In this document: positions 1 through 64,000 of the stretch, piece after piece | Layout of the letters: each line of letters begins with the position of its first letter | Numbering within the stretch: the first letter of the stretch is position 1 | DNA from: Tetrahymena thermophila SB210 | Taxonomy: Eukaryota; Ciliophora; Oligohymenophorea; Hymenostomatida; Tetrahymenidae | Reading direction: 5' to 3' | Assembly (NCBI RefSeq): GCF_000189635.1 | Contig: NW_002476500.1 | Coordinates: 1 to 64,000, forward strand | Length of the DNA stretch: 64,000 bases | The notes under the pieces: model-generated | Told to the model about the DNA's origin: nothing | The model's input: only the letters and a program-made list of their open reading frames with translations | Databases searched by the model: none | Made by a program: the position numbers and the translations under genes

Positions 1-440
1 TTAGTAAAATAAATTGTTTTTTTTATGGTATTTGTTTTACAATTTTAATTGAATAAGATTTAATTCTTATTATCTTCTGCCAATCAAAAATTCAAAAAAA
101 ATTATTTAATTTATTTATTTTTTCAATAAATCTTTTATTAGTTTAGATAAACTTCATTTATTTATCAAAATTATTTTGTGTCTATAAATTTAATGATAAA
201 ACTAATTTATTAAGCAATAAACCAAATAAAATAGAAACAAGTTTGTTATTTAAAATTAAATTTTTGTTTTTCTAGCTAATAAATAATTTAAAAAAAATCA
301 TTTCATTTAACAAACAAAAAAAATTAGAATATTATTTTATAAATAAAAAATAGCTTTCTATTTAACTAAAATTAATTTTTTGTATTATTTTTATTTATTA
401 TTTCATCTATTTTTGAATAAAATTTCCTATAAAATAATAG
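1..440. other. AT-rich stretch at left edge, no gene recognised
   Basis: This is very A+T-rich sequence that probably lies inside an intron, or between exons, of the LRR gene whose next exon begins at 441. The first bases read TTA then GTAAAA, which matches the exon-end/donor pattern of the downstream LRR exons, so position 3 could be the end of an exon that lies outside the window. That is a guess from a few bases. I found no LRR-like reading between 4 and 440. Confidence 0.4.
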
Positions 441-991
441 ATTTAATTAAATTGATAATGATGCTATTTAATCTTTAGGGTCTTCTTTAGTAAGTTGTAA
501 GAATCTTAAATACTTGCTTCTAGACCTGAAGTAAAAAATAAATTTATATTTTTAATCTTTTTTTTGCTTATATCTTAATGAAAAAATGTAAAAAATAAAT
601 AAATTAATAGGAGTAATCGCATTCGTAATTAGGGAGCTATAAGTTTTGGCACTATTTTATCAGGCTGCAATAAACTTTTAGTTTTGATTCTTTACCTCTA
701 GTAAAATATAATCAATTTTTTTTATATATGAAGAAAATTCAACTTTTTCATTAAAAATTAAATTATTTATATTACTTTTTCTTATGATTACCTTTTCCCA
801 ACATTAGTACTTTTGAAATTATCTATCTATCTCTGACTTTCATTTTAAATTAAAAAAATAATTTGATATTAATATTTAATTTATTAATAACATAAAGCAA
901 TAACAATATTGTAGATGCAAAGTAAGTAAAGAAAATAAGTGGAAAGCTCTATAAAACTAAAAGATTAGTGAACAAATAATTTAATTTTTGA
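441..991 (+). CDS. 3' part of a multi-exon leucine-rich-repeat protein gene
   Basis: Three exons are visible: 441-530, 611-700 and 898-991. The first two are exactly 90 nt, are preceded by AG and followed by GTAAAA, and all junctions are phase 2. Each 90-nt exon encodes one LRR (FNQIDNDAIQSLGSSL then VSCKNLKYLLLDL; SNRIRNQGAISFGTIL then SGCNKLLVLILYL). The last exon starts NNNIVDAKQ and ends with a basic KTKRLV tail and TGA at 989-991, matching the end of the neighbouring gene at 3822. TAA/TAG are read as Gln. LRR proteins of this type usually act as protein-binding scaffolds; no specific partner can be inferred. The 5' exons must lie left of the window or in unrecognised form. The reading is supported by exon length, splice sites and frame together; expression is unknown. 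Confidence 0.72.
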
Positions 992-1591
992 TAAAATTAA
1001 TAACTTAAATTTGTTATTTATCCAAACAAATTATTAAATTTATGTTAAGAAATATTGTTATTAATTAATATAAAGTAAATATATATTTTATTTTAGAAAA
1101 ATATGAAAAACTAAAAAAAAATTTTTATTTTATTTAAAGCATTAATTAAGAAAAACAAGATGCAATACAAAAATTTCGTGGTATGCATGCAACTTATTAT
1201 GAAATACATTTTTTAGTTATTTATTAAAAAATCTATCTGATTTTAATATTTTATAATAGAATTTTTATTAATTAATAATTTAATTTATAATAATTTCCAA
1301 AATAAATAATTTTTTTACATCAAAAATTTTAAATTTAGCTAAATTTTGTGAAGTAAATGGGGTAATAAAAATAAATACAGGATTTGGGGGGCAATTAATT
1401 AATTAATTTCTAAAGAAGAATTTCTAAATTTTTCCTAACCATAAAACGCATATTAACATATTACTTATATTCAAATATATTAACCCCCCTATAAAAAAAC
1501 TTATTAATTAAAAAATAATAGGGGAAATATTATTTTTTCAAATCAATTAAGAATAATAAATAAATTTAAAATAGATCTGAAAATAAAAAAA
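992..1591. other. Intergenic spacer between two LRR genes
   Basis: About 600 bases of AT-rich DNA between the stop of one LRR gene and the proposed start of the next. The only notable feature is a run of six G at 1386-1391 facing a run of six C at 1484-1489, which could pair across about 92 bases. No coding sequence is recognised. Confidence 0.5.
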
Positions 1592-3822
1592 ATGTTATAA
1601 TAGTATATTTAGTTTAATAACTTGCAAGAAGTAAACTATTTACTTTTTTATTATAACTTTTCTTAATTTTTATTTTTCATAAAAAAGTTTTTAAACTCAT
1701 CTCTTGAATCTCATACTTTCGTTTAAATTAATCTTAGGTAATTCTTTATTATTTTTATTTCTATTTTTCAGTTATTATTTTTTTATTTTTAGCTAAAAAT
1801 TTCCTTTTATTATTTTACTTTAATAAAATTATTATATTCTTTTTTTTTAAATTTAAAGTTACAAATAAATTTATCCAGTCGAGGCTTCAATATTAGGTTC
1901 TAGCTTATAAAAATGTAAAAATCTCTAAAATTTGACACTTTTACTTGAGTAAAAATAAATTTTATTAAATATCTTGAAGTAAGTTCTTCAAAAAGAGAAT
2001 AAAAAATGCTTTAATTAACTAAATTTAAATTATTTGGCAAATTTATAATAGTTTATTTGAGGTTTCAATCACTTTTTTATTTTCTACCAACTTATATTTA
2101 TAATTTTTCTTTTAAATAAAAAAAATTCTAAATAAATGATAGCTCGAACTATGTTGGTGATTATGGAATATAAAGTTTAGGTACTTCTTTGGCAAAATGC
2201 TCTAGTATCTTACACTTGACTCTTTTCATAAGGCAAAATTATATTTTTTGCATTTTTATTTTTAATTATTATTGAATAAAAATTATTTTTATTTTTTTTA
2301 ATTGCTTTCTTTTTTCAAACTTTAATTTTAATAAAATTATTTCTTTATTTTAATAGAAATAACAAAATTGGGGCATAAGGAGCATTAGATTTGTGCTATG
2401 GTTTGGCTTGCTGTTATAAACTTTAGAGCTTGGATCTCAATTTTAGGTAAAATTTTAGAGTTTTTATAATATTAGTTAGAAAGAAAAATGTTTATTATTA
2501 TGATTGATAGCCTTAATTTAACAAAAATTTTTTCTTTTTAACATTTAATTTATTTTAAAATCAATTTTGATGATTGTTTTAACCATTTTCTTATCATATT
2601 TGTTAATAAATAAAAATAATAATTTTATTATAAATTAAAAGCTTTAATTAAATTGATCTTTAGTGGAAAAAAGACTTATTTTCTGCTTTAACAGATTTCA
2701 CTTTTGTTTCAAATCTGACCCTGGACTTTTCGTAAAATAAATACTTATTTTATTATATTTCTTTCTTTTATTTTACTGAAACATAAAATAATAAATATAA
2801 AATGATTTATTAAAGTTTAGTGAAATTTTTATTGTTTCCTTGATTTATAATTTAAAATTTTTTCTTGTTGTAAAAAAATTAATTTCTTAAGTCAAAATAA
2901 AACTATAAAAAAGTAATAACTAAATTGATCCATAAGGAGTAATAAATTTGGGTCGCTCTTTGGTAAAATGTGTTAATCTCCAAGGCTTAAATCTGCTTAT
3001 TAAGTAAAAATTTTTTATTTTGTTGCTTAATTACTATTTTTTAATAAATAAAACTTATTTTGAAGTCTAACTTTATATCAAAATAAATCATAAAATCAAG
3101 AAAAAATAAATGTCTCGAAAATTAATTAATATCTCAAAAAAATTTTAAATATTAAGCAAAATCTTTTTTTGCCTTAATTTTAATTAAAAATAACTACTAA
3201 TAGCAAAATAAATTAATTGAGTGTTTTATTATATAAATGCAAGTTTAAAAAACTAATTATGCATTTATTTAAGTAAATTTAGTGCTAATTAAAATAAAAA
3301 TAAAAAGCTTTTCAATTATTAATTTTTCAGTATTTAACTTTAGCTTAAATTTTCATTTTAAATGATAATTAATTTTTATTTTTTTTATTAAATACAAAAA
3401 TTCATTTTTTTAAAATGATTAAATAGTGCAAATAAAATTGGAGAATAGGGGGCATAAGGTTTAATTTCTGCTTTGCTTAATTGCAGTAAACTTTCAAAAT
3501 TATAACTTGATCTCAGGTAAATTTTATATATTTTTATTAATTGTATTAATAAATAAAACATAGTGCAACTACTTATAACAATTTAATTTATTCCTTAGAT
3601 TTAAGGTTTACATGCGTTTATTTACATTTAAATTAAATAAAATTTAACTCAGTGATTTATTTAAATTTTTATTTATTGTTTGTATATTGTCTTCAATACA
3701 ATTAAAAAATAATTTAATTTATCAATAGATTTAATGAATTTGATGGAGCAAGTATAGCAACAAATATAAGAAGAAAACTCATTAAGTTGAAAAGATTGGT
3801 TATTAAAATAATATTGTTATGA
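1592..3822 (+). CDS. Complete eight-exon leucine-rich-repeat protein, one repeat per exon
   Basis: Exons: 1592-1737, 1859-1948, 2143-2232, 2357-2446, 2642-2731, 2914-3003, 3427-3516 and 3729-3822; together 780 nt, 259 residues plus TGA. The six internal exons are each exactly 90 nt and every junction is phase 2. Each internal exon carries one LRR, for example YKQIYPVEASILGSSL, SNYVGDYGIQSLGTSLAKCS, NNKIGAQGALDLCYGLACC and ANKIGEQGAQGLISALLNC. The final exon has the capping pattern NEFDGASIA then LKRLVIKIILL. ATG 1592 was chosen because it opens exon 1 in frame with the repeats. Introns are 121-423 nt, GT-AG, except the one at 2233, which begins GC. TAA/TAG are used as Gln. Exon 1 is rich in Phe, Leu and Tyr and could hold a membrane or signal segment. 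The partner is unknown. A decayed copy lies at 10958-12327. Confidence 0.78.
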
Positions 3823-4732
3823 TTAATTTTATATAATGTGAATGTTTCACAATATATGTTATATTCTATCACTAAATTCTTAAAAATTATGTAGATTTTT
3901 ATATACTTGACACAGATAATGCAGATATTTATATAATAGATTATTCCAATTAGCAAATATATATTTTAATAATAATAATTTCATTATTTATTTTATTTTC
4001 TCCTTTAATAATTTCTTTACTCATGAAAATTTTGTCAAGTTATTTTATTATGATTTCAATACAATTTTAAGTATGATTTTGATTTAACTAAGCTTTAATT
4101 AATTAATAATCTAATTTCCCTCAGTATATGATTTAAAGTATTGCTTGATTGATTTGTTTCTTTTTTGACTATAAACTAATGAAAGTATTACCCTATATTA
4201 TGAGTTTTGAAGTATGATATTATAGATTTTAATATGTAAGATTAATGAATTTAAACATAGAATTATGTCTCTATTTTAATTATTAATTATTTTATATCAT
4301 AGAATTAGTCTGTTGGCGATAGTAATGTAGTAGAGATGTATGTACCTTCTAGTATATATTAAATTCTAATTTTAGTGAAGGTTATAGGAAGAAGATATGT
4401 TTGACTTTATTTTATAATTTATCATGTGTATATAAAATATTTATGTGGTATTACTTTTTTTATATAGATCGATTGAAAAAGTAATTATTTTATAATATAT
4501 CATCGGAAAAAATGATTTACAAAACTAGAATATTTTCCTGAAAGTTATCCATTTTATAAATTTTTTATTATCTCCATATCCAATTTAAAATTTATTACAT
4601 AATGATAAGTGATTAAGATATATTCTATGTAAATTAAGGTATAATATAAATAGAAAAAAATATACATTTTTCTAATTTTTTCAATACTTTATTAATTATT
4701 TTCCTTCTCTTTCTAAAGTAAATCAATTCTTC
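3823..4732. other. Intergenic DNA downstream of the LRR gene
   Basis: No gene is recognised here. The part from about 4000 to 4720 has fewer homopolymer runs than its surroundings and one plus frame stays free of TGA from about 4290 to 4530, but with a single stop codon such a length is expected by chance and no motif is visible. Confidence 0.4.
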
Positions 4733-4978
4733 TAGGGATTGATTGAGTCATAAAAGAGAATTTACAATCGGGGCTTTTTAGGATCAGTAAGCAGTAAAAA
4801 CCTTTCTGCCTACTATTTTTTCGCCTTCCAAGTATTTTCCTTGGAGGGCTACTTTTTAGACTTTTTTAAAAACAACTATACCGAATTTTTTTTTAATTAT
4901 TCAGCCGTATACCGTATCATGAAATTTATACGGTACAGCTGTATAATATAGTTTTACCGTATATACGGTCGATCCCTA
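4733..4978. mobile_element. Candidate MITE, 246 bp, with TA target duplications
   Basis: The segment is bounded by TAGGGATTGA on the left and TCGATCCCTA on the right, an inverted pair with one mismatch; both ends carry TA, as expected for a Tc1/mariner-type TA target duplication. The inside is less AT-rich than the surroundings and holds several palindromes built on ACCGTAT/ATACGGT near 4905-4970. No transposase is present, so if mobile it was non-autonomous. The terminal repeat is short, so the call rests on the flanking TA pair and the base composition. Confidence 0.45.
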
Positions 4979-5164
4979 ATAACCACAATAAGAATTTTCA
5001 ACTGAATTTTAAAGCAGAATTCAAAATTAACTTTTAAGAAAAATTAAAATAATTATTCTAATAAAATAAATGTTTTCCTATTCAAAAAAATAATTATTGT
5101 TTATTTCCTGTATAATAAGCATATCATTTTTTATTACTTAAATGCAAAAATTTTTAATTAGGTG

Positions 5165-7920
5165 AATGATTATCAGTAAATATATAAAATATCAGTGACT
5201 ATTTTTGCTACATTCAAAATAGAAGTATAAAGGGGATAATTATCTTTTTCTTATTTGATTAATTTACTTGAGAATTTAATAATGCTGATTTTTATTTGTG
5301 AATAAGCTAATTAGAAATTAATTCAACTACATCAAAATTGACTTTTATTATGAAGCACGATCAATTTTTAAAAGTCTGAAATATAAAATAGTTAATATTT
5401 CTTTGATCAAATTTTGAAAATGTTTATTTAATTATTAATCATTACACATTCATTTCATAAATATTTTTTACCTCGAACTTTATTAGAAATTGTTAATTTC
5501 TTATATGACTAGTAAATACATGAATGTATTTTTTAATTAATAGATAAGATTTACTCAGAATTTAGAAATTGGTAAATTATTTGATCTTTTAGTTATGTTA
5601 GATAATTTAAATTCATTTGAAAGATCTAATCCCTACTTCATTTTGAATACAAAAATAACTAAAAAATATTTTAAATAGTTAGTTCTCTTAAAATATATTT
5701 TAATTTGTTAAGAGGTTAAGAGAAAGCTAATTTGTTTAAAAGTATCTAGTCTTTCTTTTTGTACTTTATAAATATATGCGATTTTGATTGATCTATCCCT
5801 TCAGAAATATTTTTTCATAAAGAAATATGACTAGTAAATACATGAATGCGTTTTTTAATTAATAGATAAGATTTACTCAGAATTTAGAAATTGATAAATT
5901 ATTTGATCTTTTAGTTAAGTTAAATAATTTTAATTCATTTGAAAGATCTATCTATTCCCTACTTCATTTTGAATACAAAAATAACTAAAAAATATTTTAA
6001 ATAGTTCGTTCTCTTAAAATATATTTTAATTTGTTAAGAGGTTAAGAGAAAGCTAATTTGTTTAAAAATATCTAGTCTTTCTTTTTGTACTTCATTTGTA
6101 TAAATTTATGAGATTTTGATTGCTCTATCCCTTCAAAAATATTTTTTCATAAAGAAATATGACAAGCTTACATTTATTTAGCCTTTTCAGTTATGTATAA
6201 TATCTATTGACCAGTGATTTTCAAGCCAATTTATGATATTATTTTTTGATAAAATTATTTTTACAAAATTATACGCAAAGCTTACACATATCTAAACATT
6301 TAATTAATCTTAATTAAGATACCATTAGTAGGTAATTTATTTAATGATGTAAAATAATATCTATTTTTTTAATTTGTTTATATACTGTAAATATTAAAAA
6401 TCAACAAATATCTTATCTTCAGGATTTTAATATTTCACTATTTCCTAAGTACTGTAGCATCTATTTTTTTTCTCCATTTTTTATTGTGTCAGAGCACACT
6501 TTTCTTTATATATAATGAGTTAAGTAATGAATAGTTAGTAATGTACTTTTTTTTAATCATAAATGGTTCATGAAAAATAATATTTCATATTAATAGACTC
6601 ATATATTTTAGTTAAGTCAACATTTTTTGAAAAAAGAAAAAAGCGTTTTAAAACTTTTTGGATGAAAAAATCAACAAAAAATTGTAGGGTAGTTAGTAAT
6701 TAATTAGTGTAAATAAATACAAACTAAAAATAGATCAAAAGATTAATAAAATTAATAGCAAACATATTTTGATATGAAAACTAAATTATGGGTATTTTAA
6801 AACTAACTCAAAATCTACTATATTTACATACCTTTTTTTTAATTTAAAGTAAGAATATGTTTTCTAAAAAATTTAAATATAATATTAAGAGATTCTAGTT
6901 TTTTTTAAAGAATATTCTTCTTAAAAAGCCTAATTTATTTATATATTTTTGTTTATAAAATCTAATATTTAATTAAGGACACAAAAAATCTGTAGATAAA
7001 AAGAGTGGTCAATAGCATTAATACATATTAAACATATAATTTATATTGAAATACATGAAATTTTATGTGAAAATCTTACAAAGAATTTTTTAGATTTATG
7101 AAAATTAATATTTTCATCTACCATCTATTTTTTTATGACTTACTTTTGATTTGGGAATAGCATACAAAATTATTTTAAATTTATAAATAAATATTTATAA
7201 ATTTTAAAAAAATAATAGTTAATGTTTATTTGATTTAACTTTGAAAATGTTAAATAATTATTTATCATTACACTATCATTTAATAAATATTTTTTTCACT
7301 CAAACTACTTTATTCAAAGTTATAAATTTGTTATGTTATTTGTAAACTCATGAATATACTTTTGAATTAATTATCAGAATTCAGAAATTGATAAATTATT
7401 TGATCTTGTAGTTATGTTAGATATTTTTAAAGATCTATTCCCTAATTCATTCTGAATAGAAAAATAACTAAAAAATATATTAAGTAAATTTGTTGTCTTA
7501 AAATGTATATTATTTTGTTAAGAGAAAATCAATTTATTTAAAAATATGTTGTCTTTTTTGAATTTTATTTGCATAAATATATGCGATTTTTATTCCTCTA
7601 TCCTTTCAAAAATATCAAAAATGTTAATAAATATTTTTTTCATAAAGAAATATAACAAGCTCACATTTATTTAGCATTTTTAGTTATATATAAAATCTAT
7701 TTATCAGTAATTATCAAGTCAATTTATGATGTTACTTTTTTTTAAAACTATACTAATAGAATTATACTCATTTGTCAAAAACTCAAACAAAAGTATAAAT
7801 TTTTTCTTTTTAATCTTACACATATCCAAAAAGTAAACTAATATTAATTAATAATTGTTACTTAAAAAAACAAAAATAACAGTGTAGTTAAGCTTGAAAT
7901 TAACTAAACCTTTGAAAAAT
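5165..7920. repeat. R1 non-coding repeat copy upstream of the first SerH gene
   Basis: This region shares long stretches with 13.6-25.0, 30.6-34.1 and 36.6-38.7 kb, for example the segment around 5500-5750 that contains ATAGATAAGATTTACTCAGA and TTGATAAATTATTTGATCTT. A head-like piece at 6513-6780 matches 12849 onward. It is diverged and rearranged, contains no recognisable coding sequence and ends near the conserved SerH 5' flank. Confidence 0.6.
5505..6160. repeat. Tandem direct repeat, two units of about 322-334 bp
   Basis: Unit one is 5505-5826 and unit two 5827-6160. Both begin ATGACTAGTAAATACATGAA and run almost base for base to CATAAAGAAATATGAC, with a few substitutions and small indels. 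The low divergence compared with other R1 copies indicates a recent local duplication inside an older repeat. Confidence 0.85.
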
Positions 7921-7999
7921 AAATTTATTAGTAATATTTTGTTATTTTTTGTTTTTTATTTATATACATAGTGCATATAAAAAAGACATGAATTTTGAG

Positions 8000-8602
8000 T
8001 AAAATGAAAAAATAAATTTATTATTATAGCAATAATTAAATAGTAAAATAAATTAATAGTTGCAAAAAGATATTTTTTTAATTTAATAGGGTAAGGTATA
8101 AAAATTAATAAATGCTATCTCATTTATTGAGCTTTTTAAGTTACTACCTAATTTCAGCTCGCTTATCTGACTTAATAAGCTTAAGATATTTTTTTATTTA
8201 ATAAATATTATTGTCAAAAATCCTCTTTATTTTCCTTTAAAAAAATGCTATTTATAAACGCCATCTTTTTAATTTTACTAATGGATTAGCTTGCTTTCAC
8301 TTCCTAAAAGAATACATTTCTACTAAATTTGTAAAATTTTTCTTAAAATTTTAAAATATAAATTATTCAGCCCCTTGTTTATAACTATTTATTATTTAGA
8401 ATTGTTTAGAAGGCTCATTATTATTGACGTTTTTTATTCAAATTAATTAAAGTACTTAATCAGAAGAAAATAATTAAATTAAGAAATTTTATTCTATTGA
8501 TCTATCCATCTTTATAAATACCTAAACCAAACAACCTCTATTCATAATAAATAATTAATTAATGAATTAAAAAAGAAATTAATATAAAAAAATTTAAGTA
8601 AA
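8000..8602 (+). promoter_or_regulatory. Conserved 5' flank of three-repeat SerH gene
   Basis: Most of this flank is recognisably the same as 28980-29574 before the other SerH gene: the AATAGGGTAAGGTAT motif (8085), CTCGCTTATCTGACTTAAT versus the matching copy near 29108, and the last 130 bases. A TATA-like TATAAATA lies at 8513-8520, 90 nt before the ATG, followed by CAAACAACCTCT. Conservation of both spacing and sequence suggests this is the promoter and 5' leader, but no transcription start can be read from the sequence. Confidence 0.55.
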
Positions 8603-9868
8603 ATGACTATTTTAAAGTTACTAATAGTTTCGCTTTTAGTAAGCTAAATATTTGCTGTAGGTGCTGATGTTCTCTGCAGTGATACTTAATGCACTACTCC
8701 GGGTAATTGCCCAACCCCTCCTACCAGCACTCCTGCTTTGAGTTGGGGGAATGGTTTAGGTGCTGGAAGATGCGCTATTAAGTCTTGTCCTCTATCTGGA
8801 ACTTCAATTACTGGTACTTCTGATATTTATTGTCAATCTTGTCCTGGTACTCCTAACGGCAGTAACCAAGCTGTCTTTGCTAACACTGCAGGAAATGCTT
8901 GTGTGGCTTCAAGTGCAACCTGTGGTAATTCTAGACCTGCTAATACATGGACTGATGCAGATTGCCTTATATGTAATGGTAATACTGCTCAATATGCAAA
9001 TGCTTATAATTCTGGTTGCTAAGCAACTATTCCTCTTCCTGGTACTGATGTTAGTTGCACTGGTACTGGATGTGCTAGTCCTGCAAATTGCCCAACCCCT
9101 CCTACTAGCTCTCTTCCTTTGAGTTGGGTGACTGGTTCAGGTGCTGGAAAATGTGCAATTAATGCTTGTCCTCCATCTGGCACTTCAATTACTGGTGCTA
9201 CTGATCTCTACTGTCAATCTTGTCCTGGTACTCCTAACGGCAGTAACCAAGCTGTCTTTGCTAACATTGCAGGAAATACTTGTGTGGCTTCAACTGCAAC
9301 ATGTGGTAATTCTAGAGCTGCTAATACATGGACTGATGCAGATTGCCTTGCTTGTAATGGTAATACTGCTCAATATGCAAAGGCTGATAAATCTGGTTGC
9401 TAAGCAAATCCTATTCCTGGTGCTGATGTTAGTTGCACTGGTACTGGATGCGTTAGTCCTGCAAATTGCCCAACCCCTCCTACTAGCACTCTTACTTTAA
9501 GTTGGGTGACTGGTTCAGGTGCTGGAAAATGCGCAATTAATACTTGTCCTAAATCTGGAACTTCAATTACAGGTGTTACTGATCTCTACTGTCAATCTTG
9601 TCCTGGTACTCCTAGCGGCAATATATAAGCTGTCTTTGCTAACACTGCAGGAAATGCTTGTGTTGCTTCCACTGGAACTTGTGGAAATAGTAGAAATATT
9701 AACACATGGACAAATGCAGATTGCTTGGCTTGCAATGGTACAACTAATTAGTATGCTAAATCTGATAAATCTGGTTGCTAATCAACAGCTCCTTCTTCTG
9801 CTTAATCTTCATCAAACTCAATGATAATTTTAAGCTCAGTTTTATTTTTAGTTACATTCCTTTTCTGA
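8603..9868 (+). CDS. SerH-type immobilization (surface) antigen with three tandem repeats
   Basis: The 421-residue protein is expected on the cell and ciliary surface, attached by a GPI lipid. Residues 1-18 form a signal peptide (MTILKLLIVSLLVSQIFA). Three repeats of about 126 residues start at residues 20 (GADVLC), 147 (GTDVSC) and 273 (GADVSC); each has 12 cysteines and the blocks NCPTPPTS, LSW, GKCAIN, YCQSCPGTP, QAVFAN, DADCLACNG and SGC. Residues 393-421 are Ser-rich then hydrophobic (MIILSSVLFLVTFLF), fitting a GPI-addition signal. Start is the first ATG after the TATA-like site and is shared with the paralogue at 29575. Several in-frame TAA codons are read as Gln, including one that ends repeat 1. 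SerH proteins are the temperature-dependent immobilization antigens of Tetrahymena. Which antigen this is cannot be said. Confidence 0.93.
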
Positions 9869-10210
9869 TTTTTTATATTTGAAATAAACTAATTCAATTA
9901 AAAAACAGAATTTAAATAATACTTATTTGATTGTTAGATCTACTTTAACCTTTGTATTATGTATGATGATTTAATTTAAAAGTATTATTGTGCAGTCAAT
10001 TATTTATAAAATTTATTTTCATTTTATTTCTTTTTTGTTTTTATTTTTCTGCAAATCATATTCTTTCATTTCATTCTTAAATTGTTCATTAAAATTTTTT
10101 TTTTTCAATATTTCATAATGACTCTAGTTTAAACCTTTTTTAATTTAAGCATATGTTCTAAATAATCTTGCTTAATTTTTAAAAAATAAAATTTTGGGAA
10201 GCGTCTAAAA
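9869..10210. other. 3' flank of the SerH gene
   Basis: AT-rich downstream sequence. The first part, containing AACAGAATTTAAATAATACT and TATTTGATTGTTAG, resembles the 3' flank of the other SerH gene at 30064-30230, so the duplicated unit includes the 3' untranslated region. Nothing else is recognised. Confidence 0.5.
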
Positions 10211-10762
10211 ATGAACTTTAACAGTTTTAACTAAGGAAATTAGCCAAATGGCTAAAACTATTAATTTGTACTACCTTTTATGAATCTTTTAAGATAAATT
10301 CACAAGAGAAAAAAATTTAATGGAATTTCTTCTTAAGGTCTCTAATTTCCTATGAATGCTAATGGTTAACTATTTTAGTCTTCAAATAGATAGAATTCCT
10401 AAAGCTTTTAAATTGCTATGATCAATAATCTACAGCTGTCGCAATAGCTAATGCCTAACTAAAATCAAAATCAATATATTATTCAAAATTAAATTACCTA
10501 CCATCCTAACGGCAACTAGTTACTGTCTATCAATCAATCATGTTAAGCCCAAAATATATACAATTTGAATAATAATAATTATGTCATGATGTAATAAAAT
10601 ATCTTGTTTTTCAAAATGATATCCAATTTATCAATCCTCAAAAAGTAAATTTACTTTTTAATTTATTTAGTTATTTATTTTGAACTTATTTTATTTTATT
10701 CTAACTTCATCAATATATAAATTTATTATTATCACAGAAAATTTTTAATAAGTATGATTTGA
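10211..10762 (+). CDS. Possible Gln/Asn-rich protein gene or gene fragment
   Basis: From ATG 10211 a frame without TGA runs 183 codons. The first 130 residues or so are Gln/Asn-rich (MNFNSFNQGNQPNGQNYQF near the start, MPNQNQNQYIIQNQITYHPN in the middle), a composition common in ciliate proteins, and base composition is richer in G+C than the flanks. The last 50 residues are only Ile/Leu/Phe/Tyr, as in AT-rich non-coding DNA, so the true end or a splice site may lie near 10600. The next frame is also open over the same stretch, with a TGA at 10681, so the frame is not certain. I recognise no family. It could be an exon or relic of a larger gene; no paralogue is seen in the window. Confidence 0.35.
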
Positions 10763-10898
10763 ATATATAGAAAATGTCTAATAAAGAGGAAAAATTTCCA
10801 AAAAATTATTTTTATTTTAAAAGGTCTATGTTTTTTTAATTCTTTTATCACTTCTAAAATATTAAAAATTTCTTAATATATTTTTCGTAGAAATATTA

Positions 10899-12735
10899 TT
10901 TTTGCAAATCAATTAAGAATAATAAATAAATTTAAAATAGATCTGAAAATAAAAAAAATGTTATAATAGTATATTTAGTTTAATAACTTGCAAGAAGTAA
11001 ACTATTTACTTTTTTATTATAACTTTTCTTAATTTTTATTTTTCATAAAAAAGTTTTTAAACTCATCTCTTGAATCTCATACTTTAGTTTAAATAAATCT
11101 TAGGTAATTCTTTATTATTTAAAAGAAATATTATTTTTATTTCTTTTTTTCATTATTATTTTTTATTTTTAGCAAAAAATTTCCACTTATCATTTTTACT
11201 TTAATAAAATAATTATATTCTTTTTTTTGATATTTAAAGTTACAAATAAATTTATCCAGTTGAGGCTTCAATATTAGGTTCTAGCTTATAAATATGTACA
11301 AATCTCTAAAATTTGACACTTTTACTTGAGTAAAAATAAATTTTATTAAATATCTTTAAGTAAATTCTTCAAAAAGATAATTAAAAATGCTTTAATTAAT
11401 TTAAATTTAAATTATTTGGCAAATTAATAATAGGTTTCAATCATTTTTTTATTTTCTATTTTTCTTTAATATTATAAAATTTTTTTAAAAATGATAGCTC
11501 TAATTATGTTGGTGATTATGGAATATAAAGTTTAGGTACTTCTTTGGCAAAATGCTCTAGTATCTTACACTGACTCTTTGCATAAGGCAAAATTAAACTT
11601 TTTTTCTTTTTTATTTATAATTATTATTGAAAAAAAATTATTTTTATTTTTTTTAATTACTTTCTTTTTTCAAACTTTAATTTTAATATAATTATTTTAC
11701 ATAAGCTAAAAAAAATATTTTAATAGAAATAACAAAATTGGGGCATAAGGAGCATAAGATTTGTGCTATAGTTTGGCTTGCTGTTATAAACTTTAGAGCT
11801 TGGATCTCAATTTTAGGTAAATATTTTGAGCTTTTAAAAATATTAATTAGAAAGAAAAATGTTTTTTATTATATTGCTTAAATTTAAAAAAAATTTTTTC
11901 TTTTGAACAGTTAATTTATTTTAAAATCAATTTTGATGTTTATTTTAGCCATTTTCTTATCATATTTGTTAATAAATAAAAATAATAATTTTATTATAAA
12001 TTAAAAGCTTTAATTAAATTGATCTTTAGAGGAAAAAAGACTTATTTTCTGCTTTAACAGATTTCACTTTTGTTTCAAATCTGACCCTGGACCTTTCATA
12101 AAATATATATTTATTTTATTATATTTCTTTCTTTTATTTTACTGAAACATAAAATAATAAATTTAAAATGATTTATTAAAGTTTAGTGAAATTTTTATTT
12201 TTTCCTTGATTTATAATTTAAAATTTTTTCTTGTTGTAAAATTTCTTAAGTCATAATTAAACTATTAAAAAGTTATAACTAAATTGATCCATAAGGAGCA
12301 ATAAACTTGGGTCGCTCTTTGGTAAAATCTATTTTTTAATAAATAAAACTTACTTTGAAGTCAAACTTTATATCAAAATCATAAAATCAAGAAAAAATAA
12401 ATGTCTCGAAAATTAATTAATATCTCAAAAAAATTTTAAATATAAAGCAAAATCTTTTTTAGCCTTAATTTATTTTGTTTAAAAATAACTTCTAATAGCA
12501 AAATAAATTGAGTGTTTTATTATATAAATGCAAGTTTAAAAAACTAATTATGCATTTATTTAAGTAAATTTAGTGCTAATTAATTAATTAATTAATTAAA
12601 ATAAAAATAAAAAGATTTTAAATTATTCATTTTTCAGTATTTAACTTTAGATTAAATTTTCATTTTAAATGATAATTAATTTTTATTTTTTTATTTAATA
12701 AAAAAATTCATTTTTTTAAAATTATTAAATATTGC
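10899..12735. repeat. Direct repeat copy of 1541-3430 (duplicated LRR gene segment)
   Basis: The copy begins at AATCAATTAAGAATAATAAA (also at 1541) and ends near TTCATTTTTTTAAAATTATT (also near 3400), an offset of about 9.3 kb. Exons are close to identical while introns show many small indels. The copy ends at the acceptor region of what would be exon 7. Confidence 0.85.
10958..12327 (+). pseudogene. Broken LRR gene copy
   Basis: Exon equivalents: 10958-11103, 11240-11329, 11498-11586, 11727-11816, 12008-12097 and 12273 to about 12327. Exon 1 keeps its 146 nt and the ATG. The third exon has lost one T and is 89 nt, which brings a TGA into frame; the donor after the fifth exon reads AT instead of GT; the sixth exon is cut off by a deletion, and the last two exons are missing. 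The GC donor after the third exon is shared with the intact gene, so it predates the duplication. The other changes are few, so the copy died recently relative to other repeats here. Confidence 0.8.
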
Positions 12736-12848
12736 TAATCCAGGTATTGAAATTCCGCTGAATCGACTTTTAGGAAAAATTTTTTTTTTAATTTTAATCA
12801 CTGATATTAAAGCATCACGTTAATTAATTAAACCAATATATATTTTAA

Positions 12849-13395
12849 AAAATGAGTTAAGTAATGAATAGTTAGTAATCTACTTTTTTTTTTAAGCATA
12901 AAAGCCTCTGCTGAAAATGTAATAAATATGATAGTCAATAATAAATTCAAGGCATAAACAAATAAATTTATCATGAATTAAATAATAATCTATTATTTAT
13001 TAAAAGGTTATTTAATTTAAACCTTAGCTTCTTCCAAATAAAGAAATTTATGAAAAGTAATATCTCATATTAATAGATTCATATAATGATTTAGTAACAC
13101 AGTATTTTTGAAAAAATATATAAAGCATTTTAGAACTGTTTGGATGAAAAAAGCAACAAAAATTTTTAGGGAAGTTAGTAATTAATATAAATAAATATAT
13201 ATATACTTATAAGAGAATAATAAATTAAAAGCTAAATATAATTAACAGTAAATACATTTTGATATGAGAACCTTATTTATTTATTTATAAATTTCATACT
13301 TTTTTTATTCAGGATTAGATATTTATTTATTATTATTTTATCTAAAATAAATTTTATAATCTTGAATGAGCATTTTACAACTTATTAACTAACTT

Positions 13396-13461
<66 letters not shown>

Positions 13462-15935
13462 AATTTTTTATACATTTTTGTTTGTTTTAATTTAAGGTAA
13501 AAATTTGTAATCAAAATTTGTATTGATTTAAAATCTGAATATAATGACAAGAAACCTATTTTTTATGTAAAGCTAAATGATAAATTATATTAATAATTTA
13601 TATTGTTATACAAAATGAAAAGGCACATACATATACTTGATTAATAAAAATTTTAATTAATATTTGTTAAAAAACATTTTATTTGCGATTGAAACATCTC
13701 ATTTAATTTATTTGGCATTATTTAGAAATTTGAAAAATCTAATAATTTTGAAAAGACTGCTTAAAAAAAATAATTTAGAAATATCTAATGCTAGCTTACT
13801 AACTAACTTTCTTTATACAAGCATTTCAAAATTATATTAATAAGTAAAATACCACTAATTGGTAGACTTCTAGTATTATTCAATTAATTAATCATTCAAA
13901 ATAGAAAATATCTTTTTTGTTTTATCCTAATGAAAATAGTTAAGTCTACAAAATTTAATACGAGAATACCTGAATTTTTTTTCAACTCAGTAATCAAATA
14001 CAAATAATTTATAAGTAAAGTATCTCTGTAACATATTTGAAAATTTACAAGCGCATACGCAAAATAGATATTTTAAAGAGAAAAGAAAAGTGGGTAATTA
14101 ATATTTTAAAAATTAATGGTAAAGTCTAAACTATTTGATATTCGATTTTAGATTATCACTCATTTTGATAAAATTGAAGCATATGATTCCCATCTATTAT
14201 AATTAGTTAAAAGACTAACTTATAATTTTAAAAAATATATAGATATTTTGATTAATTAGCTTTCAAACAAATGACCACATATAACTAAATTTTTAAAATT
14301 TGTAAATCATTGAAAGAATACAATAAAAAATATTTAGTTTGTTGTATTTGATACTTTCAATTATCCTAAAAGCTAATTTAGATTGACAATTAAATACAGA
14401 TTTAATTAAAATACGATTTATTAATTTGCATCAGAATTCTGAAGTTGAATTCTAATATGATTTTGAAGAAAAAATTCAAATTGTTTATCTGAATAAATAA
14501 GTGTTTTAGTATTTAAAAAAATAATATTTTTTTCATTACCTTTTTAGAAATGTTTTAAATTTCAACAATTTATCTATGATAAAATAATGATTTTTGACCA
14601 ATTAGCGAAAATTAAAAATACAAAAACTAAAAATAAATTCATAATTTTCTACTTGTTATTAAGTGATTATCTGATTTGAAAAATTATATTTGTGAATGAG
14701 CTTATTAGAAATTAATTAATTCGTCATTACCAAAATTGTATTTTCCTTTTTAAGAAATATTAATTTTTAAAGTCTACAAATATAAAAAATATAAATTTTA
14801 TGAATGAATTTTTTATGATTTTTCTTTCTAATTAAGGTTACTGTTCTTTATAGTAGCTTTGGCTACTTCATGTGGTTAATAACTTTTATACAATAAAATT
14901 AATAATTGACATTTGATATCAACAAATAATTTGATGCAAGAAATCTTATATAAAAACTATCTTTTAGATTTATGAAAATTAATACATTACCTTCCATCTT
15001 ACTTACTTACTTTTCATATTTTTAAAAAACAAACAAACAAATGTACAAAATTATTTTAAATAAAATAAATAATAATCGATCCATTCATTTTCAAAAAAAT
15101 ATTAAAAAAAAGCTACAATTTTTTTATAATCTGTAAATTCATGAATATATTTTTAAAATCAATTAAAAATATTTACCCAGAATTTAGTAATCAATAAATT
15201 TTTGATCTTGTAACCATGAGCTAATTTATTTATTAGATAAAAAAGTATTGCATCATTTTAATTAAATTTGAAAGGACTATTTTCTATTTCGTTACAAGTA
15301 GAAAAATAATTTAAAAATTTTTTAGAAAGTCTGCTGTCTTATAATATATTTTATTATTTTGTTGAGAGAAAACTAATTTATTTAAAAATTTATAGTCTTT
15401 TTTTGTATTTTATTTTATTATAATATGTGTGTGTTTGGTTTTGATTCTTTTCTCCCTTCTAAATATTAAAAAAATCTCTAAAATATTTTTCATAAAGAAA
15501 TAACAAAAATCAGATCTATTTAGGATTTTTTGTTATGTATAATATCTATAATTAGTGATTGTCAAGTTAATGTATGCAGATATGATATTATTTTTTTAAT
15601 AGTATATTTACAGAATTATATGTACATACACATTATCAAACACTCTAATAAAATAATTAAATTTTTTCTTTCAAAGCTTACAATATTTCTAAAAAGTGTA
15701 CAATCTTAATTAAGAAATAATAATTAATTAATACCGATAGGATTACAATGCAGCTAAGCTTACTTGCTTGAAATCAACTAAAGCTATGAAAAATCAAATT
15801 TTTAGGAATATCTTATTCTTTGTTAATATATATATTTAGTAGTATTATATAATTATAAAAGCTCTAGCTGACCCAAGCCAAACAAACTTTATTTTTAAAA
15901 TGCTTGAATTTAAGAAAACCATATGAAAACTTTAA
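12849..15935. repeat. R1 tandem array, unit 1
   Basis: First of four related units of roughly 2.7-3.1 kb. It starts with AATGAGTTAAGTAATGAATA, carries an (AACT)n tract, then the stretch around TTCTGAAGTTGAATTCTAATA (14430-14460), and ends with CTCTAGCTGACCCAAGCC and AAAATGCTTGAATTTAAG. No frame is conserved among the units and no coding signature is seen. Confidence 0.75.
13396..13463. repeat. (AACT)n microsatellite
   Basis: About 17 uninterrupted copies of CTAA. The same tetranucleotide stands at the equivalent place in units 3 and 4 of the array with other copy numbers. Confidence 0.95.
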
Positions 15936-15959
15936 AAAAATTTTCATCATTAAATGATC

Positions 15960-18640
15960 AATTATTAATCATTTATATCGTTATACAAAATGAAAAGGCC
16001 CATAAATATACTTGATTAATAAGAATTTTAATTAATCTTTATTAAAAAACATTTTATTTGCAATTAAACATCTCATTTCACTTCATTTATTTGTTATTAT
16101 TTAGAAATTTGAAAAATCTAATAATTTAAAAGACTATTAATCAACTAATTGATTTTTAAGAACAATTATCACTTAACTAAAATAATTCAGAAATCTCTAA
16201 ATTCATTTGCTTGCTTACTACTAACTTTCTTTATACAAGCATTTCAAAATTATATTAATAAGAAAAATACCACTAATTTTGTAGACTTCAAATATTATTC
16301 AATTAATTAATCATTCAAAATAGAAAATATCTTTTTTGTTTTATCCTAATGAAAATAGCTAAGTCTACAAAATTTAATATGATAATACCTGAATTTTTTT
16401 CAACTCTGTAATCAAATACCAAAAATTTATAAGTAAAGTATCTTTGTAACATATTTGAAAAATACACAAGCGCATACACAAAATAGATATTTTAAAGCAA
16501 AGAAAAGATGGATAATTAATACAGATGGGATCGAAAGTTTATATTTTTAAAAAATTAATAGTAAAATCTAAACTATTTGATATTCGATTTTAGATTATCA
16601 TTCATTTTTATGAAATCGAAACATATTTTTCCCATCTATAATAATTAGATAAAAGACTAACCAATAATTTTAAAAAATGGATATTTTGCTTTATTCGCTT
16701 TCAAACAAAAGAGCACGTATAACCAAATTTTTAAAATTTCTAAATCATTTCAAGACTATAATAAAAAATATTAAGTTCTAAATAATTACTGTTGAAATTA
16801 TTGTATTTGATACTTTCAATTATTCTTAAAGCTAATTTAGAATGACAAACAAATACAGATTAAATTAAAATAAGCTTTTATAAATTTACAACAGAATTCT
16901 GAAGTTGAATTCTAATATAGCTTTGAAGAAAAAATTTAAATTGTTAATCTGAATAAATAGGTGTTTTAGTATTTAAAAAATTAATTATCATTTCATTTCC
17001 TATCTAGAAAATTTTTAAATTTCAACAATTTATCTATGATAAAATAATTATTTTTGACCACTTGGTGAATATTAAAAATACAAAAACTCAAAATAAATCC
17101 ATAACTTTCTACTTTTTTTTAAGTGATTATCTGATTTGAAAATTTATTTTTGTGAATTAGCTAATTAGAAATTAATTCGCCAATACCAAAATTGAATTTT
17201 CCTTTTTATGAAAAATTGATTTTTAAAGTCTACAAATATTTATTATCTTTGCTAAATAATTGACCAAGTATTTACATAACAAATCTATTTTAATATAAAA
17301 ACTCCTTCAAAATTTTTTAGTATCTGTAATCTAAAAAAAAAATTTTTTGGAAACATACATACAACATATATTTCTTTGTATTATATATTTTTGTATGTTC
17401 AAGACTTTGTTTCTTGATTTTCAAAATATTTTATACTTGAAGGCATAAAAAATATAAATTTTATGGATGAATTTTCTATGATTTCTCTTTCTAATTAAGG
17501 TTACTGTTGTTTATAGTAGCTTTGGCTACTTCATGTGGTTAATAACTTTTATATAATAAAATTAATAATTGACATTAGATATCAACAAATAATTTGATGC
17601 AAGAAATCTTATATAAAAACTATCTTTTAGATTTATGAAAATTAATAAATTACCTACCATCTTACTTACTTACTTTTCATATTTTTAAAAAACAAACAAA
17701 CAAATGTACAAAATTATTTTAAATAAAAATAAATAATAATCCATCCATCCATATATACATTTTCAAAAAAATATTAAACTTCTTTGATTGAAATTTTGAA
17801 AATAAATGTCTATCTATTATTTAATGACTCATAAAACATTCATTTCATAAATGTTTTTTGTATTTAATTTCTTAATAAAAAGCTGCAAATTTTTTATAAT
17901 CTACAAATTCATGAATTTATTTTGATAATCAATTGAAAATATTTACCCAGAATTTAATTATCAATAAATTATTTGATCTTGTAACTATCAGCTAATTTAC
18001 TTATTAGATAAAAAAGTATTTCATCTTTTTAATTAAATTTGAAAGGTCTATTTCCTATTTCATTACTTATAGAAAAATAAAGATAAAATTTTTAAGAAAG
18101 TTTGCTCATAAAATATATTTTATAGTTAAGTTGAGAGAAAACTAATTTATTTAAAAATTTGTAGTTTTTTTTTTGTATTTATATTAATATGTGTGTGGTT
18201 TTGATTCTATTGTCCCTTCTAAATATTAAAAAAATATCTTTTTTTATTTTTCGAAAAGAATAACAAAAATCACATGTATTTAGGTGTTTTGTAAAGTTAA
18301 TGTATGTAAAATATGATATTAATTTTTTAATAGTATATTTACAGAATTATACATACACATTATCAAAAACTCAAAATTAAATTTTTTCTTTCAAAGCTTA
18401 CAAACATCTAAAAAGTCTACAATCTTAATTAAGAAGTAACAATGAATTATTACCAATAAGAATTACGATGCAGCTAAGCTTGCTTGAAATCAACCAAAGT
18501 TGTGAAAAATCTAATTGATAGGAATTTTTATACAAATATATATATTTAGAAGTATTGTTATATAATTATAAAAGTTCTAGCTTACCCAAGTCAAGCTTTA
18601 TTTTTAAAATGCTTGAATTTAAGAAAATATTAAATTTATA
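15960..18640. repeat. R1 tandem array, unit 2
   Basis: Matches unit 1 from about 13600 to the CTTACCCAAGTCAAG and AAAATGCTTGAATTTAAG end, but lacks the head segment and the (AACT)n tract. It has an extra part at about 17230-17460 that unit 1 lacks (and that is present in units 3 and 4), so unit 1 probably suffered a deletion. No gene recognised. Confidence 0.75.
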
Positions 18641-19049
18641 AAATCAATACACAAATGAAAAATATAGTTAGTTAGTTAGCTTCAAAAATTTTCTCTACTA
18701 TATTCTTATTCTCTGAGATCGATTTTATCGATTAGCTTTAAATTTGAATCGAAAATAAGTTGGTTATCAAGAAAAAATTTATGTGGAAAGTCTTCAAAAA
18801 TACATAATATCCATTCATTTTTTAATAAAAAATACACTATATATTATCAATTAATCAAAAATTATGGGTTTCTCAAAAATTTTATTGCTTCTATGTTTTC
18901 AAATTTTTTTTCTTCAGAAAATAAGGTTTTAATAAAATTTGCTTAATTATGGAGGATTTAGAGTATTTTTGATTGTCTTTCTTTGTTCTTATATATTTTT
19001 TTATAAACGAATATCAAATCATCACTTTTATTATTAAACCAATAATATT
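18641..19049. other. Unique spacer between R1 units 2 and 3
   Basis: About 400 bases without a clear match elsewhere in the window. It contains GAGATCGATTTTATCGATTA near 18716, a small palindrome. No coding sequence is recognised. Confidence 0.45.
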
Positions 19050-19557
19050 TTAAAAAATGAGCTAAGTAATGAATAGTTAGTTAGTAATCCACTTTTTCTT
19101 TAAGCATTAAAATTTCTGCTGAAAATGCAATAAATATGATAGTCAATAATAAATTCAAGGTTTATATAAATAAATTTTTATGAATAATAATCTGTAATTT
19201 ATTAAAAGGTTCTTGATGGTAAACCTAAGTATCTTCCAAATAAAGAAATTTATGAAAATTAATATTTCATATTAATAGATTCATATATTTAGTTGTGCCA
19301 CTTTTTTTGAAAAAAGTATAAAGCATTCTAAAAACGTTTGGATGTAAAAAGCAACAAAACATTTTTAGGGTAGTTAGTAATTAATATAAATAAATACTTA
19401 TAAGGGAATAATAAATCAAAAGGCAAATATAATTAACAAAAAATACATTTTGATATGAAAGCTTTGTTTATTTATAGATTTCATACATTTTTTATTCAGA
19501 ATTATATATTTATTATTATATCTAAAATAACTATTATAATCTTGAATAAGCATTTTA

Positions 19558-19558
<1 letters not shown>

Positions 19559-19604
<46 letters not shown>
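19559..19604. repeat. (AACT)n microsatellite
   Basis: About 11 copies, at the position equivalent to 13396-13463 in unit 1. Confidence 0.95.
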
Positions 19605-21026
19605 ATATTTTTCATACATTTTTGTTTGCTTGAATTTAAGGTAAAAATTTGTAATAAGAATTTCTAATGGTTCTATAAAATATGAATATAATAATAAGAA
19701 CTTATTTTTTATATAAAGTTAAATGATCAATTATATTAATCATTTATATTGTTATACAAAAAGAAGAGATACATATACTTGATTAATAAGAACTTTAATA
19801 AATCCTTATTTAAAAACATTTTATTTGCAATTGAAATATCTCATTTCATTTATTTGCTATTATTTAGAAATTTGAAAAATATAACAATTTTGAAAAGACT
19901 CTTTAGACTTTAGACGACAAAACAATTCTTTAGATCAATTCTCGCTTAAAGAAGATAATTCAGAAATCTCGAAATGCACTTGCTTACTTACTAACTTTCT
20001 GTATATAAGTATTTCAAAACTAAATTAAAATAAATACCACTAATTTGTAGATTTTAATTAATTAATCATTCAAAACAGAAAATATCTTTTTTATTTTCTC
20101 CTATTAAAAATTATTAAGTCTACAAATTGTAATATGAGAATACCTCACTCTATTTTTTCAACTCAGTAAATAAATACCAAAAATTTATAAGTAAAGTATC
20201 TTTCTAACATATTTGAAAGTAGACAAGCGTATACACAAAAAAGATATTTTATAGATAAAAGAAAAGATAGATTAAAATTCATGGTAAAATCTAAACTATT
20301 GTCATTCATTCATTTTGATGAAATCGAAACATACAATTCCCATCTATAATAATTAGATAAAAGATGAACTTATAATTTTAAAAAATGGATATTTTGCCTA
20401 ATTAACTTTCAAACCAATAAGCATGTAAAACCAAATTTTTTAAATTTGTTAATCATTGAAAGAGTATAAATAAATAATATTTAGTTCTGTTGAAATTATT
20501 CTATTTGATACTTTCTATTATTCTTAACGTGATTATCTGATTTGAAAATTTATATTTGTGAATGAGCTTATTAGAAATTAATTAATTCGTCAATATCAAA
20601 ATTGAATTTTCCCTTTTAGAAATATTAATTTTTAAAGTCTACAAAATTTTATTATCTTTGCTGAATAATTGACAAAGTATTTACATTACAAATCAATCTA
20701 TTTTAATTTATAAACTCCTTCAAACTGTTATACTATCTGTAATCTAAAAAACAACTTTTTTGGTCAAAACACACATACATATATTTCTTTGTATTTTGTA
20801 TATGTTCAAAACTTTTTTTCTGGATTTTCAAAATCAAAATATTTTATACTTGAAGACAGAAAAAATATAAATTTTATGGATGAATTTTATATGATTTTTC
20901 TTCGTAATTAAACCTAATTTTGTTTATAGTAACTTGAACTATTTGAGGTGGGTAAAAAATTTATATACAATAAAATTAATAATTGACGTAGAAATTCAAC
21001 AAATAATTAATGCAAGAAATCTTATA

Positions 21027-21156
21027 TACTGTAAGTGCTCATTAATGAAGGCATATTTTAATTAAGGCATTTTTTTCTTTAATTTTTTTTTTTGGCCCTT
21101 TTTTTGAGGCAAAAAAGATACTTAGGGAATGCCTTAATTAATGAGCATTTACAGTA
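21027..21156. mobile_element. Tc1/mariner-type MITE, 130 bp, with long terminal inverted repeats
   Basis: Flanked by TA on both sides. The left end CTGTAAGTGCTCATTAATGA and the right end, ending AATGAGCATTTACAG, are inverted copies over about 26 bases with two mismatches. The paralogous sites in units 1 and 2 (near 14945 and 17607, reading CTTATATAAAAACTATC) are empty, which directly shows insertion into a TA dinucleotide after the array had formed. No coding capacity; it would have depended on a transposase elsewhere. Confidence 0.85.
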
Positions 21157-22322
21157 ATAACACTCTTTTAGATTTATGAAAATTTATACATTACCTACCA
21201 TCTTACTTACTTACTTTTCATATTTTTTTAAAAACGAACAAATTTATAAAATTATTTTAAATAAAATTAAATAATAATCCATAAATTTTCAAAAAAATAT
21301 TAAACATCTTTGATTTGAATTTTGAAAATAAATGTCTATTTTAATTATTCATTATTACACATTCATTCATAGATAAAAAGCTGCAAATTTTTTATAATCT
21401 GTAAATTCATGAATATATTTTAAAATCAATTGAAACTATTTACCCAGCCAGAATTTAGTAATCAATAAATTATTTGATCTTGTAATTATGAGCTAATTTA
21501 AGTAGATAAAAAAGTATTTGATCATTAAATTAAATTTGAAAGGTCAATTTCTTATTTCGTTATGAGTTGAAAAATAACTAAACATCTTTTTGAAATGCTG
21601 TCTTATAATATATTTTATTATTTTGTTGAAAGAAAACTAATTTAGTTAAAAATTTGTAGTCTTTTTTTGTATTTTATTCTAATAAGTGTGTGGTTTTGAT
21701 TCTTTTGTCTCTTCTAAATGTTAAAAAAATATCTTCATATATTTTTAGTAAAGAAATAACAATACTACATTTATTTAGGATGTTTCGTTATGTATAATAT
21801 CTATTACTAGTGATTGTCTAGTTTAATATATGCATGATATTACTTTTTTAATAGTATATTTACAGAAATACCCACATTATCAAAAACTCAAATAAAATAA
21901 TTAAATTTTTTCTTTCAAAGCTTAAAAACATCTAAAAAATCTACAATCTTAATTCAGAAAAAATAATTAATTATTACAAATAAGAGTTACAGTGCAGCTA
22001 AGCTTGTTTATTTGCTTGCTTGCTTGAAATCAACGAAAGATATGAAAAATCCAATTTTGAGAAGTTTTGTTCTTTTTTATACAAATATATATATTTAGTA
22101 ATATTTTTATATAAATATAAAAGCTCTAGCTGACCCAAGCTAATCTTTATTTTTAAAATGCTTGAATTTAAGAAAAAATAAAGTAATTAATATAAATAAA
22201 TAAATAAATACTTATAAAAGAATAATAAATCAAAAGGTATATATAATTAACAATAAATACATTTTAATATGAAAGCTTTATTTATTAATATGCTTCATAC
22301 TTTTTTTATTCAGAATTAGATA

Positions 22323-22429
22323 AAGAATAGCAATGACTTGTGAGAAATAAAAAATGTCATAAGTCAAAGCAATTTATTTTTTTTAGAGAGCAAATTACTC
22401 TTTATTAATACTTAGTAGTTTTTGAGATA
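22323..22429. mobile_element. 107-bp insertion flanked by GATA duplication
   Basis: Relative to units 1 and 3 (CAGGATTAGATATTTATTTA near 13310), unit 4 has extra bases bordered by GATA at 22319-22322 and 22426-22429. The insert has no clear terminal inverted repeats, so the element type is unknown; a 4-bp target duplication is only suggestive. Confidence 0.5.
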
Positions 22430-24359
22430 TTTATTTATTTATTATTTATTTTATCTAAAATAAATTTTATAATTTTGAAAAAGCATTTTATAGCTAACTA
22501 ATTAACTAACTAACTAACTAACTATTTTTGATACATTTTTTTGTTTGTTTTAATTTAAGGTAAAAATTTGTAATCTGAATTTCTACTGATTCTATAAAAT
22601 ATGAATATAATAACAAGAAACCTATTTTTTATGTAAATCTAAATGATCTATTATTTTAACCATTTATATTGTTATACAAAATGAAAAGGCACGTATACTT
22701 GATTAATAAGAATTTTAATTAATTTTTCTTTAAAAATATTTTATTTGCTAATAAACATCTCATCTCATTTATTTGTTATTATTTAGAAATTTGAAAAATC
22801 TAATAATTTTGAAAAGATTATTTAGATGACTATTTGATTATTTAGAACAATTATCACTTAAAGAAAATAACTCAGAAATATCTAAATGCTCTTGCTTGCT
22901 TACTAACTTTCTTTATATAAGCATTTCAAAATTATATTAAAATAAATACCACTAATTTGTAGATTTCAATTAATTAATTATTCGAAATAGAAAATATCTT
23001 TTTTCTTTTCTCCAAATGAAAATAGCTAAGTCTACAAAATTTAATATGAGAATACCTTAATTTTTTTTCAACTCAGTAAACAAATACCTAAAATTTATAA
23101 GTAAAGTATGTTTGTAAAATATTTGAAAATACACAAGCGTATACAGAAAAAAGATATTTTAAAGAAAAAATAAAATATGGATAATTAATAGAGGTAGGAT
23201 AAAAGTTAATATTTTTAAAAATTAATGGGAAAGTCTGTCTAAACTATTTGATATTTGATTTTAGATTATCATTCATTTTTATTAGATAAAAGACTAACTT
23301 ATAATTTAAAAAAATGAATATTTTGCTTAATTAGCTTTCAAAGAAATAAGCATATATAACCAAATTTTCAAAATTTGAAAATCATTGAAAGAGTATAAAT
23401 AAAAAATATTTTCTTCTAAATAATTTCTGTTGAAATTATTATATTTGATACTTTCTATTATTCTTAAAACTAATTTAGATTGACTAACAAATAAGATTAA
23501 ATTAAAATACGATTGATTAATTTACAACTGAATTCTGAAGTTGAATTCTAATATAACCTTGAATAAAAATTCAAATTATTTATATGAATAAATGCATGTT
23601 TTACAATTTAAAAAAATAATTATTTTTTCATTTCCTTTCTAAAAAAGCTTTAAATTTGAATAATTTATCTATCATAAAATGATAATTGCTGACCACTTAG
23701 TAAATAATAAAAATACAAAAACTCAAAATAAATCCATAATTGTCTTCTTATTTTTATGTGATTATCTGATTTATAAATTTATATTTGTGAATGAGCTTAT
23801 TAGAAATTAATTAATTCACCAATATCAAATTGAATTTTCCTTATTATGGAATATTAATTTTTAAAGTCTACAAATTGTATTATCTTTGCTGAATTATTAA
23901 TTGGCTAAGTATTTACATTACAAATCAATCTATTTTAATTTATAAACTTCTCAAGATATTTTACTCTCTGTAAATCTAAAAAAACTACTTTCTTGCTAAA
24001 AACACACATTCATATATATATTTCTACTTATTTCATATTTTTTTAAGATTTTGTGTCTTTATTTTCAAAATAAAAATTTTGTATTCTTGAAGGCAGAAAA
24101 TTATATATTTTTTATGAATGAATTTACTATGATTTTTCTTTCTAATTGAACTTTCTTTTATTTACAGTAGCTTGAACTAATTGAGGTGGTTAAAAACTTA
24201 CATTCAAAAAATTAATAATTACATTAAAACTCAACAAATAATTTGATGCGGAAATCTTAAAAATACTTTTTTAGATTTATGAAAATTAATATATTACCTA
24301 CCTACCTACCATCTTAAAAATAAATAATAATCCATCCATAATTTTTGAAAAGATAATAA

Positions 24360-24360
<1 letters not shown>

Positions 24361-24439
<79 letters not shown>
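24361..24439. repeat. (GTTA)n microsatellite
   Basis: About 20 perfect copies of GTTA with no match at the same place in the other R1 units. Confidence 0.95.
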
Positions 24440-25000
24440 CTTTGATTGAATTTTAAAAATATCTATCTATTTTTAATCATTCATTTCATAAACATTTTTT
24501 GTATTTAACTTCTTAATAAAAAGCTGTAAATTTTTAATAATCTGTAAATTCATGAATATATTTAATAATCAATTGATAATATTTATCCAACCAAAATTTA
24601 GTAATCAATAAATTATTTGATCTTGTAACTATGAGCTAATTTATTTATTAGATAAGGTATTTCATCATTTTAATTAAATTTGAAAGATCTATTTCTTATT
24701 TCGCTCTGAATAGAAAAATGACTAAAAAATATTTTAAAAGATTCGCTGTCTAATCATATATTTTATTATTTTGTTGAGAGAAAACTAATTTATTTAAAAA
24801 TTTGTAGCCTTTTTTTGATTTTATTTTAATATGTCAATGTATGTGGTATTGATTCTTTTATCCTTTCTATTTATTTAGGATTTTTAGTTATGTATAATAT
24901 CTATTTATAAGTGATTCTTAAGTTAATGTATGTATGGTATTACTTTTTTTAATAGTATATTTACAGAATTATATATATACATACAATATTATTTATTATA

Positions 25001-28000
25001 AGGGTGCAAGAATAAATCAACTAAAATTTACTTTACTATTGGTAATTGTTTTTTAATTTTATTGAATAATTATGAATTTTAAAATAATTTTAGTAGATAT
25101 ATTTTATTTAGCATAATCAGAAAGCATTAAAAAATTACTTCAATTTATTTGATAAATGTGTACTTTATACTGTAGTAAATCTACTTTAATTTATAAGAAT
25201 TTGAATTCATATTTGGAAATTTATATGTTTAATGTATAGATTTTGTTTATTATATAAAAAGTTGTAAGCTATATTATTAGAGAAGAAAAAAGAGGATAAA
25301 TGATTAATTAATGATGTTTTGAGTATGTAAGCTAATTATTTGAGTAAATTTTTCTTTTTCCACATTAATTAATTAAGTAACTAAATAGAAGTCAAAGGAA
25401 TTGTTTTATTGTTACTTTGAAGAAATTTTAATTAAATATATCAAAACTAAACCTTATTATTTGTTTTAATAAATTCAGAAAGTCTCCAAACAACTCAATT
25501 CATATTAATGCATATTTTTTTATTAAAAATTAGATTAGTTTAGATAGTATTCTGTCTTTTTATAACAGAGTTGTTAGCTTAATTATTTTTTGATGAGTAA
25601 CATTTGATGATTTCAATTTTTAATTGAAAAATTTGTATGCTTCTCTGTTTTAATAAAAGATTTTTACAAACAAAACAAAAACACAAAAGTTTTCAAAAAT
25701 TGAATTGGATACTTTTTAAAGTAATTTTTATGATTTTTAATATAAAAACAAAATTATTTTCTTTTGCATTTTTGTTTTAAATACATTTTATTTTTATGCT
25801 TTAAAATCTGTTTAAAATCTGCTAGAAAACTATACTAAACTAATTTTTCATTTAAATAATTTGGAGACTTTCCGAATATAACAGAGTTATTAGCTCAATT
25901 ACTTTCTTGAGGATTAATATTCGATTATTTCAATTTTAATTCAAAATTTTGCTTGCTTCTTCCCCTTTAATAAACACTGTTTTACAAACAAACACATAAT
26001 AATTTTCAAAAAATTGAAAACTTTATAAAATAATTTTTATGATTTTTAATTTAATTTAAAAAAATATTATTTTTTGTTGCATTTTTGTTTGTATTTTATT
26101 TTTTTAAGCTTGAAAATCTGCCCAAAATATTTACTTTCAATTTATATATTGGTGGGGTTTTTTTCATCGCAAAACCTTTGGTATTGCTTTGTTTATAAAT
26201 ATTTAATATTCGCTTGAATTAATGTAAAGCTATTTTATTGTAACTATGAAGAAAATTTTAATTAAATACTAAATCTTATTATTTGTTTTATAAAATTTGG
26301 AAAGTCTCCAAAAAACTCTATTCATTTAAAAGCAGATTTTTTAAATTAAAAATTAGATTAGTTAGTTAGTTAAGTATTCTGTAATAAATATCTTTTTATA
26401 GCAGAGTTATAAGCTCAATTACTTTCTTGAGCAGTAACATTAGATGATTTCAATTATAATCGAAAAATTTGCATGCTTCCTCACTTTTAATAAACGTTGT
26501 TTACAAACAAACAAACAAACAAACAAACAAAAACATAAAAGTTTTCAAAAAATCGAATACTTAAAAAAAAAATTTATGATTATTAGTTAAAAAAAAATAA
26601 TTTTCTGTTGCAATTTTGTTTGTATTTTATTTTTTTAAACTTTAAAATCTGCTTAAAGGTTTTACTTTCAATTATTATAATGGTTTTTTTTCATCGCAAA
26701 ACCTTTGGTATTGCTTTGTTTATAAATATTTAATATTCGCTTGAATTAATGTAAAGCTATTTTACTGTAACTTTGAAGAAAATTTAAATTAAATACTAAA
26801 TCTTATTATTTGATGTATAAAATTTGGAAAGTCTCCAAAAAACTCTATTCATTTTACTGTAGATTTTTTAAATTAAAAATTAGATTAGTTAGTTAGTAAG
26901 TTAAGTATTCTGTAATAAATATCTTTTAATAACAGAGTTATTAGCTCAATTACTTTCTTGAGGAGTAACAAACATTAGATGATTTCAATTTTAATTTAAA
27001 AATTTGGTTTACAAATAGATAAAAATTTTCAAAAATTTGAATACTTTTTAAAATATTTTTACGACTTTTGAAATAAAAATAAAATTATTTTCTATTGCAT
27101 GATTTTTAATACATTTAGTTTTTTTACACTTTAAATTTTGCCTAAAGTTTTTACTTTCAATTAATATATTAGCTTTTTTTTAATCACAAAATCTTTGATA
27201 TTGCTTTGTTTATAAATATTTAATAAACCCTTGAATTAATCTAAAGTTGTTTTTGTTTTACTTTTACAAAATTAAATATTTTGATTTACAGTAGTTTCAA
27301 TGTTGATTTAGAGTTACCAAAATTCATTTATATATAGATTAAAAAATAAATTAAAGTTTATGCAAATCCATCAATTTCTGTACATATATACAAATTCTAT
27401 TTTTTATCTTATTTGCTTCTTTTGATGTAATTGCTTTTTAGTAATTTACTTAAAAAATTGTTTACTTAAGCAAAATATTTTATGATTTTTCCAACAAACA
27501 TATCATATTTTTAGAAAGATATGCTTATCATTTAATGGGATCAAAATCCATATATTAAAATAAGAAATTATAACTGATTTTGAATAGTTAATTAGCATCA
27601 AGAAAATTATATCTTTTATACGAGTTTTGAAAAATCCCTTTTTAAATGCTTTTCTTAAAAAATAAATATCTAAGTTGAATAATCAAAATCTAATAATCAG
27701 AAACATATAAATATGCAAATATAAGAAAAGAGTCAATAAGGCATCTCATCTAATTTTCATGAATTTACTTGTGTTAAAAAATTAAAAAAAAATAGTTTTT
27801 ATTATTTATTTTGTAGAATGCTTGGTTACTTAACAAACATATCAACTAAGTGAGTATTTCAAATATTATTGTTTTAATTGAATAAAAAATAATTTATAAA
27901 AACGAATAGTTGTAAACAAAATGAAAAAATGTAAATAATAATAATTTATGAATCTATTAATTTACACTCATTCATATTTAATTAAAATTATGGGAAAAAC

Positions 28001-28640
28001 AATAACTGTAATGAACAATTTTAAAATTCATTTCTTTGTGATAACCAAATATCTTTAAACTTTTAATATAAAAAGATAAAATTTATTGATGAAAATCCTA
28101 AAGTTTTCTCTGAATTTCATTTTTTGGTTTCAAAAATACATATCAAATTGAACTCTTTTCTTTTTCAGAGATAAAATAAATCACAGTTATAAATTATCTT
28201 ATTTTATCTAAAGGATGTTATTTTAAATAAGAAAAAACAAACAAGATGAATTCTTTTTTACGTTTTATATGTTTTATAACTGTTATATTTATATAAGAAT
28301 ACTTATATTCCTATGTAATAATACTAAAATATTTTACAAAATAGAATATAAATATGAATAAAATATGACTTTGAGTTATAGGGTAAGTTTTTTTATTTTT
28401 GAATCTTGAATATCAACCATAAAACTTAAATTAAATTCAACGGGTAATATTTATATTAATATTGAATTTAAATTAATTTGTTTCACAGAATTATTCATCA
28501 ATTTTTTACATTCAAATATTCAACTATAACAATCTAACCCTATCAAACTCATTTCAAAGATCTTATATTTTTTTAAAAATTAAAATATGTAAACAAAGTT
28601 TTAGAAAATCTGAGAATTTATTTTAAATTTTTGGAAATTT
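25001..28640. repeat. R2 non-coding repeat copy with internal tandem units
   Basis: Contains the R2 markers seen around the later antigen genes: AAAGAGGATAA near 25290, ACAGAGTTATTAGCTCAATT, TTTACAAACAAAC, TTGCTTTGTTTATAAA, GTTATAGGGTAAGTTT (28376) and TTTCAAAGATCTTATATTT near 28553. Inside it about 530-bp units follow one another at roughly 25870, 26395 and 26925, the last two nearly identical over long stretches. No gene is recognised. Confidence 0.7.
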
Positions 28641-28979
28641 TTAATATTATTAATTTGAATAAATTCATACTATATAATTAAAATGTTTTATGTGATCTAG
28701 ATGGAAAATTTATTAATCTCTTCAAGAATATTCTATTTTTATGTATCATTTTATTCATTTTTTAGGATTGCTTTTACTATTAAAATATTTTTAATCAGGT
28801 AAGAGTATGATTTAATAAATAAATTACTCAACATTTGAAAATTAAATTACAATTAATAAAAGAAAATATAGTTAGCTAGCTGATCATAAGGAGTGAGCTT
28901 ATTAAATGAGTGATTCTTAGTTAATCTAGACTTTGTAAATTTTGATCTATTTCACACTTAAATTAATAGACTTTATAGT
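28641..28979. other. Spacer between R2 and SerH flank
   Basis: AT-rich, no repeat assignment and no gene recognised. Confidence 0.4.
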
Positions 28980-29491
28980 TAATTACAAAAATAATATAAT
29001 AGATGATGAAAGATATTTTTTAAATTTGATAGGGTAAGGTATCAAAATCAAAAATTATTAGCTCATTTATTTAGTTTTTATAGCTAATAACGAATTTATT
29101 CAACCAACTCGCTTTTCTGGCTTAAGAAGCTTATGAAATTTTTGTTATTTAAGGTAAACATGACTATAAAAAATCCTTTTTATTTTCTTTTAAAAAATGT
29201 TATTTATAAACTTACTTTTTATTTTTATTAATGAAATAGCATGCTTTTACTTACTAAATAAAAGTGTACTACAATACTACTTACTACTTATGTTATAAAA
29301 TTTTATATAAATTAGTCAACCCCTGATTTATATCCATTCATAATTTATAATTTAGAATGCTCATTTTAACTTGTTTTCTTCAAATAAATTAATTAAATAT
29401 CATACATATATACATACATACCTTCATAGACTTTATTATATTTTAGAAGAAAAAAATTAAATTAAGAAATTTTATTGTCTGTATCTTTCTT

Positions 29492-29574
29492 TATAAATAC
29501 CTAAATCAAACAACCTCTTTTCATAATAATTAATTAATTAAAAAGAAAACAATAAAAACAAAATTTTAAGTAAA
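29492..29574 (+). promoter_or_regulatory. TATA-like site and 5' leader of one-repeat SerH gene
   Basis: TATAAATA at 29492-29499 lies 83 nt before the ATG and is followed by CTAAATCAAACAACCTCTTT, both also present before the other SerH gene. The 15 bases at 29506-29520 match the Tetrahymena chromosome breakage sequence at 13 of 15 positions (recalled consensus TAAACCAACCTCTTT). Confidence 0.5.
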
Positions 29575-30063
29575 ATGACTATTTTAAAGTTATTTATTGC
29601 CTCACTTTTAGTAAGCTAAATATTCGCTACACAAGGTGCTGATGTTGCTTGCACTAGTTCGTCATGCGCAAATTCTGGAGTTTGCCCAGCTGTTCCAACT
29701 GCTCCTACTGGTTTGAACTGGGTAAATGGTAGTAGTGGAAATTGTGCCATTAATTCATGTCCTGCAAGTACTTCATCAGGTCTTACTGGTGCTTCTGATC
29801 TCTTCTGTAAATCTTGTCCTGGAACTGCTAATGGCTCAGTTCAAGCCGTCTTTGCTAATACTGCATTAACTGGTTGTGTTGCTGCAAGTGCAACTTGTGG
29901 TAGTACTAGAACTGCTAATTAATGGACTAATGCCGATTGCCTTGCCTGTAATGGAACTAGCGCCTAATATGCTAAGTCTGATAAATCTGGTTGCCAAGCA
30001 ACAGCTTTTTCGTCAATTATAATTTTGAGCTCAGTTTTATTTTTAATTTCATTCCTTTTCTGA
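29575..30063 (+). CDS. SerH-type immobilization antigen with a single repeat
   Basis: A 162-residue surface protein. The signal peptide MTILKLFIASLLVSQIFA is almost the same as in the gene at 8603. One repeat, residues 21-140, starts GADVAC and carries the family blocks (LNW, GNCAIN, FCKSCPGT, QAVFAN, NADCLACNG, KSGC) with all 12 cysteines. Residues 141-162 form a short hydrophobic GPI-type tail (IIILSSVLFLISFLF). Three in-frame TAA codons encode Gln. It has the same ends as the three-repeat paralogue but only a third of the ectodomain, so it may be a natural short form or an ancestral single-unit gene; the frame is fully open, so nothing marks it as broken. Whether it is expressed, and under which condition, cannot be seen. 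Confidence 0.9.
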
Positions 30064-30560
30064 TTTTTATATGTCTGAATTAAATTCATTCAAAAAAAAA
30101 CAGATTTATTATAATACTTATTTGATTGTTAGCTCAATATAGTAAAGTTCTTACTTAACCTTTATATTATATATGTATGCTGATTTGATTGAAAAGTATT
30201 ATAATACATTCAGTTAATTAAAATAAAATTTCTTTTCTTTTAAATTCTTTTTTGCTTTTCTTTTCTCATAAACATATTCTTTTCATTTTTAATTATTTAT
30301 CAAAAAATATTATTTAATATTTATTATTTCACATACATACCTTTTATTAAAATTTTTTTTAATGCATTTTAATCACTTTTTTTATTTTAGAGACTTTTTT
30401 ATTTTATAGAAAAAGTTAAATTTATATATTATGAATAATTCACTAATTATCTCGCTCACAAGCCAGAAATATATATTTAGTGGTAGACTCTTCTTAAAAA
30501 GCTTAATTTATATTTTTATGTATAAAATCTAATATTTTATTAAGTACACAGTAAATCTGA
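30064..30560. other. 3' flank of the one-repeat SerH gene
   Basis: AT-rich. The first 170 bases resemble the 3' flank of the gene at 8603; beyond that nothing is recognised. Confidence 0.45.
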
Positions 30561-31550
30561 TGAAAAAGAGAGTAGTTAATAGCTTTAATACAAATAAATT
30601 AAATATTTATATTTAAATGCAATAGATCATCTTTATATGATAAATTAATACTGACCTTTATCATCCATTTATTATTTTTTATGTTTGAAATAAAATACAA
30701 AATTATTTTAAATAAAAATAAATAATAATTTAAAAATATTCAACAACAAAAAAAATAAATATTTCTTTGATTGAATATTTAAAATACTTATTTATTTATT
30801 AATCACTCATTCATTATACATTCATTTCATAAATATTTTTTGCCTCCAACTTCTTAAAAAAAAGTTGTAAATTTTTTATATCACTTGTAAACTCATGAAT
30901 GTATTTTTAATTAATTAATAGATAAGATTTCCTCAGAATTTGCAAATTGATAAATTATTTGATCTTCTAGTTATGATCGAATTTTTACTTATCAGATAAA
31001 GTCTTAGATAATTTGAAAAATGTATTCCACACTTCATTTTGAATAGAAAAATAACTAAAAATTATTATAAGTAAATTGGCTGTCTTAAAATATTTTTAAT
31101 TTTTTAAGTGAAAACCACTTTATTTAATAATATCTAGTCTTTTTTGTATTTTATTTTATAAATTTATGCGAATTTGATTCCTCTATCTATCCCTTCAAAA
31201 ATATTAAAAAAGCTAATAAATATTTTTTCATAAAGAAATATAACAAACTCTCATTTAGTTAGGTATAATATCTATTTATAATAGATTTTAAAGTTTATTT
31301 ATGATATTTTTTTTTTTTAAATTATATTTATAGGATTATACGGATTGTCAAAAACAGTTTAAAATTAGAACTTTTTTTCTTTTCAAGCTTACATATATCT
31401 AAAAAGTGAACTAATCTTATCTAAGAATAATAACTATTATTTGGTAAAACAAAAATTACAGTAGTTAAGCTTAAAATCAACTAAAATGAAAAATCAGATT
31501 ATTTGTAATATTTTGTTAATTATGCTTTTTATTTATATATATATATATAG
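30561..31550. repeat. R1 partial copy
   Basis: Shares the segment with ATAGATAAGATTTCCTCAGA and TTGATAAATTATTTGATCTT (30920-30965) and the following stretch with the other R1 copies. It ends abruptly at a TATATA run before 31551, where the next duplicated block begins. Confidence 0.6.
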
Positions 31551-31573
31551 GGTTGGGTCAGCAAACCCAGCCA
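31551..31573. other. GC-rich hairpin at a repeat junction
   Basis: GGTTGGGT and ACCCAGCC can pair around a six-base loop. Read on the other strand it contains GCTGACCCAACCC, close to the GCTGACCCAAGCC motif that ends several R1 units, so it may be an inverted copy of that motif left at a duplication breakpoint. Confidence 0.5.
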
Positions 31574-34500
31574 TTTTTTAAAAATTAAAAAAGCTTGATC
31601 TGGCTTTTGCACGAAATAATACATAAAATTGGACAAATAATTTGTCACGCTTTGCATTGCGAATATCTATTATATCATCTAAATAACTAAAATACAGAAA
31701 TTTGAAGAAATCTAATATTAATTAATTGATTATTAAAATAGAAAATATCTTTTTTATTTACTACTGTTTTCTACGAATGAAAAAAACTAAGATTACATTA
31801 TTTAATTTGGGTATAAATAAATATCAAAAATTAATATTAAAATATCTTTGTTACATATTTGAAAACATACAAGTATAAATTCAAAAAATATATTTTAAAA
31901 AGTAAACAAAGGTGTTATAATATTAAAAGAGTAATAATAACCTATTATTTTAAGAATTGAATAATTTAATTAGTTACTAATATACACGGGTAACTACATT
32001 TTTAAATTTAGTAAATTATGTGAAAAGTATAAATAAAAATATTTAGTTCTAAATAACATATGTTGAATTTTTTATATTTTATACTTTCAGTAGCTTCTAA
32101 AGCTAATTTAGATTGATTAACAAATATATTTAAGTAAAATATAATGATGAATTTGTAAATAGTTTCTGAAGCTGAATTCATAACTTTGAAGAAAAAAATC
32201 AAATTATTTATCTGAATAAATACATATTTTACTATTAAAAAATATAATTATTTTTTTCACTTCCTTTCTTGTAAGTGCATTAAATTTGAATAATATATCT
32301 TCCATAGCTTAATCATTGTTGAAGACTTAAAATTTAGCATAGTGACTATTTAAAAATACAAAAATTTAAAATAAAAGGAATAGTTAATTATCAGTGAATA
32401 TGAGATAAAAATATAAGTGACTAATTTTTGTTACAATCAAAATAGAAGTATAAAGGGAGGGGATAATTATCTTGTTTTTAGTTGATTAAGTTACTTGATA
32501 ATATAATAATGACAATTTATATTTGTGGATAAGTTAATTAGAAATGAATACAGCAATATCAAAATCTAATTTTCCTTTTTAAGCACAATTGATTTTTAAA
32601 GGTCTTAAAATATTAGTATCTTTGATAACTGATTAACCAATAAAATACAAAACCATTTTAATTTTTATACTGTTTCAAGAAATCTATCTATCTTTAATCT
32701 AAAAAAATTCCTTTTTTTGCTAAAAACAACATATAAATATCTGAGCTCTATAATTTAAACCTTTTTCTTGATTTTAAAAAACCAAAAAATTATATTTTTA
32801 AAAGCAGAAAAAATATATATTTAATAAAGTATTAATTAGATCAAGTTTTTCTTTTTAGAAAATTTCTATTTTCTTAATAAACTCCTCTTAAAATGCTTAA
32901 TTTATATTTTTGCGTATAAATCTAATATTTGATTAACTACACAGAAAATTTGTGGAAAAAAAGAGTGGCTAATAGCTTTAATACAAATTGATCATTAAAA
33001 AAACAGATAATCTTTATGCGAAAAATCTTATATCCAATTTTTTAGGTTTATGAAAATTAATACTGACCTTTATCATTTATTTATTTATTTATTTATTACT
33101 TTTAATGTTAGAAATAAAATAAAAAATGATTTTAAATAAAAATAAATAATAATTTATAAATATTAAAAAATATTTAATATTTCTTTGATTGAATATTAAA
33201 AATGTTTATCTATCTATTTATTAATCATTTATTACACATTCATTTCATAAATAATTTTTGCCTCGAACTTCTTTAAAAATAGTTGTAAATTTGTTATATT
33301 ACTTAAAACTCATAAATTTATTTTTAATTAATAGATGAGATTTACTCAAATTTTACACATTCATTTCTTAAATATTTGTTGCCTGAACTAATTTATCAAA
33401 ATTTGTAATTTTTATTATTTGTAAACTCATGAATGCATTTTTTAATGAATAGATAAGATTTACTCAGAATTTAGAAATTGATAAATTATTTGATCTTCTA
33501 CTTATGAGCTAATTTGCTAATCAGAAAGTATTAGATAATTTGAATTATTTTTGAATGATCTATTCTCTACTTCATTATGAATAGAAAAATGACTAAAAAA
33601 TGTTTTAAGTAAATTCTCTGCCTTAAAATACATTTTATTTATTTAAAGAAAACCAATTTATTAATAAATTGTAGTATTTTTTGTATTTTACTGTTATAAA
33701 TATTGCGATTTGGATTCCTCTATCTTTTCCTTCAAAAGTATTAAAAAAGCTTATTAATATTTTTTCATACAGAAATACAACAAACTCACATTTAGTTACG
33801 TATAATATATATTTATAATAGATTTTAAAGTCTATTTATGATATTTTTTATAAAAAAAAATATATTTACAGGATTATACGGATTGTCAAAAACAGTATAA
33901 AATTATACATTTTTTTCTTTTCAAGCTTAAATATAATTAAAAAGTTAATCAATCTTAATTAACAATGAAAAAACCAAAATTACAGTACCTTGAAATCACC
34001 TAAAGCTATGAAAAATCAGATTATTAGTATTATTTTGTTATTTGTACTTTTTATTTATATATAGTAGTATTGTTATTTAATTCTAAAAACTCTAGTTGAA
34101 CCAAGCCATATCTTTATTTTAAAATGCTTGAATTGGGAAATGTCAATAATAACTTCTAAAATTGTGGTAGTATTAATTTAACAAATACAATAAATATTAC
34201 AGAATGTATTTAAAAAATAATAAAGATAAAAAGATAGGAATTTCTTTCTACAATTTAATAGAATTTAAATAAAAATTATCATATTTAAGTTTCAAAACCT
34301 GCCATTTGTAAAATAATATATGCATGATAAGGGTTTCAAATTTTAAAAGGAAAATATCATTCATAGCTTAGCAAATGAGCAAAAGGAGAAAAGATTAAAA
34401 TTTTGTAGCACAAAGAAAACAATTATCTTAAGATTATTTATCTTGGCATAGAAATATTTATTGCCATACAATTTATTTAATTCTTTCTACCAGAATTTAT

Positions 34501-34588
34501 TAAGTTAAATTAATTTATATTAACCTTTAAGGTTACGTATTTACTTTGAAAAACAATAAGCTTTTATTAAATTTTGAAAACTTAATAA

Positions 34589-34750
34589 CTAACTAACTAA
34601 CTAACTATCTCCTTTACATCAAACTTCAAAGAGTAAAAATAATCAGTCTATCTGTTAAAATTTTGTTTAAAAACTCTAGGACGGAGGGACAACCAAATTT
34701 AATATTTTATAATTATTAATAAAAAAATATTAGAAATCATTATTAAAAAA
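34589..34750 (+). promoter_or_regulatory. Conserved 5' flank of the block A antigen gene
   Basis: An (AACT)4 tract at about 34592 is followed by AAAACTCTAGGACGG (34669-34684) and ACAACCAAATTTAATATT. The same string occurs before the block B gene at 39017-39050 except that copy A has four extra bases (AGGG). In this AT-rich context a shared GC-bearing element 65-80 nt before the ATG is a plausible promoter or leader element. Confidence 0.45.
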
Positions 34751-35281
34751 ATGAATAAATTATTATTACTTACAATTTTCTTAGGTATAGTTGGATATTG
34801 CACTGCTTTAGATTGTGCTACCGGTGCTTCTACTCAAGACAATATCACCTGTTATTGTGCTCATGGATATTATGGTACTGATGCTTCAAAAGGTTAAACA
34901 TGCTAAAGATGCCCTGATAACTCTACATCTACTTCTGGTTCAGCTAACACCGGTCCTGGTATTAATATTGGAGCTTGCAATTAATGTGTTAATGGTTACT
35001 ATGTTACTGCTGTTGCTAATACTGCTAGTTCCGGAACTGCTGTTTAATGTTAATAGTGTCCTGCTAACTCTACAACTTCTTCAGCTATGTCAACTGTTGG
35101 TTTTTGTACTTGTTATGATCCTAATGCTGCCCCCTTAAGCTCATCAGTTACTACTTGCGCTTGCAAAAGTGGATATAAGGGTACTCCCACTACAACTGCA
35201 GGAAGTGCTTCAACATGTGTTGCAAACTCTGTTATTCTTAGCATTTTTGCTGCTTTATTATCTTTAGTTTTCCTTTTTTGA
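34751..35281 (+). CDS. Cysteine-rich GPI-type surface antigen, second family (block A)
   Basis: A 176-residue protein. Residues 1-19 are a signal peptide (MNKLLLLTIFLGIVGYCTA). The mature part carries paired cysteines: CYC at 34-36, CQRC 51-54, CNQC 76-79, CQQC 100-103, CTC 119-121, CAC 136-138 and a last Cys at 156, with Gly/Tyr (HGYYGTD, NGYYVTA) after the first pairs. Residues 159-176 are hydrophobic (SVILSIFAALLSLVFLF), fitting GPI addition. This CXXC-spaced layout resembles ciliate immobilization antigens such as those of Ichthyophthirius more than SerH; that is family-level resemblance, not an identification. TAA/TAG Gln codons occur at several places. The paralogue at 39095 shares the C-terminal third almost exactly while the N-terminal two thirds differ at about one residue in four. 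Confidence 0.88.
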
Positions 35282-36320
35282 AAAAAATGGACATTTAAAA
35301 AAATACTCTATTAAAATAATCAATTTTTTTATTGCCTGTAATTAATTTAATTTTTATGTTTTTATTCAGATGATTTGAGAATTGATAAGAAGAGTTTTAA
35401 TAAATAATTTCCATTAAATATATGATATAATATTAAGATTATTATTTTTTAAAATTAAAATATTAAATAATTTTACTATTTTATTTTTTTATTTTTTGAA
35501 ATTCAATTCCACATAAATTATATTAACAATCTTTAACATTAGGATATTATGTATTTATTTTCTAATTTTTCCTTTTCCATCATTCAGGCTTTTTAATAAA
35601 CTTTCCTGGTAAATATTGAATAAATCAAAGAGAAGAAGGAAGAAAAATAGTAAACATATTTTAACTTAATTTTTGAGAATATGAAAAAAAAATTACATTA
35701 AAATATGTATTGAGAAACTTCAAATAAATATGTTTGTTTTTACCTACCTTTTCTTTTATTTACAAATCTTATTAATTTTTAACTATTGACTCTATTATTA
35801 ATAAATTAAATATGGAATCAATGAATGAGTTTTAATAATCAAAAAGAAAAATTGTTTTTTGTATTTTATTTAAAAGTGATAAATATGTTTCAACTTTTTA
35901 TCTTCCTTCCTTCAATATTTCATTTCTGGTTATTAAATTAAATTTATAATTTTAAAGAATAAAAATGGTAGAAAGATAATTGACATATAAATATGCTAAT
36001 AAAATACAATAACCAAATAAGCTATCATTCTTATTTTTTATTAGATTTTATTAAATTTTGAGCAGTCAGTTAAAAATAATTTGAGTCACTAAGAAACAAA
36101 AAAAGAAATGAAGAAATCAAAAGAAAATTTGTGATGACTAATTCAGTACAATAAATATTACACAAAATATCTTTAAAATACAATAATTTTTTATCATTTC
36201 AAATAATATTTAAAATGTACTTGTTTTTATCTTAAATTTGTGCATAAATCTTTAAATCTAAATTCTATTTATTTTGGAGATTTACTATGTATATTTATTT
36301 ATATATAATAGAATTTTTAC
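35282..36320. other. 3' flank of block A gene
   Basis: Homologous to 39629-40488 up to about 36165. No gene is recognised. The conserved bases TTATTGCCTGTAATT and TTCCTTCCTTC could belong to the 3' untranslated region. Confidence 0.5.

Positions 36321-36364
<44 letters not shown>
36321..36364. repeat. (TTAG)n microsatellite
   Basis: Eleven copies of TTAG between duplicated blocks A and B. Confidence 0.95.
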
Positions 36365-36554
36365 AAACAGGTTGAAACAATAAAAGAAAATATATGAATA
36401 TTAATAAAAAAATATCTTGATTAAGAATAAATATATGCAACAAACAAAACCATATTATATACTAATTTTTAAATTATCCATAATATTGTTGATTTTTATG
36501 CAATAGATTCAAAATACAAACGACAAATATAAAATTTAAAATATAAAAGTTCTT

Positions 36555-39500
36555 TTTAAATTTACACATAAAATTTAACAAATAATTATTTTTTTCAATT
36601 AAGTCGCGTCCTGTTGCCAATATCTATTATATCATACAAATAACTTAAATACCAGAAATTTGAAGAAATAAAATATTATTTAATTAATTAATTGATCAAT
36701 AAAAATAGAAAATATCTTTTTTATTTTCTACTGTTTTCTTCAAATGAAGACAAATTAGATTATATTATTTAATATGAGGATATAATAAATACCAAAAATT
36801 AATATTAAAATATCTTTGTTACATATTTGAAAAGATACAAGTATATATACAAAAAATATATTTTAAAAAGTAAAGAAAGGTTTCATAATTAATTAAAAGA
36901 GTACCCTTTTATTTTAAAAATGGATAATTTAATTAGTTAGTAATATGTACAGGTAACTAAATTTTTTAATTTATAAATTATGGAAAGAGTATAAATAAAA
37001 ATATTTAGTTTTAAATAATATCTGTTGAATTTGAAATATTTAATACTTTCAATAGTTTCTAAAGCTAATTTAGATTGATTAACACATAGTGACTAATTTT
37101 TGTTACAATTAAAATAGAAGTATAAAAGGGATAATAATATTGTTTTTATCTTATTAAGTTACTTGAGAATTTAATAATGATGATTTGTATTTGTGAATAA
37201 GTTAATTAAAAATTAATACAACATATATCTAAATCAAATTTCCCTTCTTAAGCACTCACTATTGGTTTTTAACAGTCTAAAAATTTTTAGTATCTATGCT
37301 AACTAATTGGTCAACAATTTACAAAATCATTTTAATTTATATATTGTTTGAAGAAATCTTTCTATCTTTAATCTAAAAAAACTTTTTTTTTACTAAAGTC
37401 ACTCATATAATTATCATATTTTTACATTTTAAACTTTTTTTCTTGATTTTACTAAAAAACTAAATTCTTAAAAGCTGAAAAAATAAATATTTAATTAAGT
37501 ATTAGATTTTAGAAATTTTCTATTTACTTGCAAAACTCTTCTTAAAAAGCTTAATTTATATTTTTGTGTTAAAATCTAATATTTGATTTACTACACAGAA
37601 AATCTGTGGATGAAAATGTGGTTAATAGCTTTAATACAAGTAAATTATATAATTTATATTTAAATAGAACAGATAATCTATATGCGAAAAATCTTATAAC
37701 CAACTTTTTTAATATATGAAAATTAAAACTGACCTTTATCAGCCATTTATTACTTTTCATATTTGAAATAAAATACAAAATTGTTATAAAAATAAATAAT
37801 AATTTTTAAATATTCAAAAAAAAAAATGTTTAATATTTCTTTGATTGAATATTAAAAATGTTTATTTATTTATTATTTTTACACTTTCATTTCAAAAATA
37901 ATTTTGCCTCGAACTTCTTAAAAAAAAGTTGTTAATTTTTATATTACTTGTAAACTCATGAATGTATTTTTTAATTAATAGATAAGATTTACTCAGAATT
38001 TAGAAATTGTTAAATTAGTTGATCTTCTAAATTATGAGCTAATTTGCTTATTAGATAAAATGTTAGATATTTGAATTATTTTTGAAGGATCTATTCCCTA
38101 CTTCTTTCTGAAGAGAAAAATAACTAAAAAATATTTTAAGCAAATTCGTCGTCTTAAAATATATTTTATCTTATTAAGATAAAACTAATTTATTTAATAA
38201 ATTGTAATCTTTTTTGTATTTTATTTTTATAAATTTGTGTGATTTTGATTTCTCTATCCCTTAAAAAATATAAAAAAAGCTTATAAATATTTTTTCATAA
38301 GAAATATAACAAACTCACATTTAGTTAGGTATAATATCTATTTATAATAGATATTAAAGTCTATTTATGGTGTATTTTTTTTTATAAATTATATTTATAG
38401 GACTATATGGATTGTCAAAAACAGTATAAAATTATAAAATTTTTTCTTTTCAAGCTTACATATAAATCAAAAGTGAGCTAATCTTAATTAAGAAAAATAA
38501 TTATTACTTGAGAAACCCAAATTATAATGTAGTTAAGCTTGAAATTAACTAAAATATGCAAAGCCAGACTATTCGTAACATTTTTATACTTTTTAGTAGT
38601 ATTGTTATATAGTTCTAAAAACACTAGCTGACGCAAGCCGTATCTTTATTATATAATGCTTGAATTTAAGAAAATGAGCAAAAGGATAAAAGATTAAAAT
38701 TTTTTAGGCAGCATCTGAGAAAAGAGTATTCAAATTATATATATATACTGAAGAATGCTTTTTATAAATAAGAAATAACAACCTCTATATTAAGATTATT
38801 TATATTGGCATACAAATATTTATTACCATAATTTATTAAATTCATTATACCAGAATTTATTAAGTTAAATTAATTTATATTTTCCTTTCAGGTTAAGTAT
38901 TTATTTTGAAAAATAATCAGTTTTAATTAAATTTTGAAAACTGAATAATTAACTAACTCTTTAACATCCAATTTTAATGAGTAAAAAGAATCAGTCTATT
39001 TGCTAAAATTCAGTTTAAAAACTCTAGGACGGACAACCAAATTTAATATTTCATTATAATTAATAAAAAAATATTATAAACAATTATTAAAAAAATGAAT
39101 AAATTATTATTACTTGCTATTTTCTTAGGCTTAGCTGGATTTTGCACTGCTACTATAACTTGTGGTACCAACGCAATTTCTCCAGACGGTACCAACTGTT
39201 ATTGCTAACATGGATTTTATGGTACTGATGCTTCATAAGGTTAAACATGCTAATTATGCCCTAATAACACTACAACTACTTCTGGTACAACTAACACCGG
39301 TCCTAGTATTAATGTAGGAGCTTGCAATTAATGCATTAGTGGTTTCTATGTTACTGCTGTTGCTAATGCTGCTAGTCCCGGAACTGCTGTTTAATGTTAA
39401 TAGTGTCCTGCTAACTCTAACACTTCTTCAGCTATGACAGCTCTTGGCTTTTGTACTTGTTATGATCCTAATGCTGCCCCCTTAAGCTCATCAGTTATTA

Positions 39501-40488
39501 CTTGCACTTGCAAAAGTGGATATAAGGGTACTCCCACTACAACTGCAGGAAGTCCTTCAACATGTGTTGCAAACTCTGTTATTCTTAGCATTTTTGCAGC
39601 TTTATTATCTTTAGTTTTCCTTTTTTGAAAAAAATGGACAATTAAAAAAAATACTCTATTAAAATAATCAATTTTTTTATTGCCTGTAATTTATTACATT
39701 TTTATGTTTTTATGGAGAGGATTTAAGAGTTGATAAGAAGAGTATTAATCAATCATTTTCATTAAATATAAGATATAATATTAAGTTTATTATTTTAAAA
39801 ATTAAAATAAATTTCTATTAACAATTTTTAAAATTAGGATATTATATTATGTATTTATTTTTAATTTTCCCTTCCATCATTCAGGCTTTTTAATAAATAT
39901 CCTTATTAAATAATGAATAAATCAAAGAGAAGAAGGAAGGAAGAAAATAGTAGGCATATATAAATTTAATTTTAGAGAATATGAAAAAAAAAAATAATAA
40001 TAATTACAATTCAAATATATTTATTGAGAAACTTCAAATAAATATGTTTCTTTTTACCTGACTTTTCTTTTATTTATAATTCTTATTTATATTTAATTAT
40101 TGGTTATATTTAATAATAATGATAAATTAAATATGGGGTCAAAGAATGAGTTTTAATAATCAAAAATAATATATTATTTTTTGTATAATATTAAAAAGTG
40201 ATAAATATGTTTCAACTTTTTATCTTCCTTCCTTCCATATTTGATTTTTGATTGTTAAATTAAATTTATAATTGTAAAGAATTAAAATGGTAGAAAGATA
40301 AACAGGCATATAAATATTCTAATAGATTACAATAACCTGATAAACTATTTATGTCATTTTTTATTTGATTTTATTAAATTTTGAGCAGTCAGTTAAAAAT
40401 AATTTGATCACTAAGAAACAAAAAAATAAATTATGAATGCAAAATAAAATAAATTTTTGATGACTAATTCAGTATAAAAAAATATTAC
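36555..40488. repeat. Tandem duplication block B (contains antigen gene at 39095)
   Basis: Second copy of the block at 31618-36165. It begins near ACATAAAATTTAACAAATAA and ends at GATGACTAATTCAGTATA. It is about 0.6 kb shorter than A upstream of the gene. R1 sequence occupies 36.6-38.65 kb. Confidence 0.8.
39095..39628 (+). CDS. Cysteine-rich GPI-type surface antigen, second family (block B)
   Basis: A 177-residue paralogue of the gene at 34751. Signal peptide residues 1-19 (MNKLLLLAIFLGLAGFCTA); CYC 35-37, CQLC 52-55, CNQC 77-80, CQQC 101-104, CTC 120-122, CTC 137-139, Cys 157; hydrophobic GPI-type tail from residue 161. Against its partner the last 64 residues differ at six positions, whereas the first 113 differ at roughly 28, including the region after the signal peptide (ITCGTNAISPDGTN here). 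That gradient fits gene conversion of the 3' end or diversifying selection on the exposed end. In-frame TAA/TAG read as Gln. Start taken at the ATG shared with the partner, 45 nt after the conserved AACCAAATTTAATATT leader. Confidence 0.88.
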
Positions 40489-40678
40489 TGATGTGTTTAT
40501 TCAGCGGATTGAGTCTTCTCAGCTCATAGTTCTTCCTCAGTAAGTAGTTTACTATATCAAAAAGATGGAGAATATTAATCTTATTAACACTTATCTGATA
40601 CTTTTCTTCTTCATTCATATTTTTTATTGTAGGTCTGAAAAAAACTTTAAAATATATATCATATATGCTAAAAAACAT
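40469..40678 (-). CDS. Possible exon or fragment of a minus-strand gene
   Basis: On the minus strand an open frame of 69 codons ends at TGA (40471-40469). Its last two thirds are charged and protein-like (NMNEEEKYQISVNKI, then DIVNYLLRKNYELRRLN), purine-rich on the coding strand and richer in G+C than the surroundings. Just upstream, TTTTTTCAG could be an intron acceptor, so the real exon may begin near 40632 with ACCTACAATAAAAAATATG. I recognise no family. It sits in the short unique piece between duplication blocks B and C, so it may be a stranded gene fragment. Confidence 0.35.
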   Translation of the reverse strand: MFFSIYDIYFKVFFRPTIKNMNEEEKYQISVNKINILHLFDIVNYLLRKNYELRRLNPLNKHISNIFLY

Positions 40679-41089
40679 ATCTCACATTAGTTTAGATTGG
40701 ATTTAAGATTTGTGATTAAAATTTTCTTTTTACTTGTAAAAAAGCTTTTAATTAATTCTGATAAATCTTTTGATGCATTATATAATCATACATTCATAAA
40801 TATAGACCTTCCAAATTATTCACTTCACTGTATAGTCTTTCTATAGCTAGGACTAGAAAGTAGCATGTATAGAAAAAATGTTTAAATATATAGGTTTTAT
40901 TTTTTGGCATATTATTTTATGTATAATATAATAATAAATTTTATTTTATTCATTTGATTGATTTTTAGTAGATATCAAAAAGTAGAATTTGTGATAATTA
41001 AATGGAAACAGAGTGTAAAGTAACAAGAATTTGAGCAATAAGAAGTTATAAATCAGTGAAAAGTGGAGGGAGAGTAATAGGCTTCTGAA

Positions 41090-41450
41090 AATGTCCTGAT
41101 GACTAAAAGAAAACAGCTGATATATCATTTTGGAGTTCATTAATTAACGATTTCTCACTTATTAGCAAAATAAATAGGTTCATCGACAATGTATTATTTA
41201 CTAATAAATATTATTTTCTACTATATAGAAGTATATTAGGGCCTGGCTGGAATTTAAGAAGAAGATAATTTTATTGAAATTCCCTTTAAAAAGTTTACTT
41301 ATGGTATATGTTGCCATTTTTTTAGAAGGTAATTCTAAAATACATTTATTTGAAAAAGGTAGGTATTAAATTTGATTCCTATGAATATCAAAAAACTAAA
41401 TAAGAATATAAATAAATTCATGGATTTGAAAATTTATTTTATGTGAAAAA
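41090..41450 (+). mobile_element. Tc1/mariner-like transposase relic in block C
   Basis: With TAA/TAG as Gln, one frame reads TKRKQLIYHFGVHQLTISHL from 41102, a helix-turn-helix of the kind found at the N-terminus of Tc1/IS630 transposases. A second frame reads KFPLKSLLMVYVAIFLEG then NSKIHLFEKGRYQ (about 41270-41372), matching the part of the DDE core usually written as MVWG-IS-G-SKL. A continuation in a third frame reads FDSYEYQK. The pieces lie in different frames and much of the enzyme is absent, so it is dead. Its copy in block D lies at 48690-49020, so insertion predates the duplication. Confidence 0.6.
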
Positions 41451-41499
41451 TGTTTTAATTTTTTTTAATTTCTCAAATAATTCTATATATTTTTATGTG

Positions 41500-44400
41500 T
41501 ATTTTGCACTAACTAAAAAATTTAATTTAATGTAAAAATAATAATTCATAGCTATTAAAATTAATAGCTAACCTTTAGTAGCTCTATTTTAAAATCTTTT
41601 TTTATCTATCACAAATAAACTAAATAACTAATTTATTTATTTCAATCCTACTTATGTATGTTTAATCTCCTAAATCTAAGGATTTACTAAATTTTCTAAT
41701 AAGATAAATGTTCGTGTTTATATTTTATTTATCATCAAAAAAGTGTAAGTTATCTTCTCAAAAAGAGGATAATTAATTTATTGTGACTTTGATTAAGAAT
41801 GCTAATTTTTTGAGTATCTATTTTATCTAAATTAATTAAATTACTAGAAGTCAAAATAGAACAGATAAAAAGAATTACTTGGATAGTAAAAATTAGAAGA
41901 AAATATTAATTAAATATATCAAAATGAGGATAATTAATTAATAATGATTTTGATTATGAATGCTAATTTTTTTAGTATTTTTTTTAAAAATTACTAGAAG
42001 TCAAAATTTAGCTGATTGAATAATTTAATACACTAAAATTTAAAGAAAATGTTAATTAAATAATTGAAATTAAACCTTATTATTTGCTGATTAATTTCCA
42101 AATCCTCCAAATTAATCTATACATTTTAAGGCATATTTTATTTATACAAGCTAATAAAATTATTTAGATATAAAAATAATAATTCATAACTATTAAAATT
42201 AATAACATTCGCTCCTTTTAAAAAATATATTTATATCTTTTCATACATACATACATTTAAAAGAATTCATTTATTTCTATCACATTTTTTTACGTTTAAT
42301 CTCCTAAATCAAAAAATTTTACTAGTTTTTCTAATCTAATAAGTTGGATATTCTTTTAATTAATAATAATGTTTTTCACTCTTTGGAAATTTATCATAAA
42401 CATCAGTGTATTTAATTAATTTTGTTTATTATTAAAAAAGTGTAAGTTATCTTCTCAAAAAATAAGATAATGAATGATGATTTTGAATATGAATGTTATC
42501 TACATTAATTAAGTTAATAGAAGTCAAAATTCAACAGATAAAGTTATTTGATTAGAAAAATTTAGAAGAAAATATTAATTAAATTTTCAAAATTAATCCT
42601 TATTATTTAATGATTAATTTCAAACCCTCCAAAAAACTATGTATTTTAGATGTAATTTACACAAGCCAATAAAATTATTTTAATGTAAAAATAATATAAA
42701 ATTAACAGTTAATTAGCTATTAAGTTAATTTTTTTATTTTTAAAAAAAGTGTAAGTTATCTTTTCATAAAATTGGATAATTAATGATGATATTGATTATC
42801 AATGTTAATTTTTTAAGTACCTTTTACCTACTAAAGAAAAAAATGTTAATTAAAAATATCAAAAATAAACTTTTGTTTATTATTAAAAAGTGTAAGTTAA
42901 CTTCTCAAAGAGAGAATAATTAATTAATTAATTATGATTTTGATTATGAATGCTAATTATTTGAGTTTCTTTTTTCTATCCACCTTATTTAAATTACTAA
43001 AAGTCAAAATTCAGTAGATGAAATTATTTATTTGGTAAGTTAATTTTTAAAGAAAGTGTAAACCTTATTATTTGCTAATTAATAAAAAATGGATTAATTC
43101 TTTTGAATTTTTTTTATTGCATATTTATCAAATTAACAATTAGATTTGTTTGGTATCTCTTTTTATAACAGAGTTATTAGCTTATTTACTTTCTAGAGGA
43201 GCAACATTTGAAGATTTCAATTTTAGTTTAAAAATGGTACATACTCCCTCTCATCTAATAGGCGCTATTTATAAACACAATGATTTTTCAAAAAAATTGA
43301 TTTCTTTTTAAAATAATATTTATGATTTTTAATATAAAAAAAAATGATAAATTATTTTCCTTTAATTATTTTATTTTTTTACATTTAAAAATATTTGTAA
43401 ACCTTTTACTTACAATTAATGTATTTATTTACCTTTTTTAATCATGTAACATTTGATATTGTTTTGTTTATAAACAATTAATTAGCATTTGAATTAATCT
43501 AAAGCTATTTTTATCTCCCTTTTACATAACTCTATATTTTGTTTGCTTGGTTTACACTAGTTTCAAAGTTGATTTAAAGCTATCAAAATTCACCAATATA
43601 TTCATTAAATTATATATTTAAGATATAGATTTGATCTATTTCTGCATATGTATTTTTATATTCTACTTACTTTTTGTCTTATTTGCTTCTTCAGAAATAA
43701 TCGCTAATAGTTTTTTAGCAATTTAGTTATAAAATTATTTACTTAAAGTAAATAGACAAAGTGTTTTATTATTTTTTCTATATTCGCACATTTTTAAGAA
43801 AGATATGCATTCTTACTATTTAATACGATATAAAGTCGTTTATTAAAAGTTAGGAGTTATAACTTACTTTGAATAGGTTAAAAAAATTAGATATTTGGTA
43901 CGAGTTTGTAAACCACTAATTTAAAGACATTTCTTAAAAATTTTGTATGCAAATTTAAAAGTACCATAAAATGAGAATGATATAAATAAATATGCAAATA
44001 TATTAAACCAGTCAATAACTCATCTACTATCAATGATTTTATTCGTGTGAAAAAATATAAAGAAATTCATTTTAACTTGTTAAATTATGGTAAAAAATAC
44101 TATTAAAATGAATTCAATTTTCAGATTCATTTCTTTGTAATAGCTATTTTTTTTATTAAATTTTTAATATAAAAAGTTAAAAATTTCTTGAAGATCCTAA
44201 AGTTTTCTTTGAATTTCATTTTTAGGTTTCAAAAATACCTATCAAATTGAATTCATTTCTTTTTCAGAGATAAAATAAATCAAAGTTATTAATTTTCTTA
44301 TTTTCTAAAAGAAATTAATTTAAATTAGAATAAACAAGCAAAATGAATTACTTTTAATTTTTTATTCTTAATCATGGTTAAATTCTAGCGTAAGAAAATA

Positions 44401-44640
44401 TTATATTTAATCCTATTTTTACTCCAAAATATTTTAAAAAATAGAATTTAACTATAAATAAAAAATGTACTTGAATGATAGGGTAAGTTTATTTTTATAT
44501 TTTAAGGAAAACTAGACGGGTAATATTAATTTTGAATTTAAATTAATCTGCTTCACAAAACAATTATTCAGTTATTTAAGTTAATATATTAAAATATAAC
44601 CATTTAAACCAATCAAATTAATTTCAAAGATCTTCTATTT
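41500..44640. repeat. R2 repeat in block C with iterated hairpin modules
   Basis: Successive modules begin with GTAAGTTATCTTCTCAAA and continue GATAATTAATTAATTATGA, at about 41744, 42442, 42750 and 42890. Later parts carry CATACTCCCTCTCATCTAAT (43243), TTGTTTATAAACAATTAATT, and GATAGGGTAAG (44477). The same order appears in blocks D, E and F. No gene is recognised. Confidence 0.7.
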
Positions 44641-44735
44641 AATTAAAAACTCAAATATTTGGGGACAAATTTTTATTTTAATTAGTTTCTTCTTGCTTTA
44701 ATATTCATTTTCACTTATATGTTATTTACTTCCAA

Positions 44736-44844
44736 TATAAAAAGGTATTTTACATATATTGATTGTGTCATTTTAAATTCCAAGCCCAACTAAAATAAAT
44801 CATAATTATTAAAAATAAAATAAATAAATAAATAATTTTAAAAA
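44736..44844 (+). promoter_or_regulatory. TATA-like site and leader of block C antigen gene
   Basis: TATAAAAAGG at 44736-44745, then TTGATTGTGTCATTTTAAATT and AGCCCAACTAAAATAAATCA before the ATG. The block D gene has the same elements in the same order (TATAAAAAGG at 52705). Confidence 0.5.
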
Positions 44845-45660
44845 ATGAACAAATTCTTAGTACTTGCTACCCTATTAGCTTTAACTGGATTCACTCATGC
44901 AACGGCCCCATGCCATCCTTCTGCTTAGATAAGTCCAAAGGATAATACTAAATGTGTATGCCCTCCTGGTACCTGGGGCACTGATGGAATATCACAATGC
45001 AATCGATGTCCTGATAATAGTTTTTCCCTTATTTTTGATAATACTGGACCTAATCTCAATGTTTCAGCTTGCAATATGTGTGATTAAGGTTATTATGTCT
45101 CATTTGCAGCTACTGATAATGCTCCTGCTACTTGTACTAAATGTAGTGGAAATTCAACCCCTAAAGATCAGACAACAATTGCTAGCCCTAATGAAAGTGC
45201 CTGTAATGCTTGCATGATTAATTATTACTATGCCTCTCCTCCTTCTAAAAATTCTTTAGTCCCCACTTGCGTCTATTGCCCTCAATATTCTAATACAAGG
45301 TATTAATTGTAGTCTACCCCTGATTTTTGTACTTGCTATGACTCTGGTGCAAATGCCTTAAGTAGTACTGTTACTTCTTGTACATGCAAATCTGGTTAAG
45401 GAACTCCCGTTCAAACTTTTGGACAACCTTCAACCTGTATTCCTACTACCACTTCTAATTCTTCTTCTTCTGCTTCAAATGCTTCTAATGGTTCAAATGC
45501 TTCTAATGGTTCAAATACTTCTAATGGTTCAAATGCTTCTAATGGTTCAAATGCTTCTAATAGTTCAAATGCTTCTAATGGTTCAAATACTTAAACTGCT
45601 TCAAATGTTTTAATTCTTAGTACTTTTGCTGCTTTATTATCATTCGTTTTCATTATTTGA
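44845..45660 (+). CDS. Cysteine-rich surface antigen with Asn/Ser/Gly repeat stalk (block C)
   Basis: A 271-residue protein. Signal peptide 1-20 (MNKFLVLATLLALTGFTHAT). Cysteine pairs: CVC 37-39, CNRC 52-55, CNMC 75-78, CTKC 97-100, CNAC 120-123, CVYC 142-145, CTC 162-164, CTC 179-181, Cys 198. Residues 205-249 are a low-complexity stalk of the hexapeptide ASNGSN and variants (six to seven copies), full of N-X-S/T sequons, encoded by an 18-bp minisatellite at about 45472-45590. The last 18 residues are hydrophobic (VLILSTFAALLSFVFII), a GPI-type signal. It has one more cysteine-pair module than the genes at 34751 and 39095 but the same C-terminal FCTCYD and CTCKSG blocks. Gln is encoded by TAA/TAG at several positions. 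Family resemblance is to ciliate immobilization antigens; function beyond a surface coat is inference. Confidence 0.88.
45476..45592 (+). repeat. 18-bp minisatellite coding for Asn/Ser/Gly stalk
   Basis: Repeats of GCTTCTAATGGTTCAAAT with single-base variants, in frame with the antigen gene. The block D gene has only about two copies, so copy number has changed since the duplication. Confidence 0.9.
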
Positions 45661-46139
45661 AAATAAAGATTTAAAATTTGAAAAATACTAATAAGTAATG
45701 TCAATATTTTATTAAGTATGTTTACATCTTACATGTTTTTATACAAATTATTTGAGAATTGGAGACAAATATTTTTTTTTTTAAATATTTTTTATATCTT
45801 TAAATTTAAATTTTAATGAATTTTGCTTTTCCTGGTATTGACATATCATGAATTGGATTATCAGATATTGATTTATATCAATCAATTTATTATAAAAATA
45901 AATAATAAATTAAAAAGATTTAGCTTTACTATAAGTCTTAAAGGAATATTGATTTAATTAATTTTTCAATATATATTTTGTAAAAAATGTGAATATATAT
46001 TAATTGTTTATATTTTATCGAAATTTTAATTGTTTTCATTAATGGAGGTTAAACATTTTTTTGCTTTCTAATTTTAATTTTGAATGTGTTTACATGTCCA
46101 TTTTTCTATTATAAATTGTATGTAGACCCAGATAACAAC

Positions 46140-48150
46140 TACCTACCAAAATATTAATTAAATTACCAAAATTAAACCTTATTATTTAATGATTAATTTC
46201 CAAATCCTCCAAATAACTTATGTATGTATTTTAATGTGTATTTAATTTTACACAAGCTAAGAAAATTATTTTAATGTTAAAAACAGTAATTCACTATTGT
46301 TAAAATTAACAATTAATTAGTTATTAAATTATTTTTTTTATTATTAAAAAAATGTAAGTTATCTTCTCAAAGAATTGGATAATTAATAAATGATTATTTT
46401 GATTATAAATGTTAATTTTTTGAGTTTCTTCTCTCTTTCCAAGAGGAAAATGTTAATTAAATATATCAAAACTAAAATTTTGTTTATTATTAAAAAGAAA
46501 GTGGAAGTTATCTTCTCAAAGAGAGGATAATTAATTCATTAATTATGATTTTGATTATGAATGCTAATTTTTTGAGTATCTTTTTTCTCTCCACCTTAAT
46601 TAATTAAATTACTAGAAGTCAAAATTCAGCAGATGGAATTATTTATTTGGTAAGTTAATTTTTGAAGAAAGTGTAAACCTTATTATTTACTAATTAATAA
46701 AAAATGGATTACTTCTTTTTAATTTTTTTTATTGCATATTTATCAAATTAACAATTAGATTTGTTTAGTATTTTGTTATAAATCTCTTTTTATAACAGAG
46801 TTATTAGCTTATTTACTTTCTAGAGGTGCAACATTCGAAGATTTCAATTTTAGTTTAAAAATGTTACATACTCCTTCTCATCTAATCAGCGCTGTTTACA
46901 AACACATATGATTTTTAATATTAAAAAAAATAATTATAAATTATTTTCCTTTAATTAAAATACAATTTATTTTTTTACATTTAAAAATGTTTGTAAACCT
47001 TTTACTTACAATTAATGTATTTATTTACCTTTTTTAATCACGTAACCTTTGATATTGCTTTGTTTATAAACAATTAATTAGCATTTGAATTAATCTAAAG
47101 TTATTTTTGTCTCCCTTTTACATAATTTCATATTTTGTTTGATTGCTTTACACTAGTTTCAAAGTTGATTTAAAGCTATCAAAATTCACCAATATATTCA
47201 TTAAATAATATATTTAAGATATAAATTTGATCTATTTCTGCATATATTTACTTTTTGTCTTATTTGCTTCTTTAGAAATAATCGCTAATAGTTTTTTCGT
47301 AATTTACTTATAAAATTATTTACTTAAAGTAAATAGACAAAGTGTTTTATTATTTTTTCAATATTCGCACATTTTTAAGAAAGATATGATATTTGGTACA
47401 AGTTTTTAAACCACTAATTTAAAGACATTTCTTAAAAATTTTGTATGCAAATTTAATAGTACCATAAAATGAGAATGATATAAATAACTATGTAAATATA
47501 TTAAACTAGTTAATAACTCATCTACTATCAATGATTTTATTTGTGTGAAAAAATATAAAGAAATTCATTTAAGCTTGTTAAATTATGGTAAAACATACTA
47601 TTAAAATGAATTCAATTTTGACATTCATTTCTTTGTAATAGCTATTTTTTTTTTTAAATTTTTAATATAAAAAGTTACAACTTTCTTGAAAATCCTAAAG
47701 TTTTGTTTGAATTTCATTTTTAGGTTTCAAAAATACATATCAAATTGAATTCATTTGTTTTTTCAGATATAAAATAAATCAAAGTTATAAATTTTCTTAT
47801 TTTCTAAAAGAAATTAATTTAAATTAGAATAAACAAGCAAAATGAATTACTTTTAATTTTTTATTCTTAATCATGGTTAAATTCTAGAGAAAGAAAATAT
47901 TATATTTAATCCTATTTTTACTCCAAAATATTTTTAAAAATAGAATTTAACTATGAATAAAAGATGTAATAGAATGATAGGGTAAGTTTATTTTTATATA
48001 TTAAGGAAAACTAGACGGATAATATTAATATTGAATTTAAATTAATTTGCTTCACAAAATTATTATTTAGTTATTTAAGTTCATATATTAAAATATAACC
48101 ATTTAAACCAATCAAATTAATTTCAAAGATCTTTTACAAAATTTTTGAAA
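46140..48150. repeat. R2 partial copy without a gene (block E)
   Basis: Matches 42560-44640 in block C (hairpin modules near 46357 and 46506, CATACTCCTTCTCATCTAAT near 46867, GATAGGGTAAG at 47976, TTTCAAAGATCTTTTACAAA near 48121) but stops where the antigen gene and its promoter would follow. A short unique piece, 48150-48339, separates it from block D and shows nothing recognisable. Confidence 0.75.
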
Positions 48151-48689
48151 GCCTAAATATCATAACAGTTTTGGTATGGCATGGCTCGTTTCCAACAAAA
48201 AGAAAAGTGCTATATTTTAATTTTTTTAATTCATTAGAATAATAAAATAAATTACTTATTCAATCAAATTAAGCAAAAATATTTTAAAATAAATTTTTAT
48301 TAAATAAACTTTATTTTTTTAAACAAGATATTTAACTCAAATTTAAAATTTTCTTTTTACTAATAAAAAAGCTTTTAATTAATTCTGATAAATCTTTTGA
48401 TGTATTATATAATCATACATTCATAAATATAGACCTTCCAAACAATTCACCTCACTGTATAGTCTATAGCTAGGACTAGAAAGTAGCATGTATAGAAAAA
48501 AATGTTTAAATATTTTGGCTTGTTATTTTATGTATAATATAATAATAAATTTTATTTTATTCATTTGATTGATTTTTAGTAGATATCAAAAAGTAGAAAT
48601 TGTGATAATTAAATGCAAAGAGAGTGTAAAGTAACAAGAGAAGTTATAAATCAGTGAAAAAATGAGGGAGAGTAATAGGCTTCAGGAAA

Positions 48690-49020
48690 TGTTATGATGA
48701 TTAAAAGAAAACAACTGATCTATCATTTTGGAGTTCATTAATCAACGATTTCTCGATTATTAGCAAAATAAATAGGTTCATCGACAATGTATTATTCACT
48801 AATAAATATTATTTTCTACTATATAGAAGTATATTAGGGATTGGCTGGAATCTAAGAGGAAGATAATTTTATTGAAATTCCCTTTAAAAAGTTTGCTTAT
48901 GGTATTTGTTGCCATTTTTTTGGAAGGTACTTCTAAAATACATTTATTTGAAAAAGGTAGGTATTAAATTTGATTCCTATGAATATCAAAAAACTAAATA
49001 AGAATATAAATAAATTCATG
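48690..49020 (+). mobile_element. Tc1/mariner-like transposase relic in block D
   Basis: Copy of the relic at 41090-41450. Here the helix-turn-helix reads IKRKQLIYHFGVHQSTISRL from 48700, closer to the usual STISRL form than the block C copy. The DDE-core piece reads KFPLKSLLMVFVAIFLEG then TSKIHLFEKGRYQ. As in the other copy the pieces are in different frames and the catalytic triad cannot be assembled. Confidence 0.6.
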
Positions 49021-49119
49021 GATTTGAAAATTTATTTTATGTGTAAATTGTTTTATTTTTTTTTTAATTTCTCAAATAATTCTATGTATTTATTTTTAGT
49101 TGTATTTTGCACTAGCTAA

Positions 49120-52100
49120 AAAAATTATTTTAATGTAAAAATAATAATTCATAGCTATTAAAATTAATAGCTAACCCTTAGTAGCTATTTTAAAAATACT
49201 TTTTTATCTTTCACACATAAACTAACTAACTAACTAATTTATTTATTTCAATCCTACTTATGTATGTTTAATCTCCTAAATCTAAGGATTTACTAAATTT
49301 TCAAATAAGATAAATGTTCGTGTTTATATTTTGTTTATCAAAAAGTGTAAGTTATCTTCTCAAAAAGAGGATAATTAATTAATTATGACTTTGATTAAGA
49401 ATGCTAATTTTTTGAGTATCTATTTTATCTACATTAATTAAATTACTAGAAGTCAAAATACAACAGATAGAAAGAATTACTTGGATAGTAAAAATTTGAA
49501 GAAAATATTAATTAAATATATCAAAATTAAACATTATTATTTGCTTATTAACTCCTAAAATCTCTAAATAACTCTACTTATTTAAAGGCGTATATTTACA
49601 TCAAAACTATTAAAATTTATAACTAACTCTTATTAGATCTATTTAAAAAATATTATTATTTCTTTTCACATATACATTTACTTACTAATTCATTTATTTC
49701 AATCAAATTTATTTACATTTAATCTCCTAAAATCAAAAAATAAATTGACTAATTTTTCTAAGCTAATAAGTTTGATATTTCTTAAATTAATAATTCTTTG
49801 GAAATTCATCATAAATTTTAATGTGTAAATTTTGTTTATTATTAAAAAGTATAAGTTAACTTCTCAAAGAGAGGATAATTAATTAATTATGATTTTGATT
49901 ATGAATGCTAATTTTTTGAGTATTTTTTTTATATCCACCTTAATTAAATTACTAAAATTCAAAATTTAGCTGATTGAATTATTTAATACGCTAAAATTTA
50001 AAGAAAATGTTAATTAAATATATCAAACTAAACCTTATTATTTGCTGATTAATTTCCAAATCCTCCAAATTACTCAAAACATTTTAAGGAGTATTTTATT
50101 TATACAAGCTAAAAAAATTATTTTGAAGTAAAAATAATAATTCATAAATATTAAAATTAATAACATTAGCTCCTTTTAAAAAATATAGCTATATCTTTTC
50201 ATGCATATATTTAAAAAATTCATTTATTTCTATCACATTTTTTTATGTTTAATCTCCTAAATCAAACAATTTTACTAGTTTTTCTAATCTAATAAGTTGG
50301 ATATTCTTTAAATTAATAATAATATTTTTCACTCTTTGGAAATTTATCATAAACATCAGTGCAGTTTATTAATTTTGTTTATTATTAAAAAAGTGTAAGT
50401 TATCTTCTCAAAAAATATGATAATTTATGATGATTTTGAATATGAATGTTATATACATTAATTAAGTTACTAGAAGTCAAAATTCAACAGATAAAGTTAT
50501 TTGATTAGTAAAATTTAGAAGATAATGTTAATTAAATTTTCAAAATTAATCCTTATTATTTAATGATTAATTTCAAACCCTCCAAATAACTATGTATTTT
50601 AGGTGTAATTTACACAAGCCAATAAAATTATTTTAATGTAAAAATAATGTAAAGTAAACAGTTGATTAGCTAGTAAGTTAATTTTTTTATTTTTAAAAAA
50701 AGTGTAAGTTATCTTTTCATAAAATTGGATAATTAATGATGATATTGATTATGAATGTTAATTTTTTGAGTACCTTTTACCTATTAAAGAAAAAAATGTT
50801 AATTAAAAATATCAAAAATAAACTTTTGTTTATTATTAAAAAGTGTAAGTTAACTTCTCAAAGAGAGGATAATTAATTAATTATGATTTTGATTATGAAT
50901 GCTAATTTTTTGAGTTTCTTTTTTCTATCCACCTTAATTAAATTACTAGAAGTCAAAATTCAGCAGATGAAATTAATTATTTGGTAAGTTAATTTTTGAA
51001 GCAAGTGTAAACCTTATTATTTGCTAATTAATAAAAAATGGATTACTTCTTTTGAATTTTTTTTATTGCATATTTATCAAATTAACAATTAGATTTGTTT
51101 AGTATTTTGTTATAAATCTCTTTTTATAACAGAGTTATTAGTTATTTACTTTTTAGAGGAGAAACATTTGAAGATTTCAATTATAGTTTAAAAATGTTAC
51201 ATACTCCCTCTCATCTAATAAGCGCTGTTTACAAACACATATGAACTTTCAAAAAAATTGATTTCTTTTTAAAATAATATTTATGATTTTTAATATTAAA
51301 AAAAAATGATAAATTATTTTCCTTAAATTAAAATACATTTTATTTTTTTACATTTAAAAATTTTTGAAAACCTTTTACTTACAATTAATGTATTTATTTA
51401 CCTTTTTTAATAATTTAAACTTTGATATTACTTTGTTTATAAACAATTAATTAGCATTTGAATTAATCTAAAGCTATTTTTGTCTTACTTTTACATAACT
51501 TCATATTTTGTTTGATTGCTTTACACTAGTTTCAAAGTTGATTTAAAGCTATCAAAACTCACAAATATATTGATTAAATAATAAATTTAAGATATAAATT
51601 TGATCTATTTCTGCATATGTATTTTTATATTCTACTTACTTTTTGTCTTATTTGCTTCTTTAGAAATAATCGCTAATAGTTTTTTCGCAATTTACTTATA
51701 AAATTATTTACTTAAAGTAAATAGACAAAGTGTTTTATTATTTTTTCAACATTCGCACATTTTTAAGAAAGATATGCATGCTTAATATTTAATACGATAT
51801 AAAGTCGTTTATTAAAATTTAGGAGTTATGATTGACTTACTTTGATTAGGTTAAAAAAATTAGATATTTGGTACTAGTTTTTAAACCACTAATTTAAAGA
51901 CATTTCTTAAAAATTTTGTATGCAAGTTTAATAGTACCATAAAATGAGAATGATATAAATAACTATGCAAATATATTAAACCAGTCAATAACTCCTCTAC
52001 TATCAATGATTTTATTCGTATGAAAAAATATAAAGAAATTCATTTAAGCTTGTTAAATTTTGGTAAAACATACTATTAAAATGAATTAAATTTTCACATT

Positions 52101-52620
52101 CATTTCTTTGTAATGGCTATTTTTTTTTAAATTTTTAATATAAAAAGTTAAAACTTTCTTGAAAATCCTAAAGTTATCTTTGAATTTCATTATTAGGTTT
52201 CAAAAATACCTATCAAATTGAATTCATTTCTTTTTCAGAGATAAAATTAATAACTTTCTTATTTTTTCTAAAAATTAAAAGAAAATTAATATTGCTTGTT
52301 ATTCTAATTTATATTAATTTCTTTTTATTATTTATCACTGTTAAATAATATAGCGTAAGAAAATATTATATTTAATCCTATTTTTACTCCAAAATATTTT
52401 AAATAATAGAATTTAACTAAGAATAAAAATGTACTAGAATGATAGGGTAAGTTTATTTTTATATTTTAAGGAAAACTAGACCGGTAATATTAATATTAAT
52501 ATTGACTTTAAATTAATTTGCTTTACAAAATTATAATTCAGTTATTTAAGTTCATATATTAAAATATAACCATTTAAACCAATCAAATTAATTTCAAAGA
52601 TCTTTTACAAAATTTTTGAA
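49120..52620. repeat. R2 repeat in block D
   Basis: Same module order as 41500-44640, with hairpin modules near 49345, 49850, 50393, 50700 and 50845 and GATAGGGTAAG at 52441. No gene recognised. Confidence 0.7.
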
Positions 52621-52704
52621 AGTTGGGGATAAATTTTTATTTTAATTAATTTTTTTCTTGCTTTAATTTACATTCATTTTCACTTATATGATATTTAATT
52701 CCAA

Positions 52705-52830
52705 TATAAAAAGGAATTTTAGATATTGATTGTGTCATTTTAAATTCAAAGCCCAACTAAAATAAATCATAATAATTAAAAATAAAATAAATAATATAAA
52801 TAAAATAAATAAAAAAAATAATTTAAAAAA
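52705..52830 (+). promoter_or_regulatory. TATA-like site and leader of block D antigen gene
   Basis: TATAAAAAGG at 52705-52714, 126 nt before the ATG, with TTGATTGTGTCATTTTAAATT and AGCCCAACTAAAATAAATCA as in block C. The leader is longer here because of an expanded AAATAAATA run. Confidence 0.5.
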
Positions 52831-53544
52831 ATGAGCAAATTCTTAGTACTTGCCACCCTATTAGCTTTAACTGGATTCTCTCATGCAACGGTCACATGCG
52901 GTTAAGGTGCTATCATAGATCCAGGAGATAATACTAAATGCTTTTGCCCTTAAGGTTTCTATGGTGATCCACTTAAATATTGCTAATCTTGTCCTGGTAA
53001 TTCTTTCTCCCATTTTACTGTAAATAGTATCAATGTTTAAGATTGCAATATATGTAAAGATGGTTATTATGTCTAAGAAGCTGCTACTGATAAAACTGCT
53101 GCTATTTGTACTAAATGTAGTGGATTTACAACCCCTAAAGAATAAACACCAACTTCTAGCTCTAATGAAAGTGTCTGTAATGCTTGCATGGATGGATATT
53201 ATTACTTAGCTGGTCCTATTAATAATTCTTTAGTCCCCACTTGCGTCCAATGCCCTCCATATTCTGGTGTACAAGGAATTCTTTAGTCTACCCCTGGTTT
53301 TTGTACTTGCTATGACTCTGGTGCAAATGCCTTAAGTAGTACTGTTACTTCTTGTACATGCAAATCTGGTTAAGGAACTCCCATTCAAACTCCAGGATCA
53401 ACTTCAACCTGTATTCCTACTACCACTTCTAATTCTTCTTCTACTGCTTCAAATGCTTCTAATGGTTCAAATGCTTAAACTGCTTCAAATGCTGTAATTC
53501 TTAGTACTTTTACTGCTTTATTATCATTCGTTTTCATTATTTGA
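52831..53544 (+). CDS. Cysteine-rich surface antigen with short stalk (block D)
   Basis: A 237-residue paralogue of the gene at 44845. Signal peptide 1-20 (MSKFLVLATLLALTGFSHAT); CFC 37-39, CQSC 51-54, CNIC 72-75, CTKC 93-96, CNAC 116-119, CVQC 138-141, CTC 158-160, CTC 175-177, Cys 194. The stalk (residues 197-220) holds only about two ASNGSN-like units, accounting for most of the length difference. Tail residues 221-237 (VILSTFTALLSFVFII) fit a GPI signal. The stretch FCTCYDSGANALSSTVTSCT is identical to the partner, whereas residues 21-75 differ at many positions. Numerous TAA codons (for example in CGQGA and CPQGF) read as Gln. As with its partner, a surface-coat role is inferred from architecture. 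Confidence 0.88.
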
Positions 53545-54084
53545 AACTAAAGATTTAAACTTTGAAAAATAGTAATAAGTAATGTCTATTTTTTATTAAG
53601 TATGATTTCATCTTACATGTTTTTATGCAAATTATTCGACAAAGATTTTTTTAAAAAAATATTTTTTATTTCATTAAATTAAAATTTTAATGAATATAGC
53701 TGTTCCTGGTATTGACATATCATGAATTGGATTATCAGATATTGATTTATATTAATCAATTTATTATAAAAATACATAATAAATTAAAAAGATTTAGCTT
53801 TACTATAAGTCTTAAAAGAATATTGATTTAATTAATTTTTCAATATTTTGTAAAAAATGTGAAAATATATTAATTGTTTATATTTTATCGAAATTTTAAT
53901 TGTTTTCATTAATGGAGGTTAAAATTTTTTTGCTTTCTAATTTTAATTTTGAATGTGTTTACAATACAAAAATTTAAACTATTTTTATTTTAAAAATATT
54001 AATTAGTAATTTCCCTCCTCACATAACAAAAATATAATGATATTAAATAGATAAAAAAAGATAAATAAAACCTTAAAATTAATC

Positions 54085-54297
54085 ATGGAAGAATCCTTAA
54101 GGTCAATCAAAGTTAATGACAAATTTGCAGTAATAATTTTTTTTGCTATATTTTCAATATTTTACTTAAACTATAATTTTCTTCATAATGTTAAATTATT
54201 GATGAGCAAATAATTTCGAGTAAATTTGAGATCTACCTTAGAAAAAAATTGTAGAGGTGGTAGAGGATGGGATAAGTTATATTCAATTTTTAAATGA
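54085..54297 (+). CDS. Possible 70-residue small membrane protein
   Basis: ATG 54085 opens a frame of 70 codons to TGA 54295-54297, with one TAA as Gln. It begins MEESLRSIKVNDKFAVIIFF, has one hydrophobic stretch (residues 15-33, one possible membrane pass) and ends in a basic, Gly-rich part (RSTLEKNCRGGRGWDKL). Codon variety in the first 14 codons looks coding rather than AT noise. I recognise no family, and a frame of this length is not rare with one stop codon. Confidence 0.33.
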
Positions 54298-54430
54298 AAG
54301 AATTAGCTTCTTAAGTACACAAAGAAAATTATTTTTTCTTATTTTTATAACTTCAATGTCATATTTATTATCTTATTTTTGAGTGGCTGTTAGATTCTTG
54401 TTATAATATGATAGTTATCCTGTATTTCAT

Positions 54431-54634
54431 ATGAAAAATAATTAAAAATATAATTTCAAAAGAAATTTAAAGAAATAATTGATAAAGTTGATCTTTTTAT
54501 TATATAAAAGTCCAAGAGAGAGTTTTATTGTCTTTCTCTAGAAAGATAGTAGAGAGACACAGATAAACAGGGAAGAGCCCTAAGGAGAGCTAAGAGGTAC
54601 TTTAAGAAAATTAAATAATAAGAAGAAATTTTGA
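54431..54634 (+). CDS. Weak 67-codon open frame over a GC-richer island
   Basis: From ATG 54431 the frame reads through several TAA/TAG codons to TGA 54632-54634. The second half is charged (KDSRETQINREEPQGELRG) and lies over the purine-rich island. Length alone is within chance. It could be an exon, a non-coding RNA segment or nothing. Confidence 0.2.
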
Positions 54635-54640
54635 ATATGA

Positions 54641-56990
54641 TTGTTATCTACATTAATTAAGTTTACTAGAAGTCAAAATTCAACAGATGGAGTTATTTGC
54701 TAACTATACATTTTGAAGAAAATATTAATTAAATTACCAAAATTAAACCTTACTATTAATTGATCAATAACCAAATCCTCCAAATAACTTATTTATCTCT
54801 TTTAATGTGTATTTATTTTACACAAGCTAATAAAATTATTTAAATGTAAAAATAGTAAGTAATTCACAATTATTAAAATTAACAGTTAATTAGTTATTAA
54901 ATTATTTTTTTTATTATTAAAAAAAATGTAAGTTATCTTCTCAAAAAATTGGATAATTAATGATTATTTTGATTATGAATGTTAATTTTTTGAGTTTCTT
55001 CTCTCCTTCCAAGAGGAAAATGTTAATTAAATATATCAAAACTATACTTTTGTTTATTATTAAAAAGTGTAAGTTATCTTCTCAAAGAGAGGATAATTAA
55101 TTAATTATGATTATAAATGCTAATTTTTTGAGTATCTTTTTTCTATCCACCTTAATTAAATTACTAGAAGTCAAAATTGAGCAGATGAAATTATTTATTT
55201 AATTATTAGGTAAGTTAAATTTTGAAGAAAGTGTAAACCTTATTATTTACTAATTAATTAAAAATGGATTATTTCTTTTTAATTTTTTTATTGCATATTT
55301 ATCAAATTAACAATTAGATTTGTTTAGTATTTTGTTATAAATCTCTTTTTATAACAGAGTTATTAGCTTATTTACTTTCTAGAGGAGCAACATTTGAAGA
55401 TTTCAATTTTAGTTGAAAATGGTACATACTCCCTCTCATCTTATAAGCGCTGTTTACAATCACATTTGAATTTTCAAAAAAAATTGATTTTTTAAAAATA
55501 ATATTTATGATTTTTAATATTAAAAAAAATGATAAATTATTTTCCTCTAATTAAAATACATTTTATTTTTTTACATTTAAAAATGTTTGTAAACCTTTTA
55601 CTTATAATTAATGTATTTATTTACCTTTTTTAATCACGTAACCTTTGATATTGCTTTGATTATAAAAAATTAATTAGCATTTGAATTAATCTAAATTTAT
55701 ATTTTTCTCACTTTTACATAACTCTATATTTTGTTTGCTTGCTTTACACCTAGTTTCAAAGTTGATTTAATGCTATCAAAATTCATCAATATTTTGATTA
55801 AATAATATATTTAAGATATAAAAATTGATCAATTTCTGCACATGTATTTTTATATTCTACTTACTTTTTGTCTTATTTGCTTCTTTAGAAATAATTGTTA
55901 ATTGTTTTTAGTAATTTACTTATAAAATTAATTACTTCAAGTAAACAGACAAAATGTTTTATTTTTTTTTCAATATTCGTATATTTTTAAGAAAGATGTG
56001 CATGCTTACTATTTAATAGGATAGAAAGTCGTTTATTAAAATTAAGAAGTTATAACTTACTTTGAATAGGTTAAAAAAAATAAATATTTGGTACGAGTTT
56101 TTAAACCACTAATTTAAAGACATTTCTTAAAAATTTTGTATGCAAGTTTCATAGTACCATAAAATGAGAAAGATATAATTATACAAATATATTAAATTAG
56201 TCAATAACTCATCTCTATCAATGATTTTATTTGTGTTAAAAAATATAAAGAAATTCATTTATGCTTGGTTTTTTAAAAAGCCTATTAACTGTCAAATTTT
56301 ATCATTTTAATGAAATAAGAAATAGCTTTATGAAAGTTATAAAAAAAAGATAAAATCTATTTATTTACATTCATTAATTTTTTAAGTTAAATTATGGTAA
56401 AAAAAATTAATTAAAATGAATTCAATATTAACATTCATTTCTTTGTTATAACTTGTTTTTTTAAATTATTAAACAAAAGTTAAAACTTTCTTGAAAATCC
56501 TAAAGTTTTCTTTGTATTTCATTTTTAGGTTTCAAAAATACATATCAAATTGAATTCATTTCTTTTTCAGATATCAAATTTATTAATTTTCTTATATTTT
56601 CTAAAATAAATTAATTTAAATTAGAATAACAAGCAATATGAAGTTTCTTTTAATTTTTATTCTTAATCATGGTTAAATTCTAGCGTAAGATTATTTTATA
56701 ATAAATCTATTTTTACTCCAAAATATTTTAAAAAATAATTATGAATAAAAAATTTACTAAAATGATAGGGTAAGTTTATTTATTTTTTATATTTTAAGGA
56801 AAACTAGGCAGGTATTATTAATATTAATATTGAATTTAAATTAATTTATTTCACAAAATTATTTAGTTATTTAAGTTCATATATTAAAATGTAACCATCT
56901 AAGCCAATCAAAATAATTTCAAAGATCTTCTATTTAATTAAAAACTCAAATATGCAAACAAAATTTTTGAAATCTAAGAATTTATTTGAA
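54641..56990. repeat. R2 partial copy without a gene (block F)
   Basis: Equivalent to block E at 46140-48150: hairpin modules near 54930 and 55070, CATACTCCCTCTCATCTTAT near 55424, GATAGGGTAAG at 56764, TTTCAAAGATCTTCTATTTA near 56920. It again stops where the promoter and antigen gene stand in blocks C and D. Confidence 0.75.
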
Positions 56991-57199
56991 AATTTTTGTA
57001 TAATTTTTAATACTAATAATTTGAATAAATTTATGCTTTTTCTTTCTTTCTTAGATAGATTCAGTTTAAACACAAGACTAATAGCTATGCAATGACAAAA
57101 GAGAAATATAAATATATTCATTAATTAATTTATTTTTATTCAATTTATACTTAATAATAACAAAATTATAAATCATTATATTGATCTATCAAGTTCTTG

Positions 57200-57950
57200 A
57201 GCAATCTTTTCAAGTTCTTCTAGATTTTAGGCCATTTCTTTTCCATATCCATTTTCTTTATCTTCTGGGCAGGGATTAAGTTTAAGCATCATTGAGTATG
57301 TACCAACATAACTGATGGATCTTTTAAGTTTGTTTCTAAGTCTTCTAGGATATATCGGGTTTTCAACCATGCACCTATAGAATTAGAGACTTTCGTTCAC
57401 GAAATAAATTTATAGGGAGTACTTCCAGTGACAAGTTATGTACGACTAATTGTAAGAGATTAGAAAAAAATCCTAATAGTTATTGTTCATGTCAGGATAA
57501 TGATCTGATATGATGGTCAAAAGCATTTAATTAACTCAAGGTAGACTAAATTTGAAAGCTATATCGATTTGTTAGATACTGCTTTTTCAGAAATTAATTT
57601 TGATAAGGTAAAACAGTTTTAATTTTAAATAAGACCTAGCAACATATCATGCCTCAGAGAATATTAGATCATAGTTGAAAAAAAATAAAATTGAAATTTT
57701 GAATGGATAAGTAAAGGAACAGATCTGAATCCAATAGAGAAATGTTGGGCTTTTATAAAAAGTGAAAGTAGTGACGAACTATACTCCAAATATAAAATCG
57801 CTGAAGAAGATCTTTATAATGCTGTGAACCATTCTTTTTGTAGCATCAAATGACTTAAAAATTTGAATCCTAAAATTTATACTTCTATGACTTAAAATAA
57901 AAGAGGAGTTATTAATGATGAATGAGAATTATTAAGTTTTTTAGAATCTT
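57200..57950 (+). mobile_element. Tc1/mariner (DD34E) transposase relic
   Basis: With TAA/TAG as Gln, pieces in shifting frames read in the right order: YDGQKHLINSRQTKFESYID (about 57510), then FKQDLATYHASEN (57624-57662), equivalent to the QQDNAP-HTS block with the second Asp at 57633, then GTDLNPIEKCWAFIK (about 57719-57763) with the Glu at 57737. The Asp-Glu gap is about 34 residues, as in the Tc1 family, with one base lost between. The end reads LNPKIYTSMTQNKRGVIN, the usual Tc1 C-terminus. At least two frameshifts and in-frame TGA codons make it dead. The first catalytic Asp region is not clear (ETFVHEINL at about 57390 may stand for it). I could not find terminal inverted repeats. Confidence 0.72.
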
Positions 57951-58708
57951 TTTTATCTTTTATATAAGTATTTCTTCTTATCTCAACAAATTGTTAATTA
58001 ATATAAGTATATAATATTTTGATCGATCAACTAATTATAATAGAAATATACAAAAAATTTAATGGTTAGAAAGGAGATCTTTAACAAGAGGAAAAATTTT
58101 TTTTGACATGTATTATTTTTCATCAATTTTAAAATGAATTGAAGATGGAGAGGGTGAGTGTCCTTTAAAAAAATAAATTGCATAATTTTTAGTAGAAATT
58201 AATTAAATATTTAACCATACTTATTAATTTAAATACTAATTAGTTTTTCTACAAAATTTAATTTAAAAACATAAATAATTTATTAATTAATCAAATAGAA
58301 CAATTTTTAATATAATAAATTATATTAAATTCAATTAAATAAATTAATTCTAACGAGAAGCGAATAACAGTCTGAATATAAATTATTTTACATTTCTTTA
58401 ATAATTAAAAAATTTTTAAAATAGAATAATTATTTCAAAGATTAAAATGTAAATTTGATTATCCTCCTACCTAATATTATAAAAAGACAATTTTTATTAG
58501 AAATAATATTATTAAAAATGAAATAGCTTTAAAAAATACAATAGCTACATAGAAAAATACTAAAGGAATAGATAGATCAATTTATATAGAAAATTAATTA
58601 ATTAAATAAGAATTAATCAGACTTTGGAAAAAAGCTTATTAAAAAAGGAAAAAATTTATTCATTTTTTAATAAAAATAAATAAATAAATTAAAGAATACA
58701 ATTACAAA
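57951..58708. other. AT-rich 5' flank of the 338-residue gene
   Basis: No gene, repeat assignment or clear promoter element is recognised. Confidence 0.4.
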
Positions 58709-59725
58709 ATGAAAGGAGCAAATACTTAAAAAAACTCTCCTGTGAAGAGTAAAATAATATAAAATGTAAATTAAATTAATGTTAAATTAAATAATTCTAA
58801 CTAATTTACTACTTGCATGCAATAACTAGCTTTAGAGTTCAAAAATTTAAATAATCGAAAAGTACTTCTCGATCTCCAAACTAAATTCTATGGAGATAAA
58901 GAATTATTGGATTTTACAATTAATTTAACAAAAGTTTCCAAAGATATCAGATATTTGGTTTGGAAGATATAAGGTGATTTTACAGATGATGGATAAGCTA
59001 GCTCTATTGGTAATTTCATAGGTAAACTAGTTAACACATATAGATTAGAAATAATAATTGATTCACCCTATTTTGCAGATAACGGAGCTGTTTTTTTGTC
59101 AAAAGGCTTTAGTAAATTAAAGAATTTACATATCCTGAAGATTGAGATATTTCCTACATATGGTAAAGTATGTAAAAAGATGACAGAAAATGGTATTTTT
59201 AAAATTTAATAGTCAATTCGTGAAATGCCTAACTTAGAAATTTTACACTATGATGTATTACAGTCTTATAAAGAAATTGAATGCAATTAAGATCAATATC
59301 TATTTAGAGGTTTAAAAAAACTTTCAAATAAAGTTTTGAAAATTCAAAATGATACTTCAGTCGAAGATCTAAATCAATTTTTTGAATAAGAAAAGAATAA
59401 TTTGATTTCAGTGAGTTATGATTACAGTATATTTTACTATGAAGAGTCTAAAGTAACTGAACATAGTATTTTAAAACATTTAAATTTAGTTAAACCATCT
59501 TTTGATTTACCATACCTGCTAAATTTTAACATAACTAATTCATATTAATATGAAAGTTATTTATAATTAAAAAATTATAATAACTTAACATATTTAAAAA
59601 ATATCCTAAATGAATTTTCTCAAATTAATAACAAAACCGTATTATAAATTATTGTGTTTAATGCTTTTACCAAGAATCAAATGACCATTAATCCATTATT
59701 AGTTTATGTAGATTTAATCTATTGA
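58709..59725 (+). CDS. Hypothetical 338-residue protein with leucine-rich character
   Basis: A single open frame from ATG 58709 to TGA 59723-59725, with many TAA/TAG codons as Gln; a TGA-free run this long is unlikely by chance and codon use is coding-like. Residues 1-35 are Lys/Asn/Gln-rich; no signal peptide or membrane segment is seen. The middle has leucine-rich-repeat-like phrases: FIGKLVNTYRLEIIIDSPYF, FSKLKNLHILKIEIF and IREMPNLEILHYDVL, spaced loosely, and near residue 300 NNLTYLKNILNEF. Ciliate genomes hold large families of degenerate LRR proteins, to which this may belong, but it lacks the 30-residue exon-per-repeat pattern of the genes at 441-3822. Function and partner unknown. 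It could also be the 3' part of a longer gene, though the ATG context (ACAAAATG) is good. Confidence 0.68.
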
Positions 59726-60509
59726 GATATTCAATAAGTCTTTGATTTTAAGTAAATTAAAAAAATACTAATAAATTTATGTGTTTTTTTTAAAATATAT
59801 ATTTGAGATAAATGTATCTAACATTTAACATGATACAGTATTTTAATTTAAAGTATCCAATGTATTTATTTACCTTTAATTTAATAAGTTCATTAATAGA
59901 AAAGGTTTTTAATTTTATTGAAATTATGAGTTTTAAAAATATTAATAATCTTTATTATATATAATTTAGAATTATCATAGAAAAGATGTTAATTAATTTC
60001 TAACAAAAATTTGTTAAAATTTGATATAAATGATCAAAACAATTATTAAAATTAATAAGTAAAATTAGTTAAAACTCATAAAAATTAATATTTTTATTTC
60101 TGTATTAGCAAAACTCCATCTATTTATTCAGTTTGTTTGTTGTTGAAACTCAACAATATTTTACATTCAAATTTATATAATAAATAAATTTTCATAATTT
60201 AAAAAATTTGATGAACCCTTTTGAATCATAATGTGATTTAAAATATGTGTTAGTTGTTCAAAAATAGTTCGAAATCAATCATAATAATATTTATATGCAT
60301 GTATGTACAAGCATATCATAATTATAATAAAAATTTTTTATTTATTAAATAGAGGACTATTGATAATATTGTCTTAATCTGAATATAGTTTTATTAATAA
60401 TAGATATCAACTAAAATAATGAAATAAAATAAATATATTTCAATCAAAAATTAAGTTCTACTAACAGGTTGAATATTTTAATTCATCAATAAAAAGAGCA
60501 TTTTAAATT
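59726..60509. other. AT-rich 3' flank
   Basis: No gene or repeat is recognised in these bases. Confidence 0.4.
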
Positions 60510-60825
60510 TATTAAGATTTTTTGTTTTAGCAACTTAAAATTGCTATCTGGAGCAGATGTTGCTTGTAATTCAACATAGTTTAGTATTAATATCAATCTT
60601 ATATCATACGCACACATAATATAATACAGGAATTTATCCAATCTCTCTCTCTCTCTACAAATTTAATATAGTATAATGGTTGACCAAATTGAAAATATGC
60701 TACTAAAAGTTAGTTATTTCATCATAAATACCCACAAGCTTACTGATGTTTCTGATATCTTCTACTAACTAATATTTTTTTGGCACGCACTTATAAATAA
60801 AACGTTTTTGCTTTCTTTGTTTATT
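60510..60825 (+). pseudogene. Decayed SerH-type antigen gene
   Basis: The stretch TTTTAGCAACTTAAAATTGC (60525) followed by GGAGCAGATGTTGCTTGTAA (60550) lines up with the end of the SerH signal peptide and GADVAC. Further on, ACCAAATTGAAAATATGCTA (60683) matches the GNCAIN region, CTTACTGATGTTTCTGATAT (60739) matches LTGASDLF, and AAACGTTTTTGCTTTCTTTG (60800) matches QAVFAN. Order and spacing agree with the one-repeat gene at 29575, but frames shift and the cysteines are mostly lost. This is an old, dead member of the family. The signal peptide start and tail are not recognisable. Confidence 0.7.
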
Positions 60826-60954
60826 TAATATTCCAAATTAAAAATTGACAGTCATTACTTTATTGATCTGCAAGCAAGTCTTAAAAAATAACAATAAAAC
60901 TATCAATAATTTTTTAAGTAGATAGGTGGTAAATTATGATCTATTCATCTATTC

Positions 60955-61016
<62 letters not shown>

Positions 61017-61017
61017 T
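60955..61017. repeat. (CTAT)n microsatellite
   Basis: About 15 copies of CTAT, preceded by looser CTATTCATCTATTCAT units from about 60940; lies just downstream of the SerH relic. A short (TC)n run is at 60641-60654. Confidence 0.95.
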
Positions 61018-61019
61018 TG

Positions 61020-61780
61020 ATTTTTTACTTTGCTGCTTAATAATAAATATGTTTAACGAGTACTTTTTTTATTTAAAATAATTTTTTGGTAAAATAAACG
61101 TGTAAAATTCAAGTTAACAATTTATATAGATGCTAAAACAGATAAAAATCATTTCGCAATAAAATATATATAGCTATCTTATTTTAATATCTACATAGAT
61201 AGATTGATTGTGTTAATTATAAATGTGTCAAACATTTTAAAAACGATATTTATTATTCAAGTAGGTAATCTATAATATATATCGTCATTTATATTATTTA
61301 TTTATTTAAATTAATTAGATAATAACTTTAATTGAAATATATCTTTTTTGTTTTATTTCACTCATTTAAAAATAAAAGTTTACTTATTGAATGCATAACT
61401 ACTTAAAAAATCTAATCAAAACAAGAAAAAATAGTAATAATTGATGTAAATTATCTCAATAGTACATAACTTTCTTTTAAATTCAAAGAATTAACATTTT
61501 CATGGATTAAAATATACATTATATATAATGGTAGCCTTATTAGAATATAAATTTGTAAACTTCTTAAACTTTAATAATGACAAGTCTAAAAGTTAGATTT
61601 ATCTATAAATATTATAACAAAATATTAATAAAATTATAATGAAAGTTAGCTATCTTTATGGGTTTATTTCGTTTTAGAAATTAATAACACAAATAATTTA
61701 TAAAGGTGTATGAATAAATAAATCAATGAAAATTTACATAATTAATCGAAATGGTTTATTAAATTTTATTGAGATGTGAA
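61020..61780. other. AT-rich spacer
   Basis: No gene or repeat recognised. Confidence 0.4.
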
Positions 61781-62720
61781 TTTAAAATATTCAATAACTT
61801 ACTTAGTAGATTTTATATAGCATAATCAAAAAGCATTAAAATATTATTTCAATGCAATTTCAATGTAAATTTGTACTTGATATTTAAGTAAATCTACATT
61901 AATTGATAATAATATGAATTCATATTGACAATTTGTTTAATGTGTAAATTTTGTTTGTTATTTAAAAAGTTGTAATCTATCTTATTTGAGAGGAAAAAAG
62001 AGGATAATTGGTGATGCTTTAGAGTATGAACGCTAATTTTTTGAGTCTTTATCTTTTCTATATCCAGATTGATTGATTAATTAATTAATTAACTAAGTAA
62101 GTAAAAATTCAATAGATGGGATTGTTCGATTGTAAATTTTGAAGAAAATTAATATTAATTAAATATATCAAAACTAAACGTTACTAATTTTTAAATAATA
62201 TTCACAAAATCTCCCAATAACTTTATGTGTTTTTGGGCAATTTTATACGAGCTAACAAAATTATTTTAATGTAAAAATAATAATTAATGTCTATTAAAAT
62301 TAATAGTTAACCCTTGCTGGCTCTATTCAAAAATATTGTTATATCTTTTTTGCATTTACATTTCATTTATTTCACTCATATTTAATTATTTACTATTTGT
62401 GTCCTTAATCAAAAAATTTACTAATTTTTCTAAACTGATAAGTTGGAATTTTTAAATTAATAATAAGATTTTTCACTATTTGGTAATTGATTGATCATAA
62501 ATAATTTTTGATGTCAAGTTAAATGATTAATTTTATTTATTTAAAGTAATACTGAATGATTTTAATTTTATATGAAAAGTGTATGTACTAACTAACTAAC
62601 TAACTAACTACCCTCTGATAAGCGCTAATTCTCAATTTTATAAAAAATTTCTACTATATTTTGTATTTTTGTTTTATACTCATTTTATTTCCACTTCAAA
62701 ATCTAATATATAATAAATAA
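61781..62720. repeat. R2 repeat, diverged copy
   Basis: Matches 25060-25460 closely (AGCATAATCAAAAAGCATTA, AAATCTACATTAATTGATAA, AGGAAAAAAGAGGATAATTG) and then the R2 continuation including CTACCCTCTGATAAGCGCTA near 62608. A short (AACT)5 run is at 62589. No gene. Confidence 0.65.
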
Positions 62721-63589
62721 TAGGATTCCTTCTATTACATATTTTTTTAATTAAAGATTAGATTTGCTCAGTGATTTATTTGTTAGGGAGGTAGTGTCAT
62801 TAAAAATGTTTAGTGGGTGTGTTAGTGGTACATAATTTTAATAGATTATATATATCATGTAATTGCATGTTGACCTAAATAATATAAAACATAGACCAAG
62901 TAGGTCTTCAAGAAATATTTGAATAAATAAATAGTTACTTACCTCCATTTAATGTATAACCAAGCCAATACTTAGATCTTAAACATAAAAACAAAAATAT
63001 ATAAGGAAACATAATGATAAAAAATCAAACAAATTACAATAACTTTTTAGTGAAAATAATAAGTTAATTCTACTAAATATATTATATAAATCGGATAACT
63101 CTCCCTAATCAAACACATGGACTCAAAAACTTTCTTTTTACATCCATAGCTAAAATACAAATATCTAATCTTGCTCCAAAGTAGTTAAATATACACTTGT
63201 GGACTTAATTCATTATATATGTACTCTTTGTATATTTAGTAAATAATTAAATATTTTTTTTAATTTTGAAAAATAAAACTTTTTTTAAAAAAAACAATGC
63301 TTTTCATATTAATCACACATTAAACATTTTAAAGAGAGATATTTAATAAATATCATGCTTATATAAAATTTAAAAGTAAATACATCAAATTTACTATTTG
63401 CAGAACTTATTCGTATAAATTTAAAATCATTTTAATGAATTGTTTTGTAAATCAGTTTTAAAAGATAAGTAAAAAAGACATTCTTATATTATATTTCAGA
63501 CAAGCAGTTTTATCTTTTTTCCTATTGCTAGTTTTAATTTATCTTTCAAATGTTTCCATTTATTTTCAATGGATTAAGTATGAATGGAT
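62721..63589. other. AT-rich spacer
   Basis: No gene or repeat recognised; this may include the 3' untranslated region of the minus-strand candidate that ends at 63590. Confidence 0.35.
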
Positions 63590-63960
63590 TCACTCTAAAA
63601 TAGTTTTAATTTTTTTTTTTAGGGTTTTTTTCATTTTTTGCTTTGATTGATCTTAAAGCGCCTATATCCTTTGCTCTTTAGAAAGACTTCCCTCGCTCAC
63701 TTATCCGAAAGATCCACTAGATTCTTCTAATTAAGCTTTCATAATTATACTTTCTCTTTAATGCCCAAAGGCTAAACTCAATAGATCTAATCTTTTTTAT
63801 TAAATCTAATTTTTTACTAGCAATCTTTATTTTTCATTTTTAAGGAAAATAACTGCCTAAATTCGTCCATTTCTTAAAATTATGATTTTTAATGTTTTTA
63901 AATTATAATTTTTTATCAAAAAAATATAGAGTTTAATTTAATATGAAGATAAACTTAATT
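63590..63960 (-). CDS. Probable 3' part of a minus-strand gene running off the window
   Basis: On the minus strand a frame without TGA runs from at least 63960 down to the TGA at 63592-63590. The part from about 63790 down is clearly richer in G+C and purines on that strand and reads LLSLAFGHQRESIIMKAQLE then ESSGSFGQVSEGSLSKEQRI and a Lys-rich end (KQKMKKTLKKKIKTILE), with several TAA/TAG as Gln. An in-frame Met lies at 63742. No family recognised; the upstream part is AT-rich and may be intron. The plus strand is also open over part of this stretch, but the purine bias favours minus. Confidence 0.42.
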
Positions 63961-64000
63961 TTATTCAAAAATCTATGATATAAGAAATGCTCAGAATTGT

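Follow-up and report, generated by a model that had tools for sequence, protein, structure and literature searches.

The DNA at 1592-3822 of the window (the whole stretch of 64,000 nt that was analysed) holds a row of exon-like intervals of equal length, each with the pattern of a leucine-rich repeat (LRR). It raises the question whether these intervals together form one complete gene or only look like one in AT-rich DNA, and, if the gene is real, to what class it belongs and whether it is still in working order.

Exon structure of the LRR gene

The first-pass annotation had proposed eight exons in this region, six of exactly 90 nt between a first exon of 146 nt and a last exon of 94 nt, and this model was confirmed to the base, with a TGA closing the frame (Table 1). 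AG precedes all six 90-nt exons, and GT or GC follows each of them, GC occurring once, after exon 3; over the whole model, six of seven donors are GT and one is GC (2233-2234). The seven predicted introns measure 121-423 nt, all end in AG, and phase 2 is kept throughout (seven of seven), as had been claimed. Their GC content is 10-16%, against 18-34% in the exons. When joined and translated with the ciliate code, the exons give a protein of 259 residues that ends at the TGA and in which 18 in-frame TAA/TAG codons are read as Q; intron 3 contains an in-frame TGA. Each 90-nt exon specifies one 30-residue repeat, made up of 29 full codons and one codon split across the junction. The six exons had been described as identical, which is correct for their length and phase and incorrect for their sequence, as their mutual DNA identity averages 52.5%.

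Table 1. Positions of the LRR gene, its relatives and other features in the window
Feature	Position	Strand	Description
Upstream LRR gene, 3' part	441-991	+	90-nt exons 441-530 and 611-700; 94-nt last exon 898-991
Exon 1	1592-1737	+	146 nt, ATG start, N-terminal cap; paralogue counterparts
Exon 2	1859-1948	+	90 nt, LRR; match to paralogue-trained profile
Exon 3	2143-2232	+	90 nt, LRR, with GC as donor (2233-2234); match to paralogue-trained profile
Exon 4	2357-2446	+	90 nt, LRR; match to paralogue-trained profile
Exon 5	2642-2731	+	90 nt, LRR; profile match, leave-one-out score 16.8 bits
Exon 6	2914-3003	+	90 nt, LRR; match to paralogue-trained profile
Exon 7	3427-3516	+	90 nt, LRR; match to paralogue-trained profile
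Exon 8	3729-3822	+	94 nt, C-terminal cap, TGA stop; paralogue counterparts
Tandem repeat	5503-6163		326-nt unit, two copies
SerH-type surface immobilisation antigen genes	8603-9868, 29575-30063	+	Pfam PF06873; 378-nt tandem repeats in 8603-9868
Decayed tandem copy	about 10958-12740	+	exons 1-6 (exon 6 cut short) plus introns
Dispersed-repeat copies	12735-13380, 19011-19560, 22182-22490		each adjoined by one of the first three TAAC-type arrays
TAAC-type tetranucleotide arrays	13386-13461, 19558-19604, 22494-22524, 24360-24439, 36317-36364	either	
Cysteine-rich proteins	34751-35281, 39095-39628, 44719-45660, 52429-53544	+	hydrophobic C-terminal tail; Ser/Asn-rich repeats in those from 44719 and 52429

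The 90-nt pattern is not a product of chance

Given the abundance of AG and GT dinucleotides, 90-nt intervals between AG and GT or GC will arise by chance in AT-rich DNA, and two low-GC intervals of this length that lack the LRR pattern were found (3599-3688 and 4226-4315). The spacing of the gene itself was examined with a 29-residue profile without any splice-site requirement. Its training set comprised 172 exons, taken from 20 further loci of the genome, with mild circularity, as these loci had been picked by DNA similarity to the gene (40 of 963 candidates were scored, and 20 loci scanned for exons) and their exons had been collected by means of a seed profile built from eight window exons. 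A scan of both strands of the window gave 11 matches, all on the + strand, namely the six 90-nt exons of the gene, two upstream exons and three in a second copy of the gene. AG and GT/GC flank ten of these 11 matches at a spacing of exactly 90 nt. When the window was resampled 20 times with a first-order Markov model and scanned on the + strand, no resampling reached the profile threshold, and four further resampled windows yielded no profile match. At the 20 other loci, 172 of 180 exon-like stretches were exactly AG-90-GT, the remaining eight being unspliceable at 90 nt. The leave-one-out scores of the eight window exons ranged from 16.8 to 41.1 bits, with the minimum for exon 5. An open frame of 259 codons without TGA has a chance probability of about 1.7%, which is weak evidence when taken alone. 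The recovery of six out of six exons, set against none of the 20 resampled windows, bears out the earlier statement that the regularity is beyond chance; a chance pattern is refuted by it, and its probability is practically nil.

Limits of the gene

Upstream of the gene, the + strand carries two additional 90-nt, phase-2 LRR exons (441-530 and 611-700). In principle they could belong to one longer gene, of which the eight exons would form just the 3' part. Against such a fusion stands the exon at 898-991, which is 94 nt long and in phase 2, has a family-like C-terminal sequence and ends in TGA. Since this exon can close the upstream gene, the gene at 1592-3822 is best regarded as separate; moreover, 1592-1737 looks like the first exons of paralogues. 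We consider the longer gene very improbable. The two upstream exons appear to be part of a separate LRR gene ending at 991, and profile scans from the contig start to 441 detected no additional 90-nt LRR exon.

The first exon was compared with 20 paralogous loci (L014-L033), whereby matches below 100 nt were dropped and the options at each match were sorted by nearness to 146 nt. Among the 21 matches kept, eight have a 146-nt, ATG-to-GT, phase-2 option of related sequence, five have options of other lengths only, and eight have none within the start and donor limits that were set. The count of eight out of 21 means that a 146-nt first exon exists and is not proof of its use, as a 95-nt option is present in all eight as well. 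Because the sorting favoured lengths of about 146 nt, the shared protein sequence counts as much as the length in support of exon 1. The last exon resembles eight last exons of paralogues, which are 85-97 nt long (taking the longest acceptor choice) and share a K-R-L-V motif; two more matches to this motif (L020+, L026-) were set aside, since the LRR exons there lie on the other strand.

A decayed tandem copy

A second, decayed copy of the gene is present about 9 kb away (Table 1). The region 10,890-12,739 aligns to the gene at 85% identity (query 25-1934), and the likeness stops close to where exon 7 begins. The copy has lost one base in exon 3 and has an altered donor after exon 5, and the end of exon 6 together with its donor has been removed by a deletion. 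Because its introns are retained, the copy arose by duplication at the DNA level, and a retrocopy origin is ruled out. A repeat unit that recurs at 19,011-19,560 and elsewhere is situated about 60 bp from the 3' end of the copy.

The gene and the copy differ at 12 of 505 positions in exons 1-5 and at 74 of 1159 in introns 1-6 (p 0.0004); when exons 1-5 are compared with introns 5-6 alone (23 of 559), the difference is not significant (p 0.12). The alignment has a single gap column in exons 1-5, compared with 135 in introns 1-6. Over 135 codons, with exons 3 and 6 excluded, gene and copy differ by two synonymous and seven non-synonymous changes, a dN/dS of about 0.9. When exon 1 was set against eight paralogues, the ratio was 0.53-1.13, and neither of these small comparisons shows purifying selection.

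The GC donor and the state of the gene

All 172 sampled paralogue exons have a GT donor, whereas exon 3 of the gene is followed by GC. Since the gene and the decayed copy both carry GC at this site, the GC donor probably predates the duplication. The first-pass annotation had also supposed that repeats could be lost by exon skipping, and exon 3 might be a cassette which, through its GC donor, is left out of some transcripts, giving proteins that differ in repeat number at the RNA level. Skipping of exon 3 would remove exactly one repeat with the frame intact, and would then add to the changes in repeat number already known from DNA. We regard this as improbable. Neither exon skipping nor alternative splicing is mentioned in the main text of the paper that describes such genes (Xiong et al. 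2019, PMC6564038), and among the titles and abstract beginnings listed for T. thermophila with GC-AG introns, exon skipping and alternative splicing, none dealt with these genes.

The same donor can be read in another way, as the mark of a family member that is dying: its frame would be open partly thanks to a code with a single stop, its GC donor weakened, its exon 5 drifted and the gene as a whole non-functional. This reading is compatible with the family assignment given below, and its odds are not exclusive of it. Besides the departure from the uniform GT of the paralogues, it would account for a dN/dS close to 1, albeit in a small comparison, for a tandem copy that is already broken, and for an identity among the exons within the gene that is well below that of 16 sampled paralogue arrays of at least four exons (52.5% versus 70-85%). 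On the other side, the 259 codons run without an in-frame TGA, all seven acceptors and six of the seven donors are canonical, every 90-nt exon has retained its length, and the exons have diverged less and been gapped far less than the introns. We regard a dying gene as rather unlikely.

Predicted protein

A phmmer search of the 259-residue protein against the PDB retrieved LRR chains, the best being 5irm (E 9.7e-8), labelled an uncharacterized protein in the search result, which we take to be NOD2; the ribonuclease inhibitor 1dfj had an E value of 0.066. In Pfam, the protein scored 18 bits with LRR_6 and 16.6 bits with LRR_4, under the curated cut-offs of 23.4 and 27, respectively, and 318 residues of a joined paralogue (L015) reached 50.8 bits with LRR_6. 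Both its alignments and its family mark the predicted protein as LRR-like, without a formal Pfam match of its own. With paralogue counterparts for both end exons and with aligned LRR chains, the gene looks complete under the ciliate code, as had been proposed. The encoded LRR protein is probably short, curved and of the ribonuclease-inhibitor type, and would bind other proteins; by analogy with this fold class, protein binding is the most likely role for such a short arc.

Other features of the window

Two SerH-type genes were identified in the window, SerH in Pfam being presumably a Tetrahymena surface antigen family. Four cysteine-rich proteins look like further surface antigens, to go by their composition; the ones scanned (from 34751 and 44851) had no Pfam match over the cut-off. 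Tetranucleotide arrays, dispersed repeats and a tandem duplication are listed in Table 1. Neither Rfam (at the gathering threshold) nor ARAGORN (with the bacterial code) reported anything in the window.

The genome is that of a Tetrahymena, very probably T. thermophila, in keeping with the SerH genes and the ciliate code. Its TERT locus encodes 237 consecutive residues identical to residues 405-641 of PDB 6d6v, which we take to be from T. thermophila, with one intron-like insert; the 33 aligned residues before this stretch match poorly, the query being out of frame there.

Comparison with known LRR genes

Arrays of exactly 90-bp, phase-2 LRR exons have already been published for Tetrahymena (Xiong et al. 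2019, PLoS Biol, PMC6564038). Exon shuffling is proposed there as their origin, and 1,500 of 1,874 LRR genes of T. thermophila are given as having such a 90-bp exon. Groups II and III of these genes are assigned by masking with eight repeat consensuses and have intron-length peaks of about 56 bp (group II) and about 257 bp (group III); group II is the older, and young members are pericentromeric or subtelomeric in the germline genome. The contig with the present gene is 272 kb long and carries no chromosome assignment. The same paper describes repeat numbers that vary by whole exons, for which unequal crossing over is proposed. The first-pass suggestion that repeat number could change by duplication of whole exons was therefore right, but is part of this published account.

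The gene model has six exons of exactly 90 bp, where at least three consecutive ones define the family, phase-2 introns in seven of seven cases, and exons that code for LRRs. The gene is real, was accurately read and is already known as a class, and it is very probably an ordinary representative of the LRR gene family of Tetrahymena that has 90-bp, phase-2 exons. Its plan would be that of one-repeat exons of 90 nt, preceded by a first exon of 146 nt and closed by a last exon of about 90 nt. With phase 2 at every internal junction, whole repeats can be gained or lost without loss of frame, and unequal crossing over would add or remove them in this manner. A single gene of this kind matters little; the class illustrates exon shuffling cleanly, each repeat having an exon to itself.

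With ribonuclease-inhibitor-like LRR proteins (5irm, 1dfj) the predicted product has the repeat pattern in common, and it differs from them in its number of repeats, about six to seven, and in that no domain besides these was found. With groups II and III of Xiong et al. 2019, the gene shares the genus, at least three 90-bp exons, phase-2 introns, LRRs and a variable repeat number. Within this framework the clues to its group point different ways: its exons have diverged more than those of the 16 sampled arrays, which suits the older group II, whereas its introns are longer than the group II peak and closer to that of group III. Set beside the published 90-bp-exon LRR genes, the gene is the same in all essentials, with one GC donor.
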